This document shows positions 1 through 64,000 of a stretch of DNA of 64,000 nt, piece after piece. The translations under genes were made by a program, and so were the position numbers. How positions within the stretch are numbered: position 1 is the stretch's first letter; every line of letters begins with the position of its first letter. The notes below the pieces were generated by a model. That model searched no databases. It was not told where the DNA came from and saw only the letters and a list, made by a program, of their open reading frames with translations. This DNA is from Deltaproteobacteria bacterium. Lineage in GTDB: Bacteria; Myxococcota_A; UBA796; GCA-2862545. The stretch lies in NCBI GenBank assembly GCA_006226595.1, contig SBGP01000107.1:1-64000 (forward strand), in the 5' to 3' direction.

Positions 1-242
1 GCGAGGCGCCTCGCGATCTCCCAGGCGCCACCGAGCTCCTCGTCGGCCAGCGCGCGCAGCTGGTCCTCGTCCAGAGCCAGTCCCTGGTGACTCGCGGCCT
101 TGCGCAGCGCGCGGCGACGCACCTGGTTCTGGGCGTACACGTCGAGCAGTGGCACGGGCAGCAGCTCGCAGGCCGCGGCAGCGACCGCATAGCGCTTGAT
201 GCCGGCGTGGTGGGGATGGGCGTCGAGGATGGGAGCGTTCAT
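1..242 (-). CDS. Hypothetical protein, C-terminus outside window
   Basis: The gene starts at 242 with ATG behind a perfect GGAGGTG ribosome binding site and runs off the left edge, so only about 80 residues are visible. The protein begins MNAPILDAHPHH and continues with an Ala-rich helix followed by LLPVPLLDVYAQN and a basic VRRRALRKAA stretch. The order of small hydrophobic helix, P-V-P-L-L-D turn and amphipathic helix loosely resembles DUF697/EcsC-type proteins, but that is a pattern impression only. It is divergent from the SDR gene at 398, with about 155 bases between them holding both promoters. Existence is well supported by the binding site; function is unknown. Confidence 0.7.
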   Translation of the reverse strand, partial: MNAPILDAHPHHAGIKRYAVAAAACELLPVPLLDVYAQNQVRRRALRKAASHQGLALDEDQLRALADEELGGAWEIARRL

Positions 243-397
243 GAGCACCTCCACCTGCAATCTCCTCACCCCGCATGGCTGCGAGGTCGGCGCGAGATGA
301 AACCCGTGTGAAACGCCCTTCGGGGCACGCCGCACTTCGCATCGAACGCGCGACATCGCCGGTTCCTGGGCTGGCCGAGCCTCGCGCGGACCTTTAG

Positions 398-1843
398 ATG
401 GCGCCGATGACTCCCTCGCACGACGATCTCGCACTCGCCGCGACCTGGCTCGAAGCCGTGGTCGAGGACCGCTCCTTGCTCGACGGCATGGACACCGAAA
501 CCCGCATCCGCCTGCTCAAGGCCGCGGGACTCATGGCGCGCCCGGACAAGGAGGCCAAGCGCAAGCTCAACCGCGCTGGCCGCAAGCGCATCCTCGACGA
601 GAAGCGCGACGAGGACCAGGAGCTGCTCGCCCTCGCGCAGATCCGCAAGATGCGGGACAACCCCATCTTCCAGACCCCGCGCCGCCAGGGCGTGACCACG
701 CCGCAGCCGCCGCTCGGCGAGGTCCACGAGGCCAAGCTCTGCTACGTGTGCCGCGAGCGCTACACCCAGGTGCACTTCTTCTACGACCAGATGTGCCTCG
801 AGTGTGGCGACTTCAACTACGGCAAGCGCTTCCAGACCGCGGACCTGACCGGTCGCACCGCGCTGATCACGGGTGCTCGCGTGAAGATCGGCTACCAGGC
901 CGCGATCATGCTGCTTCGCGCCGGTGCTCGGGTCATCGCCACCACGCGCTTCCCCGTCGACGCGGCCTCTCGCTACGCCCGCGAGGACGACTTCGAGGAG
1001 TGGAAGGACCGCCTCGAGATCCATGGCCTCGACTTCCGCCACACGCCGAGCGTCGAGGACTTCTGCGCCCAGCTGTACCGCGACCACGAGCGTCTCGACT
1101 TCATCGTCAACAACGCCTGCCAGACCGTGCGCCGCCCGCCGGGCTTCTACAAGCACATGATGGAGCTCGAGCAGTCCACCCGCGCCGAGATCGAGGCCGG
1201 TGTCAGCGACCTCGTGCACTCGACCCGCAACGACGCACCGCTGTCGAGCGCCGAGATGACCCAGGTCGCGCTCATCGACGAGGACCACGACGACAACGAG
1301 GAGCTGTTCCCCGCCGGCCGCTTCGACGCGGATCTGCAGCAGGTCGACCTTCGCGAGGTCAACTCCTGGCGCCTGCGCCTGCACGAGGTGACCACCGTCG
1401 AGCTGCTCGAGGTCCAGCTGGTCAACGCCGTCGCCCCCTACCTGCTCAACGCGCGGCTCCGCGGGCTCATGAACCGCGTGCCCACCCGCGACAAGCACAT
1501 CGTCAACGTGAGCGCGATGGAGGGCCAGTTCTACCGGACCTTCAAGGGCGACCGGCACCCGCACACGAACATGGCCAAGGCCGCGCTGAACATGATGACC
1601 CGCACCTCCGCGCAGGACTACGTGCAGGACGGCATCCACATGAACAGCTCGGACACGGGCTGGGTGAGCGACGAGGACCCGGTCCACCACGCCGAGCGCA
1701 AGCAGCAGGAACACAAGTTCCACCCGCCGCTGGACATCGTGGACGGCGCCGCCCGCATCCTCGACCCGATCTTCGACGGCCTCAACACCGGCAAGCACCA
1801 GTGGGGCCTGTTCTTCAAGGACTACAAGCCCACGGACTGGTAG
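398..1843 (+). CDS. Short-chain dehydrogenase-like protein with N-terminal Cys4 zinc finger
   Basis: This 481-residue protein has an N-terminal helical region, a Cys4 motif (C115-x2-C118 and C133-x2-C136), then a Rossmann domain with the nucleotide loop TALITGARVKIG at about 155-166 and DFIVNNA at about 229. The SDR catalytic Ser lies in NVSAMEG (S372) and the active-site Lys is K394. The residue four before that Lys, normally the catalytic Tyr, is Thr390 (TNMAK). It is far longer than the usual 250-residue SDR because of the N-terminal extension and an acidic insertion around 255-310. Cytoplasmic NAD(P)-dependent activity is expected from the fold, but the missing Tyr leaves chemistry uncertain. 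The start has no clear ribosome binding site; an alternative ATG lies nine bases downstream. Confidence 0.85.
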   Translation: MAPMTPSHDDLALAATWLEAVVEDRSLLDGMDTETRIRLLKAAGLMARPDKEAKRKLNRAGRKRILDEKRDEDQELLALAQIRKMRDNPIFQTPRRQGVTTPQPPLGEVHEAKLCYVCRERYTQVHFFYDQMCLECGDFNYGKRFQTADLTGRTALITGARVKIGYQAAIMLLRAGARVIATTRFPVDAASRYAREDDFEEWKDRLEIHGLDFRHTPSVEDFCAQLYRDHERLDFIVNNACQTVRRPPGFYKHMMELEQSTRAEIEAGVSDLVHSTRNDAPLSSAEMTQVALIDEDHDDNEELFPAGRFDADLQQVDLREVNSWRLRLHEVTTVELLEVQLVNAVAPYLLNARLRGLMNRVPTRDKHIVNVSAMEGQFYRTFKGDRHPHTNMAKAALNMMTRTSAQDYVQDGIHMNSSDTGWVSDEDPVHHAERKQQEHKFHPPLDIVDGAARILDPIFDGLNTGKHQWGLFFKDYKPTDW

Positions 1844-1846
1844 GGC

Positions 1847-2416
1847 TCACCGCGGGCGCTCGCCCTTCGCGCACTTCGCGGCTGCCTCGGCGATGCGCTT
1901 GGCACGCGTGCCCGCGGTCTTCGCGAGCTTGATCCACGCCAGGGTGTTGCGGCGCGCGCTCCACGGAAAGCCGTCGAACTGGGCTCTGGAGCCGGGATGC
2001 GCGGCAAAGGCGGCGTCGAGGTCCTCGGGAACGATTCCGGCCTCGACCTCGTCCATGAAGCTCCACGAGCCGTCGGCTTTGGCCCGCTCGATCGCGGCGC
2101 GGCCCGCGGGGGCCATCAGGCCCTGCGCCTCGAGCTCGGCGGCGTGGGCCTTGTTGATCGCGGACCAGATGCTTCCCGCCTTGCGTGGGGAGAAACGCAG
2201 CTTGGTGCGCTCCTCGTCCACGGCGACCCGCTGGCTGTCGATCCACCCGAAGCACAGTCCCTCCTGCACGAGGTCGGTCCACGGCAGGTGCAGGTCGGGG
2301 CGCGCCCCCTTCTTGTAGGTGACGAGCCAGATCGCCTCGCCGCTCTCGTGGTGGGCCTCGAGCCAGGCCCGCAGCGCGGCCCGGGTGGTGAACTCGACGT
2401 GGGGGTGGTCAGCCAT
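1847..2416 (-). CDS. YdeI/OmpD-associated family protein
   Basis: The 189-residue product has the family landmarks: EAIWLVTYKKG near 28, the signature CFGWIDSQR near 75, RFSPRKAGSIWS near 95, and a C-terminal segment with FPWSARRNTLAWI followed by basic helices. Members are small cytoplasmic proteins often called bacteriocin-protection or YdeI/OmpD-associated proteins; their biochemical role is poorly defined. The gene is convergent with the SDR gene, the stops being three bases apart, and lies just upstream of and codirectional with nothing obviously coupled. The ATG at 2416 gives the standard family N-terminus. Family assignment is confident; function is not established. Confidence 0.85.
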   Translation of the reverse strand: MADHPHVEFTTRAALRAWLEAHHESGEAIWLVTYKKGARPDLHLPWTDLVQEGLCFGWIDSQRVAVDEERTKLRFSPRKAGSIWSAINKAHAAELEAQGLMAPAGRAAIERAKADGSWSFMDEVEAGIVPEDLDAAFAAHPGSRAQFDGFPWSARRNTLAWIKLAKTAGTRAKRIAEAAAKCAKGERPR

Positions 2417-2424
2417 GGGCGCCC

Positions 2425-4152
2425 CTAGCCGAAGGACAGGTGGGTGGCCGTACCGTCGGAGATCTCCCGGGCCACGCCGAGCACTCCTGCGCTCACCGCG
2501 GCGTCCAGGGCCTGGTAGCCCTCGGCTTCAGCGATGGCGGCGCACTGGTCGCGGATCTCCGCGGCGCACGGGCGCTGAGCGGGGTCGTGGTGCAGGGCCC
2601 GGTCGACCAGCTCGCGCAGCGCGTCGGGCACGGCAACCTCGGCGAGGGCTTCAGCCCCGCCACCGAGCCTGGGAATGGCCCCGGTGAGGATGCGCACCGC
2701 GGTCACCCCCACCGCGTACACGTCCGACGCCACCGCCGCGTCCGTGGAGCCGTCCCACAGCTCGGGAGCCATGTACGCGGGCGTGCCCACGAAGCCGCCG
2801 GTGGCCGTCATCGTCATCGCGGGCTGCTCGGAGAGGGCGGCCTTGGCGATGCCGAAGTCGAGAAGCTTCAGCCCGGGAGCCTCGGCGGTGAGCATGATGT
2901 TCGCCGGCTTCACATCCCGGTGGACCACGCCGGCGGCGTGGGCGGTGGAGAGCGCGTCGCACAGCACCTCGAGCGCGCGCACGGCGACCCCCGTGTCGAG
3001 CTGCTCCACGCGGGTCAGCCAGGTCGAGAGCGTGTAGCCCTCCACCCGCTCCTGGACCTGGAACAGCGTGCCGTCCGCGGTCACGTCGACGTGGATCATG
3101 CGCACGATGGCGGGGTGGGTGACGCTGGCCGCTGTCTCCACCTCGCGGAGGAAGCGGGCCACCGCCGCCGGGGACACCGCCCCCATGCCTCGCATGAGCT
3201 TCACCGCGACCTGCGACCCGCTCCGGAGGTCGGTCGCGGCGTGGACCACACCCATGCCTCCGGCGCCGAGCTCCTTGCCGAGCTCGAAGCGTCCGGCGAG
3301 CACGCGGCCCTCTCCCCCGACCTCGGATGCGAACTCTCCGTGCTGAGCGAGCCGCTTGAGCGCCTTGGCGAGCTCCTTGCTGCGATCCTGCACCCGTGCC
3401 CGGAGCTGCTCGTTGAGGCGCTCGACTTCCTCGGCGCGGCCCACCAGGGCGGCCACCTGCTCGTTGACCCGTTCCTGCAGGTGGCTGTTGAGCTCGGCGA
3501 GCTCGGCGCGCTGCCGAGCGATGGTCTCGCGGAAGTAGAAGGCCTGGCGGCGTCCGGCGTACAGGAACCACGCGATGCAGATGGCGGGCACGGCGACGGA
3601 GGGACCGGTCGGACGCACGACCATGCGCAGGGCTTCGTCGGGCTGGAAGGTCTGGAGCGCCGCGAAGAATGCGAGGGTCGACACGCCGAACACGACCATG
3701 GCCTGGACGGGCCGCATCGCGACCACCACGACGTTGACCAGCGCGTAGCCCACGTAGGGGGCGACCGTGCCGGAGTTCATCTGGTCGACGCCAGCGACTG
3801 CGGCCGCGTGCAGCTGGTAGACGAGTGCACCGAGCGGGCCGACCCAGGACACGGGCTGCTTCGGCAGGTAGGTCAGCGCCAGGGGCAGCAGGGCGCCGAG
3901 TGCGGTCAGCGCGTGCACGACGAGCAGGGCATGGGCCCACGCCGTGTAGTCGGGGCCGAGCTCCCAGTACCCGGGCGAGTCCGGGTGGAGCAGGAACAGG
4001 TGCCCCAGGTTGAGCAGGATCATCGCGGGGAGGATGACCTTGAGCCGGCGCACGTTGAGCGCGGCTTCTTCGTCGAGGAACTGAAGTTGCTGCGCCTCGT
4101 CGAGCTCGACCTCGCGAAGGCTGCGCAGCCGCTCGCGCAGGGCCTCGATCAC
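2425..4152 (-). CDS. Membrane Ser/Thr protein kinase with C-terminal kinase domain
   Basis: The 575-residue protein starts with GTG at 4152, which overlaps the TGA of the upstream FHA gene (GTGA). Residues about 37-200 form roughly six hydrophobic segments. Residues about 205-270 are a charged coiled coil (FRETIARQRAELAEL onward). A protein kinase domain follows, with glycine loop GAGGMGVV near 297, Lys318 in AVKLM, HRDVKPAN at 411-418 and DFG at 432-434. It should phosphorylate Ser/Thr residues in the cytoplasm. Bacterial Hanks kinases usually have the kinase domain first and the membrane part after it; here the order is reversed, so the membrane and coiled-coil region probably acts as the sensor. 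Tight coupling to an FHA protein suggests that protein is partner or substrate. Confidence 0.9.
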   Translation of the reverse strand: MIEALRERLRSLREVELDEAQQLQFLDEEAALNVRRLKVILPAMILLNLGHLFLLHPDSPGYWELGPDYTAWAHALLVVHALTALGALLPLALTYLPKQPVSWVGPLGALVYQLHAAAVAGVDQMNSGTVAPYVGYALVNVVVVAMRPVQAMVVFGVSTLAFFAALQTFQPDEALRMVVRPTGPSVAVPAICIAWFLYAGRRQAFYFRETIARQRAELAELNSHLQERVNEQVAALVGRAEEVERLNEQLRARVQDRSKELAKALKRLAQHGEFASEVGGEGRVLAGRFELGKELGAGGMGVVHAATDLRSGSQVAVKLMRGMGAVSPAAVARFLREVETAASVTHPAIVRMIHVDVTADGTLFQVQERVEGYTLSTWLTRVEQLDTGVAVRALEVLCDALSTAHAAGVVHRDVKPANIMLTAEAPGLKLLDFGIAKAALSEQPAMTMTATGGFVGTPAYMAPELWDGSTDAAVASDVYAVGVTAVRILTGAIPRLGGGAEALAEVAVPDALRELVDRALHHDPAQRPCAAEIRDQCAAIAEAEGYQALDAAVSAGVLGVAREISDGTATHLSFG

Positions 4153-5060
4153 GTCTCGTCCACCACCTCGTCCTGAGCCCCGAGCACGAGCTGCACGAGC
4201 CCGGTGCCATCGGCGAAGACGAGGTCGCTGCGGATGCCGCCCGTGCGGAGCTTGCGGCGCAGGCGCGACAGCATCATGTCCCAGCGCCGGCGCAGCACGT
4301 CGCGATCGGCGCCGCCCCAGAGCTCGAGGGCCAGCGTGTGCCAGTCCACCGGCTGGCCGATGATCACCAGCTCGCTGATCAGCCGCGCCGGCCGCCCGCT
4401 GACGACGAGCACCGTGCCCTGGCTGAGGTTGTGCACGTGCACCGTGTCGTAGTGGGCGACGACGCGCAGACGTGCGCGCTGGCCGCCATCTTCGGTCGGG
4501 CGCACGGCGCCGTGCTCGACGAAGCTCGCCGAGAAGCGGGCGCCCTCGACCTCCCAGGTCGCGCCGTCGGTGACGAGCACGGGACCTTCGGGGTGTGCGC
4601 GCATCCACCCGTCGCCGGTGGGCCAGACCTGGCACGTGCCCGGACGCCAGCCGGGCTGAATCGCCGGCTGGTCGCCGCCCGTGAGCGAGACGACGCCGGC
4701 GATGATGCGCGCCCCGAGTCCCGGAGCGCGGAGAGCGAGCAGCTCGGTGGGCGGCAGGACCTCGACGACCTCGATGGCGACCCCGGGCGCGAGCTCGATG
4801 GTCTGGCCCTCGGCGAGGACCACGTCGCGCAGCACCTCGCCATCGACGCGGAACTTGCCGCGCAGCGACAGCAGCTTGAGCTCGCGACCGCGGTTGCTCA
4901 CCATCGCGTGGGCTTCGGAGACCCGCCCATCGTTGAGGTGCAGGGCCGCGGACCACAGGCGTCCGATGATGTCGCCGTGGAACAGGGTGTGTTCGGTGCC
5001 GTCCACGGTCTTGAGCACGACCATGCCGGCCCCGTCGTCGCGTGCCGACTGTGGGTGCAT
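4149..5060 (-). CDS. FHA domain protein with winged-helix C-terminus
   Basis: The 303-residue product starts at ATG 5060. Residues about 15-95 look like an FHA phosphothreonine-binding domain, with DIIGRLWSAALHLND for the first strands and VSEAHAMVSNRGRELKL for the recognition loops. Residues about 205-290 resemble the winged-helix DNA-binding domain of OmpR-type regulators (LRRRWDMMLSRLRRKLR, then a basic wing ending VQLVLG). The pairing suggests a phosphopeptide-responsive transcription factor. The downstream membrane kinase overlaps it by four bases, so the two are very likely cotranscribed and functionally linked. A TATCTC hexamer ends exactly six bases before the ATG, consistent with a leaderless start. 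Confidence 0.85.
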   Translation of the reverse strand: MHPQSARDDGAGMVVLKTVDGTEHTLFHGDIIGRLWSAALHLNDGRVSEAHAMVSNRGRELKLLSLRGKFRVDGEVLRDVVLAEGQTIELAPGVAIEVVEVLPPTELLALRAPGLGARIIAGVVSLTGGDQPAIQPGWRPGTCQVWPTGDGWMRAHPEGPVLVTDGATWEVEGARFSASFVEHGAVRPTEDGGQRARLRVVAHYDTVHVHNLSQGTVLVVSGRPARLISELVIIGQPVDWHTLALELWGGADRDVLRRRWDMMLSRLRRKLRTGGIRSDLVFADGTGLVQLVLGAQDEVVDET

Positions 5061-5119
5061 GGCGCCGAGATATGACCGCGCGCTGTGCCCCGCCACCACG
5101 GACTTCTCACCCCACGAGG

Positions 5120-5446
5120 TCAGCTTCCGGCGATCGGCCGGGGCAGGGGCGGCAGCCCGATCGACGCCCGCGCGCGGTCGCAGCTCTCGTTCGGCTCGCC
5201 GTTGTCCCAGGATGCCGCGAGCGCACGGCACGGACCGGGGCGGTTCGCGTAGATGCCGCAGGTACTCGACTCGCCTGGCGTGCCGATGTGCGCGGCACAG
5301 GCGCCCTCGCGTCGGACGAGCTGGACGTGGTCCGGGATCCACGAGCGGGTCAGTACGCCGGGTACGCCGAACTCGGCGACTTCCCGAGCAGGGAAGCGAA
5401 CCGTGAACGCGGCGCAGCACGCGCCGCAGGTCCGACAGGGGTGCAG
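5120..5446 (-). CDS. YkgJ-family cysteine cluster protein, apparent CTG start
   Basis: The reading frame encodes LHPCRTCGACC, then a conserved-looking RFPAREVAEFGVPG, and later CAAHIGTPGESSTCGIYANRP and PCRALAASW. This is the YkgJ-type zinc/iron-chelating cysteine cluster arrangement of CxxCxxCC followed by spaced cysteines. No ATG, GTG or TTG exists between the in-frame TAG that ends the upstream gene and the first cysteine. The only plausible initiator is CTG at 5446, preceded by GGGAGG with a four-base spacer, giving about 108 residues. The upstream membrane gene ends 42 bases earlier and is codirectional. Family assignment is firm; the start is inferred, and 5' truncation is the alternative. 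Confidence 0.75.
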   Translation of the reverse strand: MHPCRTCGACCAAFTVRFPAREVAEFGVPGVLTRSWIPDHVQLVRREGACAAHIGTPGESSTCGIYANRPGPCRALAASWDNGEPNESCDRARASIGLPPLPRPIAGS

Positions 5447-5488
5447 GAAGCCTCCCGTGGGCCACCGCCGGCAGCCCGTCCCCGGATC

Positions 5489-5908
5489 CTACTCCAGCCA
5501 GTCCCGAAGGTCCTCGCGGAGGAACAGGGCGATGATGAGGGCCGGCAGCGGCGCACAGCAGGGGTTGAGCACGAGGTGCAGCGCGCACACGGCCAGACCG
5601 CCGATCCATGCCGTCGCGTGGCGCGTCGACAGGGCCCACGCGGCGCCAGCGGTCGCCATGGCGATGGCGACGCCCATCAGCGTCGGAAGCACCCCACTCG
5701 CCACCGGCACCCACATGGACTGCCCGGAGACCTGCGCGGCCAGGCTCATCGCCCATCCGTAGTAGGCGCCGAACCCGGCTCCGGCGACCACGTCGAAGCA
5801 GGCCTGCGCGATCAGCGCGTACTGGGCGAACAGCACGCTGGCCGGTCGTTCCTCGGTCAGGGGCACCTCCGCGCCTAGCCTAGCTGGTGCGAGTCGCATG
5901 CCCCCCAT
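5489..5908 (-). CDS. Small integral membrane protein
   Basis: The product is about 139 residues when started at ATG 5908, which has GGGAG a few bases upstream; later starts at 5899 (ATG) or 5866 (GTG) are possible. It carries three to four hydrophobic helices: [21 protein letters not shown], a segment around [32 protein letters not shown], and [13 protein letters not shown], ending in an acidic DLRDWLE tail. I do not recognise a family. It is divergent from aspS, with both promoters confined to a very short or overlapping interval, and is followed by the Cys-cluster gene on the same strand. Confidence 0.65.
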
Positions 5909-5948
5909 GGGCTCCCGAGATACGCGAGGCCGGTCAGAGAGGAGACCC

Positions 5949-7703
5949 ATGCTGACCGAACGCACTCACAAGGCCGGCGAGCTTCGCGCGTCGCACGCAG
6001 GAACCACCGTCACCCTCCAGGGCTGGGCCGCTCGCGTCCGAGACCGGGGCGGCGTCACCTTCCTCGTGCTGCGAGATCGCTACGGCACCGTGCAGGTCAC
6101 CGTGGACGAGCGCTGCGCCGACGAGGTCCGCGAGGCCGCCAAGGGCGTGCGTCAGGAGTACTGCATCCAGGTCATCGGCGAGGTGGTCGAGCGCTACAAG
6201 CCGAACACCGAGATGGCGACCGGCGCGGTCGAGGTGATCCCGACGGCGCTGGAGATCCTCTCGAGCACGCGGCCGCTGCCGTTCACGCTCGACGAGCACA
6301 TGGACGCGCACGAAGAGACCCGCCTCCGCCACCGCTTCCTCGATCTGCGCCGCCCCGCGCTGCAGAACAACATCATCCTCCGCCACAAGGCCGCCATTGC
6401 AGCGCGCAAGGCCCTCGATGCGCTCGACTTCCTCGAGATCGAGACGCCGATGCTGACGAAGGCCACGCCCGAGGGCGCCCGCGACTACCTCGTGCCGAGC
6501 CGCGTGCATCCCGGTCACTGGTACGCACTTCCGCAGTCGCCGCAGATCTTCAAGCAGATCCTGATGGTGGCGGGCATGGACCGCTACTTCCAGATCGTGC
6601 GCTGCTTCCGCGACGAGGACCTGCGCGCCGACCGCCAGCCCGAGTTCACGCAGATCGACATCGAGATGTCCTTCTGCACCCAGGACATGGTGCTCCGCGC
6701 GGCCGAAGAGGTCGTGCGGGCGATGTGGGGCGTCGCGGGTCACGACGTCGGTGAGATCCCGAAGCTCACCTACGCCGAGGCCATGGCCCGCTTCGGTGTC
6801 GATGCGCCGGACATGCGCTTCGGCATGGAGCTCGTCGACCTCACCAAGACCCTGTCGACCAGCACCTTCCCGCCGATCCAGCACGCGCTGGAGGAGGGCG
6901 GCATCGTGAAGGGCTTCGTGCTCGAGGGCGGCGCCGAGGGCAACTCCCGCAAGGTGCTCGATGCTTGGACCGAGTTCGTGCGCGGCTACGGCCTCGGCGG
7001 CCTGCTCTGGGGCAAGGTCGGGGCGGACGGCAGCGTCAGCGGTCCATTCGGCAAGGTCACCGCCGAGATCCCCAACGCGGCTGAGGCCATGGGCGCGAAG
7101 CCCGGCGACCTCGTGCTCGTCGGTGCCGGTGCCGAGAACCCGGTCAACGCCGGTATCGGTCGCCTGCGCGTGCACGTCGCCAAGGAGAAGGACCTGATCC
7201 CGGCGGGCGTGTTCAAGTTCTGCTGGGTCGTCGACTTCCCGCTGTTCGAGCAGACGGACGAGGGCGCGTGGACGCCGATGCACCACCCCTTCACCTCGCC
7301 CAAGCCCGAGCACCTCGGCCACCTCGAGGACGGCAACCTCGGCGCCATCCTGTCCGATGCGTACGACATGGTGTGCAACGGCAGCGAGCTCGGCGGCGGC
7401 AGCATCCGTATCCACCGCGAGGACGTGCAGCAGCAGATCTTCGCGGCGCTCGGCATCAACGAGCAGGAGCAGCGCGAGAAGTTCGGCTTCCTCCTCGACG
7501 CGCTCGCCCACGGCGCGCCTCCGCACGGCGGCCTCGCCTTCGGTCTCGACCGCTGCGTGATGCTGCTCGCCGAGGCCACCAGCCTCCGCGACGTCATCGC
7601 CTTCCCGAAGACGGCACGCGCACAGGACCTGATGTGTGGCGCGCCCAGTCGCGTTCACAACGAGGAGCTCGACGAGCTCCACGTGAAGAACCTGGATCGA
7701 TGA
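5949..7703 (+). CDS. aspS: Aspartyl-tRNA synthetase
   Basis: The 584-residue bacterial-type AspRS attaches aspartate to its tRNA in the cytoplasm. Visible in order are the N-terminal OB fold ([18 protein letters not shown]), class II motif 1 around [20 protein letters not shown], motif 2 ([21 protein letters not shown]), the GAD-type insertion in the middle third, and motif 3 ([15 protein letters not shown]) near the C-terminus. Length matches bacterial AspRS. The ATG at 5949 is chosen because GAGAGGAGA precedes it and homologues begin with [12 protein letters not shown]-like sequence. The downstream HD gene overlaps the stop by ATGA. Whether it also charges tRNA-Asn cannot be judged here. 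Confidence 0.97.
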
Positions 7704-8275
7704 GCGGCTACTCCACTCGGCTCGACGACGCGGTCGCGCTCACGCTCGACGCGTTTCGGCCAGTGGTGCGCAAGCAGACCCACATCCCGTACATCACGCA
7801 CCTGTTCGGGGTGATGGCGCTGGTCGGTGAGTACGGCGGCGACGAGGACCAGCTCATCGCCGCGGTGCTCCACGACTTCCTCGAAGACATCGAGGAGAGC
7901 ACCGAGGTCGGCCTCCGCGCTCGCTTCGGAGAACGCGTCGCGCGGATCGTCGTGCAATGCACCGACACCGAGGTCCTCCCGAAGCCTCCCTGGCGGCGCC
8001 GAAAGGAGCGTCACCTCGCCAAGGTGCTCGGGCTTCCCGACGACACCCGCCTGGTGATGTGCGCGGACAAGCTCCACAACTGCCAGACGCTGGTCCGCGA
8101 CGTCCGCCTGCACGGGCAGGGGGTCTTCGACCGCTTCAACGGCGGTCGCGACGGCACGCTCTGGTACTACCGCGAGATGCATACCGCGCTGGGCATGGGC
8201 TGGCGTCACCCGATCCTCGACGAGTTCGGTCGCTGGGTCGACGCGCTCGAAGAGGTCGCGGGCGTGCTCCGCTAG
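7700..8275 (+). CDS. HD-domain phosphohydrolase
   Basis: The 191-residue protein carries the HD metal-binding residues: H34 in [10 protein letters not shown], the H58-D59 pair in [10 protein letters not shown], and a later Asp in [13 protein letters not shown]. This is the layout of the hydrolase half of RelA/SpoT-like and related guanosine-nucleotide hydrolases. There is no synthetase domain, so a small alarmone hydrolase or another nucleotide phosphohydrolase is possible; substrate is not resolved. Its ATG overlaps the aspS stop (ATGA), so it is cotranscribed with aspS. The last 30 residues ([14 protein letters not shown]) recur in a decayed copy at 8938-9036. Confidence 0.88.
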
Positions 8276-8302
8276 CGCCTTCGTCTCGACGAGGGCGCCG
8301 AG

Positions 8303-8776
8303 TCAGCTCTCGTGGACGTCGTCGGTGACGGCCGACGCGACCTTGGGTACGGGTCCCCGCGGTGTCGACTCCCACACGATGACGCCGATGTCCGAGTCCT
8401 CGTTGAGGGGATCTTCCGAGTCCTCGCGGACCTCGGGCTCCGCGACGTTCGCGAGGATGGACTCGAAGCCGAGGGACGCGAGTAGCTGCGTGTTGCCGAG
8501 ATCGGTGATCTGACGGGCGTTCTGCTCTCCCTCGAACTCGAGGAAGGCGTCTCCGCAGCGTCCGCAGAACAGCGCGTCGGCGCTCCAGCCACGTCCGCAG
8601 CAGTTCAGGTCGTTGCCCGCGAAGCGGTCCGGACCCACGTTCGCCCACCCCGAGCTCTCGACCTCACGCTCCTGGCCGCAGTTGGGGCAGAACCCGTGGT
8701 CGAAGACCCGCAGGTCGCTCGAGGCACAGACGGGGCACTGCCACGTGAGGGTTCGGTGGGCCATCGCTCGCTCCAT
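8303..8776 (-). CDS. Double zinc-ribbon protein
   Basis: The 157-residue protein has two pairs of zinc-binding cysteines at its N-terminus (CPVCASSDL with CPNCGQE) and a further set around LNCCGRGWSADALFCGRCG. The C-terminal half is acidic and low in complexity. Such zinc ribbons bind nucleic acid or protein, but no specific role can be assigned. Two starts are possible: ATG 8776, which lies exactly six bases after the hexamer TATGGT and would be leaderless, or ATG 8764, which has GGAG six bases upstream. It is convergent with the HD gene. Confidence 0.75.
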   Translation of the reverse strand: MERAMAHRTLTWQCPVCASSDLRVFDHGFCPNCGQEREVESSGWANVGPDRFAGNDLNCCGRGWSADALFCGRCGDAFLEFEGEQNARQITDLGNTQLLASLGFESILANVAEPEVREDSEDPLNEDSDIGVIVWESTPRGPVPKVASAVTDDVHES

Positions 8777-8782
8777 GGACCG

Positions 8783-8788
8783 ACCATA
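8783..8788 (-). promoter_or_regulatory. Putative -10 hexamer (TATGGT), leaderless spacing
   Basis: On the minus strand TATGGT is followed by six bases and then ATG at 8776. Transcription would begin at or next to the start codon. The same hexamer-to-ATG distance recurs before several other first-in-operon genes in this window. Confidence 0.45.
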
Positions 8789-8833
8789 GTCGCCGCGGGC
8801 TTCGATTTTCTTGGGGAATCCCTCGATCCCGGC

Positions 8834-8936
8834 CTAGTCGGACTCGGCGGGGCCGCCCACGGTGATCGCGAATGGCTCGCTGCCGTCCGACGACAGGGTG
8901 ATGCGCGTGGGCATCGTGAACGGGATGCCGCTCAGT
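8834..8936 (-). pseudogene. 3' remnant of a paralogue of the gene at 9804-10118
   Basis: Read on the minus strand this stretch encodes SGIPFTMPTRITLSSDG and then ITVGGPAESD before a TAG at 8834. The intact gene at 9804 ends SGIPFTLATTVTLSLDD and ITVGGPAECG. The similarity stops abruptly at the 5' side near 8936, where a fragment of a different gene begins on the other strand. Only about the last 32 codons survive and there is no start codon or binding site, so this is a gene remnant. Confidence 0.75.
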
Positions 8937-8937
8937 G

Positions 8938-9036
8938 GCCGCCGCGCTGGGCATGGGCTGGCGACACCCCATCCTCGAGGAGTTCCAGGACGCGGTGGCC
9001 GAGCTCGAAGCGCTGGCAGCCGTGCTCCGCGAGCGA
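8938..9036 (+). pseudogene. 3' remnant of a paralogue of the HD gene at 7700
   Basis: The plus strand encodes [15 protein letters not shown] followed by AELEALAAVLRERL, closely matching the last 30 residues of the intact HD protein ([15 protein letters not shown] and EEVAGVLR). At DNA level the run ccgcgctgggcatgggctgg is shared with 8184 onward. The native stop codon is lost and the frame drifts on toward the methyltransferase gene. The 5' part is missing exactly where the minus-strand remnant begins, so both fragments meet head to head at about 8937. Confidence 0.75.
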
Positions 9037-9161
9037 CTGCAGGGTCGGACGAATCGAGGACTGTCGGTGATTTCCGCGCGGATCCACCGCCCCGGGGTAT
9101 GGCTTGCTACGCGGCCGTGGCGAGTTCCTCTCGCATCTCCCGCGCCCTCCCCCAAGGCCAT

Positions 9162-9797
9162 GTGAGCCGATTCCGCATTCGTTATCTGACCGTCGAGTTC
9201 GACGAGTTCGACATCCACCTCAAGACCCTGCGCGACCGAAACCAGTTCGACGACCGCGCCCAGGACGCCGAAGCTCTCGGGGTCTCCGCCGCCAGCTGGC
9301 CCCTGTTCGGGGTGGTGTGGAACGCCAGCCGGGTGCTCGCCGAGCGCATGTCCACCGCCGAGGTCGAGGGGCTGCGCATCCTCGAGATCGGCTGCGGCAT
9401 CGCCCTGCCGAGCCACGTGCTGAACGAGCGCGGAGCCGACATCACCGCCAGCGACTACAACCCTCGCGCGGGCGAGTTCCTCGAGCACAATGCCGAGCTC
9501 AACGCGTCCCCGGAGATTCCCTTCTTCCGCGCCGACTGGGAGGCGCTCCATCCGGACCTCGGCCGCTTCGACCTGCTGATCGGAAGCGACATCCTCTACG
9601 AGCGCGACCACGCCGAGCACCTCGCCGACTTCATCGGTCGGCATGCGGAGCCACACGCCAGGGTGATCATCGTCGATCCGGGCCGAGGGGGCACCGCGAG
9701 GTTCACCCATCGCATGGCGGACCTCGGGTTCATCCGCAGCCACGAGGTGGTCGACCTCGGGGATCAGATGGGCAAGGTGTTCACCTTCGAGCGCTGA
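9162..9797 (+). CDS. Class I SAM-dependent methyltransferase (family 16-like)
   Basis: The product is 211 residues from GTG 9162, which follows AAGG; an in-frame ATG at 9099 would add 21 residues but lacks a binding site. The SAM-binding motif is ILEIGCGIALPSHVLNERG with the acidic ribose-binding residue in ITASDYNP, and the post-motif region has DLLIGSDILYERDHAEHL. This resembles protein-lysine methyltransferases of the METTL/family-16 type (D-I-L-Y after the fifth strand), so a protein substrate is likely. It is convergent with the small gene at 9804. Confidence 0.85.
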   Translation: MSRFRIRYLTVEFDEFDIHLKTLRDRNQFDDRAQDAEALGVSAASWPLFGVVWNASRVLAERMSTAEVEGLRILEIGCGIALPSHVLNERGADITASDYNPRAGEFLEHNAELNASPEIPFFRADWEALHPDLGRFDLLIGSDILYERDHAEHLADFIGRHAEPHARVIIVDPGRGGTARFTHRMADLGFIRSHEVVDLGDQMGKVFTFER

Positions 9798-9803
9798 GGG
9801 CGC

Positions 9804-10118
9804 TCAGCCGCACTCCGCCGGGCCGCCGACGGTGATCGACCGCGGCTCGCCGTCGTCGAGACTCAGCGTCACCGTGGTCGCCAGCGTGAACGGGATGCCG
9901 GAGAACACGGCCTGCCACACGCGGGCGACGGCCTCGGCTTCGCAGCCCCCGAGCTCGAACTGGAAGTCCGAGAGCGGCGGGTCGCCGAGGAGGGTGCCGC
10001 CGCCGATCATCTCGACCTCGGCACCGAGCTCCTCCTGCAGCCGCTCGGCGAGCAGGTCTTCGACGTAGCCGCGGTCCATGGGTGACAGGCCCGGGGCGAT
10101 GGTGCAGGAGAGCTCCAT
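9804..10118 (-). CDS. Small hypothetical protein
   Basis: The 104-residue protein starts at ATG 10118, four bases after the stop of the SPFH/GYF gene, so the two probably share a transcript. It is acidic, has no signal peptide, and contains YVEDLLAERLQEELGAEVEMIGGG and a C-terminal beta-rich half (FTLATTVTLSLDD, ITVGGPAECG). I do not recognise a family. A degraded copy of its C-terminus lies at 8834-8936, showing that a paralogue existed nearby. Confidence 0.75.
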   Translation of the reverse strand: MELSCTIAPGLSPMDRGYVEDLLAERLQEELGAEVEMIGGGTLLGDPPLSDFQFELGGCEAEAVARVWQAVFSGIPFTLATTVTLSLDDGEPRSITVGGPAECG

Positions 10119-10122
10119 GTCG

Positions 10123-11475
10123 CTACATCGGCGGCGGCGGTGGACCGTCCCCACCCGGAGGCGGCGGCGGACCGGCGGCGAGTGCAGCGGCGACCTCGGG
10201 GACCTCGCTCGCGGGCTTCCACCCATCGAAGCCCTGGGCCCACAGGTGGTGCTTGCCGCCCGGGTTGGCCTTGATCAGCGCGACGATCTCGCCGAGCGGC
10301 TTCTCTCCGGAGCCCGCGTCACCGTGGTAGTGGAACACCGGCTCGGCGGCGGCCGGCGGCGGGACCTTGGTCGCGATCTCGGGGACCTCGTTCCACGGCT
10401 TCCAGCCCGACCATCCCGCCTGCCAGATCAGGTGCTGACCGTCGCGATTCGCGGCGACCTTCGCGGCGATGGCGTCGGCGGAGAGCTGCTCCTGGGCGCC
10501 GTGGCTCGAGTAGTGGAAGGTCGCGGCACCCGGGAGCGGCGGGGGAACGGCCGCGCCGCCGCCCTGCATGCCGGTGTGGGGGTTGAAGTGGCCGCTCTGC
10601 TGGGCCATGCCGGCCATCTGGTTGCCCATCATGTTGCCCATGCCGAAGCCGACGCCCATGCCGATGCCCGCGCCTCCGAGCCCCGGGTTGGCCGCGGCGG
10701 TGCCGATGGCCTCGGCGGCCTGCAGCTTGGCGTAGGCATCGAGGTTGCCGAGCACGCCCATCTTCGTGCGCTGGTCGAGCGCCTTCTCGACCTCGGCGGG
10801 CAGCGAGATGTTCTCGATGGTGAAGTCGGTGATGGTGATGCCGTAGGCTTCCTGCACCGCCGGATTCATGCGGTCGCGCAGGGCATCGCCGAGGTCCATG
10901 TAGTTGGCGGCGAGGTCGAGGACTGGGATGCGCGCCTGCCCCACGGTGTCGGCGAGGGCGGAGACGAGCTTGCGCTTGAGCTGCCCGGTGATCTCGTCCT
11001 TGGTGAACAAGCCGTCCGCGCCGACGATCTGGCGGATGAACTCGGCCGGGTCGGTGATGCGGAAGCTGTACACGCCGAAGGCACGGATGCGCACGGGGCC
11101 GAACTCGGCATCGCGCAGCATGAACGGGTTCGCGGTGCCCCAGCGGTTCTCGGTGAACTGCGTGGTGTCGACGAAGAGGATGTCGCCCTTGTAGGGGTAG
11201 TTGAGCCCGTACTTGATCGACTCGAAGAAGCTCGTGATCGGCGTGTTGCGAGTGTCGAGCGTGTAGGTGCCCGGACCGAACACGTCGGAGAGCGCGCCCT
11301 CGCTCACGAAGACGGCGGCCTGGCCCTCACGCACGACCAGCTTGGACTGGTCGGTGATCGCCTTGTCGAAGACGGGGAAGCGGTAGACGATCGCGCCGGC
11401 GGTGCCGTCGGTCCACTCGATCACGTCGAGGAACTGCGCCTTGGCGTGTGTGGTCAGCGTGTCCCAGATTCCCAT
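10123..11475 (-). CDS. SPFH-domain protein with two C-terminal GYF_2-type domains
   Basis: The 450-residue protein starts at ATG 11475 behind GGAGG. Its N-terminal 250 residues resemble the SPFH/YdjI-type virion-core-like family: SKLVVREGQAAVFVSEG, FGPGTYTLDTRNTPI and DFTIENISLPAEVEKAL. A Gly/Met-rich linker (GMGVGFGMGNMMGNQM) leads to two related units of about 50 residues, each with F-H-Y near the start and W-x-x-G-W/F-x-G-W-K-P (WQAGWSGWKPWNEVP and WAQGFDGWKPASEVP). These match GYF_2 domains, which bind proline-rich peptides. The chain ends in two proline runs that such domains might bind in cis. It is probably an oligomeric scaffold; the first gene of a two-gene operon with 9804. Confidence 0.85.
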   Translation of the reverse strand: MGIWDTLTTHAKAQFLDVIEWTDGTAGAIVYRFPVFDKAITDQSKLVVREGQAAVFVSEGALSDVFGPGTYTLDTRNTPITSFFESIKYGLNYPYKGDILFVDTTQFTENRWGTANPFMLRDAEFGPVRIRAFGVYSFRITDPAEFIRQIVGADGLFTKDEITGQLKRKLVSALADTVGQARIPVLDLAANYMDLGDALRDRMNPAVQEAYGITITDFTIENISLPAEVEKALDQRTKMGVLGNLDAYAKLQAAEAIGTAAANPGLGGAGIGMGVGFGMGNMMGNQMAGMAQQSGHFNPHTGMQGGGAAVPPPLPGAATFHYSSHGAQEQLSADAIAAKVAANRDGQHLIWQAGWSGWKPWNEVPEIATKVPPPAAAEPVFHYHGDAGSGEKPLGEIVALIKANPGGKHHLWAQGFDGWKPASEVPEVAAALAAGPPPPPGGDGPPPPPM

Positions 11476-11702
11476 CCCGTTGCCTCCAGCGGCGGTGCCG
11501 CGCTCGTGGCCCTGACCACCCCGGACTCGGGGCCGTCGCGGCACGCAGCATCGCAGATGGCACGCGCCAGGACCAGAGATGTCCTATCCACGAAGGGGCG
11601 GTCGAAAAGGGCGATCGCGGTGAATCCCTGCGGGTCGGCGCGTTTCGGGCTTGCGGGAGGGGAGGGACTCCGCGCTACCCTGTGCGTCCTACCGGAGTTC
11701 CC

Positions 11703-13943
11703 ATGCGCGTTCGCCTGCTCCTCCCCGCCCTCGCTCTCCTGGGCTGCAAGCCCGAAGAAACCGCGGAGGTCCAGCCGATCTCCACGGTGATGGAGTTCGA
11801 CGAGGCCGTGGGACTCGAGATTGCCCCCGCCACCGGCAACGTGCCGCTGACCACGGTGGCCCGCGTCACCAACGCGCTCGGCGCCAGCGTGCTCGGCGGT
11901 CCCGAAGAGGTCGTGATCAACGGCACCACCGAGTCGGTGTCCGTCGACGGCCTCGGCTACGGCGAGATCACCGTCGATGCAGCCGGCTCGGTCGAGGTGC
12001 TCGGCGGAGACGAGCCCGTGACCCTGCACGCGCTGGACAGCACCTGGCCTGGCTTCGGCGCGCAAGGCGGCGAGCTTCCCCTGGGAGAGGCGGTGTTCGC
12101 GCAGACCGTGTCCGAGGGCGTGGCGGTCGCGAGTGCGAGCGAGGTGTGGTGGGTCGGTCCCGGACTGCCCGCGCACCGCGTGCTCGCGTTCCCGGCCGGC
12201 AAGGTGATCTCGGGCATTCGCTCCGGGCACGCGGACAGCGACGGTCGCCTCGACCTCCTGGTGTGGGGCGGCGACACGGCCATCGTGCTGCGCGGTCGTC
12301 CGGGGGGCGGCCTCGCCTGGGCCACGGGCTTCCAGGCCGAGGGCAACGCGGTGGTCGGCGGCGCCTTCGGCGACGTGAACCAGGACGATGCGCAGGACAT
12401 CGTGCTCGCATGGGCCGTGGCGGGTGGGTCGTCGAGCCTCGAGGTCCTCGAGGGCGATGGCGCCGGCAACTACGTCGGCGTGCCCGTGTCGCTCGCCGAC
12501 CAGGCCAGCGACGTGGCCATCGGTGACAACGACGGCGACGGTCGCGAGGAGATCACCGCGATCTCCGGCGTCGACTGGGAGCGCTTCGGGTGGAGCGACT
12601 CGGATCAGGCCTACGAGATCGTCGGGCCGAGCAACCTCCAGGGCCTGAACTTCCCAGCGGGTACGCGCGTGTGGTCCGGCCGCGACTACAACGGCGATGG
12701 CGCCGACGAGCTGGTGATGATCGGCGCGCTGCAGAACGGGCAGGATCGCGAGGTGCTCGTCTACGATCTCGTCGGGCAGGCCAACGTGACCTTCCTCTCC
12801 CTGTCGCCCTTTGGCGCCGAGATCGCGCTCGGTGACGCCACCGGGGATGGGCAGGGCGAAGTGTTCATGCTCGAGGAGTCGGGCGAGCTCAAGCACGTGG
12901 TCTGGCACCAGAACAATGGCTCGCGCCTGAACACCGCGGACGTCGGGGAGCGCGGACCGCTGGCGATCTCGAATGGCACGTCCCACGCGGATCTCGCGGA
13001 CGTGCTGATCGCCGGGGACACGTGGACCTGGTGGCACGGCACGCTGTACACGGGAGAGGACGGGGAGTCCTGGTGGACCGACGGCGAGCCCGAGGTCACC
13101 GCCTTCGCTGCAAACGCAGACGGCTTTGCGCGCATCGAGGCCGACGGCAACGCCTCGACCGTCGAGTTCGTGACCGTCGGCCGAAGCGGCGGCGCCACCG
13201 CCGCGCAGGTCTACCAGGTGACGCCGGGCACGCCGCCGACCGTCGCGCCTCTCGGTGCCGCGATCCAGCTCGCGAACCCAGCGCGCAACGTCATGGACGT
13301 CGCGGCTTGCAGTGGCGTGATCTACGCGCTGCTCGATGGAGAGCTGTACCGGGCCGCGGTGGGCGGCAACGTCACCTCGACGGCGGCGACCGGCACCGCG
13401 GTGGCCTGCGGCATGGGTCCGAGCGGTGCCACGGCGGCCACGCTGGCCGGCGACACGATCACGCTGTGGAACGACACGCTGACCAGCGTGGGCACGCAGA
13501 CGTCGACCGGCGCCGAGAACCTCGCACTCGGCGTCGGGAGCGAGGACCTGCAGGTGTGCACCAGCACGGGCTGTGGCGTCGTGTACTGGCCGGACGGCAA
13601 CGGCGGCGGCGAGTGGGCGATCAGCACCAACTCGGGGATCACCGTTGGCGCGACCGAGCTGCACGGTGGCGGCGAGCTCGCGGTCGAGGACGTCGACGGC
13701 GACGGCCACCTCGATCTCCTCGCGTCCTGGGAGAACGGTCGCCTCGGCGTGTACCGATCCACGGGAGAGGGCTTCTCGACGGGCGAGTTCTTCCACATGG
13801 CGCGCCAGCTCGCAGGCCCGCCGATCGCCTTCGACGCGACGGGAGAGGGCGACGTAGACCTCGCTGTCTTCGACGATGGAGGCGCCCTTTACATCACCCC
13901 GACGCCCGGAACGCCGCCTGCGGTTAACAGCGGCGCGAGGTAG
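11703..13943 (+). CDS. FG-GAP repeat lipoprotein
   Basis: The 746-residue product has a lipoprotein signal ending LALLGC, so it should be lipid-anchored in the envelope. The body contains repeated calcium-binding FG-GAP/VCBS-like blades, seen as DSDGRLDLLVWG, DVNQDDAQDIVLAW, DNDGDGREEITAI, DYNGDGADELVMIG, DATGDGQGEVFML and DVDGDGHLDLLASW, consistent with a beta-propeller. Such proteins usually mediate binding at the cell surface. The ATG at 11703 follows CCGGAG. It is divergent from the SPFH gene across about 225 bases that show no other gene. Confidence 0.88.
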   Translation: MRVRLLLPALALLGCKPEETAEVQPISTVMEFDEAVGLEIAPATGNVPLTTVARVTNALGASVLGGPEEVVINGTTESVSVDGLGYGEITVDAAGSVEVLGGDEPVTLHALDSTWPGFGAQGGELPLGEAVFAQTVSEGVAVASASEVWWVGPGLPAHRVLAFPAGKVISGIRSGHADSDGRLDLLVWGGDTAIVLRGRPGGGLAWATGFQAEGNAVVGGAFGDVNQDDAQDIVLAWAVAGGSSSLEVLEGDGAGNYVGVPVSLADQASDVAIGDNDGDGREEITAISGVDWERFGWSDSDQAYEIVGPSNLQGLNFPAGTRVWSGRDYNGDGADELVMIGALQNGQDREVLVYDLVGQANVTFLSLSPFGAEIALGDATGDGQGEVFMLEESGELKHVVWHQNNGSRLNTADVGERGPLAISNGTSHADLADVLIAGDTWTWWHGTLYTGEDGESWWTDGEPEVTAFAANADGFARIEADGNASTVEFVTVGRSGGATAAQVYQVTPGTPPTVAPLGAAIQLANPARNVMDVAACSGVIYALLDGELYRAAVGGNVTSTAATGTAVACGMGPSGATAATLAGDTITLWNDTLTSVGTQTSTGAENLALGVGSEDLQVCTSTGCGVVYWPDGNGGGEWAISTNSGITVGATELHGGGELAVEDVDGDGHLDLLASWENGRLGVYRSTGEGFSTGEFFHMARQLAGPPIAFDATGEGDVDLAVFDDGGALYITPTPGTPPAVNSGAR

Positions 13944-14002
13944 CGCACCGTTCTCGTCGACCAAGCTGCCCATGCGCGCCCGTCCCAGGCGCGCTATGGG
14001 GG

Positions 14003-14032
14003 TTGACCCCGGCGCATCCGTTCGCCTATAAG
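14003..14032 (+). promoter_or_regulatory. Sigma70-like promoter for the 14075 lipoprotein
   Basis: TTGACC at 14003-14008 and TATAAG at 14027-14032 are separated by 18 bases, a good match to a housekeeping promoter. Transcription would begin about 35 bases before the ATG, leaving room for the CCGGAG ribosome binding site near 14060. Confidence 0.6.
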
Positions 14033-14074
14033 TCCCGAACCCCACGGAACGTCAGCTTCCGGAGACACACTGTC

Positions 14075-15331
14075 ATGACGCGGTTCTCGTCCCTTCTCCT
14101 GCTCCTCGCCGCCGGCTGCACGCCGAACAACGCGGTGCTCGAGAGCGGGTCTTACCTGGCCTTCTTCCCCACCGACGGATCCCCCGTGCTCCGCGAGGGC
14201 AAGATCAAAATCGACGAAGAGGGCGAGGTCGGTCTCCTCAACTGCTCCGGTGAGCTCGCCGAGCTCGGTGGTGTGAACCAGGCGAACTGTGACGCGCTCG
14301 GACTCGACGGCACGTTCCAGAAGCCCGATGAGCCGTGGACGGACGACGACTCGTTCACCGCGCTCTTCGACGATCTCGAGCCGTGGCGTGGCGAGGGTCT
14401 GCTCACCAACGAGGGCGACCTCCAGGTGACCTTCCACCACAACCTCTCCGGTGGTGCGGACTTCCGCTTCGTGTTCGTGATCGACCCGGACTTCCAGCCC
14501 CAGCGCTGCGTCCAGGGCGAGGGCGGCGGCTCCCAGTGGGAGAACATCGACGGCAACTGGCTCGAGAACTGGTCGACCGGTGCGGACGGTGCGACCCGCT
14601 ACTACCTCAACGCCGGCGCGGTTCAGGTCAACCCCGACCCGTCCAGCTGGTCGCCTGACTCCTACGACGAGGACGAGTGGTTCCTCCCCGACGAGTGGTT
14701 CGCCGGCACCGCGGCTGGCCAGTACGGCCCGAGCCGTCTCGGCATCCGTCGCGCGCTCTACGAGTGGCCGTGGGCGTCCGCTGCTCGCTACCAGGGCTGG
14801 GAGAACATCCCCGGCGGCGCGGGCAACAAGTACATCCAGGACGTGAACAACATCGTGACCCTCGACGTCGACTGTGCCGACGCCCAGGCCGTCGCCGATG
14901 GCATCGAGACCAACCTCCAGGGCATGACCGCGAACATGAGCGGTCCGGCCAACATGACGCTCGGCCCCGTGGTCGAGTGCAACGAGTGGCGTGAGCGCGA
15001 CTCGAGCCCGGCGGGCCTCGATGGCTGGCGCGGCATCCACTACAACTGGGTCGATATCGACAACCCGGATGTCGAGGTCGGTGACTCGGTCAGCGGTACC
15101 TTCCACCTCGCGCTGCAGGGCGACAGCTCGCAGACCTTCATCTACATCCAGGGTGACTTCACCGTGGACAAGATCAAGCGCGAGAAGTGGGGCAACCCGG
15201 ACCTCAACACCGAGCTGATCGAAGAGAATAACGTCGAGCTCTGTGGTGGTTCGGCCAGCTCGGCGCGCATCCGCGAGGAGCGTGCCTGGCGTGCTCTCGA
15301 CCTCGAGGTCGATGCGGAGCGCGGCCTCTAG
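14075..15331 (+). CDS. Lipoprotein of unknown function
   Basis: The 418-residue protein starts MTRFSSLLLLLAAGC, a clear lipoprotein signal with Cys15. The mature part is acidic and rich in Trp, Asn and Asp, with strand-like segments such as GADFRFVFVIDPD, HYNWVDIDNPDVEVGD and FIYIQGDFTVDKIKRE. No catalytic motif or known domain is apparent. It has its own promoter upstream and an intrinsic terminator just downstream, so it is a single-gene transcription unit. The strong signals around it suggest high expression. Confidence 0.85.
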   Translation: MTRFSSLLLLLAAGCTPNNAVLESGSYLAFFPTDGSPVLREGKIKIDEEGEVGLLNCSGELAELGGVNQANCDALGLDGTFQKPDEPWTDDDSFTALFDDLEPWRGEGLLTNEGDLQVTFHHNLSGGADFRFVFVIDPDFQPQRCVQGEGGGSQWENIDGNWLENWSTGADGATRYYLNAGAVQVNPDPSSWSPDSYDEDEWFLPDEWFAGTAAGQYGPSRLGIRRALYEWPWASAARYQGWENIPGGAGNKYIQDVNNIVTLDVDCADAQAVADGIETNLQGMTANMSGPANMTLGPVVECNEWRERDSSPAGLDGWRGIHYNWVDIDNPDVEVGDSVSGTFHLALQGDSSQTFIYIQGDFTVDKIKREKWGNPDLNTELIEENNVELCGGSASSARIREERAWRALDLEVDAERGL

Positions 15332-15353
15332 GGTCACGTTCTTCGAACCAGCA

Positions 15354-15383
15354 AAGCCGCGGTCTTCCGCGGCTTTTCTGTTT
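15354..15383 (+). terminator. Rho-independent terminator
   Basis: AAGCCGCGG at 15354-15362 pairs perfectly with CCGCGGCTT at 15367-15375 around a TCTT loop, followed by TTCTGTTT. It lies about 20 bases after the lipoprotein stop. Because the flank also has A residues on the left, it may terminate the opposing methyltransferase transcript as well. Confidence 0.85.
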
Positions 15384-15409
15384 GTGGCGGCGAAGAGGTC
15401 GCCTGCCCG

Positions 15410-16162
15410 TCAGGCGGTGAGCACGAGCACGCTCTGCAGCGCGTCCTCGGTCATCGCCGTGCCGGTGAAGTCCGCCATCTCGTGGAGCACGGTGAATCCG
15501 GCCCGAGCGAGGAGCGCGTGGAGCTCTTCGTGCGTCCACATGCGCAGGTCGAGCTGCACCGCGTGTTCGGCGCCGTCCGGAGACTCGTAGGTGTAGCGCA
15601 CGTGGTGCACGGCGGTGAGCTCGTCGTACCAGGACTGCTCCCACGAGACGAGCTTCTCGCCCGTGTCGGGACGGACGAAGGTGCGCGGCTCGTAGCGCTC
15701 GTTCGGATCGCGGGCGTAGAGCGCGGGATCCGGGAGGTAGCAGTCGAGGGCGAACACGCCACGGGGCCCGAGGTGGCGGCGGACGACCGCGAGCAGGCGC
15801 AGCAGGTCGGCGTCGCCGGTACAGTGGTGGATCGCGTTGAATGGCAGGAGGATGGTCGGGAAGCGCCGCTCGAGATCGAGCTCGCGAAAGTCCGCGCAGT
15901 GCAGCTCGCAGCTCCCGCCCAGGTCCGGCTCGGCGTCGAGTCGCCGCTGAAGCGCGTCGAGCATCGGCTGGGAGAGGTCGACGCCCACGACGTCGTGGCC
16001 ATCCGCGAGCAGGGGAAGCGCGATGCGTCCGGAGCCAACCCCGAGCTCGAGGACGGGTCCGCCGAGTCGCTGAAGCAGCGAGCGGTACCACTCGATGTCC
16101 TGGACGTGGCCCGCATACTCGAGGTCGTAGAGGACCGGATCGCGGTAGGGGTCGGCGCTCAT
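15410..16162 (-). CDS. Class I SAM-dependent methyltransferase
   Basis: The 250-residue protein has SAM motif I in VLELGVGSGRIALPLLADGH, the acidic residue in VVGVDLSQPMLDAL, and motif II-like FPTILLPFNAIHHCTGDADLL. The C-terminal half carries YEPRTFVRPDTGEK and YTYESPDGAEHAVQLDLRMW, as in small-molecule methyltransferases of the UbiE/Methyltransf_25 type. Substrate is unknown. The ATG at 16162 lies behind GGAG. It is divergent from the ammonia-lyase operon with 69 bases between starts, so joint regulation and a role in the same pathway are possible but unproven. Confidence 0.85.
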   Translation of the reverse strand: MSADPYRDPVLYDLEYAGHVQDIEWYRSLLQRLGGPVLELGVGSGRIALPLLADGHDVVGVDLSQPMLDALQRRLDAEPDLGGSCELHCADFRELDLERRFPTILLPFNAIHHCTGDADLLRLLAVVRRHLGPRGVFALDCYLPDPALYARDPNERYEPRTFVRPDTGEKLVSWEQSWYDELTAVHHVRYTYESPDGAEHAVQLDLRMWTHEELHALLARAGFTVLHEMADFTGTAMTEDALQSVLVLTA

Positions 16163-16231
16163 GGGGCTCCAGTAGCGGGTCGAGACCGCAGGGGCGCACA
16201 GGCCCCTTGCCTGCGTTATACCGGGCGGCCC

Positions 16232-17830
16232 ATGAACGCCCTCGCTATCGACGGAAACTCCCTCAGCCTCGCCGACGTCGCGCATGTCGCGGCGGGAGGC
16301 CGTGCCGTGCTTGCCGAGAGCGCGCGTCCGGCCATGGAAGCCTCTTGTGACTGGGTCGAGCGCGCTGCGCGAGGCGAGTTGCTCGAAGCGGGCGAGCCCA
16401 TGGCCGTGTACGGCGTCAACACGGGCTACGGCTCGTTGGCACGCGTGCGCATTCCCCCCGCGGACGCGGCGCGGCTGTCGTGGAACCTGATCCGCAGTCA
16501 TGCTGCGGGTGTGGGCGAGCCGTGCGCCATCCCCGTCGTGCGCGCGATGATGCTGCTCCGCGCCAACGCGCTCGCCAAGGGCGCCAGCGGCTGCCGGCCG
16601 CTGCTCGTCGAGACCTTGCTCGCGATGCTCGATGCTGGCGTGCACCCGGTGGTTCCGAGCCAGGGCAGCTGCGGCAGCTCGGGCGATCTCGCGCCCCTCG
16701 CACACCTCGCGCTGGTCGTGTTCCGTGCCCCCGAGGGCGAGCCCGAGGCCAGCGGCCTCGCCGAGTACCAGGGCAAGGTGATGACCGGCGCCGAGGCCAT
16801 GGCCCTCGCGGGCATCGAGCGGCTGGTGCCTGGGCCCAAGGACGGCCTGGCCATGTGCAATGGCGCGCAGCTGACCACCGCGTTCGCAGCGCTCGCGGCC
16901 TGGGAGTCGGCTCAGCTCGTGCACGACGCCGAGATCGTCGCGGCGATGTCCTGGGAAGCGCTGCGCGGCGTCACCCGCGCCCTTCACCCCGCGGTCCACG
17001 CCCTGCGTCCTTATCGGGGGGCGGTCGACTGCGCGGCCGACCTGCGCGCGCTGCTCGCGGGCAGTACGCTCGTCGACAGCGTGCCCGGCAAGGTCCAGGA
17101 CGCGTACTCGGTGCGCTGTACACCGCAGATCCTCGGCGCGGTGCGCGATGGCGTGCGCTTTGCCGCCGAGCAGATCGGGGTCGAGCTCAACAGCGCCACC
17201 GACAACCCGCTCATCCTCCTCGACGCGGACGACGCGAACAAGGCGTTCTCGGCGGGCCTGTTCCACGGGGAGCCCGTGGGTATGGCGGCGGATCACCTCA
17301 AGCTCGCCCTCACCGAGCTCGCGGCGCTGGCCGAGCGTCGCATCTACCGCCTCACCACGGGGCACCTCTCGGGGCGTCTGCCGCCGGCGCTGGTCCACGG
17401 CGACCGCCCGAACATGGGCCTGATGGTCCCGCAGACCACTGCGGCGGCACTGGTCGCCGAGTGCCGCTCGCTGTGCTTCCCGAGCACTGCCGACTCGCTT
17501 CCGACCTGCGAAGACCAGGAAGATCACGTCGCGATGTCGACGACCTCGGCTCGCGGCGCGGCCGAGATCGCCGTCAACGCACGCTCGGTGCTCGCCATCG
17601 AGCTGCTCGCATCGGCCAACGCGCTCTGGTACCGCCTCGACGAGCCTGGTTCAAAGCTCGGCGTCGGTCCGGCCTCGGCGCTTGCCGCAGTCGAGTCCGT
17701 GCTCGGTGGGCGGGGAGGCGAGGCGCCAGCCGACGACATCGCGAAGCTCGAGGTCGCCCTGCGCAGCGGGGTGTTCCGCGAAGCGGTGCGCCAGGCCGTG
17801 GGCGAGCTGACGGAGGTGCTCGGTGCCTAG
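16232..17830 (+). CDS. Histidine ammonia-lyase-family enzyme (SSG triad)
   Basis: The 532-residue MIO-type lyase keeps nearly all catalytic elements: the Tyr loop GVNTGYGSLA, SHAAGVGEP (histidine-type selectivity), MIO region GSCGSSGDLAPLAH, CNGAQLTTA, QDAYSVRCTPQILGA, ELNSATDNPLI, LFHGEP and QEDHVAM. MIO normally forms from Ala-Ser-Gly; here the triad is S149-S150-G151, a conservative first-position change that should still cyclise. The expected reaction is non-oxidative removal of ammonia from histidine or a relative to give a urocanate-like product. No other hut genes are near, so it may serve a different pathway. It is first in a three-gene operon and is overlapped for eight bases by a divergent lyase paralogue. 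TATACC nine bases before the ATG may be its -10. Confidence 0.88.
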   Translation: MNALAIDGNSLSLADVAHVAAGGRAVLAESARPAMEASCDWVERAARGELLEAGEPMAVYGVNTGYGSLARVRIPPADAARLSWNLIRSHAAGVGEPCAIPVVRAMMLLRANALAKGASGCRPLLVETLLAMLDAGVHPVVPSQGSCGSSGDLAPLAHLALVVFRAPEGEPEASGLAEYQGKVMTGAEAMALAGIERLVPGPKDGLAMCNGAQLTTAFAALAAWESAQLVHDAEIVAAMSWEALRGVTRALHPAVHALRPYRGAVDCAADLRALLAGSTLVDSVPGKVQDAYSVRCTPQILGAVRDGVRFAAEQIGVELNSATDNPLILLDADDANKAFSAGLFHGEPVGMAADHLKLALTELAALAERRIYRLTTGHLSGRLPPALVHGDRPNMGLMVPQTTAAALVAECRSLCFPSTADSLPTCEDQEDHVAMSTTSARGAAEIAVNARSVLAIELLASANALWYRLDEPGSKLGVGPASALAAVESVLGGRGGEAPADDIAKLEVALRSGVFREAVRQAVGELTEVLGA

Positions 17831-19337
17831 TGTGCAGCTCGACGGACAGAGCCTGACTCCCGAGATGGTCGCGCGCGTCGCCGGGGGTGCGCCGGTCGTC
17901 GTCGACGAGGCCACGCGTGAGCGCATGCAGCGATCGGCCGTGTGGTTCGCGGAGCACGGCAGCCCCGACGTGCTCGGCTCCAAGTGGAGCTGGCTCGTGG
18001 GCAAGGCTGCTCCACAGGATCGGGGCGAGCAGGCTCGTTGCTTCGTGCTCGGCCACTGCGCCGGCGTGGGTGAGCCGCTGTCGATCCCGCTCGCACGCGC
18101 GCTGATGGTCGTGCGCGCCAACGTGCTCGCCACCGGCCTGACCGGCGCGCGGCCCGAGATCCTCGATGGCCTCGTCACCCTGCTCAACCACGGCATCACC
18201 CCGGTGATCCCGGGCAAGGGCGCGGTGGGTGCCGCGGGCTCCGCGCAGCTCGCGCACATGGCGCGCGTCCTGTGTGGCTGGGGAGGCGAGGCGTGGCGCG
18301 ATGGGGTGCGCATGCCGGCGTCCCAGGCGCTCGACGGCATCGAGGCCCTCGTGCCGACGCCGAAGGAAGCACTGTCGCTGGTCAACGGCGCGTCGCTGAC
18401 CACCGCCATGGCCGCCCTCGCGACCCACCGCATGCGACGACTGCTGCACGCGGCCGAGGCCGCCGCGTCGCTGACCTTCGAGGTCGTGCGCGCCGATCTG
18501 GGCTGCCTCGATCCGAGCGCGCTGTCCGCGCTGGGCCATGCCGGTCCCCAGGCCGTCGCGGACCGCCTTCGCGACCACCTCCACGGAAGCGAGCTCGTCG
18601 GGCACGACCGCCGACCGGACCCGTTCTCGATTCGCTGCGTGCCGCAGGTGCTCGGCGCCGCGTGGTCAGCGCTGGGCCACGCCGAGGCCGTCGTCTCCAC
18701 CGAGCTCAACGCCGCGGTGGACAACCCGGTGGTCGTCCCCGGGCAGCCCATCGCCGAGACCGGCAACTTCCACGGGGCCGCGGTTGCCGCGGTCCTCGAG
18801 CAGCTCAAGGTCGCGGCCGTGCAGGTCGCCTCGATCGCCGAGCGCCGCGTGTTTCGGCTCACCTACGGCCAGCTCTCGGGCCTGCCGAGCTTCCTCGCGC
18901 CCGACACCGGCCTGCACAGCGGGCTGATGCTCGCCCAGTACACCGCCGCCAGCCTCGTGAGCGAGTGCAAGGTGCTGTCGCATCCCGGTGCGGTCGACAG
19001 CCTGCCCACCGTGCAGCACCGCGAAGATCACGTGTCCATGGGCCCGGTCGCTGGACGCTCCGCACTGCGCATCCTCGACGCGGCGATGGACGTGGTCGCC
19101 ATCGAGCTGTTGTGTGCCGCGCAGGGGCTCGACTTCCATCTCCAGGGCCGCGCTGTGGACGAGGACGGCCAGCTCGTCGCCGTCGCCCCCCGCCAGCCTG
19201 GCGCCGGCACCCGTCGGGTGTACGCCGCCGTGCGCGAGTTCGTCAGCTTTGCCGAGCACGACCGCGTGCTCCACCCCGATCTCGAAGCCATGGGGCGCGC
19301 CGTGCGCGCCGGGCGCTTCGACGAGGTCTCCCCATGA
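17823..19337 (+). CDS. Ammonia-lyase paralogue lacking MIO and catalytic Tyr (probable pseudoenzyme)
   Basis: The 504-residue protein starts at GTG 17823 inside the end of the preceding lyase gene. It keeps the family scaffold: GHCAGVGEPLSIP, SLVNGASLTTAMA, FSIRCVPQVLGA, STELNAAVDNPVV, GNFHGA, ERRVFRLTYGQLSG and REDHVSM. The MIO triad is A137-A138-G139 (GAVGAAGSAQLAH): the Ser whose backbone forms the cofactor is Ala, the following Asp is Ser, and the loop is one residue shorter. The N-terminal Tyr loop is replaced by SKWSWLVGKAAPQD, without Tyr. It therefore should not catalyse ammonia elimination alone. In this family each active site is built from three subunits of a tetramer, so it may pair with the upstream enzyme. 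Codon use looks like the neighbours and the frame is intact, arguing for selection. Confidence 0.85.
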   Translation: MPSVQLDGQSLTPEMVARVAGGAPVVVDEATRERMQRSAVWFAEHGSPDVLGSKWSWLVGKAAPQDRGEQARCFVLGHCAGVGEPLSIPLARALMVVRANVLATGLTGARPEILDGLVTLLNHGITPVIPGKGAVGAAGSAQLAHMARVLCGWGGEAWRDGVRMPASQALDGIEALVPTPKEALSLVNGASLTTAMAALATHRMRRLLHAAEAAASLTFEVVRADLGCLDPSALSALGHAGPQAVADRLRDHLHGSELVGHDRRPDPFSIRCVPQVLGAAWSALGHAEAVVSTELNAAVDNPVVVPGQPIAETGNFHGAAVAAVLEQLKVAAVQVASIAERRVFRLTYGQLSGLPSFLAPDTGLHSGLMLAQYTAASLVSECKVLSHPGAVDSLPTVQHREDHVSMGPVAGRSALRILDAAMDVVAIELLCAAQGLDFHLQGRAVDEDGQLVAVAPRQPGAGTRRVYAAVREFVSFAEHDRVLHPDLEAMGRAVRAGRFDEVSP

Positions 19338-19663
19338 CCGAGTTGCCCTCCAACACCCTCCAGCTGCTCGATAGCCGGCTTCAGTCCATCGGCTTCCTGC
19401 GCCTCGCCCGCACCTCGGACGACGCCGTGAAGGGTGACTGCATCTTCGACATCGCCGAGCCCGGCGATGACGCGCGCTCCGAGACCCGGTGGCTCCACAA
19501 GCGGCGCTACCAGCGCATGAGCGAGCACCGCTTCGCGGTCGAGGACGACGGGCGCATCAAGATCACGGGCCCCGAGTTCCGCGTGTTCCTCGCCGTGGAC
19601 GAGGAGTCCGGAGACCTCGTGACCGAGCCCCCGGCGCCGCGCGTGTTCGCCCGCTGGGCGTGA
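19334..19663 (+). CDS. Small protein cotranscribed with the lyase pair
   Basis: The 109-residue protein starts with an ATG that overlaps the stop of the second lyase (ATGA), so it belongs to the same operon and is probably translationally coupled. It is charged and soluble, with LQLLDSRLQSIGFLRLAR at the start and RWLHKRRYQRMSEHRF in the middle; the C-terminus IKITGPEFRVFLAVDEESG looks beta-rich. There is no signal peptide or recognised motif. Position suggests an accessory role for the lyase complex, which is inference only. Confidence 0.8.
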   Translation: MTELPSNTLQLLDSRLQSIGFLRLARTSDDAVKGDCIFDIAEPGDDARSETRWLHKRRYQRMSEHRFAVEDDGRIKITGPEFRVFLAVDEESGDLVTEPPAPRVFARWA

Positions 19664-20293
19664 TCAGCTCGCTTCGGGCAGCGGCCACTCGGCGCTGATG
19701 CCGTAGTGCTGCTTCCAGGCCGCGAGCATCCGCTCGAAGGGCACGTCGGCGAAGCTTCCGTGGTCGTCGACGTACTCCATGAACCGCGCCTCGCCGTCGA
19801 ACTCCTGGAAGATGGCGTCGTGCACCCCGTCGAACTCGAGGGGGGCCACGCCCAGTCGCTCGCAGAGCGCGGCGTTGAACGCCGGCGTCGCGCCGATCCA
19901 CCGGTCGTCGAGGTACAGCTCGGCGTAGCCGTGGAACACGAGCAGGTCGCTGCCGAGCGCCTTCTCGAGTCGTGCGGTGCCCACGTGGTTGCGCACGTTG
20001 GCGTAGTGCAGGCGGCTTGGAATGCCGAGCACGCGCGCGCCGGCCGCGAGGAGCAGGGCCTTGTCGATGCAGTGGGCCCCGTCCTCGAAGTCCCGCGCCA
20101 GGGTGCCGCTCGCCGTGAACGCTTCGGGCGCGAAGCGCACGTTCCAGGGGCTGTAGCGCACGCGCTCGCGCACGTCGTAATACAGGCGAATCGCCGACTC
20201 TCGCGCCGAGTCGCCGCGCAGGGACTCGGCCCATGCCACCACCTCGGGGTGGTCGCTGTCGACGTAGCGGTTCGGGGCGAGGAATCGATTCAT
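19664..20293 (-). CDS. Transglutaminase-like domain protein
   Basis: The 209-residue protein has the transglutaminase-core nucleophile region GAHCIDKALLLAAGARVLGIP with a Cys near residue 80, and the His region VFHGYAELYLDDRWIGATPAFN. The usual Asp after the His-containing strand is replaced by Thr in GATPAFN, which is common in some subfamilies. It likely acts as a cysteine peptidase-like or acyltransferase enzyme in the cytoplasm, with no signal peptide seen. An in-frame GTG 15 bases upstream is an alternative start. It is convergent with the lyase operon, the stops touching, and stands alone. Confidence 0.82.
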   Translation of the reverse strand: MNRFLAPNRYVDSDHPEVVAWAESLRGDSARESAIRLYYDVRERVRYSPWNVRFAPEAFTASGTLARDFEDGAHCIDKALLLAAGARVLGIPSRLHYANVRNHVGTARLEKALGSDLLVFHGYAELYLDDRWIGATPAFNAALCERLGVAPLEFDGVHDAIFQEFDGEARFMEYVDDHGSFADVPFERMLAAWKQHYGISAEWPLPEAS

Positions 20294-20333
20294 GCTTCCG
20301 CCTAACACGCGATGAGCAGCGGATCCGGCGGGA

Positions 20334-20798
20334 TCAGAGTGTCTTCGCGTGTGCGACGAGCTGATCGAGGGCGGTGCCCCAGCCCTCGAAGAAGCCCATG
20401 GCCTGGTGCTGCTCGCAGGCCTCGGCGTTCGCGTGGAAGGCCGTGGCCCGGTACAGCGTGCCGCCGTCCTTCGGCTCGATCACGACCTCGGCGGTCATGA
20501 ACCCGGCGCCATTGGGGCGGTAGTTCGGACCGAGCGCGTCCGTGAACACGAGGCGCGTGCCGGGCTCGATCGCGAGGAAGCAGCCCGCGTTCGGCACGTC
20601 CTCGCCCTCGGGGCCCGCCATGCGCGTGAAGAACTCGCCGCCGGGCCGCAGGTCGATGCGGCATTCGCTGACGCGCCAGGGCTTGGGGCAGAACCACACC
20701 ATCAGGTGCTCGGGCTCGGTCCACGCCTTCCACACGAGGTGGGGCGGCACGTCGACGAAGCGCTCGAGTACGAGATCGAGCTTGGGATCGGGAGTCAT
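20334..20798 (-). CDS. SRPBCC / AHSA1-domain protein
   Basis: The 154-residue product has the AHSA1 hallmarks: LERFVDVPPHLVWKAWTEPEHL at the start, then WFCPKPWRVSECRIDLRPGGEFF, GCFLAIEPGTRLVFTDA and GFFEGWGTALDQLVAH at the end. These small helix-grip proteins bind hydrophobic ligands. The ATG overlaps the TGA of an upstream ArsR-type fragment (ATGA). ArsR regulator plus SRPBCC protein is a standard bacterial gene pair, which supports both assignments. Confidence 0.9.
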   Translation of the reverse strand: MTPDPKLDLVLERFVDVPPHLVWKAWTEPEHLMVWFCPKPWRVSECRIDLRPGGEFFTRMAGPEGEDVPNAGCFLAIEPGTRLVFTDALGPNYRPNGAGFMTAEVVIEPKDGGTLYRATAFHANAEACEQHQAMGFFEGWGTALDQLVAHAKTL

Positions 20799-20914
20799 TC
20801 GGATTCCTTCATGGCGAGGAGGTGCGCGTCGAGCTGATCGAGCCGCGTCTCCCACAGGCTGCGCTGATCCTCGAGCCACTGTTCGGCTCGCTGCAGGGGC
20901 GCGGGGGTGAGGCG
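20795..20914 (-). pseudogene. C-terminal remnant of an ArsR-family regulator
   Basis: The frame directly after the TAG of the hydroxylase gene encodes LTPAPLQRAEQWLEDQRSL and then LDQLDAHLLAMKESE before a TGA that overlaps the SRPBCC start. Ending with a W-L-E-x-x-R-x-x-W-x-x-R-L-D-x-L helix just before an AHSA1 gene is typical of ArsR-type repressors. The winged-helix N-terminal part is absent: upstream sequence belongs to the fatty acid hydroxylase. This is therefore a 5'-deleted regulator, leaving the SRPBCC gene without its own cis repressor. Confidence 0.7.
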
Positions 20915-22120
20915 CTAGGCGGATGCGGTGCGGGGTCGCGCTACCCACACGGCACTGACGACGGCGATGCTACCTGCGGCCGCGAGCACCGGCATCGACG
21001 CTCCAGCGATCCCGAGTCCCGCGACGATCCCCGCGAGGCGCACCCACTCCAGCGGGCGCGCCCACGCTCGTCCTTCGAGCAGACCCCCCGCGGCGAGGAG
21101 CGAGGTCCACGCCACCAGGGCGAGGCCCAGCTGCACCTCGAGGCCCACGCTCTCGCCGAGGAACAGCATCGTCGTCACGGTCGCAATCGGCAGGACGAAA
21201 TGCAGCGATGTATACACGAGCGTCGGCACGTCGGTGCCGGGGTCGTACTTCACCTGGGTGTCGCGGGCGATCTCGGGGATGTCGGCCGTGCCCCCGCCGA
21301 TCTGGTACTCCGGCGGCGAGACCCACACCCAGGCCGCCTCGCGCCAGGTGGGAGCCTGTCGCGACATGCGAGCGAGCTTGGCGAACAGCTGCGTCTGCGC
21401 GAGGAAGGGATTGAAGCTCTTCAGCTCGCTGACCGTGCCGTAGACCGGCTCTTCTTCCTCGGCGGCGAAGGTGCCGAAGATCCGGTCCCACAAGCACAGG
21501 ATCCCGCCGTAGTTCCGGTCGATGTACTTCGGGTTGCGGGCGTGGTGTACCCGGTGGTTCGACGGCGTGACCATGAACCACTCGAGGGGGCCGAGGCGGC
21601 CAATCACGCGGGTGTGCACCCAGAACTGGTAGAGCGTGTTCACGCTGCGGCAGACCACGAGTACGAAGGGCGACACGCCGAGCAGCGCGAGCGGCAGGTA
21701 CAGCGGCCAGCTGGTGAACGTGTCGGTCCACGACTGACGTAGGGCCACCGAGAGGTTGTACTCCTCGGACTGGTGGTGCACGACGTGGGTCGCCCAGATC
21801 AGGTGGATGCGGTGCGAGGCCCAGTGCCACAGGAAGTAGATGAAGTCGACCGCGAGCAGGGCGAAGGCCCAGGTCGCCCAGTGGCTCTCGTCGAGGGTCG
21901 CCACCCGGAAGTGGTCGTAGAGCCCGATGTACGCCACCAGGCTCGCGGCGCTGATGAACACACCGGTCACTTCATCGCCGATTCCCGCGGACAAATTCGC
22001 GATCGCGTCTCCGACGCGGTACGCATCTCTCGGCCCGAAGAGGCGTGTCCACACGACCTCCACGAAGATGGAGATCAGGAAGAAGGGGATGGCGAGCGCG
22101 ATGAGATCGACGTCTTCCAT
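20915..22120 (-). CDS. Sterol desaturase / fatty acid hydroxylase family membrane protein
   Basis: The 401-residue protein starts at ATG 22120, seven bases after a TACGAT hexamer; ATG 22129 is an alternative. It has several membrane helices (LIALAIPFFLISIFVEVVW first) and the di-iron histidine clusters of the superfamily: WHWASHRIH, ATHVVHHQSEEYN and SNHRVHHARNPKY. The C-terminal third has three more hydrophobic helices. It should be an inner-membrane di-iron oxygenase acting on a lipid or sterol. It is head-to-head with the alpha/beta hydrolase lipoprotein, and their 5' ends overlap by about 20 bases. Confidence 0.92.
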   Translation of the reverse strand: MEDVDLIALAIPFFLISIFVEVVWTRLFGPRDAYRVGDAIANLSAGIGDEVTGVFISAASLVAYIGLYDHFRVATLDESHWATWAFALLAVDFIYFLWHWASHRIHLIWATHVVHHQSEEYNLSVALRQSWTDTFTSWPLYLPLALLGVSPFVLVVCRSVNTLYQFWVHTRVIGRLGPLEWFMVTPSNHRVHHARNPKYIDRNYGGILCLWDRIFGTFAAEEEEPVYGTVSELKSFNPFLAQTQLFAKLARMSRQAPTWREAAWVWVSPPEYQIGGGTADIPEIARDTQVKYDPGTDVPTLVYTSLHFVLPIATVTTMLFLGESVGLEVQLGLALVAWTSLLAAGGLLEGRAWARPLEWVRLAGIVAGLGIAGASMPVLAAAGSIAVVSAVWVARPRTASA

Positions 22121-23183
22121 AGCGATCATCGTAGCGTGCACCGCGTTGTCGGCCTGCGTGAAGGCCACGCCGCCGGACATGCTGCCCGCCGAGGTGGTCC
22201 AGGTGCCCACCGAGGACGGCTGGACCCTGTCGCTGCGCCACTACCCGGGTGAGGGACCGCCGGTCATGCTCGTGCACGGCATGGGCGCGAACCACTACAA
22301 CTGGGACTACGCCGAGGAGATCTCGCTCGCACATACCCTCGGCGAGCAGGGCTGGGACGTGTGGGTGCCCGAGCTGCGCGGAGATCCGGGCAGTGAAGCA
22401 CCGACCCGACGCATGGCGCGAAACTTCACCTTCGACGACCACGCACGCTTCGACCTTCCCGCGCACACCGATGCGGTGCTCGCGCACGCCGGCGCGGACC
22501 AGCTGTACTGGGTGGGCCACAGCATGGGCGGCATCCTGCTGTACACCGCAGCGCGGGACTACCCCGAGAAGGTCGCCGGCGGGGTCGCGGTGTGCTCGCC
22601 GTTCACGCTGCAGTACCCGAACCGCCTGCACAAGCTCGCGCGTGGCTTCGGCTGGGCGGTGAAGGGCAGGGGACTGCTGCGGCAGAAGGGCCTCGTGAAA
22701 GCACTCGGCGGTGGGCGGGCGATTCCGGTGTGGAACGTGATCGCGAACCGCGACAACATCGAGTGGTCGCTCGGCAAGGGCCTCGCTCAGCGGGCGCTGA
22801 TCGACATGCCGCGGCCGATGGCGCACCAGGCCATCCAGTGGTCGAAGGCCGGCGAGATCCAGGACCTCGACGGCGTGTCGTGGATGCCCGACGAGAGCGA
22901 CATCCCGCTGCTCGTCTTCGGCGCGTCCGTCGACAAGATCGTGCCGTGGCGCAACGTCGAACCGGCGTGCGAGGCCTTCGAGGACTGCACCTGGCACCTG
23001 CTCGGGACCGAGGGTGGGTTCGAGGCGGACTACGGGCACATCGACCCCGTGCTCACGCCGCAGGGGCGCGACGAGCTGTTCCCCATCGTCGTCGACTGGC
23101 TCGACGCGCGACGCGCCCAGGATCAGGCGTCCACCGACGTGGCGGCGCCGCCCGCCGAGATGGACGGCGCCACGCTCGAGTAG
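22101..23183 (+). CDS. Alpha/beta hydrolase lipoprotein
   Basis: The 360-residue product begins MRSTSSIAIIVACTALSAC, a lipoprotein signal with Cys19, and an AAGGGG site precedes the ATG. The alpha/beta hydrolase core shows the oxyanion strand PVMLVHGMGANHYNW, nucleophile elbow WVGHSMGGILLY, an acid candidate in LLVFGASVDKIVPW and the His in EADYGHIDPVL. It is probably an envelope-anchored esterase or lipase. Its start overlaps that of the divergent fatty acid hydroxylase; if translation instead begins at ATG 22179 the signal peptide would be lost, which I think less likely. The tail is Ala/Pro rich and acidic. Confidence 0.87.
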   Translation: MRSTSSIAIIVACTALSACVKATPPDMLPAEVVQVPTEDGWTLSLRHYPGEGPPVMLVHGMGANHYNWDYAEEISLAHTLGEQGWDVWVPELRGDPGSEAPTRRMARNFTFDDHARFDLPAHTDAVLAHAGADQLYWVGHSMGGILLYTAARDYPEKVAGGVAVCSPFTLQYPNRLHKLARGFGWAVKGRGLLRQKGLVKALGGGRAIPVWNVIANRDNIEWSLGKGLAQRALIDMPRPMAHQAIQWSKAGEIQDLDGVSWMPDESDIPLLVFGASVDKIVPWRNVEPACEAFEDCTWHLLGTEGGFEADYGHIDPVLTPQGRDELFPIVVDWLDARRAQDQASTDVAAPPAEMDGATLE

Positions 23184-23186
23184 CGG

Positions 23187-23819
23187 CTAGCCTCGTCCGC
23201 CGCGCCAGCCTCGTCCACGAGTGCTGTGACCCCGGCCACCTCCGCAACCGCCGCTCGGGGCGGCAAGGATGCGGTCGATCTCGGACTGCGGAAGGTGTGT
23301 GGCGGCGTAGTCCATGCCTCGGGCCCGAAGCTGTCCGACATACGCGCGCAGGTGGTTCTCCGAGCCGCAGCGAAGCAGGGCGTACACCGCCGCGAGCGCC
23401 GGGTCGTCCGCGCGGGACCGCGCCTGGTCCAGGTCGGAGATGTCGAGGTCTTCGACCGTGGCCGCCACGGTGAGCGCGTCGACCTCACTCGCGGCCCCTC
23501 GGTCCACGAGCTCGTCGTACAGGGACTGAAGCGCGCTGTCGTGAAACTCGCCGCGACCCAGCCCTCGGACCGGGTCCTCCCAGCCCTTGAGGAGCAGCTG
23601 TTCGCCCACGCGGTCCATGTGACGCTGCTCGGACTCCGCGATGCGCGCGAAGGACGGGAGGCCCCAGAGGTCGTAGAGGTCGAGGTAGAGGTCGCGGGCG
23701 AGCTTCTCCTCCTCACGGAGGTGGGTGAGGTCGCCGTGCATGCGGTCGTCGGCCCAGGCGATGCCGCTGGGAATCAGACCCAGCGCGAGGGCGCCCTTGG
23801 CAAAGGTGCGTCGGTTCAT
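23187..23819 (-). CDS. DUF2202-domain protein with Tat signal
   Basis: The 210-residue protein starts at ATG 23819 behind a perfect AAGGAGG. Its N-terminus NRRTFAKGALALGLIPSG is a twin-arginine signal. The mature part is a four-helix ferritin-like DUF2202 domain: LREEEKLARDLYLDLYDLWG, ESEQRHMDRVGEQLLLKG and CGSENHLRAYVGQLRARG, with the spaced Glu and His residues that could bind metals. It ends in a Gly/Arg/Cys-rich tail (GGCGGGRGHSTRGRGWRGG). A periplasmic metal or stress role is plausible, not shown. Convergent with the hydrolase gene. Confidence 0.88.
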   Translation of the reverse strand: MNRRTFAKGALALGLIPSGIAWADDRMHGDLTHLREEEKLARDLYLDLYDLWGLPSFARIAESEQRHMDRVGEQLLLKGWEDPVRGLGRGEFHDSALQSLYDELVDRGAASEVDALTVAATVEDLDISDLDQARSRADDPALAAVYALLRCGSENHLRAYVGQLRARGMDYAATHLPQSEIDRILAAPSGGCGGGRGHSTRGRGWRGGRG

Positions 23820-23978
23820 GGAACCTCCTTCCGCCAAGAGGGTGCGCACCGCGACAATGCCGTCCAGAGCGCGCTTCCCGGTGACACACATCGGCGAGAT
23901 GATGGCTCGGGGCACGGTGCGAGGGGTCTCTGAGGTCCGCCTGTTGCGGCGTGTGGCACCGATGGCGGGCGCAGCAGC

Positions 23979-23984
23979 TACACT
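23979..23984 (+). promoter_or_regulatory. Putative -10 hexamer (TACACT), leaderless spacing
   Basis: TACACT is followed by exactly six bases and then ATG at 23991, with no Shine-Dalgarno sequence. An identical TACACT-N6-ATG arrangement precedes the gene at 63033. Confidence 0.55.
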
Positions 23985-23990
23985 GCGACC

Positions 23991-26900
23991 ATGCTGCTCG
24001 CGCTCCTCGCATCCCAGGCTCTCGCCGGCACCGTGTGTGGCGGCGTCGATCCCGAAGGCAACGCGTGCGACTACGCCACGCTCGACGCGGCAGTCGCGGC
24101 GGCGGTCGCGGGCACGGATCGGGACTTCCTCGTGTATGGCGGCGACTACACCGTGTATGCGAAGCTCGATGACGCGATCGCGGGCCAGGTCACGTTCACG
24201 GGCGTGGGCACCGCCACCGCCGACCGACCGCGGATCACCGCGGGCACGCTGTGGGTTGCCTGCGGCACCGACTGCGCCGTGCTCGTCGAGAACTTCGAGT
24301 TCGCGAATGGCGAGTCCGCGGCGGCGACCTGGCTTCAGACCGGCGATCTCACCGTGCGCGACAGCCAGTTCCGCGTGGGTGAAGGCATCACCGCGGGGTC
24401 CTCCGCGACGGCCCTCGTGTCGGCAGGCACGCTGACGCTCGAGAATACGCGCATCCGATGGGTCCATACGGGGTCCGGCGCGCCGATCATCGTCAGCTCC
24501 GGGGCGGGGCTGGTGCTCGACCACGTGTGGGCGAGCCAGGTCTCGGGCGTGTCGTCGGGCCTCGTCGCCAGCAACGGCGGCACGATCGAGGTCTACGACT
24601 CGTACTTCTCCGAGGGCAACTCCAGCGAGGGGGCGGGCTTCCTCACCATCCTCGCCGCCGGCTCGCTGTACGTTCAGGACTCGGTGTTCAGCGGTGGAAA
24701 GAGCACCTACATGGGCGGCGCGATCTGGTCTGGGGGTGGGTCGAACCTCGAGGTCGTGCGCAGCGGCTTCTACAGCAACTCCGCCCCCGACGGCGGCTGC
24801 ATCAAGGCCACGTCGGGGACGACCTCTGTCGCCGACAGCAGCTTCCTGTTCTGCGAGTCCGCGGCTGGCGGCGGTGGCATCGCGGTGGTCCAGGACCAGC
24901 TCACCGTGGACACCTCGTACTTCCACAGCGGGGCGGGCTCCGACCTCGGCAGCTCGGGTGGGGCGATCTCGTCACTGCAGACGCCCACGGTGATCACCGG
25001 GAGTCACTTCGACACCAACGTCGCCGACTACGGCGGAGCTGTCGCTCATCAGGGCGTGAGCGCGGGCGAGGAGCTGTGGCTCAGCGACTCGGTGTTCACC
25101 ACGAACAGCGCGGGGGACGGGGGCGCGGTCGCGGTGCTCGGCGGCCCGGGTGCGTGGCTGTCGACGAACCACTTCGCCGACAACGCGGCGACCGACCGCG
25201 GTGGTGCCGTGTGGGTCCAGGCCGTCGATGACGGGGCTCGCTTCGACTCCGAGCGCAACCGCTACTGCAGCAACGACGGTGCTCGCGGCGCCGCCCTCGG
25301 CGTCGGGGGCGTGGCCATCGACCTCTCGGCCATCCTGTGGTCGAGCACCAACGACGTGATGGTGTTCAACAACGGGCTCAGCGGCGAGGGCGGGGGCATC
25401 TACGCCGGAGACGGCACCTACACCGTCCATCACCTCACCGGCGTGTCGAACTACGCGGGCTCGGGCGGCCACATCTCGGCGGCCGGTGGCTCCGGCGAGG
25501 TCCGCGACGCCCTGCTCATGAATGCGCAGGGCGACGGCATCGTGAAGGCCAACGGCCCGGGCGCGGCGATCGACGTGGGGTACACGGCCTTCTTCTCGAA
25601 TACCTCCTCCGACATCAGCGGTGGCGGGGTGAGTTCCTCGAACCTGATCTCGCTGGGCAGCTCGCCGCTGAGCCTCGGGATCGGGTCCGACAGCTGCTGG
25701 ACGTACAGCTTCGAGCCCACGCTCATGCCCGCGGCACTCGTGGGCGCGGGTGACCCGACGCTGGATGGCGGACCCGCGGACATCGGTGCCCAGGACGGGC
25801 CGCTGGCGGTGTCGGGTGACGACTACGTGCTGCCCGTCGAGGATGCCGATCAGGACGGCGTGATCGCCGACTTCGACTGCGACGACAACGATGCCACGCG
25901 CTACCCGGGGGCCCCGGAAGTGTGCGCCCTCGCCGGCGAGGCCGCGGTCGACGAGGACTGCGACGGATACGCCGACGATGCTGATCCGGACGGCGCCTTC
26001 GGCATGGTGTGGCGCAACGTGGACGCGGATGGCGATGGCTACGGCAGTCCCGGCTACGGCTGCCCGGTGCTCGTCGAGCCCCTGCCCGGAGACTGCGACG
26101 ACAGCCGACCCGACGTGAACCCCGATGCGCAGGAGGTCTGCGACGACGGGATCGACAACGACTGCGACGGGGCGCTCGACGCGGCCGATTCGGACGCCGG
26201 CACGACCTACTACGTGGATGGCGATGGGGACGGCTACGGCGCCATCGGCTCCGAGTTCATCGACTGCGGCATCTCCGCGCCCACGGTCGGCGGGGACTGC
26301 GCCGACGGAGACAGCGAGGTCCACCCGAATGCGGACGAGGTCTGTGACGGCATCGACAACGACTGCGACGGGGCGGTCGACGCGGACGACCTGAGCATCA
26401 CCGATGCATCGGCATTCTTTCCCGATGACGACGGCGACGGCTACGGTGCCGGTGTGGGCGTGCTCGCCTGCGAGTCGCCCGGTGTGGGCTACGTCACCCT
26501 CTCCGGAGACTGCGAGCCCTTGCTCGCCGCCATCAACCCCGGTGCGGACGAGGAGTGCGACAGCATCGACAACGACTGCGACGGGCGGCTCGACGACGCC
26601 GACAATGACGTGGTGGGCGCCCCGTCGTGGTACGCGGACGGCGATGGAGACGGCTACGGCGACCCCAACGACGCACTCGCCCTGTGCAGCCGGCCCATCG
26701 GGCGGGTGGCCGACGCCACGGACTGCGCCGACGACGACCGGAGCGTCCACCCGGGCGCCGAGGAGGTCTGCGACCGCATCGACAACGACTGCGACCGACT
26801 CGTCGACGACGAGGACGACGTGCCGAATGACGGCAGCCTGTGGTTCGCCGACGCGGACGGGGATGGCGAGGGTTCGGGTGCAGCGACCCGGGCTTGCGTG

Positions 26901-27671
26901 GCGCCGGACGGCTGGGTCGCCGGGGACGGGGACTGCGACGATGCGGACCCCGAGGTGCTTCCTGGCGCGCCTGAGTACTGCGACGGCATCGACAACGACT
27001 GTGACGGCCTGCTCGACGGCGCCGACCCGGACCAGGTCGAGCGCACGTTCTACGAGGACCACGACACCGACGGCTTCGGTAACCCCGACGTGAGTCAGGT
27101 CGGGTGCGCGCCGCCCGAGGGCTACGTGCTCGACGCGACGGACTGCGACGACACCTCGGCCGAGGCGTTCCCCGGAGGCATCGAGGTGTGCGACGAGCTC
27201 GACAACGACTGCGACCAGCTCGTCGACGACGAAGACGACGTGCTCGACCCGCCGACCTGGTTCAAGGACGGCGACGGTGACGGTTGGGGTGTGGAGGACG
27301 TGACCTGGCAGGGCTGCGCGCCGCCGGCGGACTACGTGGACCAGGCTGGGGACTGCAACGACGACGAGCCTGGCGAGAACCCGGGTCTCGTCGAGATCCC
27401 CGGCAACGGTCTCGACGACGACTGCGTCGACGGCGATGCGCTCATCGACGCGGACGGTGATGGTTTCTCGGTCGAGGAGGACTGCAACGACGCGGACGCC
27501 AGCGTGCATCCGAACGCCACCGAGGTCCCCAACAACGGCGTGGACGACGACTGTCGCGGCGGGGACAGCCAGAGCTGGGTGGGGGGCTCGTGCAGCGCGG
27601 TGCCCGGGCCGGCGAGCCTGTGGTGGCTACCGGCGCTGCTGTGGACTCGCCGTCGGCGCGACGCCGCCTAG
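23991..27671 (+). CDS. Giant MopE-type surface protein with beta-helix and sorting tail
   Basis: The 1226-residue protein has a Sec signal (MLLALLASQALAG), then about 600 residues of Gly/Ser/Asn-rich repeats like a parallel beta-helix of the polymorphic outer-membrane or pectate-lyase type (GGAIWSGGGSNLEVV, GGAVAHQG, GGAVAVLGG). From about 615 on there are nine MopE-type metal-binding units, each with a D-x-D-G-D-G-Y block, a D-C-x-D block and an I-D-N-D-C-D-G block. MopE-like repeats bind calcium or copper outside the cell. It ends CSAVPGPASLWWLPALL then WTRRRRDAA, which matches the Cys, hydrophobic helix and Arg cluster of MYXO-CTERM sorting tails. Its TAG shares bases with the stop of the convergent lipoprotein gene. 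Confidence 0.9.
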   Translation: MLLALLASQALAGTVCGGVDPEGNACDYATLDAAVAAAVAGTDRDFLVYGGDYTVYAKLDDAIAGQVTFTGVGTATADRPRITAGTLWVACGTDCAVLVENFEFANGESAAATWLQTGDLTVRDSQFRVGEGITAGSSATALVSAGTLTLENTRIRWVHTGSGAPIIVSSGAGLVLDHVWASQVSGVSSGLVASNGGTIEVYDSYFSEGNSSEGAGFLTILAAGSLYVQDSVFSGGKSTYMGGAIWSGGGSNLEVVRSGFYSNSAPDGGCIKATSGTTSVADSSFLFCESAAGGGGIAVVQDQLTVDTSYFHSGAGSDLGSSGGAISSLQTPTVITGSHFDTNVADYGGAVAHQGVSAGEELWLSDSVFTTNSAGDGGAVAVLGGPGAWLSTNHFADNAATDRGGAVWVQAVDDGARFDSERNRYCSNDGARGAALGVGGVAIDLSAILWSSTNDVMVFNNGLSGEGGGIYAGDGTYTVHHLTGVSNYAGSGGHISAAGGSGEVRDALLMNAQGDGIVKANGPGAAIDVGYTAFFSNTSSDISGGGVSSSNLISLGSSPLSLGIGSDSCWTYSFEPTLMPAALVGAGDPTLDGGPADIGAQDGPLAVSGDDYVLPVEDADQDGVIADFDCDDNDATRYPGAPEVCALAGEAAVDEDCDGYADDADPDGAFGMVWRNVDADGDGYGSPGYGCPVLVEPLPGDCDDSRPDVNPDAQEVCDDGIDNDCDGALDAADSDAGTTYYVDGDGDGYGAIGSEFIDCGISAPTVGGDCADGDSEVHPNADEVCDGIDNDCDGAVDADDLSITDASAFFPDDDGDGYGAGVGVLACESPGVGYVTLSGDCEPLLAAINPGADEECDSIDNDCDGRLDDADNDVVGAPSWYADGDGDGYGDPNDALALCSRPIGRVADATDCADDDRSVHPGAEEVCDRIDNDCDRLVDDEDDVPNDGSLWFADADGDGEGSGAATRACVAPDGWVAGDGDCDDADPEVLPGAPEYCDGIDNDCDGLLDGADPDQVERTFYEDHDTDGFGNPDVSQVGCAPPEGYVLDATDCDDTSAEAFPGGIEVCDELDNDCDQLVDDEDDVLDPPTWFKDGDGDGWGVEDVTWQGCAPPADYVDQAGDCNDDEPGENPGLVEIPGNGLDDDCVDGDALIDADGDGFSVEEDCNDADASVHPNATEVPNNGVDDDCRGGDSQSWVGGSCSAVPGPASLWWLPALLWTRRRRDAA

Positions 27672-28099
27672 TTCGCGGCGCACTGCTTCCAGGTGTTCGT
27701 CTTGTCCTGGACAGTGATGCAGGTCGTGCCGCTCGGACACTCGCAGGTCTCGGCGCACAGGATCTCGCAGGTCTCGACGACCACGAAGCCGACGAAGGTC
27801 TGGCAGGTGTAGCCGGCCCCACATCCGGTGCCGCCCGAGCAGGGGGTGCCGATCTCCGAGGCGTCGTCGGTGATCGGCGTGCACACGTCGGTGTCAGCGT
27901 CCGCGTCGGTGTCGGCATCCGCGTCGGTGTCGGCATCCGCGTCGGTGTCGGCATCCGCGTCGGTGTCGGCATCCGTGTCGGTGTCGGCATCCGCGTCGGT
28001 GTCGGTGTCGGTGTCGGCGCTGTCGGTGACGTCAGTCTCGTCGGTCTCGCCGGCACACGCGGCGAGGCACAGGGCGAGCAGCAAGGCACGGACGGTCAT
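27668..28099 (-). CDS. Lipoprotein with Asp-Ala-Asp-Thr repeat linker
   Basis: The 143-residue product starts at ATG 28099 with a lipoprotein signal ending LAAC. About 55 residues of alternating D-A/T-D repeat follow, then a 60-residue Cys-rich domain with ten cysteines (GTPCSGGTGCGAGYTC, CEILCAETCECPSG) that should form a small disulfide-bonded module. The acidic linker probably extends the domain from the membrane. Two other lipoproteins in this window, at 37122 and 55750, have the same linker joined to unrelated heads. Confidence 0.85.
   Translation of the reverse strand: MTVRALLLALCLAACAGETDETDVTDSADTDTDTDADADTDTDADTDADADTDADADTDADADTDADADTDVCTPITDDASEIGTPCSGGTGCGAGYTCQTFVGFVVVETCEILCAETCECPSGTTCITVQDKTNTWKQCAAN
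27887..28020 (-). repeat. 18-nt tandem repeat coding the D-A-D-T linker
   Basis: On the plus strand the unit tcggtgtcggcatccgcg repeats in tandem with small variations. Each unit is six codons, so copy-number change by slippage would keep the reading frame and only alter linker length. Confidence 0.85.
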
Positions 28100-28148
28100 G
28101 GACACCCCCGACGGAGGATAGCCGCCGAGGGTGGCGATGCGGCGGGAA

Positions 28149-28799
28149 TCAGCTCGCGCGAAGGGCGGCGATGGCCGCGGCGCGGTCCTCGGCCTTGTAC
28201 ACGCCCGAGCCCGCCACCAGCACGTCGGCGCCCGCGGCCGTGAAGCGGTGCGCGTTGTTCGGCTTTACGCCGCCGTCCACCTCGATCAGCGTGGACAGGC
28301 CTCGGCGCGTGATCGACTCCTTGATGCGCTCGATCTTCGGGAACACGCCCTCGATGAGGCTCTGGCCGCCGAAGCCCGGGTTGACGCTCATCACGAGGAC
28401 GAGGTCGAGCTCGTCGAGGACGTAGTCGAGCACGCTCTCGGGCGTGTGCGGGTTGAGCGAGACGCCTGCCATCGCGCCCAGGCCCTTGATGACCTGGATG
28501 GTGCGGTGCAGGTGGGTGCACGCCTCGGCATGGACGGTGAGCACGTCGGCGCCGGCGTTTCGGAAGTCGGCCAGGTACTTGTCCGGCTCGACGATCATCA
28601 GGTGCACGTCGACCACGGCCTCACCCGCGGCCTTCTTCACCGCCTGGGTGACGACCGGGCCGATGGTGATGTTCGGCACGAAGCGGCCGTCCATGACGTC
28701 GACGTGGACCCACTCGGCGCCCTTGGCGACGACGTCGGCGACTTCGTCGTGGAGGTGGCCGAAGTCGGCAGAGAGGATGGAGGGGGCGACGATGGCCAT
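28149..28799 (-). CDS. rpe: Ribulose-phosphate 3-epimerase
   Basis: The 216-residue TIM-barrel enzyme interconverts ribulose 5-phosphate and xylulose 5-phosphate in the pentose phosphate pathway. Motifs are clear: APSILSADFGHL at the start, VHVDVMDGRFVPNITIGP, VDVHLMIVEPDKYL, VMSVNPGFGGQSLI and IEVDGGVKPNN, containing the His, Asp and Met residues of the metal site. Length matches the family. It starts two bases after the fmt stop behind GAGGAG and is surely cotranscribed with fmt. Confidence 0.97.
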   Translation of the reverse strand: MAIVAPSILSADFGHLHDEVADVVAKGAEWVHVDVMDGRFVPNITIGPVVTQAVKKAAGEAVVDVHLMIVEPDKYLADFRNAGADVLTVHAEACTHLHRTIQVIKGLGAMAGVSLNPHTPESVLDYVLDELDLVLVMSVNPGFGGQSLIEGVFPKIERIKESITRRGLSTLIEVDGGVKPNNAHRFTAAGADVLVAGSGVYKAEDRAAAIAALRAS

Positions 28800-28801
28800 G
28801 C

Positions 28802-29716
28802 TTACTCCTCGACGAGGGGGTCTCCCGCCGCGAGGCGGAAGCCGTTGACGTAGTCCCGGGCGGACATGGGCTTCTTGCCCGGCGCCTGGAGATGGCGGAT
28901 CTCGAGCGAACCCTCGCCGCAGCCCACGACGAGCGGCTCGGTCGAGAGGATGCGTCCCGGTGGACCCTGTAGAACGGCGGGTCGCGCGACCTTGATCTTC
29001 AGCGGGCCCTTGGCGGTGGGTACGAAGCCACCCGGCCACGGCGAGAGTCCGCGAATCTGGCGGTCGAGCTCGGCGGCGGTGCGCGTGAGGTCGAGCTGAC
29101 CGGCCGCCTTGTCGATCTTGCCGACGAAGGTGACCACGCCGTTCTGCGGGGTGGGCTCGAGCTGGCCGAGCTGCGCGAGGGTCTCGACCGCGGCCTCGGC
29201 GCCGAGCGCCATGAGCTTGTCGTGCAGGGTGCCGGCCGTCTCGTCCTCAGCGAGGGTGATGCGCTTCTCGACGAAGAGGTCGCCCGCGTCCAGCTCGTCG
29301 ACCATGCGCTGCGTGCACACGCCGGTCTCGGCATCTCCGGCGAGGATAGCGGCCTGGATCGGGGCGGCGCCCCGCCAGCGAGGAAGCAGCGAGGCGTGCA
29401 CGTTGATGCAGCCGTGACGCGGGGCGTCGAGCAGCTCCGGGGTGAGGATGCGACCGTAGGCCACGACCACGGCGGCGTCGGCGTTCAGCGACTTCACCCG
29501 CGCGGGAAAGCTGCCACTGCGGATCGCGCGGGGCTGGCTGGTGGGAAGGCCGAGGGCTCGGGCGCGCTCGATGACCGGCGGGGAGGTCAGCTTCTTGCCG
29601 CGTCCCGCGGGGCGGTCGGGCTGGCTGACGACGAGCACGACCTCGTGGCCAGCCTCGACGATGGCGTCCAGGGTGGGGACGGCGAAGTCGGGGGTTCCCA
29701 TGAAGATGACGCGCAT
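28802..29716 (-). CDS. fmt: Methionyl-tRNA formyltransferase
   Basis: The 304-residue enzyme formylates initiator Met-tRNA using 10-formyltetrahydrofolate. It begins MRVIFMGTPDFAVPTLDAI and carries VVAYGRILTPELLDAPRHG, the catalytic-loop signature HASLLPRWRGAAPIQAAI, and a C-terminal tRNA-binding barrel with RGLSPWPGGF. The ATG at 29716 follows GGGAG. It lies between def (upstream, same strand) and rpe (downstream); def-fmt neighbours are common, but here they are separated by a repeat-filled spacer. Confidence 0.97.
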   Translation of the reverse strand: MRVIFMGTPDFAVPTLDAIVEAGHEVVLVVSQPDRPAGRGKKLTSPPVIERARALGLPTSQPRAIRSGSFPARVKSLNADAAVVVAYGRILTPELLDAPRHGCINVHASLLPRWRGAAPIQAAILAGDAETGVCTQRMVDELDAGDLFVEKRITLAEDETAGTLHDKLMALGAEAAVETLAQLGQLEPTPQNGVVTFVGKIDKAAGQLDLTRTAAELDRQIRGLSPWPGGFVPTAKGPLKIKVARPAVLQGPPGRILSTEPLVVGCGEGSLEIRHLQAPGKKPMSARDYVNGFRLAAGDPLVEE

Positions 29717-30029
29717 GCAGCTCCCGTGGCAGGAGCGCGGAGGTAACGCGGTGCAGGGGCCCGGTTTTTGCTTTTCGGCTTTCGGTTGTGCTGCAAACCG
29801 GTGTCAGCGGGCCTCCGACCCCGGACCAGGGTCTGACCCGGGACCAGGGTCTGACCCTTGACGGGGGTCTGACCCCTGAGAGAGGTCTGACCCCTCAGGG
29901 GGGTCTGACCCCTCAGGGGGGTCTGACCCCATGTGAGGGTCGGAGCAGTGCCGATCCGCACGGATCGGGCGTCCGGAATCGGCGAGACTTTGCGCTTCGT
30001 GGCCTCGTTCTTGCAGGCCGCGAAGGGCG
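29717..30029. other. Non-coding spacer between def and fmt
   Basis: No gene is visible in these 313 bases. The middle holds the 18-nt tandem repeat described separately. Bases 29760-29800 are locally T-rich (cggtttttgcttttcggctt), unlike the surrounding DNA. A minus-strand frame stays open across the repeat only because the unit is a multiple of three. Confidence 0.7.
29813..29946. repeat. 18-nt tandem repeat with palindromic GGGTCTGACCC core
   Basis: GTCTGAC occurs exactly every 18 bases at 29831, 29849, 29867, 29885, 29903 and 29921, with degenerate copies on both sides. The core GGGTCTGACCC is an inverted repeat about its central base, and the region between cores varies (gggaccag, ttgacggg, ctgagaga, ctcagggg). 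The last two full units are identical. The array looks like a REP-like or protein-binding site array rather than coding DNA. Confidence 0.85.
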
Positions 30030-30560
30030 CTACTTCGCGTAGGCGGGCGCCTGGAGCTTCTTCTGCTTGCGAATCCACCGGCCGCGCTTGAACGAGCTCA
30101 CGCGGTCGAGCAGCACGGTGCCCTGCAGGTGGTCGAACTCGTGCTGGCAGATCACGGCCTCGTACTCCTCGAAGTCCTGCTCGCGCTTCTCGCCGGTGAG
30201 GGGGTCCTGCCACTCGACGGTGATGTACTTATGGCGCTTCACCCACACCTCGAGGTCGGGCACCGAGAGGCACGTCTCCTGCCAGTCGATGGTCTCCTTG
30301 CTCTTCTTGGTGATCACGGGGTTCACCATGCGGAACAGCCGGCTGCCGCGCTCCTCGCCCGAGGAGCTGTCGATCACGACCACACGGCGGCCATCCTCGA
30401 CCTGCGGCGCCGCGAGACCCACGCCGGGCGCGGCGTACATGGTCTCGGCCATGTCGCGGGTCAGGCGGTCGAGATCCTCGCCGAACTCGTCGGCTTCGAC
30501 CTCGCGCGCGCGAGCGGCGAGCACGGGATGCGGGGCGGTGATGATCGGAAGAACGGCCAT
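30030..30560 (-). CDS. def: Peptide deformylase
   Basis: The 176-residue metalloenzyme removes the N-formyl group from nascent proteins. All three motifs are visible: GVGLAAPQV, a second motif ETCLSVP (Thr in place of the common Gly of EGCLS, Cys ligand kept) and QHEFDHLQG with the two His ligands and catalytic Glu. The start at 30560 follows TGGAG. It is upstream of fmt on the same strand. The C-terminus is basic (RWIRKQKKLQAPAYAK). Confidence 0.96.
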   Translation of the reverse strand: MAVLPIITAPHPVLAARAREVEADEFGEDLDRLTRDMAETMYAAPGVGLAAPQVEDGRRVVVIDSSSGEERGSRLFRMVNPVITKKSKETIDWQETCLSVPDLEVWVKRHKYITVEWQDPLTGEKREQDFEEYEAVICQHEFDHLQGTVLLDRVSSFKRGRWIRKQKKLQAPAYAK

Positions 30561-30619
30561 GAATGCTCCAGGAAGCCGTTCTTAACCTGCTGTGCCCTCT
30601 CGGTCGACGTCCCCGCCCG

Positions 30620-31348
30620 TCACTCCCGCGGCAACGCGAATCGCTCGAAAGCGAAGGTCCCCCCGGGAACCACGCTGGCGATGAACCCGAGCACCGCCTT
30701 GGGCACGGACAGCGGTGCGGACCACATCGCGCTCGCGAGGGCCGGCAGGTAGAGCACGACCAGGATGCCGTGCATCCACCCGATCCAGCCCTGTCCTCCG
30801 TCGAGGTGGATGCCCGCCAGCTTTCGCAGCGGCATGGCGATGCACACCATCAAGATCAGCGACGCCCCCTCGAGCCAGGCGATGGTCCGGAACCAGGCCA
30901 GCGCGCGGTGGGCGCTCGGCGCACCACTCGTCGCGGGCGACAGCGCGAACCCGCAGGCCGCTCCGACCAGCGTGGGAGCGGCGATGAGCGCGACGGCTTC
31001 GGGGTTGTTGCGCGTGACCATGAGCCCGATGGCGGCGCCCAGGGCCCCGAGTGCCGCGGCGGCTCCCGGACGTCGCGACCACCCGCCTTCCGCGGAGGCC
31101 ACAGCGCCCGAGACCGCCGCTGCGCCCGCGACGAAGCTGCGGAAGATCCACGCATCGCCGAGTCCGTAGCCCAGCGTCTTCATCAGCCCGTAGCCGCCGA
31201 TGCACAGCAGCACGAAGCCAGGCACGACGCGCTGCGCCACCGCCTTCTGCCGCTCATCGGCCTGTGGAAGACGCACGGCGTCGAACAGGCCCGCGGCAAA
31301 CAGGGCGAAACCCAGGTACTTCGCGATGCGCCAGGCGAGAATGGCCAC
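30620..31348 (-). CDS. Membrane protein with C-terminal DUF3817-like domain
   Basis: The 242-residue protein starts at GTG 31348 behind GGAGG. The N-terminal part has four to five hydrophobic helices (YLGFALFAAGLFDAV, VVPGFVLLCIGGYGLM and others). The last 90 residues match the DUF3817 layout: RTIAWLEGASLILMVCIAMPLR, WIGWMHGILVVLYLPAL and VLGFIASVVPGGTFAFE. DUF3817 usually stands alone, so the fusion with an additional membrane segment is notable. Function is unknown. Confidence 0.8.
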   Translation of the reverse strand: MAILAWRIAKYLGFALFAAGLFDAVRLPQADERQKAVAQRVVPGFVLLCIGGYGLMKTLGYGLGDAWIFRSFVAGAAAVSGAVASAEGGWSRRPGAAAALGALGAAIGLMVTRNNPEAVALIAAPTLVGAACGFALSPATSGAPSAHRALAWFRTIAWLEGASLILMVCIAMPLRKLAGIHLDGGQGWIGWMHGILVVLYLPALASAMWSAPLSVPKAVLGFIASVVPGGTFAFERFALPRE

Positions 31349-31477
31349 AGGTCCTCCGGTCGGGGCGCGCCGTATCGAGCCGCGCCGCCCGCGCCCCTGG
31401 GGTGCAACCCTGGGCGCCGCAGCGAATCGCGGCGACGGCGAAAGCCGGACTGACAGCATGACGCGCGTGGCGTGGCC

Positions 31478-31483
31478 TACGCT
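31478..31483 (+). promoter_or_regulatory. Putative -10 hexamer (TACGCT), leaderless spacing
   Basis: TACGCT is followed by six bases (gggacc) and then ATG at 31490. No separate ribosome binding site is present. Confidence 0.5.
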
Positions 31484-31489
31484 GGGACC

Positions 31490-32047
31490 ATGGAACCGCT
31501 CACCCTGCTCGCCCTCGCCGCGCCCATCGTGCTCCTCGGGGCACTCGTGGACCAGGGTTGGCGCCGCTATCAGGCGCGTCGCGCCGAGGAACTCGCGGCG
31601 CTCATCGGCGAGGACGACGGCGACATCGTGGTTCGCGTCGGCCGCAAGCCTCATCGTATCCGCGGACGACACGCTCCCGGCGAGCGGCGGGACGACCCCT
31701 GGTATTGCTTCGGCGCCGCTTCCCTGCGCCCGCCGATTCCGGCGGATCTACGTATCGAGCTCGTCGACGGCGAGGTCTCGGCCACCGCGCTCCACCGCGA
31801 CCCCCGCGACGTACGCCAGCTCGCGGTGTGGACCCTCGACGAGGCCGGTGCCCGGCGGCTGATCGCCGACGCGGACCGCGTGCTTCGCCTGCGCCAGCTG
31901 CTCGACGGGTCCGTGTTCACCGGAAGCGTCGTCGACGGCGAGGCGGCCGCCTTCCACCGCGAGCCCAACGAGGACGACGCCATGGTGCAGGTCCTCGTGC
32001 GCAGCAACGCCGCGGACATCGTGCGCCTGCTGCACGAGGTGTGGTGA
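31490..32047 (+). CDS. Hypothetical membrane-anchored protein
   Basis: The 185-residue protein has a single N-terminal hydrophobic helix (LTLLALAAPIVLLGALV) followed by a basic RRYQARRAEEL and a soluble domain with no recognised motif. The soluble part holds PWYCFGAASLRPPIPAD, QLAVWTLDEAGARRL and VQVLVRSNAADIVRLLHEVW. The helix followed by positive charges predicts a cytoplasmic body. It is convergent with the gene at 32051. Function is unknown. Confidence 0.75.
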   Translation: MEPLTLLALAAPIVLLGALVDQGWRRYQARRAEELAALIGEDDGDIVVRVGRKPHRIRGRHAPGERRDDPWYCFGAASLRPPIPADLRIELVDGEVSATALHRDPRDVRQLAVWTLDEAGARRLIADADRVLRLRQLLDGSVFTGSVVDGEAAAFHREPNEDDAMVQVLVRSNAADIVRLLHEVW

Positions 32048-32050
32048 GCG

Positions 32051-32506
32051 CTACTCCAGCCGGGGGTCGCGCGGGGCCTCGGCGCCGTCGTTGATCGCGC
32101 GGCCGTCGGCGATCACCCACTCGGCGAAGTCCTCGCCGCCCTCTCCCGCGGCGAACGGGCAGAACAGGACCTCGTCGTCGGGGGTGCGCACGGTGACGCC
32201 GCGATTGGCCGCGTAGTGGCCCACCGATCCGCGAAGGGGCACGCTTCCGGTGATCGCGCCGTCGTCCCAGCGCACCACCTCGTCCGCGGTGATCGCGCAG
32301 CCTGCGCTCGCGTCGCCCGCTTCGCTGTGATCGTGGAACACGGACCACCGCGGCGTTCCGAGGATGCGGCTCACCTCGGAGGCGGTCGGATCCGGCGTCA
32401 GCACGCCGTACACGCTCCACGCGATTCCGAGCATGCCCAGGGTGAACATGCCGAACAACAGCCCGACGAAGGCGGCGGGCCCGATTCCCGGCGAGCGCTC
32501 ACGCAC
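32051..32506 (-). CDS. Hypothetical single-pass membrane protein
   Basis: The 151-residue protein starts at GTG 32506 behind GGGGAGGAG. Residues about 10-36 are a long hydrophobic helix (FVGLLFGMFTLGMLGIAW), followed by a polar domain with two Cys (GCAITADEVV, VLFCPFAAG). No family is recognised. Divergent from the oxidase gene at 32547 with 40 bases between starts. Confidence 0.72.
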   Translation of the reverse strand: MRERSPGIGPAAFVGLLFGMFTLGMLGIAWSVYGVLTPDPTASEVSRILGTPRWSVFHDHSEAGDASAGCAITADEVVRWDDGAITGSVPLRGSVGHYAANRGVTVRTPDDEVLFCPFAAGEGGEDFAEWVIADGRAINDGAEAPRDPRLE

Positions 32507-32534
32507 GGCTCTCCTCCCCGGACAATGTACGCGG

Positions 32535-32540
32535 TAGGCT
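32535..32540 (+). promoter_or_regulatory. Putative -10 hexamer (TAGGCT), leaderless spacing
   Basis: TAGGCT is followed by six bases (ggagcc) and then ATG at 32547. The six bases contain GGAG, but only two bases from the ATG, too close for a normal ribosome binding site. Confidence 0.45.
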
Positions 32541-32546
32541 GGAGCC

Positions 32547-33893
32547 ATGCCTTCTCCGACGCGACGCGAACTGCTCCTCGGTGCGGGGGCCCTGGCCCTC
32601 GGCCTCGGCCCCGTTGCCCATGCCGAGCCATGGACCAACCAGGCCGGCAACGTGACCTTCGATCCTCGCCAGCGCCTGGCGCCGAGCACGGTGGACGAGG
32701 TCGCGGCGGCAGTGAAGGCCGCGAAGAAGGTGAAGGCGGTAGGCGGCGGGCACAGCTTTCACCGCGGCACCGAGACCGAGGGCACGCTGATCTCCGTCGA
32801 GAACCTCCGCGCCCAGCGCGCGCTGGACGGCGACGCGGTGTGGCTGGAGGCGGGGCTCACGCTGCGCGAGGCCTCTGAGTTGCTCGCGGCCCAGGGCCGC
32901 GCCTTGCCGAGCCTGCCGAGTGGCGGCGACCAGACCCTCGGTGGGGCCGTGTCCACCGCCACCCACGGCGGCAATCCCACCTGCGGCTCACTCTCCGACG
33001 GCGACAGCCTGCTGGCGCTCGAGCTCGTCGATGCGGCTGGGGCCGTGCGCACCCTCGAGGTCGAGGACGACACCCTCGCCGCGGCCCGTGTCGGACTCGG
33101 TGCGCTCGGCGTGATCACCGCGGTCAAGCTGCGCACGGTGCCGACAACCGCGCTGCGCCTCAAGCGCGGGCTGGTCTCGGAGTGGGACGGCCTGAACCCC
33201 GAGCGCATCGCTCAGCACGACCACTACTCCCTGTTCTGGTTGCCGCTGTCCGAGCGCTTCGTCGCCGTCACCCGCGACGAGACCACTGCCGAAGCGCACC
33301 ACGGGAACGTGCTCAGGAAGGACTGGCGGGCCTGCGGTCTCGAGCCTCGCGCCCTCGGCAAGCTGCTGCGCAAGGCCGCCGGCGATGCCGAGGCCTCCGA
33401 GCGAGCCCTCGCACGCATGGCCGGCGCCGTCGAGTCCTTCGAAGCGGTGGGCCCGGACCATGAGATCCAGCTGACCACCGGGTCGCTGTCCGCCATCGAG
33501 GCCGCCTGGGCACTGCCCCGTGAGAGCGCCGAAGACGGGTTGCGCGCGATCCGCGAGCTCACCGAAGCCTGGGCCCGCGACGGGCGCTTCTTCCTCAACC
33601 TGCCCGTCGAGATGCGCTGGGTCCGGGGTGATCGCGGGACGCTGATCTCGCCGACTCAGGGTCGCGACAGCGTGGTCTTCGGCCTCGCGAGCCACCCGGA
33701 CTTCGTGCGCTGGCCGGACTTCTTCGCGGCGGTCGGCAAGTCTCTCGGCGCGCTCGGCGCGCGGGCTCACTGGGGCAAGCACGGCGCCAGCCCTCGGAAC
33801 CACCCCGAGTGGGAGCGCTTCGCCGCGGTCCGCGAGGCCATGGACCCCGGCGGAAAGTTCCTCAACCCGTGGCTCGAGGGCCTGCTCGGGTGA
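32547..33893 (+). CDS. FAD-linked oxidase of the sugar-lactone/alditol oxidase type
   Basis: The 448-residue protein has a twin-arginine signal (TRRELLLGAGALALGLG), so it is probably exported folded with its cofactor. The FAD-binding PCMH domain shows KVKAVGGGHSFH with the His that is covalently flavinylated in this family, PSLPSGGDQTLGGAVSTATHG and LGALGVITAVKL. The C-terminal ALO-type domain ends with HWGKH and DPGGKFLNPW. These are features of D-arabinono-1,4-lactone oxidase, gulonolactone oxidase and alditol oxidase relatives, which oxidise a sugar derivative and give hydrogen peroxide; the exact substrate is not visible. The downstream methyltransferase overlaps its stop (GTGA). Confidence 0.87.
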   Translation: MPSPTRRELLLGAGALALGLGPVAHAEPWTNQAGNVTFDPRQRLAPSTVDEVAAAVKAAKKVKAVGGGHSFHRGTETEGTLISVENLRAQRALDGDAVWLEAGLTLREASELLAAQGRALPSLPSGGDQTLGGAVSTATHGGNPTCGSLSDGDSLLALELVDAAGAVRTLEVEDDTLAAARVGLGALGVITAVKLRTVPTTALRLKRGLVSEWDGLNPERIAQHDHYSLFWLPLSERFVAVTRDETTAEAHHGNVLRKDWRACGLEPRALGKLLRKAAGDAEASERALARMAGAVESFEAVGPDHEIQLTTGSLSAIEAAWALPRESAEDGLRAIRELTEAWARDGRFFLNLPVEMRWVRGDRGTLISPTQGRDSVVFGLASHPDFVRWPDFFAAVGKSLGALGARAHWGKHGASPRNHPEWERFAAVREAMDPGGKFLNPWLEGLLG

Positions 33894-34690
33894 GCGACCC
33901 GAACCTCGACTGGTGGGACGAGCGCGCCCGCCTGCACCTGGACACCCCCGTGTATCGGCGCCACCTCGCGGCGCTCGACGCGGGTGGCGTCAGCCTTCAC
34001 GAGGTCGAGCGCGCGGCCTTGGGCGACGTGCGGGGCCAGCGACTGCTCCACCTCCAGTGCCACATCGGAACCGACACCCTGTCCTGGGCGCGGCTCGGAG
34101 CCCGGGTGACCGGGGTGGACTTCTCGTCGCCTGCGCTCGCGGTGGCCGCGCAGCTCGCCGAGCGCTTCCATCTCGACGCGGACTGGGTCGAGGGCCGCGT
34201 CGACGACCCTGAGCTCGACATCGCGGAGGGCGCCTACGACTGGGTGTTCACCTCGTACGGGACCATCACCTGGCTCGAGGACCTGCGGCCGTGGGCGGCG
34301 AATATCGCCCGCGCGCTCGCCTCCGGCGGTCGCTTCTTCTTCGCTGACGGCCACCCCATGGCACTCTGCCTCGACGATCAGCGCGGCGGGCTGCGGGTCG
34401 CCTACCCGTACTTCCGCGGTGAGCGTCCGCTCGTGTTCGACGCGCCGGGCTCGTATGCGGACGCGGACCTGCCCACCCGCCACAACCGCACCGAGGAGTG
34501 GGCGCATCCGGTCGGCGAGATCGTCGAGGCCCTGCTCGGCGCCGGGCTCGTGCTCGAGTCCCTCGGCGAGCACCGCGCTTGCCCATGGGCCATCACGCCG
34601 GACTGTGTGCACGGCGACGACGGCCTCTACCGCCTGCCGCGACCCGAGCTGGTTCCGCTGTTGCTGTCGATCACCGCCCGAAAGCCGTGA
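33890..34690 (+). CDS. Class I SAM-dependent methyltransferase
   Basis: The 266-residue protein starts with GTG overlapping the upstream stop. SAM motif I is degenerate (LLHLQCHIGTDTLSWARLG, the usual E/D-x-G-x-G replaced by Q-C-H-I-G), followed by VTGVDFSSPALAVA, DWVFTSYGTITWLED and GGRFFFADGHPM. The L-x-C-H-x-G variant is known from a subfamily of small-molecule methyltransferases. It is coupled to the FAD oxidase gene, suggesting a shared pathway; substrate unknown. Convergent with the aldehyde dehydrogenase. Confidence 0.85.
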   Translation: MSDPNLDWWDERARLHLDTPVYRRHLAALDAGGVSLHEVERAALGDVRGQRLLHLQCHIGTDTLSWARLGARVTGVDFSSPALAVAAQLAERFHLDADWVEGRVDDPELDIAEGAYDWVFTSYGTITWLEDLRPWAANIARALASGGRFFFADGHPMALCLDDQRGGLRVAYPYFRGERPLVFDAPGSYADADLPTRHNRTEEWAHPVGEIVEALLGAGLVLESLGEHRACPWAITPDCVHGDDGLYRLPRPELVPLLLSITARKP

Positions 34691-36061
34691 TCAGGCGACG
34701 TAGACGGTCTTTGCGTTCACGAAGGCACGGATGCCCTCGGCGGAGAGCTCGCGCCCGTAGCCGCTGATGCCGATGCCGCCGAACGGCAGCCGCGGGTCGG
34801 ACTTCACGAAGCTGTTCACGAAGCAGCAGCCGGCGTCGAGCTCCTCGGTGGCGATGCGCTCCCCACGAGCGAGGTCCTCGGTGAACACGGCGGCGCCGAG
34901 GCCGAAGGGGGTGTCGTTCGCGAGGCGCAGCGCGTCGGCCTCGTCCCTGGCCCGGAACAGGCTCGCAGCGGGGCCGAAGACCTCCTCGCGGGCGCCGGGC
35001 GCGTCCTCGGGCACATCGGAGAGCACGGTGGCCGGGTACCACGCGCCGGGTCGGTCGGGGATCTCGCCGCCGAGTACGCAGCGGGCGCCGGCGTCCACGG
35101 TGGCCTCGACCTGACGGTGCAGTGCGTCGCGCAGGTCGGCGCGCGCCTGCGGTCCGATGTCCGTGCCCTCGGCGCGCGGGTCACCGAGCGTTCGGCGCCT
35201 CATCGCGGCGACGAAGGCCTCGAGGAACGCGTCGTACACCTCGTCCACGGCAATCATGCGCTTGGCGGCGATGCAGCTCTGGCCGGAGTTGAGCAGCCGC
35301 CCCGCGGCACAAGCCTCGGCGGCGGCCTCGATGTCCGCGTCCTCGAGGATGACGTAGGGGTCGCTGCCTCCGAGCTCGAGCACGGTTGGGAGCAAGCGCT
35401 TGCCAGCTTCGGCGGCGATCGAGCGTCCGGCCCGCTCGCTGCCGGTCAGCGTGGCGGCGACCACCCCGGGATGGTCGAGGATGTGCGGCACTTCGTCGTG
35501 ATGCACGAGCAGCGACCGGAACAGCTCGGGAGGCAGGCCGGCGTCGTGGAGGATGGCCTCGATATCGAGGGCACAGCCGGGCACGTTGCTCGCGTGCTTG
35601 AGGATGCCCGCGTTGCCGGCCATCAGCGCGGGGGCCGCGAAGCGGAACACCTGCCACAGCGGGTAGTTCCAGGGCATCACCGCGAGGACCACGCCCAGCG
35701 GCCGGTAGGCGACCCGCGACCGGCGCGCATCCGTGTCGATCGGCCTCCCGGACAGGTACGCCGCCGCCTCCTCCGCGTAGTGCTCGCAGACCCACGCGCA
35801 CTTCTCGGCCTCGGCCCGACCCTGGGCGAGCGGCTTGCCCATCTCGACCGCCATGCGCTCGGCCAGTGCGTCCTTGCGCTCGCGGAGCAGGCCGGCCGCG
35901 TTGCGCAGCACCTCGGCGCGCGCCGAGAAAGACACGCGCTTCCAGCTCGACTGCGCGCGGGTCGCGTCGTCGAGGGCGGCGTCGACCTCGGCGCGACTGT
36001 GCCCGGCGTGCTCGTCGACCTGCTCGCCGGTGGCGGGATCGATCACGGGAAAGCTGGTCAT
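34691..36061 (-). CDS. Succinate-semialdehyde dehydrogenase-like aldehyde dehydrogenase
   Basis: The 456-residue enzyme starts at ATG 36061 behind GGAG. It has the fold landmarks VLAVMPWNYPLWQVFRFAAP, LTGSERAGRSIAAEAG, the Glu motif VLELGGSDPYVIL, catalytic Cys in NSGQSCIAAKR, and EEVFGPAASLFRARDE with PFGGIGISGYGRELS near the end. Length and sequence resemble the GabD1-type NAD(P)-dependent succinate-semialdehyde dehydrogenases, which are shorter than classical GabD. Substrate should be read as likely, not certain. It stands alone. Confidence 0.9.
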   Translation of the reverse strand: MTSFPVIDPATGEQVDEHAGHSRAEVDAALDDATRAQSSWKRVSFSARAEVLRNAAGLLRERKDALAERMAVEMGKPLAQGRAEAEKCAWVCEHYAEEAAAYLSGRPIDTDARRSRVAYRPLGVVLAVMPWNYPLWQVFRFAAPALMAGNAGILKHASNVPGCALDIEAILHDAGLPPELFRSLLVHHDEVPHILDHPGVVAATLTGSERAGRSIAAEAGKRLLPTVLELGGSDPYVILEDADIEAAAEACAAGRLLNSGQSCIAAKRMIAVDEVYDAFLEAFVAAMRRRTLGDPRAEGTDIGPQARADLRDALHRQVEATVDAGARCVLGGEIPDRPGAWYPATVLSDVPEDAPGAREEVFGPAASLFRARDEADALRLANDTPFGLGAAVFTEDLARGERIATEELDAGCCFVNSFVKSDPRLPFGGIGISGYGRELSAEGIRAFVNAKTVYVA

Positions 36062-36090
36062 GGGCAACTCCGGGTCAGACGGAGTGGGTA

Positions 36091-37041
36091 TCACCTGTCG
36101 AGCGGGTGCCGGATCGTGTCCACCGGCTCGGGTGCCCGGACCGGGCCGGCTCTGACCCCGAGCACGTTGGGGACCGCCCACTGCTCGAGGTTGTCGTCCT
36201 TCTCGTAGAACCCGGTCTCGTAGGAGCCGATCCACACCCGCGTCTGGCGCGCCTCGCGCACGACCAGCGTGGCCTCGGGGCCACCCTCGGCGTACTGCAG
36301 GTTCACGAGGCCGAGGTCGAGGGCCACGAGGTGATCGACGAAGTCGCGGGTCCGGTAGGGCGAGCGCGCGTGGATGAACAGGATGCGGCCCTGGTCGTCC
36401 TCGCCGATCACCGCGTGCGACCACATCTTTGGCTGGTCGGACCACACGTTCTCGCCGGCGCACGACAGCATGCGAATGCCCTGGACCCAGGTCGTGTACT
36501 TCGGCCGCAGCGCGTCGAGGTCATCGCAGCCGAGATCGACGATCTGCGCGTCGTGCAGCGCTTCTTCGCGGGGGCCGAACGCGAGCAGCACCTTGTCGCC
36601 GGTGAGCTCGCCGTTGTTCGTGTGCGCCCCGTCCACCATGAGTGCCGTGTTCGTGCGGTGGTCGGTCTGGAACATGCCGGCGTTGATCGCTGCGACCAGG
36701 TCCTCGTCGATCGCCCACTGCTCGACGCTTCGCGGAGCGCCATCGCGCGAGGCCATGCGCAGCACGAGCTCGGCCCGGCGCGGATCGATACGCACCACGG
36801 TCGCCTGGCTCGCGCCGTGCTCGGAGGCGGGAAGCTGGAACTGCCCGAGCTCGACGCCGTGGGCGATGCCCTCCCAGCCGGCAAGAGGCTTCTCGCCGCT
36901 GTTCGGGTTGGCCACCGGATTCGCGAAGCTCGGCGAGGCGATCGGCAGTGGCGAGGTCTCGGGCTCGGGCTCGACCACCGGTGCCGGTGCTGGCGCGGGG
37001 GCGGGGGAGCTGCAGGCGAACAGCAGGAGGAGCAGGTGCAT
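36091..37041 (-). CDS. Phosphodiester glycosidase-like lipoprotein
   Basis: The 316-residue product has a very short lipoprotein signal (MHLLLLLFAC) followed by a Pro/Ala linker. The body resembles the NAGPA/phosphodiester glycosidase family, with VEQWAIDEDLVAAINAGMF, LMVDGAHTNNGE, LAFGPREEA, TTWVQGIRML and HARSPYRTRDFVDHLVAL. Related proteins cleave N-acetylglucosamine from phosphodiesters on glycans or cell-wall polymers. It would act on the periplasmic or outer face. No clear ribosome binding site precedes the ATG. Divergent from the repeat lipoprotein at 37122. Confidence 0.82.
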   Translation of the reverse strand: MHLLLLLFACSSPAPAPAPAPVVEPEPETSPLPIASPSFANPVANPNSGEKPLAGWEGIAHGVELGQFQLPASEHGASQATVVRIDPRRAELVLRMASRDGAPRSVEQWAIDEDLVAAINAGMFQTDHRTNTALMVDGAHTNNGELTGDKVLLAFGPREEALHDAQIVDLGCDDLDALRPKYTTWVQGIRMLSCAGENVWSDQPKMWSHAVIGEDDQGRILFIHARSPYRTRDFVDHLVALDLGLVNLQYAEGGPEATLVVREARQTRVWIGSYETGFYEKDDNLEQWAVPNVLGVRAGPVRAPEPVDTIRHPLDR

Positions 37042-37121
37042 GGGAACGTGGACGCTTCGGGGAGGGGAGGGTTCCGCGTATCGGACTCGCCGCGCTTCGG
37101 GAAGCAGGGTATCAGCGGCCG

Positions 37122-37832
37122 ATGCGACACCTTATCCTTCTGCTTGCCCTTGCGGCCTGTGCTGGCGGCGACGACCTCACCGAGGACTCGGCCGTCGAGA
37201 CCGACACCGACACCGATACCGATGCCGACGCGGATACCGACACCGACGCGGACACTGATGCGGACGCGGACACCGACGCCGACGCGGACACCGATGCCGA
37301 TGCGGACACCGATGCGGACGCGGACACCGATGCGGACGCGGACACCGATGCCGACGCGGACACCGATGCGGACGCGGACACCGATGCGGATGCGGACACC
37401 GACGCGGACACCGACACCGACACCGATCCGGTTCGCGTCACGGTGTGGCCCGGCGACTACTGCCTCAGCGAGCCGACCCTGCGTCCGGGCGCGTACAGCG
37501 GCACCCTCGCCAGCAACCTCAACGACTTCAGCGCGGTCTGCGGCAGCGCACAGGCGGAGGGGCGTGAGGGCTCGGTGATCGTCGACGTGCCCGCCGGCCA
37601 GACCCTGACCGTCGACTACCGCTCTGTGGGCGCCGATGCCGTGCTGTACTTCCTCGAGACCTGCCCGGTCATGAGCAGCTGCCTCGATCTCGCCGACAAC
37701 ACCGGCGATGGCGGCGTCGAGACCCTGTCTTGGCAGAACACCGGTGGCACCACGGTGTCCGTGCACGTGTTCCTCGACAACTGGAGCTCGCTCAGCGGTG
37801 GCGCCTTCGAGCTCGACATCGACGTGCAGTAG
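37122..37832 (+). CDS. Lipoprotein with Asp-Ala-Asp-Thr repeat linker
   Basis: The 236-residue product starts MRHLILLLALAAC, a lipoprotein signal. A stretch of about 80 residues of D-T/D-A repeats follows, then a domain of about 130 residues beginning VTVWPGDYCLSEP. The domain has GREGSVIVDVPAGQTLTVDY and TCPVMSSCLDLADNT, a beta-sandwich pattern close to bacterial pre-peptidase C-terminal domains. It shares the linker, but not the head, with the lipoproteins at 27668 and 55750. TATCAG ends six bases before the ATG. The apparent selenoprotein gene follows 37 bases downstream. Confidence 0.85.
   Translation: MRHLILLLALAACAGGDDLTEDSAVETDTDTDTDADADTDTDADTDADADTDADADTDADADTDADADTDADADTDADADTDADADTDADADTDADTDTDTDPVRVTVWPGDYCLSEPTLRPGAYSGTLASNLNDFSAVCGSAQAEGREGSVIVDVPAGQTLTVDYRSVGADAVLYFLETCPVMSSCLDLADNTGDGGVETLSWQNTGGTTVSVHVFLDNWSSLSGGAFELDIDVQ
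37198..37428 (+). repeat. Tandem repeat coding the D-A-D-T linker
   Basis: Units of gacaccgatgcggacgcg type repeat in tandem every 18 bases, with GAT/GAC and GCC/GCG interchanges that are silent. It is the longest of three such arrays in the window. The synonymous drift shows the amino acid pattern is under selection while the DNA units diverge. Confidence 0.85.
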
Positions 37833-37869
37833 GTCGCGCATCTCGGGATACGCTGTCTCGGGAGGCTCG

Positions 37870-38262
37870 ATGCACGTTCGCCCAACCGCCGATGGACGCA
37901 GCCTCGTGCTGTGGGATGGCGCCTGAGGCTTCTGACGGCGATTCGCCGCCTGGGTCAGGCACACCGACAGCGCGCAGCGATTCACGCTGGCCCCCTACCA
38001 GGAGGCCTCGGACCCGTGCGTCACCGACGCGCTGCGTGCCGAGGCCGAGAAGGCGCTGCATGTGATCGAGCCCGATGGGCGCGTGATCCGCGGGGGGCGC
38101 GCGGTGCTCCGGGTGTTCGGCGGACTCGGGTGGTGGCCGATCACCACGCCGCTGTCGTGGCCGCCGATGATCTGGTTCGTCGAGCTCGGCTACCGGGTCG
38201 TCGCCAACAACCGGATCCTGTTCTCGAAGTTCTTCTTCCGCACGGATCACGACAAGGACTAG
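37870..38262 (+). CDS. DCC/DUF393 thiol-disulfide oxidoreductase-like protein, apparent UxxU selenoprotein
   Basis: One frame runs from ATG 37870 (behind GGGAGG) to TAG 38262 and encodes 130 residues if two in-frame TGA codons, at 37924-37926 and 37933-37935, are read as amino acids. The flanking sequence is LVLWDGA-TGA-GF-TGA-RRFAAWVRH. DCC-family proteins have D-G-x-C-x-x-C at this exact place, so both TGAs replace the two redox cysteines (residues 19 and 22). The rest is intact and typical of the family: FTLAPYQEAS, HVIEPDGRVIRGGRAVLRVF, and VANNRILFSKFF at the end. The simplest reading is selenocysteine at both positions, giving a U-x-x-U redox motif. A hairpin starts at the first TGA. 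Neither a SelA/SelB gene nor tRNA-Sec is in the window. The alternative is a pseudogene with two nonsense mutations. Confidence 0.75.
37921..37960 (+). promoter_or_regulatory. Candidate bacterial SECIS hairpin
   Basis: GCCTGA at 37921-37926, which contains the first TGA, can pair with TCAGGC at 37955-37960. Inside it CGGCG at 37936-37940 pairs with CGCCG at 37944-37948 around a three-base ATT loop. The apical loop lies about 15 bases after the first TGA and directly follows the second. This matches the general position of bacterial SECIS elements, though the loop lacks the G often seen there. Confidence 0.45.
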
Positions 38263-38278
38263 CGCCAGGTCGGCGGAA

Positions 38279-39031
38279 TCAGGGAAGGCGCTCCATGCGC
38301 ATCACTCGCAGCGGGTAGGTGCCGGGGCACTCCTCGCCGCCAGAAGCGAGGATCAGGCGTCCGCGCGAGCCCATGCGCGCGTCCTCGTGCACCTTCCACC
38401 CGAGGCGGCGCATGCGCGTGACGCTCCACCGCGCGGCATCGTCCTCGCCCACGCCCGGGAGCCCGACGATCGCAGTGCAGCGGTCGCAGGCACCGTGGAT
38501 GCGCGACAGGGTGGCCTCGAGCTGGTCCTGGTTCATGCGGCCGGCGAGGCCCTCCATGAGCACCAGGGTGTGCTCGCCCCGGCGCGGATCGACGCTCCAC
38601 GACGCCGCGGGAAGCGCCCGACGCACCACCTTGGACCATGCCTCGGTGTACGGCGAGGCCTCGAGGAGCGCATTCTTCACGCCGAGCACACTCGGTTCCT
38701 CGACCTCGCGCACGCTCGTGAACACGCCCTCGAGCCGCGGCAGCAGGCGGTACCAGCGCGCGTCGAAGCCGGGGCCCACGTTCCACAGCGACAGCTTGTG
38801 CCCCTGCTCGCGCGCGAGCTGAGCGGTGTCGAACAGCATGCGATCGACGAGCTGGGTGCGGGCGCGGATCGTGGTGAACGCGGCTTGCGCGGCGCCGTAG
38901 GGATGCAGGTCCGGCTGCTGCTTGATCATCCACGCCGCCACCGGGTCGATCGCGGCGCGCACGCGTCCACCACGGGCCTCACCAAGGGCCGAGAGCGTCA
39001 GGCGGGTGATGAGTGGCAGACGGGTGTCCAT
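38279..39031 (-). CDS. Leucine carboxyl methyltransferase (LCM/PPM1)-family protein
   Basis: The 250-residue protein resembles bacterial LCM-type O-methyltransferases: ARGGRVRAAIDPVAAWMI, the conserved RTQLVDRMLFD, WNVGPGFDARWYRLLP as the SAM-binding motif with G-x-G-F-D, and TLVLMEGLAGRMNQDQLEATL. Members often act on polyketide or other small-molecule carboxyl or hydroxyl groups. The start at 39031 is preferred over 39040 by spacing to GGGG; both are possible. Convergent with the apparent selenoprotein gene, with 16 bases between stops. Confidence 0.82.
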   Translation of the reverse strand: MDTRLPLITRLTLSALGEARGGRVRAAIDPVAAWMIKQQPDLHPYGAAQAAFTTIRARTQLVDRMLFDTAQLAREQGHKLSLWNVGPGFDARWYRLLPRLEGVFTSVREVEEPSVLGVKNALLEASPYTEAWSKVVRRALPAASWSVDPRRGEHTLVLMEGLAGRMNQDQLEATLSRIHGACDRCTAIVGLPGVGEDDAARWSVTRMRRLGWKVHEDARMGSRGRLILASGGEECPGTYPLRVMRMERLP

Positions 39032-39140
39032 GGACCCCATGAGTGGAGAAGCGACAGTCTACGTGAGTCGACACGTCGCGTGTGCTCACTGCTTGACGAC
39101 GGCGCTCAGCACATGGCCAAATGCGCTCGGAGGCCGCACC

Positions 39141-39560
39141 ATGCGCATTTGCGTACCCCTGCTTCTCTTCGCCCTGACGGGCTGCACCGCCGTGAAGTCG
39201 TCGGTGCACCTGGTCCAGGCCGAGCAGGACGTCACCCGTGCCGAGCAACGCAACGCCGATGACGAAGCCGTGTACGAGTACACGATGGCGCTGCGCTACC
39301 TCGAGAAGGCGCGCGAAGAGAACGGCTACGCCGACTACAAGGACTCCTCCGAGCTCTCCAAGTCGGCCTCCGAGTGGGCCGACAAGGCGGTGAAGGTCGT
39401 CGAGATGGGCGGTCCCGAGTACCGGCCCAAGCCGCCCGCGGCCGAAGAAGAGTCCGAGGACGCCGACATGCCGGACGGCTCCGACGAGCCGCTCGCGCCG
39501 GCCCCCGCTCCCGAGGCTGGCGACGACCTGCCCGAAGACGACCTGTTCGAGGACGAGTAA
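39141..39560 (+). CDS. DUF4398-like lipoprotein
   Basis: The 139-residue product has a lipoprotein signal (LLLFALTGC) and GGAGG before the ATG. The mature part is one long helical region (VQAEQDVTRAEQRNADDEA, YTMALRYLEKAREENGY) as in DUF4398 proteins, followed by a Pro/Glu/Asp-rich acidic tail. It overlaps nothing but is immediately followed by the OmpA-family gene, whose GTG comes directly after its TAA. The pair is probably an outer-membrane to peptidoglycan linkage unit. Confidence 0.85.
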   Translation: MRICVPLLLFALTGCTAVKSSVHLVQAEQDVTRAEQRNADDEAVYEYTMALRYLEKAREENGYADYKDSSELSKSASEWADKAVKVVEMGGPEYRPKPPAAEEESEDADMPDGSDEPLAPAPAPEAGDDLPEDDLFEDE

Positions 39561-40898
39561 GTGAAGCCCCGTCTGTTCCTTGCCCTCGTGCTCGCAGCGT
39601 GCGTCGACCCGCGCGCCGTCCAGCAGACCCTCGACGAGACCGAGGAGACCATCAAGCAGGCCAACGCGGTGCACGCGCGCATCTGCGCGCCCGAGCACAT
39701 TGCGAATGCCGAGTCCGGCGTGGACTTCGTGCGACTCGAGTACCGCCAGGGCAGCATCCAGCGCGCCAACGATCACGTGCAGTTCGCGCACTCCGAGGCG
39801 AAGCTCGCCCTCGAGATCGCGACGCCCTGTGGCACGGCCGATCGCGACCAGGACACGATCGTCGACCTGTTCGACGACTGCCCGGACGAGCCCGAGGACT
39901 TCGACGGTGTCGAAGACGAGGACGGCTGCCGCGACATCGATCCGAACGGCGACGAAGATGCCGACGGCATCGTCAACAAGGACGATGCGTGCATGTTCGA
40001 GCCCGAGGACCTCGACGGCCACGATGACCTCGACGGCTGCCCCGAAGAGTCCGCCGACACCGATGGCGACGGCCTGATCGACGCCCTCGACGCTTGTCCC
40101 GACGAGCCCGAGGACTTCGACCAGTTCCGCGACTCCGACGGCTGCCCCGACCCGGACAACGACGCGGACACCGTGCTCGACATCCAGGACTCCTGCATCG
40201 ACGTTCCCGAGGATCTCGATGGCTGGGAGGACACCGACGGCTGCCCCGAAGAGGACAACGACCTCGACGGCATCGTCGACCTCGATGATGCCTGCCCGGA
40301 CATCGCCGGCGACGCTCAGTACAACGGCTGCCCGCCGACCGACCGCGACGGCGACCTGATCGAAGACCTCCAGGACAAGTGCCCGGACGAGCCCGGCATC
40401 CCCGAGAAGCAGGGTTGTCCCGAGACCGACCGCGACAAGGACGGCTTCGTCGACGACGTCGACAAGTGCCCGGACGAGCCCGAGAACTTCAACGAGTACC
40501 TCGACGAAGACGGCTGCCCGGACACCAAGCCCGCGCGCGTGAAGGTCACCCGCACGATGGTCGAGATCAGCGAGACCATCCTCTTCGACACGGGCAAGGC
40601 CACGATCAAGCCCGAGTCCTTCCCGATCCTCGACGACGTGAAGCAGGTGCTGGTCGACCGGCCGACGATGGAGCTCCGCATCGAGGGCCACACCGACAGC
40701 CAGGGCAGCGACGTCTTCAACATGAAGCTGTCCCGCGAGCGTGCGGCCAGTGTGCGCGAGTACCTGGTCAACGCCGGCATCGAGGGCAGTCGCCTCGAGT
40801 CCAAGGGCTACGGCGAGACCAGCCCGATCGACACGAACCGGACTGCCGAGGGACGGCAGAAGAACCGTCGCGTCGAGTTCCACATCACGATGCAGTAG
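39561..40898 (+). CDS. OmpA-family lipoprotein with thrombospondin type 3 repeats
   Basis: The 445-residue protein starts at GTG 39561 with signal LALVLAAC. Residues 20-90 form a helical DUF4398-like segment similar to the upstream protein. Then come about nine calcium-binding TSP3 repeats, each like DRDQDTIVDLFDDCPDEPED. A C-terminal OmpA domain follows: ILFDTGKATIKPESFPIL, LRIEGHTDSQGSDVFN and LSRERAASVREYLVNAGI, which binds peptidoglycan. It would span from the outer membrane to the wall. The three genes 39141, 39561 and 40901 form an operon. Confidence 0.93.
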   Translation: MKPRLFLALVLAACVDPRAVQQTLDETEETIKQANAVHARICAPEHIANAESGVDFVRLEYRQGSIQRANDHVQFAHSEAKLALEIATPCGTADRDQDTIVDLFDDCPDEPEDFDGVEDEDGCRDIDPNGDEDADGIVNKDDACMFEPEDLDGHDDLDGCPEESADTDGDGLIDALDACPDEPEDFDQFRDSDGCPDPDNDADTVLDIQDSCIDVPEDLDGWEDTDGCPEEDNDLDGIVDLDDACPDIAGDAQYNGCPPTDRDGDLIEDLQDKCPDEPGIPEKQGCPETDRDKDGFVDDVDKCPDEPENFNEYLDEDGCPDTKPARVKVTRTMVEISETILFDTGKATIKPESFPILDDVKQVLVDRPTMELRIEGHTDSQGSDVFNMKLSRERAASVREYLVNAGIEGSRLESKGYGETSPIDTNRTAEGRQKNRRVEFHITMQ

Positions 40899-40900
40899 CC

Positions 40901-41200
40901 ATGAGGCTGTCGAGCATCGCGGTCATCCTGGGGCTCGCGCTCGGCTGCGCGTCCCCCTCGGTGGAGATCTGTCGGGAGGCCGCCCGTTGCGCGGACGAAG
41001 ACCCCGCGGACTGCGTGGACGAGGCCCGCAACGGCGTCGAGGATGCCGAAGACGTGGGCTGTGGGGCCGAGCACCGGGCGCTCACCCGCTGCATCGAGCG
41101 ACACAGCAGCTGCGAGGACGGCGTGTACACCTCGGACGCGTCGGCGTGCAGCGAAGAAGCCCAGGACGAGATCGCCTGCTTCATCGACGCGGCGTTCTGA
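40901..41200 (+). CDS. Small Cys-rich lipoprotein
   Basis: The 99-residue product begins MRLSSIAVILGLALGC, a lipoprotein signal. The mature 84 residues hold nine cysteines (ICREAARCADEDPADC, VGCGAEH, RCIERHSSCEDG, SACSEEAQDEIAC) suggesting a disulfide-bonded helical mini-domain. It starts two bases after the OmpA gene stop, so it is the third gene of that operon. No family is recognised. Confidence 0.8.
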   Translation: MRLSSIAVILGLALGCASPSVEICREAARCADEDPADCVDEARNGVEDAEDVGCGAEHRALTRCIERHSSCEDGVYTSDASACSEEAQDEIACFIDAAF

Positions 41201-41227
41201 CCGCGAGGGCCGGGCCGCGGGTCGCCG

Positions 41228-41758
41228 CTACTTCGCTTGCTTCTTGCCCTTGCCCTTGGCGGAGGGCTCGATCTTGTCGAGGGCGTTGCCGTTGATGCAG
41301 TAGCGGAGCCCGGTCGGAGCGGGGCCGTCGCTGAACACGTGGCCGAGGTGGCCGCCGCAGCGGGCGCATGCGACCTCGGTGCGCTTCATGCCGTAGGCGA
41401 AGTCGTCGTGCAGGTCGACGCGGTCCTCGGCGATGGGGGCCCAGTAGCTGGGCCATCCGGTACCGCTGTCGAACTTGGTCTCCGACGAGAACAGCTCGAG
41501 GTCGCAGCCCGCACAGGTGTAGACCCCGGGCTTCTTGTCGTCCCAGAAGTCGCCCGTGAACGCGCGCTCGGTGCCGGCCTTGCGGAGGATGCGGAACTCC
41601 TCTTCGGTGAGCACCGCTCGCCACTCTTCGTCGGTCTTCACCACCCGGTCGTTGCGCGAGGGCTCGGCGGCCTGGCCGCCCTGGGACGCAAAGCTCGCGC
41701 CGAGTCCAGCGAGAAGCAGCGAGCCCGCGGTGAGGGCAGCGAGAGTGAGCTTGGTCAT
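41228..41758 (-). CDS. msrB: Peptide methionine (R)-S-oxide reductase, exported
   Basis: The 176-residue protein starts at ATG 41758 behind AGGAGG. An N-terminal signal (LTLAALTAGSLLLAGLG) places it outside the cytoplasm. The MsrB domain is complete: VYTCAGCDLELF and CARCGGHLGHVF provide the zinc CxxC pairs, SGTGWPSYW is the substrate loop, and the catalytic Cys is in GLRYCINGNAL. It reduces methionine-R-sulfoxide in envelope proteins. The catalytic residue is Cys, not selenocysteine. The tail is Lys-rich (KGKGKKQAK). Confidence 0.96.
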   Translation of the reverse strand: MTKLTLAALTAGSLLLAGLGASFASQGGQAAEPSRNDRVVKTDEEWRAVLTEEEFRILRKAGTERAFTGDFWDDKKPGVYTCAGCDLELFSSETKFDSGTGWPSYWAPIAEDRVDLHDDFAYGMKRTEVACARCGGHLGHVFSDGPAPTGLRYCINGNALDKIEPSAKGKGKKQAK

Positions 41759-41978
41759 GGTGCCTCCTGGGGTTGTGCTCGTGGATACGCCGGGGTCTAC
41801 GAAGTGGTTACCGCGTGAAGCGCTCGCCGCGTCGTCCCGAAGTGTCGCCGCGGGCCCCGACCCGCGACTCACAGGCGCGTGACACGCGATCGGTCGGCTT
41901 GCTCGCCGGTTATGAGGAAGGGGGAGCGGCCCGTGCCCGGGTGAGATATCAGGCGCGCCCAATCCCCGTGGAGGAAGT

Positions 41979-43457
41979 ATGTCCAAGGCTCTCGAGACGC
42001 TGAACGCCATTCGCTCTGCCACCGGGGCTGCCCAGACTACCGGCCTCACGGATGACGTGATCGAGCGCTTCCTCGCCGAGGACCCCGCCCTCGGCCAGGC
42101 GATCGAGGCGGCCGCCGTGGCCTTCGAGCACGTGCGCACCGAGTTCCCCGAGCTGCTCGGCGACGAGGTCGATGCCATCGAGCTCGCCCAGTCCGGCTAC
42201 GTGAACTTCTACAGCGCCGGCGCTGTGAACCCCTACGTCGCGCTTGCCGCCAAGGGCGCGTGGGTCGTGACCCTGCACGGCGCGGTTGTCCACGACAACG
42301 GTGGCTACGGCATGCTCGGCTTCGGTCACAACCCCGACTTCGTGATCGAGGCGATGAGCAAGCCCCAGGTGATGGCGAACATCATGACCGCCAGCGCCGC
42401 CCAGCTCGCGCTCAGCCGCGCGCTTCGCAAGGAGCTCGGCCACGCCCGCACCGATGCACCGTTCCCGAAGGTGCTGTGCATGAACTCGGGCTCGGAGGCG
42501 ATGACCGTCGCCGCCCGCATCGCCGACATCCACTCGAAGAACAACGCCAAGGGCCGCAAGACGACCTTCCTCGGCATCGAGCGCGCCTTCCACGGCCGCA
42601 CCGACCGCCCGGCGCAGCTCTCCGACTCGTCGCTGCCCGTGTACCGCAAGTACTGCAAGAGCTTCGCCGACCGCGACAACCTGTGGACCGTGCCCGCCAA
42701 CGACGTCGCCGCGCTCGAGGCCGCCTTCCAGCGCGCCGCCGACGAGAACGTGTACATCGAGGTCATGTTCATGGAGCCCGTCCAGGGCGAGGGCAGCCCG
42801 GGCATGGCGATGACCCGTGAGTTCTACGACGCCGCGCGTCGCCTCACCCTCGCGCACGACACGCTGTTCGTCGTCGACAGCATCCAGGCGGGCCTGCGCG
42901 CGACCGGTTGCCTGTCGATCGTCGACTACCCGGGCTTCGAGGACTGCGTGCCGCCGGACATGGAGTCCTGGTCCAAGGCTCTCAACGGCGGCCAGTACCC
43001 GCTGTCCGTGCTCGGCCTGTCCGACCGCGCCGTCGCCATCTACCAGCGCGGTGTGTACGGCAACACCATGACCACGAACCCCCGCGCCCTCGACGTCGCG
43101 GTGTCCGTGCTCGATGCCGTGGACGACAGCCTGCGCCAGAACATCCGCCGTCAGGGCAAGGCCTTCATCGCCGACCTCGAGGGTCTGGCCACGGAGTTCC
43201 CCGGCCTGATCACCGAGGTCCAGGGCACCGGCCTGCTGTTCTGCGCCGAGCTCGACCCGGCTCAGGCCACGGTCATCGGACCCGGCTCGGCCGAGGAGCG
43301 CATGCGCCTCCGCGGTGTCGGTGTCATTCACGGCGGTCGCAACGCACTGCGCTTCACCCCGCACTTCCGCATCACCGATGCCGAGCGGGCCCTGGTCATC
43401 GACACGCTCCGCGAGGTCCTCGCCGAGATCCAGGGCGAGGTCCGCAAGGCGGGCTAG
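41979..43457 (+). CDS. Class III PLP-dependent aminotransferase
   Basis: The 492-residue enzyme starts behind GGAGGAAG. It has the class III fold features LCMNSGSEAMTVAARIADIH, FHGRTDRP, EVMFMEPVQGEGS, DTLFVVDSIQAGLRATG and the PLP-binding Lys333 in MESWSKALNGGQYPLS. The Asp in VVDSIQAGLRATG replaces the common D-E-V-Q-T-G signature with D-S-I-Q-A-G, which sets it apart from ornithine and acetylornithine aminotransferases. It probably transfers an amino group from an omega- or lysine-type amine. It stands alone; a GC-rich hairpin follows. Confidence 0.9.
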   Translation: MSKALETLNAIRSATGAAQTTGLTDDVIERFLAEDPALGQAIEAAAVAFEHVRTEFPELLGDEVDAIELAQSGYVNFYSAGAVNPYVALAAKGAWVVTLHGAVVHDNGGYGMLGFGHNPDFVIEAMSKPQVMANIMTASAAQLALSRALRKELGHARTDAPFPKVLCMNSGSEAMTVAARIADIHSKNNAKGRKTTFLGIERAFHGRTDRPAQLSDSSLPVYRKYCKSFADRDNLWTVPANDVAALEAAFQRAADENVYIEVMFMEPVQGEGSPGMAMTREFYDAARRLTLAHDTLFVVDSIQAGLRATGCLSIVDYPGFEDCVPPDMESWSKALNGGQYPLSVLGLSDRAVAIYQRGVYGNTMTTNPRALDVAVSVLDAVDDSLRQNIRRQGKAFIADLEGLATEFPGLITEVQGTGLLFCAELDPAQATVIGPGSAEERMRLRGVGVIHGGRNALRFTPHFRITDAERALVIDTLREVLAEIQGEVRKAG

Positions 43458-43540
43458 CTCGCGGGGTGGGGGAGCGCGGCTCGCGAGGCCGCGCCCTCGC
43501 CCTGGTGTCGCGGTAGCGGAGGTCACTGGGTCACCTGCGG

Positions 43541-43546
43541 TAGGTT
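43541..43546 (+). promoter_or_regulatory. Putative -10 hexamer (TAGGTT), leaderless spacing
   Basis: TAGGTT is followed by six bases (cgaccc) and then GTG at 43553. No ribosome binding site lies in between. Confidence 0.45.
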
Positions 43547-43552
43547 CGACCC

Positions 43553-46500
43553 GTGGACGCTGTGATTCGACTTGGACAGAGCCCGTACGCCGTAGTGGAG
43601 CCCATTGCGACGGGTGGGTTCGCGCGCGTGTGGCGGGGGGTGCACCTGCCTACGGGTCGCGGCGTGGCCGTCAAGGTGGTGGCGGGCAGCGAGGAGCGGC
43701 GACGGCACTCGAGCGCGATGCTGCGCCGTGAGCTGCGGCTGTTGTCGCGTCTCGATCATCCCCACGTGGTCCGGGTCCACGACTTGCTCGACGCGGACGC
43801 GGCGGTCGAAGCCGCGACGCACGGGGCCATCCGCGAGGGAAGCCCGGCGCTGATCATGGACTGGTGTGCGGGTGGCAGCCTCGAGGCGGTGGAGGAGGTG
43901 CTCGAGTGGGGCACGCTCCGCGGCATGGTGGCCCAGCTGCTCGCGGCCCTCGCGCACGCGCACGCCCGGGGAGTCCTGCACCTCGACGTGAAGCCTCCGA
44001 ACCTGTTCGTCACCAGTCGGGTGGGCTGGACCGTGGCGCTGGGCGACTTCGGCGTGGCCGCGCTGCACGCCGCGGAGGGTGAGGACGGGCGCATGCGCGG
44101 TGGGACCGAGGGCTTCATGGCCCCGGAGCAGGCCCGTCGACGTCCGTGGGAGCTGCAGCCGCACACCGACGTGTACGCAGTGGGACGGACCCTGGAGTGG
44201 CTGCTCGACCGCCACCGACCCATGGTTCCGGCCGGCACCGAGGAGCTGGTGGCGGCGCTCACGGCGTTCGACCCGGCCCATCGCATCCCCACCGCCGCGC
44301 GGGCGCTCGGGGCGCTGCGGGCGCTCGGCGCGCCGGAGATCTCGTGGACCGGCGAAGAGGCGGCGACGGCGAGTCACACGGTGGACGTGGATGCGCTGCT
44401 GGGGGCGCTTCCCGAGCCGCGCCAAGCCATGTCGACGCCGGTGCCGACCACGCTTGCGGTGCCGCCTCACTGGCTGACGGAGATGGGCGACATGTTCGGC
44501 GGCCCGGTGGTCGGCTCCCTCGAGCTTCGCCTCGCGCAACCGCCGATGTTCGCGCGAACCTCACTCCAGGCTCGGCTGTGGGATGCGGTCTCGGACCTGC
44601 GTGAGCGCGGGACCGAGGCGAGACTGTGGCTTCGCGGGCCCTTCGGTGTGGGGCGCAGTCGCCTGGCTCGCGAGTTGCTCGCTCATTGCGAAGAGACCGG
44701 CGCCGCGCGGACCCTCGCGATCCAGCTCTCGTCGGAGCGCGCCGTCGAAGATGCGGTGCGCGAGGCGGTGGTGAGCTGGCTGGGTGCGATGGCGTCTTCA
44801 CGAGACGAACGGCTCCTCCGCGCCGAGCAGGTCGCCGAACAGCTGGACCTCGAACGCTCACTACCGGCACTGCTCGACCTCGTGAGCGAACGGGTTCACG
44901 GCTCCGCTGCCGTGGACTGTCTGGTCGAGCTGCTCGCCGACCGCGACACCGAGCGCTGGGTGGTGCTCGTCGACGACGCCGACGCGCATCCCCGCGCCAG
45001 CGGCCTGCTGGCGACCCTCGCGGAGCAGCCGGGCGCGCTGGTGATCGCCACGGCGGGGGCGCCGGCGCCCGCCCGGTGGAGCGAGGTCGTGGTGCCACCC
45101 CTGACCGCGGAGGAGTATCGGGTGCTGGCCGCGCGACTGCTTCCTGGTGGCGGCAGGGTGCACCAACAGCTCGTCGCCGAGGGGCGAGGTCTGCCGCTGG
45201 AGCTGGTCGAGCGCCTGCGACTGTGGCTCAGCGAGGGCGCGCTGCGTCGCGTGGACACGGGCTGGGACGTGGTGCTGGGCGACGGACCGATCGGCGAGCT
45301 CTGGGAGGCGAGGCTGGCCGCCGCGGCGCGCGATGCCAGCGAGGAGAGACTGCTCGCCGCCGCCGCGCTGCTCGGCACGCGCTTCCGCACCGACGAGCTT
45401 GCAACGCTGGATGCCGAAGCGCACCGATACGTCGATCACCTCGCATCGATCGGGCTGATCGCGTACGGCGAGGACCAGCGCTGGGCGTGGGAGCACGAGG
45501 TTCTCCGGCGACGGGTCGCCGATCGCGCCGAGCGGGCCGTCGCCGAAGACCTGGCCAGTGGGCTCGAATCGCAGGGGATCTCGCTGCAGCGGCGAGCCCT
45601 GCTGTGGGAGCGGGCCGGGAATGTGGAGCGGGCGCGGGCGCTGTGGATCGAGGTGGTCGAGCAGGCGCGAGGTCGCGACGACGACGACGGTGGGCTCGAT
45701 GCCCTGGGCGAGGTCGAGCGTCTCGGCGAGCAGCTGTCGCCGGCGGACCCCAGGCATCTCCATGCGCTGGTTCTGCGCGGGCTGATCCACGAGGGGCTTG
45801 GGGAGCACGAGCTCGGCGCCGCCCACGGGCAGCGCATCCGCGAGCTGGGGGAGGCACATGGCTGGCCGTCCGCGGGGGCCTACGCCTCCTGGCTCGATGC
45901 CCGCCGGCAGATGTTCCAAGGGGCCCGCGCGCAGGCAAGGGACGCGTTTCGCGTGCTCGATGCGTACGTGGGCGACCTCGGCGACGATCTGCTCACTGCC
46001 CGCGTCGCCTTCGACCTGGGACGAACGCTCGCGTTCACCGGAGACCCGCACGCGGCGATTCCCGTGCTCGAGCGGGCGCTGCAGGGCTACGTCGCACTGG
46101 CGTACATCAACGGCATCAACGTCGCGGCGCCGTACCTCGGCTACGCGATGGCGGAGTCTGGCGACGTGGACGGGGCGATGGCGTTGCTCGCCCGGACGGC
46201 GAGCTGGGCAGCGCTCCCGGATGCCCACGAGGCTCGGGCCCTTCGCGAGCTGCTCCTCGCGAACCTGCACAGTCAGCGGGGCGAGCACGAGCTCGAGGAG
46301 CAGGCCCTGTTGCGGGAGCGCGAGGCTCAGCCCTTCCGTCGGCGCTGGCTGTCGCGCATCAACCTCGCGCTGTGCCGGCTCGCGATCGAGGTCACCCCTG
46401 GAGGCATCGTCGAGGCCCAGGCAGCCATTGCCGAGCTCGAAGCCAAGGACGCGGGACAGCATGCTCGGGTGGGGCATGCGTTGCTGCTGCAGTTTCTCGC

Positions 46501-46693
46501 GGTTCCGGACCGCCGCGAGGCCTTCCGACGCCACCTCGATGCCGCCGAGGCCCTCCATCACGACGCATTTACGTCACGTGAGCTGGTGCGGGGCCTCGGA
46601 CGCGCGGTGGACGCCGTCGACGAGCAGGGGTGGACGGACGTCCGCGAGCGGGTGACCTCGTTGCGCGACACCATTGCCGGGAGGGGGCGCTGA
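43553..46693 (+). CDS. Ser/Thr kinase fused to AAA-type ATPase and TPR region
   Basis: The 1046-residue protein has an N-terminal Hanks kinase domain: IATGGFARVWRG, Lys in VAVKVV, catalytic loop LHLDVKPPN (His-Leu-Asp in place of His-Arg-Asp) and DFG in LGDFGVAAL. At about 350-700 lies a STAND-like NTPase with P-loop RGPFGVGRSRLARELL, where the usual Lys is Arg, and Walker B WVVLVDDAD. The C-terminal third is helical and TPR-like (GLIHEGLGEHELGAAHGQRI onward). This is a common myxobacterial architecture for signalling hubs. The Arg in place of Lys in the P-loop and the HLD change may lower ATPase and kinase activity. Start GTG 43553 is supported by the upstream hexamer. Confidence 0.88.
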   Translation: MDAVIRLGQSPYAVVEPIATGGFARVWRGVHLPTGRGVAVKVVAGSEERRRHSSAMLRRELRLLSRLDHPHVVRVHDLLDADAAVEAATHGAIREGSPALIMDWCAGGSLEAVEEVLEWGTLRGMVAQLLAALAHAHARGVLHLDVKPPNLFVTSRVGWTVALGDFGVAALHAAEGEDGRMRGGTEGFMAPEQARRRPWELQPHTDVYAVGRTLEWLLDRHRPMVPAGTEELVAALTAFDPAHRIPTAARALGALRALGAPEISWTGEEAATASHTVDVDALLGALPEPRQAMSTPVPTTLAVPPHWLTEMGDMFGGPVVGSLELRLAQPPMFARTSLQARLWDAVSDLRERGTEARLWLRGPFGVGRSRLARELLAHCEETGAARTLAIQLSSERAVEDAVREAVVSWLGAMASSRDERLLRAEQVAEQLDLERSLPALLDLVSERVHGSAAVDCLVELLADRDTERWVVLVDDADAHPRASGLLATLAEQPGALVIATAGAPAPARWSEVVVPPLTAEEYRVLAARLLPGGGRVHQQLVAEGRGLPLELVERLRLWLSEGALRRVDTGWDVVLGDGPIGELWEARLAAAARDASEERLLAAAALLGTRFRTDELATLDAEAHRYVDHLASIGLIAYGEDQRWAWEHEVLRRRVADRAERAVAEDLASGLESQGISLQRRALLWERAGNVERARALWIEVVEQARGRDDDDGGLDALGEVERLGEQLSPADPRHLHALVLRGLIHEGLGEHELGAAHGQRIRELGEAHGWPSAGAYASWLDARRQMFQGARAQARDAFRVLDAYVGDLGDDLLTARVAFDLGRTLAFTGDPHAAIPVLERALQGYVALAYINGINVAAPYLGYAMAESGDVDGAMALLARTASWAALPDAHEARALRELLLANLHSQRGEHELEEQALLREREAQPFRRRWLSRINLALCRLAIEVTPGGIVEAQAAIAELEAKDAGQHARVGHALLLQFLAVPDRREAFRRHLDAAEALHHDAFTSRELVRGLGRAVDAVDEQGWTDVRERVTSLRDTIAGRGR

Positions 46694-47208
46694 AGGGACC
46701 CAAGCCGCCGAAGGACTACACCGACGTCGTGCAGACGCCCCAGAGCGTCACCGCGCACGTGATCGCCGTCGTGCACTCCCCCTGGAAGGAGCGGCACGGC
46801 ACCCCGCGCCAGCCGCTGCGCTCGCTGGGCATGGAGTCGGGCATCGTCGATGGCACGATCGAGCTCGTGAAGGGCCTGCCCATCGAGTTCCTTCAGGATC
46901 TCGAGGGCTTCTCCCACATCTGGTTGCTGCCGTGGTTCCACCTCAACGGGCACCGCAAGCGACCGCTCGTGCAGCCGCCTCGCGGCGGTCCCAAGCGCGG
47001 CGTGCTCTCCACGCGCGCGCCTCACCGGCCGAACCCGCTCGGACTCTCGGTGGTCGAGCTGCTGCGCATCGAGGGCCGGGTGATCCACGTGCGTGGGCTC
47101 GATCTCATCGATGGCACGCCGATCCTCGACATCAAACCGTACATCCGCGACTACGACGCGTGGCCCGAGGCGAGCCGCGGCTGGCTCGAGGACATGCCGA
47201 ACCCGTAG
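46690..47208 (+). CDS. tRNA (adenine-N6)-methyltransferase TrmO/TsaA family
   Basis: The frame encodes HVIAVVHSPWKERHGTPRQP, EFLQDLEGFSHIWLLPWFH, STRAPHRPNPLGLSVVEL and GLDLIDGTPILDIKPYI, the complete TrmO signature set. TrmO methylates the t6A37 of tRNA-Thr using SAM. The start is not obvious: CTG 46690 overlaps the upstream stop (CTGA) behind GGGAGGGGG; GTG 46729 matches the normal family length but lacks a binding site. With CTG it is 172 residues. It is cotranscribed with the kinase gene. The conserved R-P-N-P loop is present, so it should be active. Confidence 0.87.
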   Translation: MKGPKPPKDYTDVVQTPQSVTAHVIAVVHSPWKERHGTPRQPLRSLGMESGIVDGTIELVKGLPIEFLQDLEGFSHIWLLPWFHLNGHRKRPLVQPPRGGPKRGVLSTRAPHRPNPLGLSVVELLRIEGRVIHVRGLDLIDGTPILDIKPYIRDYDAWPEASRGWLEDMPNP

Positions 47209-47308
47209 TTCTCCGGCGGATCCGCGTGTCGTGCGGCCTCGACGGAGTCGAGGGGCGAGGCCGGTTCTCGGCGCGTATACTGCGGCACCCCCCCTCAGCG
47301 AGGCCACC

Positions 47309-48118
47309 CTGCGAAGCTGGCTGCCCATCGTGCTGCTCGCGTGCAGCCCCGACTTCGAGCCCATCGCCACCGACGAGGTGACGAGTGACGACGCGGACAG
47401 CGGCTCCTCCTTCGACGGACGCCGCATCGCGCCGGGCATGCTGGCATTCTACGAGTCGGAAGGCTGCCCGGACGGCTGGTCGCCCTATGACCCCGCCTCG
47501 GGACGCGCGCTGGTCGCCGCCCACGACGGCTCTGGCGTTGGGACCACCGTCGGAGCACCGCTCGACGACCACGTGCCGGACGAACACACCCACACCGTGA
47601 CTGGCTCGGCGACCGTGGGCTCGACGGGACTCGCGGGGGTGCAGGGCTGCTGCACCTCCACGCCAGGCGCGCACGGCAGCTACGCGGTGAGCGGCGACGG
47701 CGACGCGCGGGACAACCGGATGCCCACGCTGGCCCTGCAGGTCTGCGCCCGGGATGGGGACACGTCGTGGTCCCCCGGCGCGGACGACCCGTTCCCGAGC
47801 GGCACCGCGGCCTTCTTCGTGCGGCCCGCGTGCCCGGAAGGCTGGGCCCCGATCGAGGCCGCCAAGGGACGACTGGTCGCGGGACTCACCATGTTCGGCG
47901 ACCCGCTGCAGACCGTGGGCGCCCCGCTTGCCGATGGCGAGGATCGAAAGCACGGGCACGCCGTGAGTGGCAGTGTCGAGGTTCCGGTGGCCAGCATCGC
48001 CGGTTCTTCCGGCGGCACGGTGTACGCCGCGGCGGGTAGCCATCCGATGAGTGGCACCACCGACGAAGCGTCGAGCGGCCTGCCCTTCGTGCAGGCGCTA
48101 TTCTGCGGGAAGGAGTGA
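47309..48118 (+). CDS. Lipoprotein with duplicated tail-collar-like domain
   Basis: The frame encodes LRSWLPIVLLAC (lipoprotein signal) followed by two related units of about 110 residues. Each has C-P-x-G-W near the start (EGCPDGWSPYDPASGRAL, PACPEGWAPIEAAKGRL), then a D-D/E block and H-x-H (DEHTHTVTGSA, DRKHGHAVSGS). This C-P-x-G-W, G-R-x-x-V/A-G, H-x-H pattern is seen in phage tail-collar-like and secreted collar proteins. No ATG or GTG fits the signal; CTG 47309 with GCGAGG upstream is the best start, and TATACT at 47276 is a good -10. Protein length is 269 residues. Confidence 0.75.
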   Translation: MRSWLPIVLLACSPDFEPIATDEVTSDDADSGSSFDGRRIAPGMLAFYESEGCPDGWSPYDPASGRALVAAHDGSGVGTTVGAPLDDHVPDEHTHTVTGSATVGSTGLAGVQGCCTSTPGAHGSYAVSGDGDARDNRMPTLALQVCARDGDTSWSPGADDPFPSGTAAFFVRPACPEGWAPIEAAKGRLVAGLTMFGDPLQTVGAPLADGEDRKHGHAVSGSVEVPVASIAGSSGGTVYAAAGSHPMSGTTDEASSGLPFVQALFCGKE

Positions 48119-48120
48119 GC

Positions 48121-48528
48121 ATGCGCATCGCCGTGGCCGCAGCCATCGCCTTCTTCGTCGCGCTCGCCTCGGCGGATACCGGCGAGGTCGAGGAGATCCC
48201 GTCGGGCACCGTCGTGTACGTGCAGGCGTCGACCTGTCCGGACGGATGGGAAGAGGCCTTCGACCTCCGCGGGCGCATCGTCGTCGGGACCACCGCCATC
48301 AACGCGCCGGGCGACACCTACGGCGACCCTCTCGAAGCGGGCGAGGACCGTGCCCACGGGCATGCGGTGACCGGGACCGCGAGCGTGCCCTCGCTGTCGG
48401 TGGCGCTCGCCTCGGGGTGCTGCAACGACAGCGTGGGCGGAAACGGGAGCTTCGCGGTGACCGGTACCGCCGAGCCCGTGTCCTCGGGCCTGCCGACCGT
48501 GTCTCTCCGAGCGTGCCGCTTCCCGTGA
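48121..48528 (+). CDS. Secreted single tail-collar-like domain protein
   Basis: The 135-residue protein has a cleavable signal (MRIAVAAAIAFFVALASA) and one copy of the unit found twice in the upstream protein: STCPDGWEEAFDLRGRIVVG, EDRAHGHAVTGTASV and ASGCCNDSVGGNGSFAV. GGAAGGAG precedes the ATG. It follows the upstream gene by two bases and overlaps the response-regulator gene by GTGA, so all belong to one transcript. A role as an extracellular sensor component for the two-component system is suggested by position only. Confidence 0.8.
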   Translation: MRIAVAAAIAFFVALASADTGEVEEIPSGTVVYVQASTCPDGWEEAFDLRGRIVVGTTAINAPGDTYGDPLEAGEDRAHGHAVTGTASVPSLSVALASGCCNDSVGGNGSFAVTGTAEPVSSGLPTVSLRACRFP

Positions 48529-49838
48529 GTCGCATCCTCCTCGTGGACGATGACGCCACCGGGCGTCGCGTGGCCGTGCACAACCTGCGTCGGGCCGGGC
48601 TCGAGGTGGACGATGCCGAGGACGGGGCGGCGGCGCTCGCGGCCTTCGATCCCGGTGTGCACGCGGTGGTCGTCACCGACCTCAAGATGCCCGGGGTCGA
48701 CGGCATGACCCTGCTCGCCACCGTGCACGCCAGGGCGCCGGGCGTGCCGGTGATCGTGATCACGGCCTTTGGCGACGTCGAGAAGGCGGTGGAGGCGATG
48801 CGCGCCGGCGCGTGGGACTTCATCGAGAAGCCGTTCGCGCGTGAGAAGCTCGAGCTCGCCGTGCGCCGCGCGCTCGAGGCATCGAGCTTGCGGCGCGAGA
48901 ACGCGCGCCTGCGGCAGGGTGTCGAGCGTCCCATCGTCGCCGAGAGCCAGGTGATGACCGATGTGCTGCGTCTGGTCGATCGCGCCGCGCCCCGGCCGCT
49001 GCCCGTGCTGATCACCGGCGAGTCTGGGGTCGGCAAGGAGCTCATCGCCCGGCGGCTGCACGCTCGCTCCGGTCGCTCGGGCGCCTTCGTCGCGGTGAAC
49101 TGCGCGGCCCTGCCCGCGGAGCTGCTCGAGAGCGAGCTGTTCGGCCACACCCGCGGAGCGTTCACCGGTGCGAGCAAGCCCCGCGAGGGGCGCTTTCGCC
49201 GCGCCGATCGGGGCACCCTGTTCCTCGACGAGATCGGTGAGCTTCCTGCGGCCTTGCAGTCCAAGCTGCTGCGCGTGCTCGAGGAGGGCGCAGTCGACGT
49301 GGTCGGCGCCGACGAGCCCGTGTCCGTCGACGTGCGCGTGGTCGCCGCCACCAACCAGGACGTAGACGCGCAGATCGCCGAGGGCAGCCTTCGCGAGGAC
49401 CTGTTCTTCCGACTGGCCGCGGTGCGGGTGGAGGTGCCTCCGCTCCGGGCGCGAAAGGCGGACATCCAGCCGCTGGCCGAGCGTTTCCTTGCCGAGTCCG
49501 GCGTGGACCTGCCCATCGGACCCGAGCTCGCCGACGAGCTCCGCCGTCGCCCATGGCCCGGCAACGTGCGCGAGTTGCGCAACGCGGTCGAGCGGCTGGT
49601 GATGCTCTCCGACGGCGAACTCTCAGTCGCCGACCTGCCGAGCGCGCGGGCCCTGCGCACCGGTGGCGAGTCCTGGCTCGAGGCCATTCCCGAAGAGCTC
49701 TCCCTGGTCGACGTCGAAGCCCAGGTCATCGCGCATGCGCTCGCCCGCCACGAAGGCAACGTCAGCGCCGCCGCGCGTGCGCTTCGCGTGCCACGGCACA
49801 TCCTCGTCTACCGCATCCAGAAGTACGGGCTCGGATGA
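48525..49838 (+). CDS. Sigma54-dependent response regulator (NtrC family)
   Basis: The 437-residue protein starts at GTG 48525. A receiver domain (ILLVDDDATGRR, phospho-Asp in VVVTDLKMPGVDG, Lys in DFIEKPF) is followed by an AAA+ activator with Walker A GESGVGKEL, the sigma54-contact loop GAFTGA, Walker B LFLDEIGEL and R-x-x-D in REDLFFRL. The C-terminus has a Fis-type helix-turn-helix (HEGNVSAAARALRVPRHILV). It should activate sigma54 promoters after phosphorylation by the sensor kinase encoded directly downstream. Confidence 0.95.
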   Translation: MSRILLVDDDATGRRVAVHNLRRAGLEVDDAEDGAAALAAFDPGVHAVVVTDLKMPGVDGMTLLATVHARAPGVPVIVITAFGDVEKAVEAMRAGAWDFIEKPFAREKLELAVRRALEASSLRRENARLRQGVERPIVAESQVMTDVLRLVDRAAPRPLPVLITGESGVGKELIARRLHARSGRSGAFVAVNCAALPAELLESELFGHTRGAFTGASKPREGRFRRADRGTLFLDEIGELPAALQSKLLRVLEEGAVDVVGADEPVSVDVRVVAATNQDVDAQIAEGSLREDLFFRLAAVRVEVPPLRARKADIQPLAERFLAESGVDLPIGPELADELRRRPWPGNVRELRNAVERLVMLSDGELSVADLPSARALRTGGESWLEAIPEELSLVDVEAQVIAHALARHEGNVSAAARALRVPRHILVYRIQKYGLG

Positions 49839-50902
49839 GGCGACTGGCGCCGTTGTTCACCACCCGAGGCGCGATGCTCGTGTGGCTGCCCGTGGTCCTG
49901 GTCACCGCGCTGCACTACGGCGCACCGCATCACGCTGCGTGGATGCACTCGGTGGCCCGCCGTGGCTTCTACGTGCCCATCCTGCTCGCCGCCGCGCTCG
50001 CCGGCATTCCCGGCGGTCTGACCGCCGCGCTCACCGCGATCGTGCTCTACCTGCCTCACGCGCTGGGCTACGGCGTGCACCACGTCGATCCCGGCGGCTC
50101 TTCCGAGAAGTGGCTCGAGATGGGCTTCTACCTCGTGCTCGGTGGGCTCGCGGGTGCGGTGGCCGAGCGGGCTCAGCGCGACCGGGAGCGCCAGGCCGAG
50201 CTCGTTGCCGAGCTCTCGTCGACGCTGGAGCAGGTCCAGGCGAAGGATGCGCAGCTCGAGCGCGCTTCGCGGCTCGAGGCGCTCGGACAGCTGTCCGCCG
50301 GGCTCGCCCACGAGATCAAGAACCCGCTGCACGCCATGCGCGGCACCGCGGAGATCGTGCTCGACGTGGTCCCCGAGGACGCCGAGGAACGACCGCTCGC
50401 CGAGGCATTGATCACCGAGATCGACCGGCTGTCGACCGTGCTCCAGCGCTTCCTCGACTACGCGCGCAGCGCCGATGCCGAGCGCTCTCCCCTCGATGTC
50501 GCGGAGGTCACCGCGCACGTGGCCGACCTGCTCCGCGCCCAGGCGGGCAAGCAAGGGACCGCCGTGGTCCTCGAGGGTGCGTCCGCCGAAGTGGTCGCCA
50601 ACCGCGATCAGCTCGTGCAGGTGGCGCTCGCCATCGCGATCAACGGACTCCAGGCTCTGGAGCAGGGGGGCCGACTCACGCTACGCAGCGAGCCTGGGGC
50701 GCTGGTCGTCGAGAATGACGGGCCGCTCATCGAAGAGGCGCTGCTGGAGCGGATCTTCGATCCCTTCGTCTCCACGCGCGACACCGGGACCGGCCTCGGG
50801 CTGTCCACCGCCTGGCGCATCGTCGACGACCACGGCGGCCGCATCGAGGTCGAGAACCTCGACGACGGCGTGCGCTTCGCGATTCGCCTGCCCACCGACT
50901 GA
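49835..50902 (+). CDS. Membrane sensor histidine kinase (NtrB type)
   Basis: The 355-residue protein starts with ATG overlapping the regulator stop. Residues about 10-110 hold three to four membrane helices (AMLVWLPVVLVTALHYG, FYVPILLAAALAGIPGG, MGFYLVLGGLAGAVAE), followed by a coiled coil and the phosphorylation motif GLAHEIKNPLHAMRG. The ATPase domain has a reduced N-box (AIAINGLQALEQGG), G1 VVENDG, and G2 DTGTGLGLSTAWRI. There is no large periplasmic domain, so signal sensing probably occurs within the membrane or via partners. It pairs with the regulator upstream. Confidence 0.95.
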   Translation: MRRLAPLFTTRGAMLVWLPVVLVTALHYGAPHHAAWMHSVARRGFYVPILLAAALAGIPGGLTAALTAIVLYLPHALGYGVHHVDPGGSSEKWLEMGFYLVLGGLAGAVAERAQRDRERQAELVAELSSTLEQVQAKDAQLERASRLEALGQLSAGLAHEIKNPLHAMRGTAEIVLDVVPEDAEERPLAEALITEIDRLSTVLQRFLDYARSADAERSPLDVAEVTAHVADLLRAQAGKQGTAVVLEGASAEVVANRDQLVQVALAIAINGLQALEQGGRLTLRSEPGALVVENDGPLIEEALLERIFDPFVSTRDTGTGLGLSTAWRIVDDHGGRIEVENLDDGVRFAIRLPTD

Positions 50903-51451
50903 CTACTCGACGAACAGCTCCGCCGCGCTCGCGCAGATGGTGGGCTGGGCGGCGTCGGTGAGTGGGAGCGACCCGCTGATCTCGTAGGTCCCGAGGCCGA
51001 CCGCGTCGTTGCAGGTGTCGCCGCCGAGGTGCAGGGTCGTCGCCGAGCCCAGGCTCTCACCCGGGTCCAGGGTGTAGGTCGTGACCTCGCCGGTGTTCGC
51101 GCACACACCGGCGACGCAGCTGCCGTAGTAGTCGTAGCCGGCGCCGAGTCCTTCGAAGCGCACGAGTCCGTCCGGGCAGGGCTCCGTGACCGTGAACGTG
51201 ATCGGCGCGTCGGTGATGTTCTGGAGCACGCCAGTGAGCGCCACCTGGCCGTCCGGAGAGGCCGTCTGGCTGAAGCCGCCGTCGACCTCGACCGTGAGGG
51301 TGGCGTCGCAGCCGGCGAAGCCCGAGTCCACCTCGGGGACTGGGACGATGGCGCAGTCGGCCTGGACCCAGATCGGACTCCACACGCCGCATACGCGGTG
51401 GCAGCCGGTCATCGACACCAGGGTGAGCAGCAGGAAGGGCATCGGTCGCAT
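50903..51451 (-). CDS. Lipoprotein of unknown function
   Basis: The 182-residue product starts at ATG 51451 behind GAGGAG, with signal MRPMPFLLLTLVSMTGC. The mature protein is beta-rich with eight cysteines; DATLTVEVDGGFSQTAS and NITDAPITFTVTEPCPDG resemble immunoglobulin-like sandwich folds. No specific family is recognised. Its stop directly follows that of the histidine kinase on the other strand. Confidence 0.8.
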   Translation of the reverse strand: MRPMPFLLLTLVSMTGCHRVCGVWSPIWVQADCAIVPVPEVDSGFAGCDATLTVEVDGGFSQTASPDGQVALTGVLQNITDAPITFTVTEPCPDGLVRFEGLGAGYDYYGSCVAGVCANTGEVTTYTLDPGESLGSATTLHLGGDTCNDAVGLGTYEISGSLPLTDAAQPTICASAAELFVE

Positions 51452-51596
51452 GAAGTTCTCCTCGCCGCCCGGCATGCACTCAGCGTGCCACGGCGCAAAC
51501 CCCGATGGACAGCGGGCTCTGTTCCGCGTCCTCCACGCGCGCGGGGCAATGCACGACATCCACGTCGCGGGGTACCATCGCGGGCCTGGAGGCTCG

Positions 51597-51827
51597 TTGC
51601 AGTTCCTCGTTCCCCTGTTCTGGTTCGCCGTCGCCGCGGGCATCTACGTCTACAACCAGGGCGAACAGGGCCACATCGTGATGTTCGGCATGGAGTACCT
51701 GGTCGGCCCCGACCCGGACGCGCGCGGCATGGCGACGGTGGCGCTCGCCGTGTTCATCGGCGCCATCACCGGTGCGGGACCGCTGGTCTCGCTGTTCCAG
51801 AAGCCCGAGCCCGAGGACGAGGACTAG
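51597..51827 (+). CDS. Small two-helix membrane protein
   Basis: The protein is 76 residues from TTG 51597, which has GGAGG four bases upstream; ATG 51549 would add 16 residues without a binding site. It has two hydrophobic helices (LQFLVPLFWFAVAAGIYVY and VALAVFIGAITGAGPLVSL) and an acidic tail EPEDED. No family is recognised. Convergent with rdgB, with three bases between stops. Confidence 0.65.
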   Translation: MQFLVPLFWFAVAAGIYVYNQGEQGHIVMFGMEYLVGPDPDARGMATVALAVFIGAITGAGPLVSLFQKPEPEDED

Positions 51828-51830
51828 CGC

Positions 51831-52406
51831 CTAGCCGGGCAGGATCTCGGGGAGGCGCGAGAAGGCCCGCCCGCGGTGGCTGATGGCGTTCTTCTCGGCC
51901 ATCGACAGCTCGGCCATCGTGCGGCCGCCGCCCTCGTCCGGTACGAACAGCGGGTCGTAGCCGAAGCCTTCGTGCCCGCGGGGCTCGGTGACGATGCGCC
52001 CCTCGCAGCGCCCGTCGACCGTGCGCTTGCCGTCGGGCCCGACGTACGCGAGCACGCAGCGGAAGCGGGCGGAGCGCTCGGCCACGCCGTCGAGCTTCGC
52101 CAGCAGCAGGGCATTGTTCGCTTCGGCCGTGGCCTCGGGGGAGAAGCGCTTCGAGTGCACGCCGGGCTTGCCCCCCAGGGCGTCGACCTCGATGCCGCTG
52201 TCGTCGGCGATGCACGCGAGGCCCGTCTTCGCGAACACATACTCGGCCTTCTCGAGCGCGTTGTGCTCGAAGGTGTCGCCAGTCTCGGGGGCGTCGCCGA
52301 GCTCGGGATGGTCGAGCAGCGTGGTGAGTTCGATGCCCGTGCCGTCGAGGATCGCGCGGACCTCTTCGGCCTTGTGGGCGTTGGCGGTGGCGAAGAGCAG
52401 CTTCAT
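51831..52406 (-). CDS. rdgB: XTP/dITP diphosphatase (RdgB/HAM1)
   Basis: The 191-residue enzyme hydrolyses non-canonical purine nucleoside triphosphates such as XTP and dITP. It starts MKLLFATANAHKAEEVRAIL and has the family motifs TFEHNALEKAEYV, ADDSGIEVDALGG, GFGYDPLFVPD and the C-terminal KNAISHRGRAFSRL. Length matches the family. TAGCAG lies six bases before the ATG. Confidence 0.96.
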   Translation of the reverse strand: MKLLFATANAHKAEEVRAILDGTGIELTTLLDHPELGDAPETGDTFEHNALEKAEYVFAKTGLACIADDSGIEVDALGGKPGVHSKRFSPEATAEANNALLLAKLDGVAERSARFRCVLAYVGPDGKRTVDGRCEGRIVTEPRGHEGFGYDPLFVPDEGGGRTMAELSMAEKNAISHRGRAFSRLPEILPG

Positions 52407-52440
52407 GTCGCGCTGCTAACCCGCTCACGCCTGTGCGAGC

Positions 52441-53793
52441 ATGGGCCCGTCGTCGGGAGAGTGCGTGCGGTATTGGTCGTTTCCGACCGGGGTCGAGCTG
52501 CTGCTGGTGCTGGCGGTGCTCGCCGTGGTGCGGGTCGCCATGCGCGGTACCCGCCTGCCCGTGCCACCTAGCCTGGTCGCGGGGGGGGCCGTCCTCGCCC
52601 TCGGTCTCTCCGGACTGGTGCCCTACGACCCCCACAGCATGGAGATCCTCGTCTACCACGGCCTCGCGCTGACCTTCCTGTCGTTCGGCATGCAGCGTCC
52701 CGAGCGTCGGGGCGGCAGCCCGGAGGTGTGGTCGATGAGCTTCGCGATGGCGCTCACCAACCTCGGTCAGGGCGCGCTGGGGCTGATCTTCGTGCTCGCG
52801 TGGAGCGCGTTCGCCGATCCGCTTCACCCGGGCTTTGGTTGGCTGCTGCCGCTCGGATTCGCGCAGGGGCCGGGCCAGGCGATGTCGGTGGGCGACGCGA
52901 TGTCGCACAAGGGGCTCGTGCACGGCGGCCAGGCGGGGCTGGCCTTCGCGGTGGTGGGCTACGTCTGGGCGGTCGTGGTGAGCATCCCGCTCATCGCCCT
53001 CGCGCGCGCCCGGGGCTGGGTCCGCCCACGCACGCACGCCGCGAAGGCGTCGGCGCACGCGGTGGGCACGGCAGACCTCGGCATGCACGTGGCGGTCGTC
53101 GGCCTGCTCTACGGCGGCACCTACCTCGCGTTGCAGGGGCTCGATGCCGTCGCTCCCGAGGGGCAGCGTCCGATGGTGTGGGGCTTCCACTACCTGGTGG
53201 CCCTGGGCTTTGGCCTGTCCATCGGCCGTACCAGCGCGGGCACACGGCTCGGACTCGGCAACGACGACCTCTCGGGCATCGCCGCACTGTGCGTCGAGGT
53301 GACGACGGTCGCCGCGTTGGCCGCGCTTCGCGTGGACGTGCTCGGAGCGCTGTGGGTGCCGATCGCGGTGCTCACGACCCTCGGCGGCCTGGCGACCCTG
53401 CTGTTCACGCTGTGGCAGGCGCGGCGGGCCTACCGCGGTGAGCGCTTCGAGCACGCGCTCGTGTTCTTCGGCGCCCTCACCGGCACGCTGCCCACTGGCC
53501 TCGCGCTGCTCACCGTCCTCGACCCGGAGCTTCGCGGTCGTGCCGGTCAGAACCAGGTCTTCGCATCGGCCACCGCGATTCCGCTCGGCATGCCGCTGCT
53601 GCTCGTGTTCTTCCCCATCCCCCTCGACGGCTGGCCCGACACCTACCCGAGGACGACACTGATCGCGCTGGCCGTGCTGCTCGCGTATGCCTCGGCGCTG
53701 TTCGCGGCGTGGTGGCGGTGGGGGGCGCTGTCGAATGCGCCGACCTGGGAAGATGCGCCTGACTGGGAAGCATCTGGCGAGGGGGTCGAATGA
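52441..53793 (+). CDS. GltS-like sodium/glutamate symporter family protein
   Basis: The 450-residue protein has about ten to twelve membrane helices. Two inverted-repeat signature loops match the GltS family: GFAQGPGQAMSVGDAMS in the first half and VFFGALTGTLPTGLALLTVLDPEL in the second. The central loop (RPRTHAAKASAHAVG) is cytoplasmic and basic. GltS transports glutamate with sodium; here substrate is unproven because several diagnostic residues differ. The C-terminus ends in a soluble acidic stretch (EDAPDWEASGEGVE). The downstream lipoprotein is 38 bases away on the same strand. Confidence 0.85.
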   Translation: MGPSSGECVRYWSFPTGVELLLVLAVLAVVRVAMRGTRLPVPPSLVAGGAVLALGLSGLVPYDPHSMEILVYHGLALTFLSFGMQRPERRGGSPEVWSMSFAMALTNLGQGALGLIFVLAWSAFADPLHPGFGWLLPLGFAQGPGQAMSVGDAMSHKGLVHGGQAGLAFAVVGYVWAVVVSIPLIALARARGWVRPRTHAAKASAHAVGTADLGMHVAVVGLLYGGTYLALQGLDAVAPEGQRPMVWGFHYLVALGFGLSIGRTSAGTRLGLGNDDLSGIAALCVEVTTVAALAALRVDVLGALWVPIAVLTTLGGLATLLFTLWQARRAYRGERFEHALVFFGALTGTLPTGLALLTVLDPELRGRAGQNQVFASATAIPLGMPLLLVFFPIPLDGWPDTYPRTTLIALAVLLAYASALFAAWWRWGALSNAPTWEDAPDWEASGEGVE

Positions 53794-53831
53794 GCACCGG
53801 GGATCGCGCGTTGTGCGTGCAGGGAGGTTCG

Positions 53832-55745
53832 ATGCGTGGAGTGCTGGTCGTGATGCTCGCCCTGTCCGTGGGCTGTGCGCCGCGATCGGTGCGCCGCGGG
53901 GATGGCTTTGCCCTGGCCGAGGACTGGGACCGGGCTGCGGAGGCGTATCGGGAAGCGATGGTGCGCCGTCCGACGAGCACGCGCATTGCCGGCAAGCTCG
54001 CGATGGCGGAGCGCGGGCAGCAGGCCAAGCGCGTCGAACAGGCCGATGCCGCGCGGGTAAGCGCCGAGGTGGCGCTTCGCGAGGGCCGCTACAGCGACGC
54101 CTTCGTCCAGCTGGCCGAAGCGGTGAAGCTCGACCCGGCCAGCCCCTCCATCGCCGAGCTCCAGGTCCGCGCGGCGACCGAGGTTCGCACCCTCGCCGAG
54201 GAGCGAGCGCGGAGCGAGGGATGGCGGGCGGCGTATCCGATGGCGGTGTTGTCGCTGCGCTTCGCCCCCGGTGATGCCCAGTCCGCGGCGCTCGTGACCC
54301 GGGCGCGCAGTGGCCTGTTCCAGACGGTGGACGAGCTGGTGGGCGAGGGTGCCTTCGAGGAGGCGGGCAAGCTGGCGGCACTGGTCGGTGCCTGGGAGCC
54401 CGAGCTCGCCGGCGAGGCGCGGGGTCGCGTGGACGAGGCCCACAGCGCCGCGCTCGTCCGAGAGGCCGCGAAGCTCGAGAAGGCGGGGGATGCCCGGGCG
54501 TGGCTGACCTATGCACGCGCTGCGAGCCTGCATGCCTCGGAGGCGGCGGTGTCGGGCCGGGAGCGCCTCGGCCGCGCCACGGTCGAGGACCAGCGCGTGA
54601 GCCTGCGCATCGCGCCCGCCAACGAGGCTCTCGCCAGCGATCTCGTGACCCTCGTGCAGCGCGGTCTCGCGGAGCAGGGCCTGGCGCAGGTCGATCGGGG
54701 CGGCGATCTCGTGCTCTCCGGCGTGAAGGCGCGCTGGAACTGCACGGAAAAGGTCTCGCCGCGCACCGAGTCGCAGCAGTATGTCGCCGAGAGCCGGTGG
54801 ATCGAGAACCCGGAGCGCCTCGCCGCCAGCCGCAAGGCCTACGAGGTCCGCGCCGAGGTGTCGCCGCTCGAGGCCGAAGTCGGTCAGCGGTGGAGCAAGG
54901 TCGAGAGCGCCCGCTACCAGGCGGAACAGCTACGCGAGGCGTGGCGTATCCAGGAGGACTCGGCCCTCCGCCTCGAGGAGACCGCGAGCCAGAGCCAGGG
55001 CTGGCTCGACGAGGCCGAGACCGCACTCCGCGAGGCGCAGCGCGAGTCCCAGGACGCCGCCTCCCGCGGGGAGGACACGAGCCCGTACGAGGCGCTGGTC
55101 GACGAGTGGCGGACCGAGGTCCGCAAGCGCGAGCAGGTGCTCGACACCGCGAAGGATGCCGCGGACGACGCGCGCCGGGCAGCTCGCGAGGCCGACGAGC
55201 AGGCGGGTCGCGCGGAGGGTGAGCTCACCGACGCACACGCCGCCTACGAGGAGGTCGAGCGCAAGCTCGCCGACGCTCGCGCCGAGGTCGATCGCGCCGA
55301 TGCGGTGGTCGCGGGACTCGCGTCGGAGATCGAGGAGCCGGTGTACGGCACCTTCGCCTACGAGAGCTTCGAGGTCGTGCGCACCTGTGTCGTCAGCGCG
55401 GATGCCAGTCTTGGCGTCTCGGGGGCCCAGGCACCTCGCAGCTTCGAGGTGAAGCGCAGTGTGAAGGACCGGCACCACGAGGCGTACCCCGCCTACGGCG
55501 TGGCCGAGAACCCGCTCAAGCTCTCGGCGACGGACGCCGAGCTCGTCGAGGATGCGCTCGCCTCCGTCGCGGCCACGGTCGTCGGCCTCGTGCGCTCCGA
55601 GCGCGACGCCCTGTACCAGAAGCGCGCGGCTTCCCGGGACCCGGCGGTGCAGGCGTCGATGTTGCTGCTTGCTCCGCGCCTCGGCGACAAGGCCTGGCTC
55701 GAGGCGGAGTGGGGCCTGAAGCCCGATCAGCTGCTCGCGCGCTGA
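53832..55745 (+). CDS. Large lipoprotein with TPR-like and coiled-coil regions
   Basis: The 637-residue product starts at ATG 53832 behind GGGAGG, with signal LVVMLALSVGC. Residues 20-130 look like tetratricopeptide helices (DWDRAAEAYREAMVRRP, GRYSDAFVQLAEAVKLDP). A middle section (about 265-330) has VEDQRVSLRIAPANEAL and DLVLSGVKARWNC. A long coiled coil of about 150 residues follows, then a C-terminal domain with FAYESFEVVRTCVVSAD. It probably forms an extended periplasmic assembly or scaffold. Function is unknown. Confidence 0.82.
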   Translation: MRGVLVVMLALSVGCAPRSVRRGDGFALAEDWDRAAEAYREAMVRRPTSTRIAGKLAMAERGQQAKRVEQADAARVSAEVALREGRYSDAFVQLAEAVKLDPASPSIAELQVRAATEVRTLAEERARSEGWRAAYPMAVLSLRFAPGDAQSAALVTRARSGLFQTVDELVGEGAFEEAGKLAALVGAWEPELAGEARGRVDEAHSAALVREAAKLEKAGDARAWLTYARAASLHASEAAVSGRERLGRATVEDQRVSLRIAPANEALASDLVTLVQRGLAEQGLAQVDRGGDLVLSGVKARWNCTEKVSPRTESQQYVAESRWIENPERLAASRKAYEVRAEVSPLEAEVGQRWSKVESARYQAEQLREAWRIQEDSALRLEETASQSQGWLDEAETALREAQRESQDAASRGEDTSPYEALVDEWRTEVRKREQVLDTAKDAADDARRAAREADEQAGRAEGELTDAHAAYEEVERKLADARAEVDRADAVVAGLASEIEEPVYGTFAYESFEVVRTCVVSADASLGVSGAQAPRSFEVKRSVKDRHHEAYPAYGVAENPLKLSATDAELVEDALASVAATVVGLVRSERDALYQKRAASRDPAVQASMLLLAPRLGDKAWLEAEWGLKPDQLLAR

Positions 55746-55749
55746 TGGT

Positions 55750-56442
55750 TTAGAACACCTTGCACTGCGCGCTGCTCACCCAGGTGATCTGGTTGGCGGC
55801 GTAGTCCCCGGTGCCCACGAGGTTGCCCGAGGTGAAGCGGACGGTGGAGGCGCCGGCATTGTCCTCGACGTTGTAGGTCACGTTGAAGTTCGTGCCTTCC
55901 TCGTCCTCGAGGGCCTGCGGGCAGTTGCTCGCGGCGCCGTCGAAGGTCGCCGAGAGCCGCAGCTGCGTGTCGCACGGCTGGGTGCAGCCCGCGGTGGTCC
56001 CGGTGATGTCCCACACCATGATGCACTCGCTACCGCCGATGTCGGTCCACGAGGTGTTCGGGATGAGCAGCCAGTACTCGGTGCCGACGACCGAGCCGCC
56101 GGAGATGTCGTACTCGCCCGCGAAGTAGCCGGTGGCACCGGTGTAGGGCACGCCGTTGAAGTCCTCGCAGTCGCTGGCGAGCAGCCCCTGAAGCACCTCG
56201 GGGCGACCGACGTTCGGATCGGTGTCGGTGTCCGCGTCGGTATCGGCGCCTGTGTCGGTGTCGGCGTCTGCGTCGGTGTCCGCATCCGCGTCGGTGTCGG
56301 CGTCTGCGTCGGTGTCGGCGTCTGCGTCGGTATCGGCGTCTGCGTCCGTGTCGGTGTCGGTGTCCGTCTCGGTCTCGTCGGTCGCCGGCTCGTCGTTGGC
56401 GGGACAGCCCGCGAGGAACAGCATCAGCAGTGCAGCACGCAT
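55750..56442 (-). CDS. Lipoprotein with Asp-Ala-Asp-Thr repeat linker
   Basis: The 230-residue product starts at ATG 56442 behind GGGAG, with signal MRAALLMLFLAGC. A linker of about 55 residues of D-A/D-T repeat leads to a domain of about 155 residues with paired cysteines (DCEDFNGVPYTG, SECIMVWDITGTTAGCTQPC) and strand-like NFNVTYNVEDNAGASTVRF. It is the third member of the repeat-linker set, with yet another head domain. Convergent with the coiled-coil lipoprotein. Confidence 0.83.
   Translation of the reverse strand: MRAALLMLFLAGCPANDEPATDETETDTDTDTDADADTDADADTDADADTDADADTDADADTDTGADTDADTDTDPNVGRPEVLQGLLASDCEDFNGVPYTGATGYFAGEYDISGGSVVGTEYWLLIPNTSWTDIGGSECIMVWDITGTTAGCTQPCDTQLRLSATFDGAASNCPQALEDEEGTNFNVTYNVEDNAGASTVRFTSGNLVGTGDYAANQITWVSSAQCKVF
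56216..56366 (-). repeat. 18-nt tandem repeat coding the D-A-D-T linker
   Basis: On the plus strand tcggtgtcggcgtctgcg and close variants repeat in tandem. The unit length of six codons and the coded peptide match the arrays at 27887 and 37198. Confidence 0.85.
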
Positions 56443-56512
56443 CGATTCTCCCGGGCTCTCGCCCCCATCGGAGGCCGCATGTAGCGCGGCGGGTCCGACG
56501 GGGGCCAGCGAT

Positions 56513-57631
56513 TCACCGCTCGCTTCGTCGACGACGGACCAGCCAGGGCATGAGGAACACCGCGAACGAGCCGTACACCCGACCCGCGTAGTTACAGCCG
56601 ACCGGATCGGTGCACTCGAACGAGATGTCCGGCGCGTCGCACGACAGGGTGGGCACCTCGCCGAGGGCGTCGATGCCGCACAGCGGCAGGTCTCCGACCG
56701 GCGGGTTCTCCGCGGGCCACAGCTGGGCCTTGCGCACGTGCACGCCGACACAGCGTTCGTCGCCGTCGGCACACGCCTCGCAGGTCCCGCCGATCGCTTC
56801 GAGCAGGTCGCAGACCTCGCCGCTTCCGGGCTCGGACTCCTGAACCAGCGGGTCCAGCGCGAAGGTGTCGACGCTTCCGTCCACCGTGCCGCGCGCCTCC
56901 AGATCGCTGCTCGTCGACCACGCGATGACGATGCGTGCGTTCTCGGCAGCGATCTCGCCGAGGCCCGGATCCTCGACGACCACACGCTCCTCCTCGTACA
57001 CGAGGGCCGAGCCCTGCCAGGTGCCCGTGGTCTGGAGCAGTACGCAGGGGCCGCCGTCGGACTCCGCGATCAGGCGAAGCTCGGAATGCTCGGCGTCCAC
57101 CGGCACGATCTCGGCGAACACCGGCGGCGGGTCGAGGATGTCCTTCACGTCCATCGGGCGCGTCTCCCAGTCGTGGACCTCCCACACGCCGTCGATGGTC
57201 TGCGGGTCGAAGGTCGTCGCCGCACCCCAGTCTCGGACCTCGAAGTCGACGACGTCACGCAGTGGAAGGTCGATGCCCGCGAAGCCGACCACCTGCCAGC
57301 GGCCGTACGCGGCGTCGAGCGGGACCATGAAGTCCACGAAGTTGCCGCCACGGTCGGTGTACGCCGGTGCCTCGAGCAGCTCGCCATTCGGTCCGGCGAG
57401 GATCGGCGTGGCCTGGTACGGATCGACGTCGCACCACGGGTCCTGGGCGAAGTTGCACGGTTCGCCGCCGTCGGTGCGCTCGATGTGCACGGACAGGTCG
57501 AGCAGGTCGCCGCGCTCGTCGACCAGGCTGCCTTGCTGCAAGCGCAGCCAGTGATCGGGCGCTTCCTCGGGTTTCGCGCACCCCGCCGACATCGCGGCGA
57601 GGAGGGCGCACAGTCCCATCCCACGCATCAT
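56513..57631 (-). CDS. Lipoprotein with C-terminal sorting-like tail
   Basis: The 372-residue protein starts at ATG 57631 behind GGAGG (a second ATG follows immediately), with signal LLAAMSAGC. The mature part is beta-rich with several Cys pairs (CDLLEAIGGTCEACADGDERC). It ends CNYAGRVYGSFAVFLMPWLVRRRRSER in composition: a Cys, a hydrophobic helix and four Arg, as in MYXO-CTERM-type tails. It therefore has potential lipid attachment at one end and a sorting tail at the other. No enzyme motif is seen. Confidence 0.83.
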   Translation of the reverse strand: MMRGMGLCALLAAMSAGCAKPEEAPDHWLRLQQGSLVDERGDLLDLSVHIERTDGGEPCNFAQDPWCDVDPYQATPILAGPNGELLEAPAYTDRGGNFVDFMVPLDAAYGRWQVVGFAGIDLPLRDVVDFEVRDWGAATTFDPQTIDGVWEVHDWETRPMDVKDILDPPPVFAEIVPVDAEHSELRLIAESDGGPCVLLQTTGTWQGSALVYEEERVVVEDPGLGEIAAENARIVIAWSTSSDLEARGTVDGSVDTFALDPLVQESEPGSGEVCDLLEAIGGTCEACADGDERCVGVHVRKAQLWPAENPPVGDLPLCGIDALGEVPTLSCDAPDISFECTDPVGCNYAGRVYGSFAVFLMPWLVRRRRSER

Positions 57632-57813
57632 GCTTCCTCCATCCATGTGGAGCATGACCGCTCGAACCGCCGATGCCTAGCGTCTGTCAGCGTGGGTAAG
57701 CGCCGGGAAGTTCAGCGCGGTCTCGAAACCCGCGAACCGTCTCACTCAGCGGTTCCGGGGGGTGCGGGGTCACGCCTGACGACCGCGACACATCCACCTC
57801 TGGCATCCGTCAG

Positions 57814-57827
57814 TAGAACGTGTTCTA
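57814..57827. promoter_or_regulatory. KstR-like TetR operator 1 (TAGAACGTGTTCTA)
   Basis: The 14-base inverted repeat TAGAAC-GT-GTTCTA extends one more paired base on each side. It matches the known KstR-type TetR consensus TnnAACnnGTTnnA exactly. It lies 24 bases, centre to centre, from a second copy. Confidence 0.8.
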
Positions 57828-57837
57828 CTTCCGCCAC

Positions 57838-57851
57838 TAGAACACGTTCTA
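57838..57851. promoter_or_regulatory. KstR-like TetR operator 2 (TAGAACACGTTCTA)
   Basis: The second operator is the reverse-complement form of the first. It overlaps a likely -10 element (TACTTT, 57850-57855) just before the SDR start, so bound repressor would block RNA polymerase. Confidence 0.8.
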
Positions 57852-57864
57852 CTTTGGGGAAGCG

Positions 57865-58767
57865 ATGGGACTCTGCGACGGACGCGTCGTCCTCATCACG
57901 GGTGCGGGACGCGGCATCGGCCGCGCGCACGCGTTGGCCTTCGGCGCGGCTGGCGCGAAGGTCGTGGTCAACGACCTCGGCGCCTCGGGCAGCGGGGAGG
58001 GCAGCGATCAGCGCCCCGCCGAAGAGGTGGTGGACGCCATCCGCGCCGCCGGTGGCGAGGCCGTGGCCTCGTTCCACGACATCGCCGACTTCGACGATGC
58101 GGGGCGTGCCGTGAAGCTCGCCATCGACACCTTCGGCGGACTCGACGTGGTGGTGAACAACGCCGGCATCCTCCGCGACCGGATGTTCGTGAGCTCCAGC
58201 GTCGACGAGTGGGACGCGGTCATGCACGTGCACCTGCGTGGCCACTACTGCGTGACCCGCCACGCCTGCGCCTTCTGGCGCGCCGAGAGCAAGGCCGGGC
58301 GTACGCCGGATGCGCGCATCATCAACACCTCCAGTGGTGCGGGGCTGCTCGGCTCGGTGGGCCAGAGCGCGTATGCCGCCGCCAAGGGAGGCATCGCCTC
58401 GCTCACGCTGGTGCAGGCTGCCGAGCTCGGTCGCTACGGCATCACCGCCAACGCCATCGCGCCCGCCGCCCGCACGCGCATGACCGAGGGCCCCTTCGCC
58501 GAGATGATGAAGAAGCCCGACGATGGCTTCGACGCGTGGGCCCCCGAGAACGTGAGCCCGCTCGTCGTGTGGCTCGGTTCCTCCGCTTCCTCGAGCGTCT
58601 CCGGCCAGATCTTCGAGATCCAGGGCGGCAAGCTCAACGTCCAGTCCGGCTATCGGCCGGGCGCCTCCGTCGACAAGGGAGCGCGCTTCACGCCCGAAGA
58701 GCTCTCCGACGTGGTCGCCCAGCTGCTCGCCGACGCCCCCGACAACCTCCGCCCCTACGGAGCCTGA
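57865..58767 (+). CDS. Short-chain dehydrogenase, MFE-2-like 3-hydroxyacyl-CoA type
   Basis: The 300-residue protein starts at ATG 57865 behind GGGGAAG. It has the SDR motifs VVLITGAGRGIGRAHAL, VVVNNAGI, catalytic Ser in IINTSSGAGLLG and Y-x-x-x-K in SAYAAAKGG. VVNDLGASGSGEGSDQRP is typical of the 3-hydroxyacyl-CoA dehydrogenase domain of peroxisomal multifunctional enzyme type 2 and of its steroid-pathway relatives. It probably oxidises a hydroxyacyl-CoA. It is first in a three-gene operon under paired KstR-like operators, pointing to lipid or steroid catabolism. Confidence 0.92.
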   Translation: MGLCDGRVVLITGAGRGIGRAHALAFGAAGAKVVVNDLGASGSGEGSDQRPAEEVVDAIRAAGGEAVASFHDIADFDDAGRAVKLAIDTFGGLDVVVNNAGILRDRMFVSSSVDEWDAVMHVHLRGHYCVTRHACAFWRAESKAGRTPDARIINTSSGAGLLGSVGQSAYAAAKGGIASLTLVQAAELGRYGITANAIAPAARTRMTEGPFAEMMKKPDDGFDAWAPENVSPLVVWLGSSASSSVSGQIFEIQGGKLNVQSGYRPGASVDKGARFTPEELSDVVAQLLADAPDNLRPYGA

Positions 58768-58772
58768 CCGCC

Positions 58773-59888
58773 ATGCACACCAAGCTCGCCAAGGAGATGG
58801 GCCTCGAGGCCCCGATCTTCGCGTTCACCCGCTCCAAGGAAGTCGTGCTCGAGGTGTCCCGAAAGGGCGGCCTCGGCGTACTCGGCGCCGTCGCAATGAC
58901 CCCCGAGGAACTCGACGAGGCCTGCACCTGGCTCGACGAACGCCTCGACGGCAAGCCCTACGGCGTCGATACGGTCATGCCGATGGCCTACGAGGGCAAG
59001 GGCGAGGAGTGGACCGAAGAGAAGCTCCGCGCGCTGATCTCGCCGGCGCATCACCAGTTCGTCGCGCACCTGCTCGAGAAGTACGGCGTGGGCGAGCTTC
59101 CCGCCGACTACGAGCGCAAGGGCGAGGATCTGCTCGGGTGGAGCGACGAGCGGGGTCGCGCGCACGTCGAGGTCGCCCTGCGGCACCCGATCGCGCTCAT
59201 CGCCAACGCGCTGGGCACCCCGCCGGCGGACTGCATCGAGCTGGCGAAGGAGCACGGCGTGAAGATCGCGGCGCTGTGCGGCAAGAAGAAGCAGGCGCTC
59301 CGCCACAAGGAGGCCGGGCTCGACATCATCATCGCCCAGGGCACCGAGGCGGGCGGCCACACCGGCGAGGTGGCGGGCATGGTGCTCACCCCCGAGATCG
59401 TCGATGCGGTCGGCGACACGCCCGTGCTCACCGCGGGCGGCATCGGCTCGGGTCGTCAGATGGCCGCGGCCCTCGCGCTCGGCGCTCAAGGCGTGTGGAC
59501 CGGCTCGATCTGGCTCACGACCCGCGAGCACCTCGACTACCACGCGCCGATCGTCGTCGAGAAGCTGCTCGAGGCCCAGAGCACCGACACCGTGCGCTCC
59601 CGTGCGATCTCGGGCAAGCCCGCGCGCCAGCTGAAGACCGCGTGGACCGAGGCCTGGGAGAGCAAGGAGAGCCCCGGTTACCTGCCGATTCCGCTGATGT
59701 GGATGGTCCAGGCCGAGGCGGTCGAGCGCATCTACCACCACAGCAACAAGCCGCTCGCGGGCTCGCCGGTCGGCCAGATCGTCGGCTCGATGAACGAGAT
59801 CAAGCCCACCGCCGAGGTGATGGACGCGCTGATCACCGAGTGTCAGGCGACGCTCGAGCGCCTGTGTCGCCTCGGGGGGCTCGCATGA
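58773..59888 (+). CDS. Nitronate monooxygenase-like FMN protein
   Basis: The 371-residue TIM-barrel protein starts five bases after the SDR stop. FMN-binding and catalytic regions of the 2-nitropropane dioxygenase family are seen: GLEAPIFAFTRSKEVV, GGLGVLGAVAMTPEEL, IIIAQGTEAGGHTGEV, TPVLTAGGIGSGRQMAAALALGA and SIWLTT. Family members include nitronate oxidases and, in actinobacterial cholesterol-ring breakdown, the flavin reductase-like IpdC. Operator and neighbours favour a catabolic role over nitronate detoxification. ATGA overlap links it to the GMC gene. Confidence 0.88.
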   Translation: MHTKLAKEMGLEAPIFAFTRSKEVVLEVSRKGGLGVLGAVAMTPEELDEACTWLDERLDGKPYGVDTVMPMAYEGKGEEWTEEKLRALISPAHHQFVAHLLEKYGVGELPADYERKGEDLLGWSDERGRAHVEVALRHPIALIANALGTPPADCIELAKEHGVKIAALCGKKKQALRHKEAGLDIIIAQGTEAGGHTGEVAGMVLTPEIVDAVGDTPVLTAGGIGSGRQMAAALALGAQGVWTGSIWLTTREHLDYHAPIVVEKLLEAQSTDTVRSRAISGKPARQLKTAWTEAWESKESPGYLPIPLMWMVQAEAVERIYHHSNKPLAGSPVGQIVGSMNEIKPTAEVMDALITECQATLERLCRLGGLA

Positions 59889-61489
59889 GCGAGGGCTGGG
59901 ACTACGTCATCGTCGGCGCGGGCTCGGCGGGCGCGGTCATCGCCGCTCGCCTGTCCGAGGACCCGAGCTGCCGGGTGCTGCTGCTCGAGGGTGGTGGGTC
60001 CGATCGCACCTCGATCTGCACGGTTCCCGGCATGGTGTCGATCATCCACACCGTGCCGCAGGTGAAGAAGAAGTTCGACTGGGGCTACAAGACCAAGCCG
60101 AATGCGCGCACACTCGACCGCAAGATCCCCTACGTGCGCGGCAAGGTGCTCGGCGGAAGCTCCGCGATCAACGGCATGGTCTTCGTCCGCGGCAACCGCG
60201 CGAACTTCGACAGCTGGGAGGCCGACGGCTGTCCGGGCTGGGGCTACGGCGACGTGCTCCCGTACTTCAAGCGCTTCGAGGACTTCGAGGGCGGCCAGGA
60301 CGACTGGCGAGGGCAGGGGGGGCCGATCAAGATCAGCCGCCCGACCGGCATCTCGCCCGTGTCCGAGGCGTTCATGCCGGCGGTCGCCGAGACCTGCGGC
60401 ACCGAGATCCTCGACGACTACAACGCGGGCTCGCAGGAAGGCGTGTCGCTGTTCCAGCTGACCTCGCGGGACGGCGTGCGCTACTCGACCGCCGAGGGCT
60501 ATCTGCACCCCAACCTGTCGCGGCCGAACCTCGACATCGTGATGGGCGCGCTCGTCGACAAGGTGATCGTCGAGAACGGGCGCGCCACCGGCGTGAAGTA
60601 CGCGGTGAACGGCGAGGACAAGGTCGCCCACGCGTCCTCCGAGGTCGTGCTCTCGGCCGGAGCCGTGGGTTCGCCGGCCATCCTGCTGCGCTCGGGCATC
60701 GGCCCGGCCGCGGATCTCGCCGCTCTCGGGCTCGACGTGGCCGCGGACCTGCCGGTTGGCCAGAACCTGCACGACCACCTGTTCTTCCCGCTCACCTTCA
60801 TCACGCCGCGGGGCGGTCACAAGGGCACGCCGCTGCACTTCTTCGCGGGGATGATCCGCGAGAAGCTGTTCGGCGGCACCTGGTTCGGCCGCAGTGTGTT
60901 CGAGGTCGTGGCTTTCCTGAAGACCAACCCGGGCGAGGCCATCCCGAACCTGCAGCTGCACAGCCTGCCGTGGGCCTATCCGCACCCGAACCAGGACAAC
61001 ACCGAGGTTCGCCCGGACGTGGACAAGCGGGCGGCGTTCACGGTGCAGCCGACGCTCATCTACCCGAAGAGCCGTGGTGAGCTGAAGCTCTTGTCCCTCG
61101 ACCCCGCGGACAAGCTGCACATCGACCCGCACTACCTCGAGCACCCGGACGACGCGAAGACACTGCTCGACGGCATCGCGATGACGCGCGCGATCATGGC
61201 CCACCCGGCCATCGCTGGCGAGGTCGCCTCCGAGCTCGAGCCGGGCATCGACGGCGAGGCGCTCAAGAAGGAGCTGCCGAACCGCGTGGCGACCGTGTAC
61301 CACCCGGTGGGCACCTGCCGCATGGGCAGCGATGAGCGCGCGGTGGTCGACCCTCAGCTGCGCGTGCGTGGCATCGAGGGCCTGCGCGTGGCGGATGCGT
61401 CGATCATGCCCTCGGTGACCGGCGGCAACACGAACGCCCCGTGCATCATGATCGGCGAGAAGGCGGCGGACCTGATTCGCGGCCGGTGA
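59885..61489 (+). CDS. GMC-family FAD oxidoreductase
   Basis: The 534-residue protein starts with ATG overlapping the upstream stop. It has the FAD loop YVIVGAGSAGAVIAARL, GMC signature 1 in KVLGGSSAINGMVFVRGN, signature 2 SAGAVGSPAILLRSGIGP, and C-terminal catalytic His and Asn in YHPVGTCRMG and GGNTNAPCIMIGEKAA. These are typical of choline dehydrogenase and alcohol oxidase relatives. No signal peptide is present. In this operon it probably oxidises a primary alcohol of a lipid or steroid substrate. Confidence 0.93.
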   Translation: MSEGWDYVIVGAGSAGAVIAARLSEDPSCRVLLLEGGGSDRTSICTVPGMVSIIHTVPQVKKKFDWGYKTKPNARTLDRKIPYVRGKVLGGSSAINGMVFVRGNRANFDSWEADGCPGWGYGDVLPYFKRFEDFEGGQDDWRGQGGPIKISRPTGISPVSEAFMPAVAETCGTEILDDYNAGSQEGVSLFQLTSRDGVRYSTAEGYLHPNLSRPNLDIVMGALVDKVIVENGRATGVKYAVNGEDKVAHASSEVVLSAGAVGSPAILLRSGIGPAADLAALGLDVAADLPVGQNLHDHLFFPLTFITPRGGHKGTPLHFFAGMIREKLFGGTWFGRSVFEVVAFLKTNPGEAIPNLQLHSLPWAYPHPNQDNTEVRPDVDKRAAFTVQPTLIYPKSRGELKLLSLDPADKLHIDPHYLEHPDDAKTLLDGIAMTRAIMAHPAIAGEVASELEPGIDGEALKKELPNRVATVYHPVGTCRMGSDERAVVDPQLRVRGIEGLRVADASIMPSVTGGNTNAPCIMIGEKAADLIRGR

Positions 61490-61541
61490 CGCGTCCCGCG
61501 AACTTTCTCGCAACCTTCTCCGTGGTGCATCGTGTGTACCG

Positions 61542-62084
61542 ATGATGCGCCCTCCCACGCCCCCCGAGTCCGAGCTTCTCCGCCGCGCCGTCGCCGGTGA
61601 GCGGGAGGCACGTGCGGCCTTGCTCGAGGCGCACGGTCCGGTGGTGTGGGGGCTGTGCCGGCGGCTCTGCGCGGAACCCGAGGACGCCTACCAGGAGATC
61701 TGGGAGAAGCTGTTCCGCCGCCTGGGGCAGTTCGACCCTCAGGGTTCGGCGACGCTGCGCACCTGGGTGGCTCGGGTGGCCCACCATCACCTCATCGACC
61801 GCGAACGCACACGGCGTCGGCGGGGAGAGGTGGCGCCGGTCGAAGAGCTGCCTCCCGTCGAGTCCGGAGAGTGTCGGGTGGGCTTTCGCCTCGAGCTGGT
61901 GCGGGTCGAAGAGGCGCTGACCCGCCTCGTGCCCGAGCAGCAGCGCGTCGTCCTCGCCCACTGCGTTCACGGGGTGCCGATGAAGGACATCGCCGCCGAC
62001 GAGGGCGTGGCCCTCGGCACGGTGAAGGCGCGGCTGCACCGTGCGCGCGCCGAGCTGTTTCGCCTGGTACGGAGGTCGCCATGA
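61542..62084 (+). CDS. ECF-type RNA polymerase sigma factor
   Basis: The 180-residue protein has sigma region 2 (EAHGPVVWGLCRRLC, EDAYQEIWEKLFRRLGQF, TLRTWVARVAHHHLIDRER) and region 4 (VEEALTRLVPEQQRVVL, GVPMKDIAADEGVALGTVKARLHRARAELF). There is no region 1.1 or 3. It is followed with an ATGA overlap by a membrane protein that fits an anti-sigma factor. Regulation by that partner is expected. Confidence 0.93.
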   Translation: MMRPPTPPESELLRRAVAGEREARAALLEAHGPVVWGLCRRLCAEPEDAYQEIWEKLFRRLGQFDPQGSATLRTWVARVAHHHLIDRERTRRRRGEVAPVEELPPVESGECRVGFRLELVRVEEALTRLVPEQQRVVLAHCVHGVPMKDIAADEGVALGTVKARLHRARAELFRLVRRSP

Positions 62085-63016
62085 GTGCGGATCTCGAGGT
62101 GTTGTCGGCCTACCTGGCCGGGGAGCTGTCCACGGAGGCAACGGCGGAGCTCGAGGCGCGGCTGGCGGCCGAGCCGCTGCTCGCCGAGGAGCTGAGTGCC
62201 ATGCAGCAGCTGAACGACCACCTGGCGGATCTGGACGAGATGCCGCCTCCGCCCGAGCTGAACGAGGCGGTGCTCGCGGCCGCAGCGACGACGGCTGCGA
62301 CCTCGGCGACGGTGGGCCTCGGCACGTGGCTCCTCGGAGGACTCGTGCTCGCCGGACTGGGGGCCGCGGCCTACCTCGCTCGCCCTGCGGTCGCGCCGAT
62401 GCCGGCCCCCGAGTCGAGCGCCGTGCAGGCACCACCCGTGGCGCCGCCTGTCTCGAGAGTTCGCGAGGTCCTGGCCCGCGGCATCACCCTTCCCGCCGAC
62501 GGCAGCTGCGAGTCGCTGGAGGCCTACGTGCCTCCCGCCATGGAGGGACGCCTCGACGCGGGGAGCACCGCGTGCATCGAGGCGGTGCGCCTCGGAGACG
62601 ATGCCGAGCTGGCGGGCATGGCGAGCATGCTGCTGCTCCAGGACGCGTGGGTCCGCGAGGACAAGGACACGTGGCGGGCGCTGGCCGTGGACCACGTGAG
62701 CGCGATCGATCCCCTGGACGCGAACCTGTGGACCAAGCTCGCGCTCGATGCCCATCGGCAGGGCGACCACAGCTTCGCCGTTGCGACGGCCGTCGACGGA
62801 CTCGAGGTCGCGGACACATGGCCCGACGAGGTGCGCGACCACCACACCACGACGCTCCACGTCGTGCGGGTCAACGCGCTGATCGCGCTCGATGCCGCGC
62901 CTGATGAGCTGCTGCCCGCGATCGAGGGCTGGCACGGGCACGTGGCGGCCACGGGCGGCGACACGAGTCGGGTCGACGTGCTGTGTGCGGCCCACGGGGC
63001 CGACTGCGCGCCGTGA
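62081..63016 (+). CDS. Putative membrane anti-sigma factor
   Basis: The 311-residue protein begins with an anti-sigma-like N-terminus (LEVLSAYLAGELSTEATAELEARLAAEPLLAEEL), although the common zinc-binding His-Cys-Cys motif is missing. A single membrane helix (LGTWLLGGLVLAGLGAAAYLA) and an Ala/Pro linker follow. The outer domain of about 190 residues is helical with TPR-like character (DPLDANLWTKLALDAHRQGDH) and four Cys. The overlap with the sigma gene and the topology support anti-sigma function with an envelope-facing sensor. Confidence 0.82.
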   Translation: MSADLEVLSAYLAGELSTEATAELEARLAAEPLLAEELSAMQQLNDHLADLDEMPPPPELNEAVLAAAATTAATSATVGLGTWLLGGLVLAGLGAAAYLARPAVAPMPAPESSAVQAPPVAPPVSRVREVLARGITLPADGSCESLEAYVPPAMEGRLDAGSTACIEAVRLGDDAELAGMASMLLLQDAWVREDKDTWRALAVDHVSAIDPLDANLWTKLALDAHRQGDHSFAVATAVDGLEVADTWPDEVRDHHTTTLHVVRVNALIALDAAPDELLPAIEGWHGHVAATGGDTSRVDVLCAAHGADCAP

Positions 63017-63020
63017 GCGC

Positions 63021-63026
63021 TACACT
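63021..63026 (+). promoter_or_regulatory. Putative -10 hexamer (TACACT), leaderless spacing
   Basis: TACACT is followed by six bases (gcggcc) and then ATG at 63033, with no ribosome binding site. It repeats the arrangement before 23991 exactly and would provide a separate promoter inside the sigma/anti-sigma cluster. Confidence 0.55.
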
Positions 63027-63032
63027 GCGGCC

Positions 63033-63614
63033 ATGTCGAACCGGGACACCATGCTCGCTGTCGTCGTCGCAGGGCTCCTCGCCGCCGTGCTGTGGCTCCT
63101 GGTGCGCACCGAGCAGCTTGCCGCCGAGGTGGCCGCGCTGAGGGCCGATCGGGTCGTGGCGCCCGTCGCAGCGGCGCCCGTCGTGCGCGCCGCCGGGGGC
63201 GATGCGGGTCCGGCGGGCGCCAGGGTCGAGGCCGAGGCCAGCGCCGAGGGCGTGGCCGAGCTGGACGCGCGGGATCTCGAGGCCCTCGTGCACCGCACCG
63301 TCGCCCAGCAGACGCAGGAGCGCGAGGCGGAGCAGGCGGCGAAGTGGGTCGAGGCGGGCACACGGTGGACGGAGACCTTCGTCGGCGACCTGGTCGAGGA
63401 GGGCCTCGTGGCCGCAGAGCAGGAAGAGGCGGTGATCACCGTGCTCGTCAACGAGATGCACGACGGCATGGCGATGAAGTCACGCTTCGAGAGCGAGCCC
63501 GCCGAGGCCTGGGCCGAGTGGCAGGAGCTGGTCGCCGCCAACGATGCGCGGCTGACCGAGCTGATTGGCGAAGAGGCGACCCAGTCGCTCCGCGAGCGGA
63601 CCGGGAGGAAGTAG
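63033..63614 (+). CDS. Membrane-anchored coiled-coil protein
   Basis: The 193-residue protein has an N-terminal hydrophobic helix (MLAVVVAGLLAAVLWLLV), a short coiled coil (RTEQLAAEVAALRADR), an Ala/Gly linker and a helical charged C-terminal domain (TRWTETFVGDLVEEGL, EEAVITVLVNEMHDGM, SLRERTGRK). The C-terminal part resembles periplasmic helical stress proteins in composition only. Likely a periplasm-facing protein; function unknown. Confidence 0.8.
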   Translation: MSNRDTMLAVVVAGLLAAVLWLLVRTEQLAAEVAALRADRVVAPVAAAPVVRAAGGDAGPAGARVEAEASAEGVAELDARDLEALVHRTVAQQTQEREAEQAAKWVEAGTRWTETFVGDLVEEGLVAAEQEEAVITVLVNEMHDGMAMKSRFESEPAEAWAEWQELVAANDARLTELIGEEATQSLRERTGRK

Positions 63615-63617
63615 GCG

Positions 63618-64000
63618 GTGGAACGCTGGCTCCGCTTCACGCCTGCTCTCGCGGTCGGCTTCGCGCTCACCCTGTTCGCACCGTCTCCCTGGGAGGGCAC
63701 CGGTACGGTGCGGCTGCACGGCGAGCACGCGGTGGTCGAGGTTGCGGTCGATCTCGACGCGGGTGGACGCGTGCCTCTGGAAGGAGGCGAGATCGTCGTC
63801 GGCGACCGGCTCGAAGTGCGCGCGGGTCCCGAGGTGCGCGAGGTGCGCCTGGTCCATCGCCACGGCGACACCGTGGTCCCCGTGTCGCAGCGCTCCGAGA
63901 CCGAGATCCACGCCGCGGTGGCGCGTCCCCGGAACGCCACGCTGCTGTTGTTCCTGCTCGGTCTGGTGGCGACGCTGTGGGTCGGCGAGGCCATGCCGCT
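63618..64000 (+). CDS. Membrane protein, C-terminus outside window
   Basis: A frame opening with GTG 63618, three bases after the previous stop, stays open to the window edge (127 codons). It has a hydrophobic start (FTPALAVGFALTLFAPSPW), a beta-rich middle (GTGTVRLHGEHAVVEVAVDL, VGDRLEVRAGPEVREVRL) and a second helix (ATLLLFLLGLVATLWVG). It probably has an N-terminal and an internal membrane segment flanking an outer domain. Codirectional with the sigma-factor cluster. No family is recognised. Confidence 0.7.
   Translation, partial: MERWLRFTPALAVGFALTLFAPSPWEGTGTVRLHGEHAVVEVAVDLDAGGRVPLEGGEIVVGDRLEVRAGPEVREVRLVHRHGDTVVPVSQRSETEIHAAVARPRNATLLLFLLGLVATLWVGEAMP

Follow-up and report, generated by a model that had tools for sequence, protein, structure and literature searches.

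The window analysed here, a 64,000-nucleotide stretch of a deltaproteobacterial draft genome (a record of 117 contigs, G000 below), contains on its forward strand a gene, denoted Sec-DCC, that encodes a small protein with in-frame TGA codons at residues 19 and 22 alone (Table 1). With TGA translated as selenocysteine (Sec, U), the product reads MHVRPTADGRSLVLWDGAUGFURRFAAWVRH...FRTDHDKD, and the two TGA codons fall within the motif D-G-A-U-G-F-U-R-R. Translation thus confirms the starting observation of the sequence-only reading, namely, a single frame with TGA exactly at both cysteine codons of the redox motif and nowhere else; the ribosome-binding site noted there corresponds to a ribosome-binding-site-like hexamer ahead of the ATG start. 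TGA serves as an ordinary stop codon for at least four genes neighbouring Sec-DCC. Genes of this type are cut short by standard gene calling, which here yields a 66-residue fragment at best.

Table 1. Features of the Sec-DCC locus (positions in the window)
Feature	Position	Strand	Description	Evidence
Ribosome-binding-site-like GGGAGG	37860..37865	+	4 nt 5' of ATG	sequence
Sec-DCC gene	37870..38262	+	130-residue DCC1-like (PF04134) protein with a predicted thioredoxin fold, WDG-A-U-GF-U-RRFAAWVRH	Pfam, AF2
UGA1	37924..37926	+	predicted Sec19, first position of U-x-x-U	translation, homologue alignment
UGA2	37933..37935	+	predicted Sec22, second position of U-x-x-U	TGA in every Sec homologue
Putative bSECIS apical hairpin	37948..37960	+	GCCUG-GGU-CAGGC, loop 37953-37955, within codons A27-W-V-R-H31	RNAalifold, pair counts, per-sequence folds
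Stop codon of Sec-DCC	38260-38262	+	TAG	translation

The surroundings of the gene give no functional clue: apart from local synteny inside a single genus, the neighbourhoods of the locus have no gene family in common, and the second-largest cluster of neighbours overlaps Sec-DCC on the opposite strand and was taken to be an antisense frame. Upstream in the window lies a gene for a protein with a long TDADAD/TD repeat and no Pfam match (36948-37832, plus strand), a repeat that also keeps long frames open on the complementary strand; upstream of this gene is one for a phosphodiester glycosidase-like protein (PF09992; 36091-37041, minus strand). The minus strand at 41228-42178, about 3 kb from Sec-DCC, encodes a methionine sulfoxide reductase B (PF01641, SelR domain) whose active site, GLRYCINGNAL, is of the Cys type.

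The assignment to the DCC/DUF393 family proposed from the sequence holds: with C in place of U, residues 13-118 of the protein match the DCC1-like family PF04134 (profile positions 1-110 of 113) with an E-value of 9.4e-18 and 65.9 bits, compared to the cut-off of 27.8 bits. All 36 aligned members match the same profile, and no NCBIfam model matches any of the 36. In an AF2 model built from 36 sequences (pLDDT 89.4), a beta strand (residues 11-15) is followed by U-x-x-U opening a helix (residues 20-32); in this model, the beta-loop-helix with the motif at the helix start is the thioredoxin-type arrangement. Sequence comparison detected no close homologue in the PDB, and the best structural matches are to thioredoxin, glutaredoxin and GST folds, all of them weak (Foldseek E >= 0.026, Z < 5).

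A protein search independently recovered the Sec-DCC gene in G000, with two TGA codons inside the match, along with a normal Cys-containing DCC paralogue encoded on a different contig. Among 94 relatives, the search identified two TGA codons at the matching places in 6 further genomes and a single one (C-x-x-U) in a seventh. A profile search extended to 379 genomes of the window's phylum (Myxococcota, going by the record names of relatives) brought the set of protein-found Sec-DCC genes, that of the window included, to 18, of which 15 encode UxxU, 3 encode CxxU and none encodes UxxC. Position 2 is TGA in all Sec genes, and position 1 is Cys in G088, G314 and G123; in one genus, syntenic loci carry either CxxU (three species) or UxxU (one species).

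Outside the phylum, 249 genomes belonging to the class of an Anaerolineae metagenome-assembled genome (MAG) were searched with the profile, which yielded two more UxxU genes (U-S-L-U and U-R-F-U), both with an identical hairpin sequence despite the different residues between the two Sec positions. When 85,000 species genomes were scanned for the pattern, 17 stretches were detected, including ones in MAGs named Armatimonadaceae, Anaerolineae, Actinomycetota and Candidatus Brocadia; misbinning of single contigs is possible for these, and, the hairpin being a requirement of the scan, they were kept out of the hairpin test. The scan contributed 7 additional Sec genes with TGA conserved at the matching codons. 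As far as the records are named, the Sec homologues all come from MAGs.

The in-frame UGA is aligned with the redox cysteines of homologues and is kept across species. Downstream of UGA2, the dN/dS ratio is 0.36 for the same-genus pair G000 and G001 and ranges from 0.1 to 0.5 for other Sec pairs, so that the homologues in sister genomes retain TGA under purifying selection and display no decay. The argument of the sequence-only reading against chance nonsense mutations at both motif cysteines is borne out, and chance is excluded, because another 17 homologues recovered by protein search carry TGA at one or both of these codons; judging by this comparison, the 15 independently sequenced protein-found UxxU genes also exclude a local sequencing error.

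In the phylogenetic tree, the Sec genes and their near Cys homologues form a clade (support 97/94) that excludes the five remaining DCC proteins. The UxxU forms occupy early branches and the Cys forms are nested, which suggests that the latter result from later replacement of Sec by Cys, several inner branches being poorly supported and the sampling having started from Sec forms. Loss of the Sec machinery does not account for the Cys forms, given that tRNA-Sec is kept in most of the Cys genomes.

The sequence-only reading placed a hairpin at the first TGA. This did not hold up: the minimum-energy fold of the stretch that starts at UGA1 is no better than that of shuffled sequences (z 0.49) and is not conserved, and the hairpin that is conserved lies further downstream (Table 1). 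Its stem and loop, GCCTG-GGT-CAGGC, start 12 nt 3' of the second TGA, with the loop 17 nt past UGA2 and 26 nt past UGA1. All 18 Sec genes have the hairpin (with an end mismatch in G319) and none of the 12 Cys homologues does, a complete separation (p about 1e-8, a figure uncorrected for phylogeny). RNAalifold selected this helix unaided and extended it to 7 pairs, three of which show compensatory changes, one among the five innermost pairs and the remaining two in the outer stem.

In nearly all Sec genes, the A-W-V-R codons read GCC TGG GTC AGG C. The loop is GAU or GAC in three of them (G088, G314 and G319), and the protein-found gene of G264 has the stem variant GUCUG/CAGAC, in which the change of GCC to GTC is matched by that of AGG to AGA. 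Of the 18 protein-found Sec genes, 17 have AGG as arginine codon 30 and the remaining one has AGA; elsewhere in these genes, AGG and AGA account for 3.7% and 2.5% of the arginine codons, respectively. Shuffled and slid controls score below the hairpin on almost every measure: the share of paired cells is 95.4%, compared to 91.2 +/- 0.9 after shuffling and 15-41% for the slid helix, and the covariation score is 0.181 versus 0.099 +/- 0.017 in shuffles that do not preserve relatedness, with 7 of the 25 rows contributed by the pattern scan, in which the stem was fixed.

The bSECIS model specifies a loop of 3-9 nt with G in the first two positions and a stem of 4-16 bp located 16-37 nt after the UGA (PMC13188914). 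The Sec-DCC hairpin falls within this geometry for both UGAs, with a GGU loop that starts with G, a stem of 5-7 bp and distances of 17 and 26 nt (PMC13188914). The free energy threshold of the model is <= -7.5 kcal/mol (PMC13188914); 24 of the 25 Sec sequences fold at <= -9.0 kcal/mol over a 32-nt stretch, a value that varies with the stretch folded. The copy in the window is the weakest, at about -7.1 kcal/mol over 32 nt, just short of -7.5, and has the shortest stem, with 5 bp and a weak outer helix. A longer stretch of the window starting from UGA1 folds into a different pairing, and the conserved hairpin is favoured only downstream of UGA2, as on the ribosome. An Rfam scan of the window gave no match at the gathering thresholds.

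The search for the Sec machinery that the sequence-only reading called for found all of it in the genome of the window: SelA, SelB, SelD and a tRNA-Sec with the anticodon UCA. SelD of G000 (L158 535-2715; G000:C1, from 116300) is fused to an N-terminal NAD(P)H-dehydrogenase-like (oxidoreductase-like) domain and is the Cys form, MEMVCGGCAAKVG, in place of Sec; most relatives with Sec-DCC possess a Sec-containing SelD, whose genes mostly carry similar G-containing loops. The same genome encodes a second selenoprotein, the Sec form of the formate dehydrogenase FdhA (Sec-FdhA; L134; G000:C103:175800 onward; CAATUHAPTVAG), with a hairpin whose GGUCU loop lies 18 nt past the UGA. Beyond this genome, tRNA-Sec was identified in all 18 protein-found Sec genomes, SelA in 41 of the 41 genomes tested and SelB in the 8 genomes checked; no tRNA-Sec was found in one pattern-found MAG of 2.6 Mb, which is probably explained by incompleteness. 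Because tRNA-Sec scores over the cut-off in most relatives (66 of 94), its co-occurrence with Sec-DCC is only mildly informative.

Taken together, the conserved UGAs, the covarying hairpin, the machinery and the family membership support the central proposal of the sequence-only reading, that both motif cysteines are replaced by selenocysteine. On this comparative evidence, Sec-DCC is very likely a bacterial DCC1-like selenoprotein with a redox role, in which both active-site cysteines have become Sec and a single hairpin serves both UGAs. SelA and SelD would produce Sec-tRNA(Sec)UCA, and SelB bound to the GGU-loop hairpin would bring it to UGA2 at the canonical spacing of 17 nt; the same hairpin, at the longer spacing of 26 nt, would serve UGA1. 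The product would be a small thioredoxin-fold protein whose first helix opens with a selenol/selenol pair, a diselenide when oxidised, that is probably used for disulfide reduction or isomerisation or for reducing oxidised substrates. We infer Sec insertion, shared use of the hairpin and the redox role from comparison, and the diselenide from the motif.

The alternative that survives best, itself improbable, is that only UGA2 is decoded efficiently as Sec and UGA1 mostly acts as a stop or is decoded inefficiently, making the U-x-x-U form a minor or regulated product. Such a scheme would fit the invariance of UGA2 among the Sec genes next to the occasional Cys at position 1, and only UGA2 has a spacing like that of Sec-FdhA. 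However, UGA1 is retained in 15 of the 18 protein-found genes and in distant phyla, the 26-nt distance lies inside the range of 16-37 nt (PMC13188914), and termination at UGA1 would abolish UGA2, so that full-length product in any amount requires decoding of UGA1. Decoding of UGA as Cys (or Trp), through an opal suppressor tRNA or a reassigned code, is less probable still: some bacteria do have UGA-reading tRNAs besides tRNA-Sec, but this genome possesses the complete Sec machinery with tRNA-Sec(UCA), the bSECIS-like hairpin is confined to the TGA forms, and several other genes in the window use TGA as a stop. A pseudogene or assembly error, with nonsense mutations or miscalls at two Cys codons, might come to mind given that TGA is one base away from TGC and TGT and that the record is a draft, but this least probable reading is already refuted by the conservation of TGA at these two codons across numerous genomes from different families and from other phyla, by purifying selection downstream of the UGAs and by the conserved hairpin.

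With Sec at both positions as the preferred reading, a more specific model appears likely, if less firmly so than the selenoprotein itself: one bSECIS for two UGAs 9 nt apart, with an obligatory Sec at position 2 and a facultative Sec at position 1 that would have been gained or lost independently, in a widespread diselenide redoxin of the DCC family. If one bSECIS serves both UGAs, the interval of three codons is all that SelB has for reloading on that hairpin. The natural UxxU, CxxU and CxxC forms, the first two syntenic within one genus, provide a ready system for asking why both cysteines of a thioredoxin motif are replaced, and the same forms allow one to test whether a single bSECIS decodes two closely spaced UGAs.

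The DCC family (PF04134) is absent from the 119 prokaryotic selenoprotein families in Table 1 of the 2026 catalogue (PMC13188914). Together with the NCBIfam result, this agrees with the initial impression that no diselenide redox site had been described in the family. DCC was not found in the 2008 GOS paper, the 2022 review or the 2025 deep-Sep paper (main text). No publication linking a selenoprotein with the DUF393 or DCC family was found in a search that left most subscription papers and supplements outside, so that an earlier mention is possible. Sec-DCC, which occurs in the window's phylum, among Anaerolineae, and in MAGs bearing the names of Armatimonadota, Actinomycetota and Brocadia, is therefore best read as a new UxxU selenoprotein family with a putative single bSECIS for two UGAs, adding a family with two active-site Sec residues.

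Within PF04134, Sec-DCC shares the D-G-x-C/U-x-x-C/U motif at the N-terminus of helix 1 and differs from the known members in having U-x-x-U in place of Cys-x-x-Cys. SelL is a UxxU selenoprotein. The catalogued UxxU selenoproteins include Prx-like (PF00578), metal-binding/MerA-like (NF041115) and FmdB (TIGR02605) proteins (PMC13188914). These and SelL resemble Sec-DCC in having a redox motif with two Sec spaced by three residues; by Pfam, however, Sec-DCC belongs to a different family, unrelated to peroxiredoxin, mercuric reductase and FmdB. Sec-FdhA is decoded in the same genome with the same SelB and likewise has a GG-containing loop 17-18 nt after the UGA but, unlike Sec-DCC, is a molybdopterin enzyme with a single Sec and a 5-nt loop. 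The UxxU motif as such is already known in other families, and the oddest feature of Sec-DCC is the placement of one hairpin for two UGAs.
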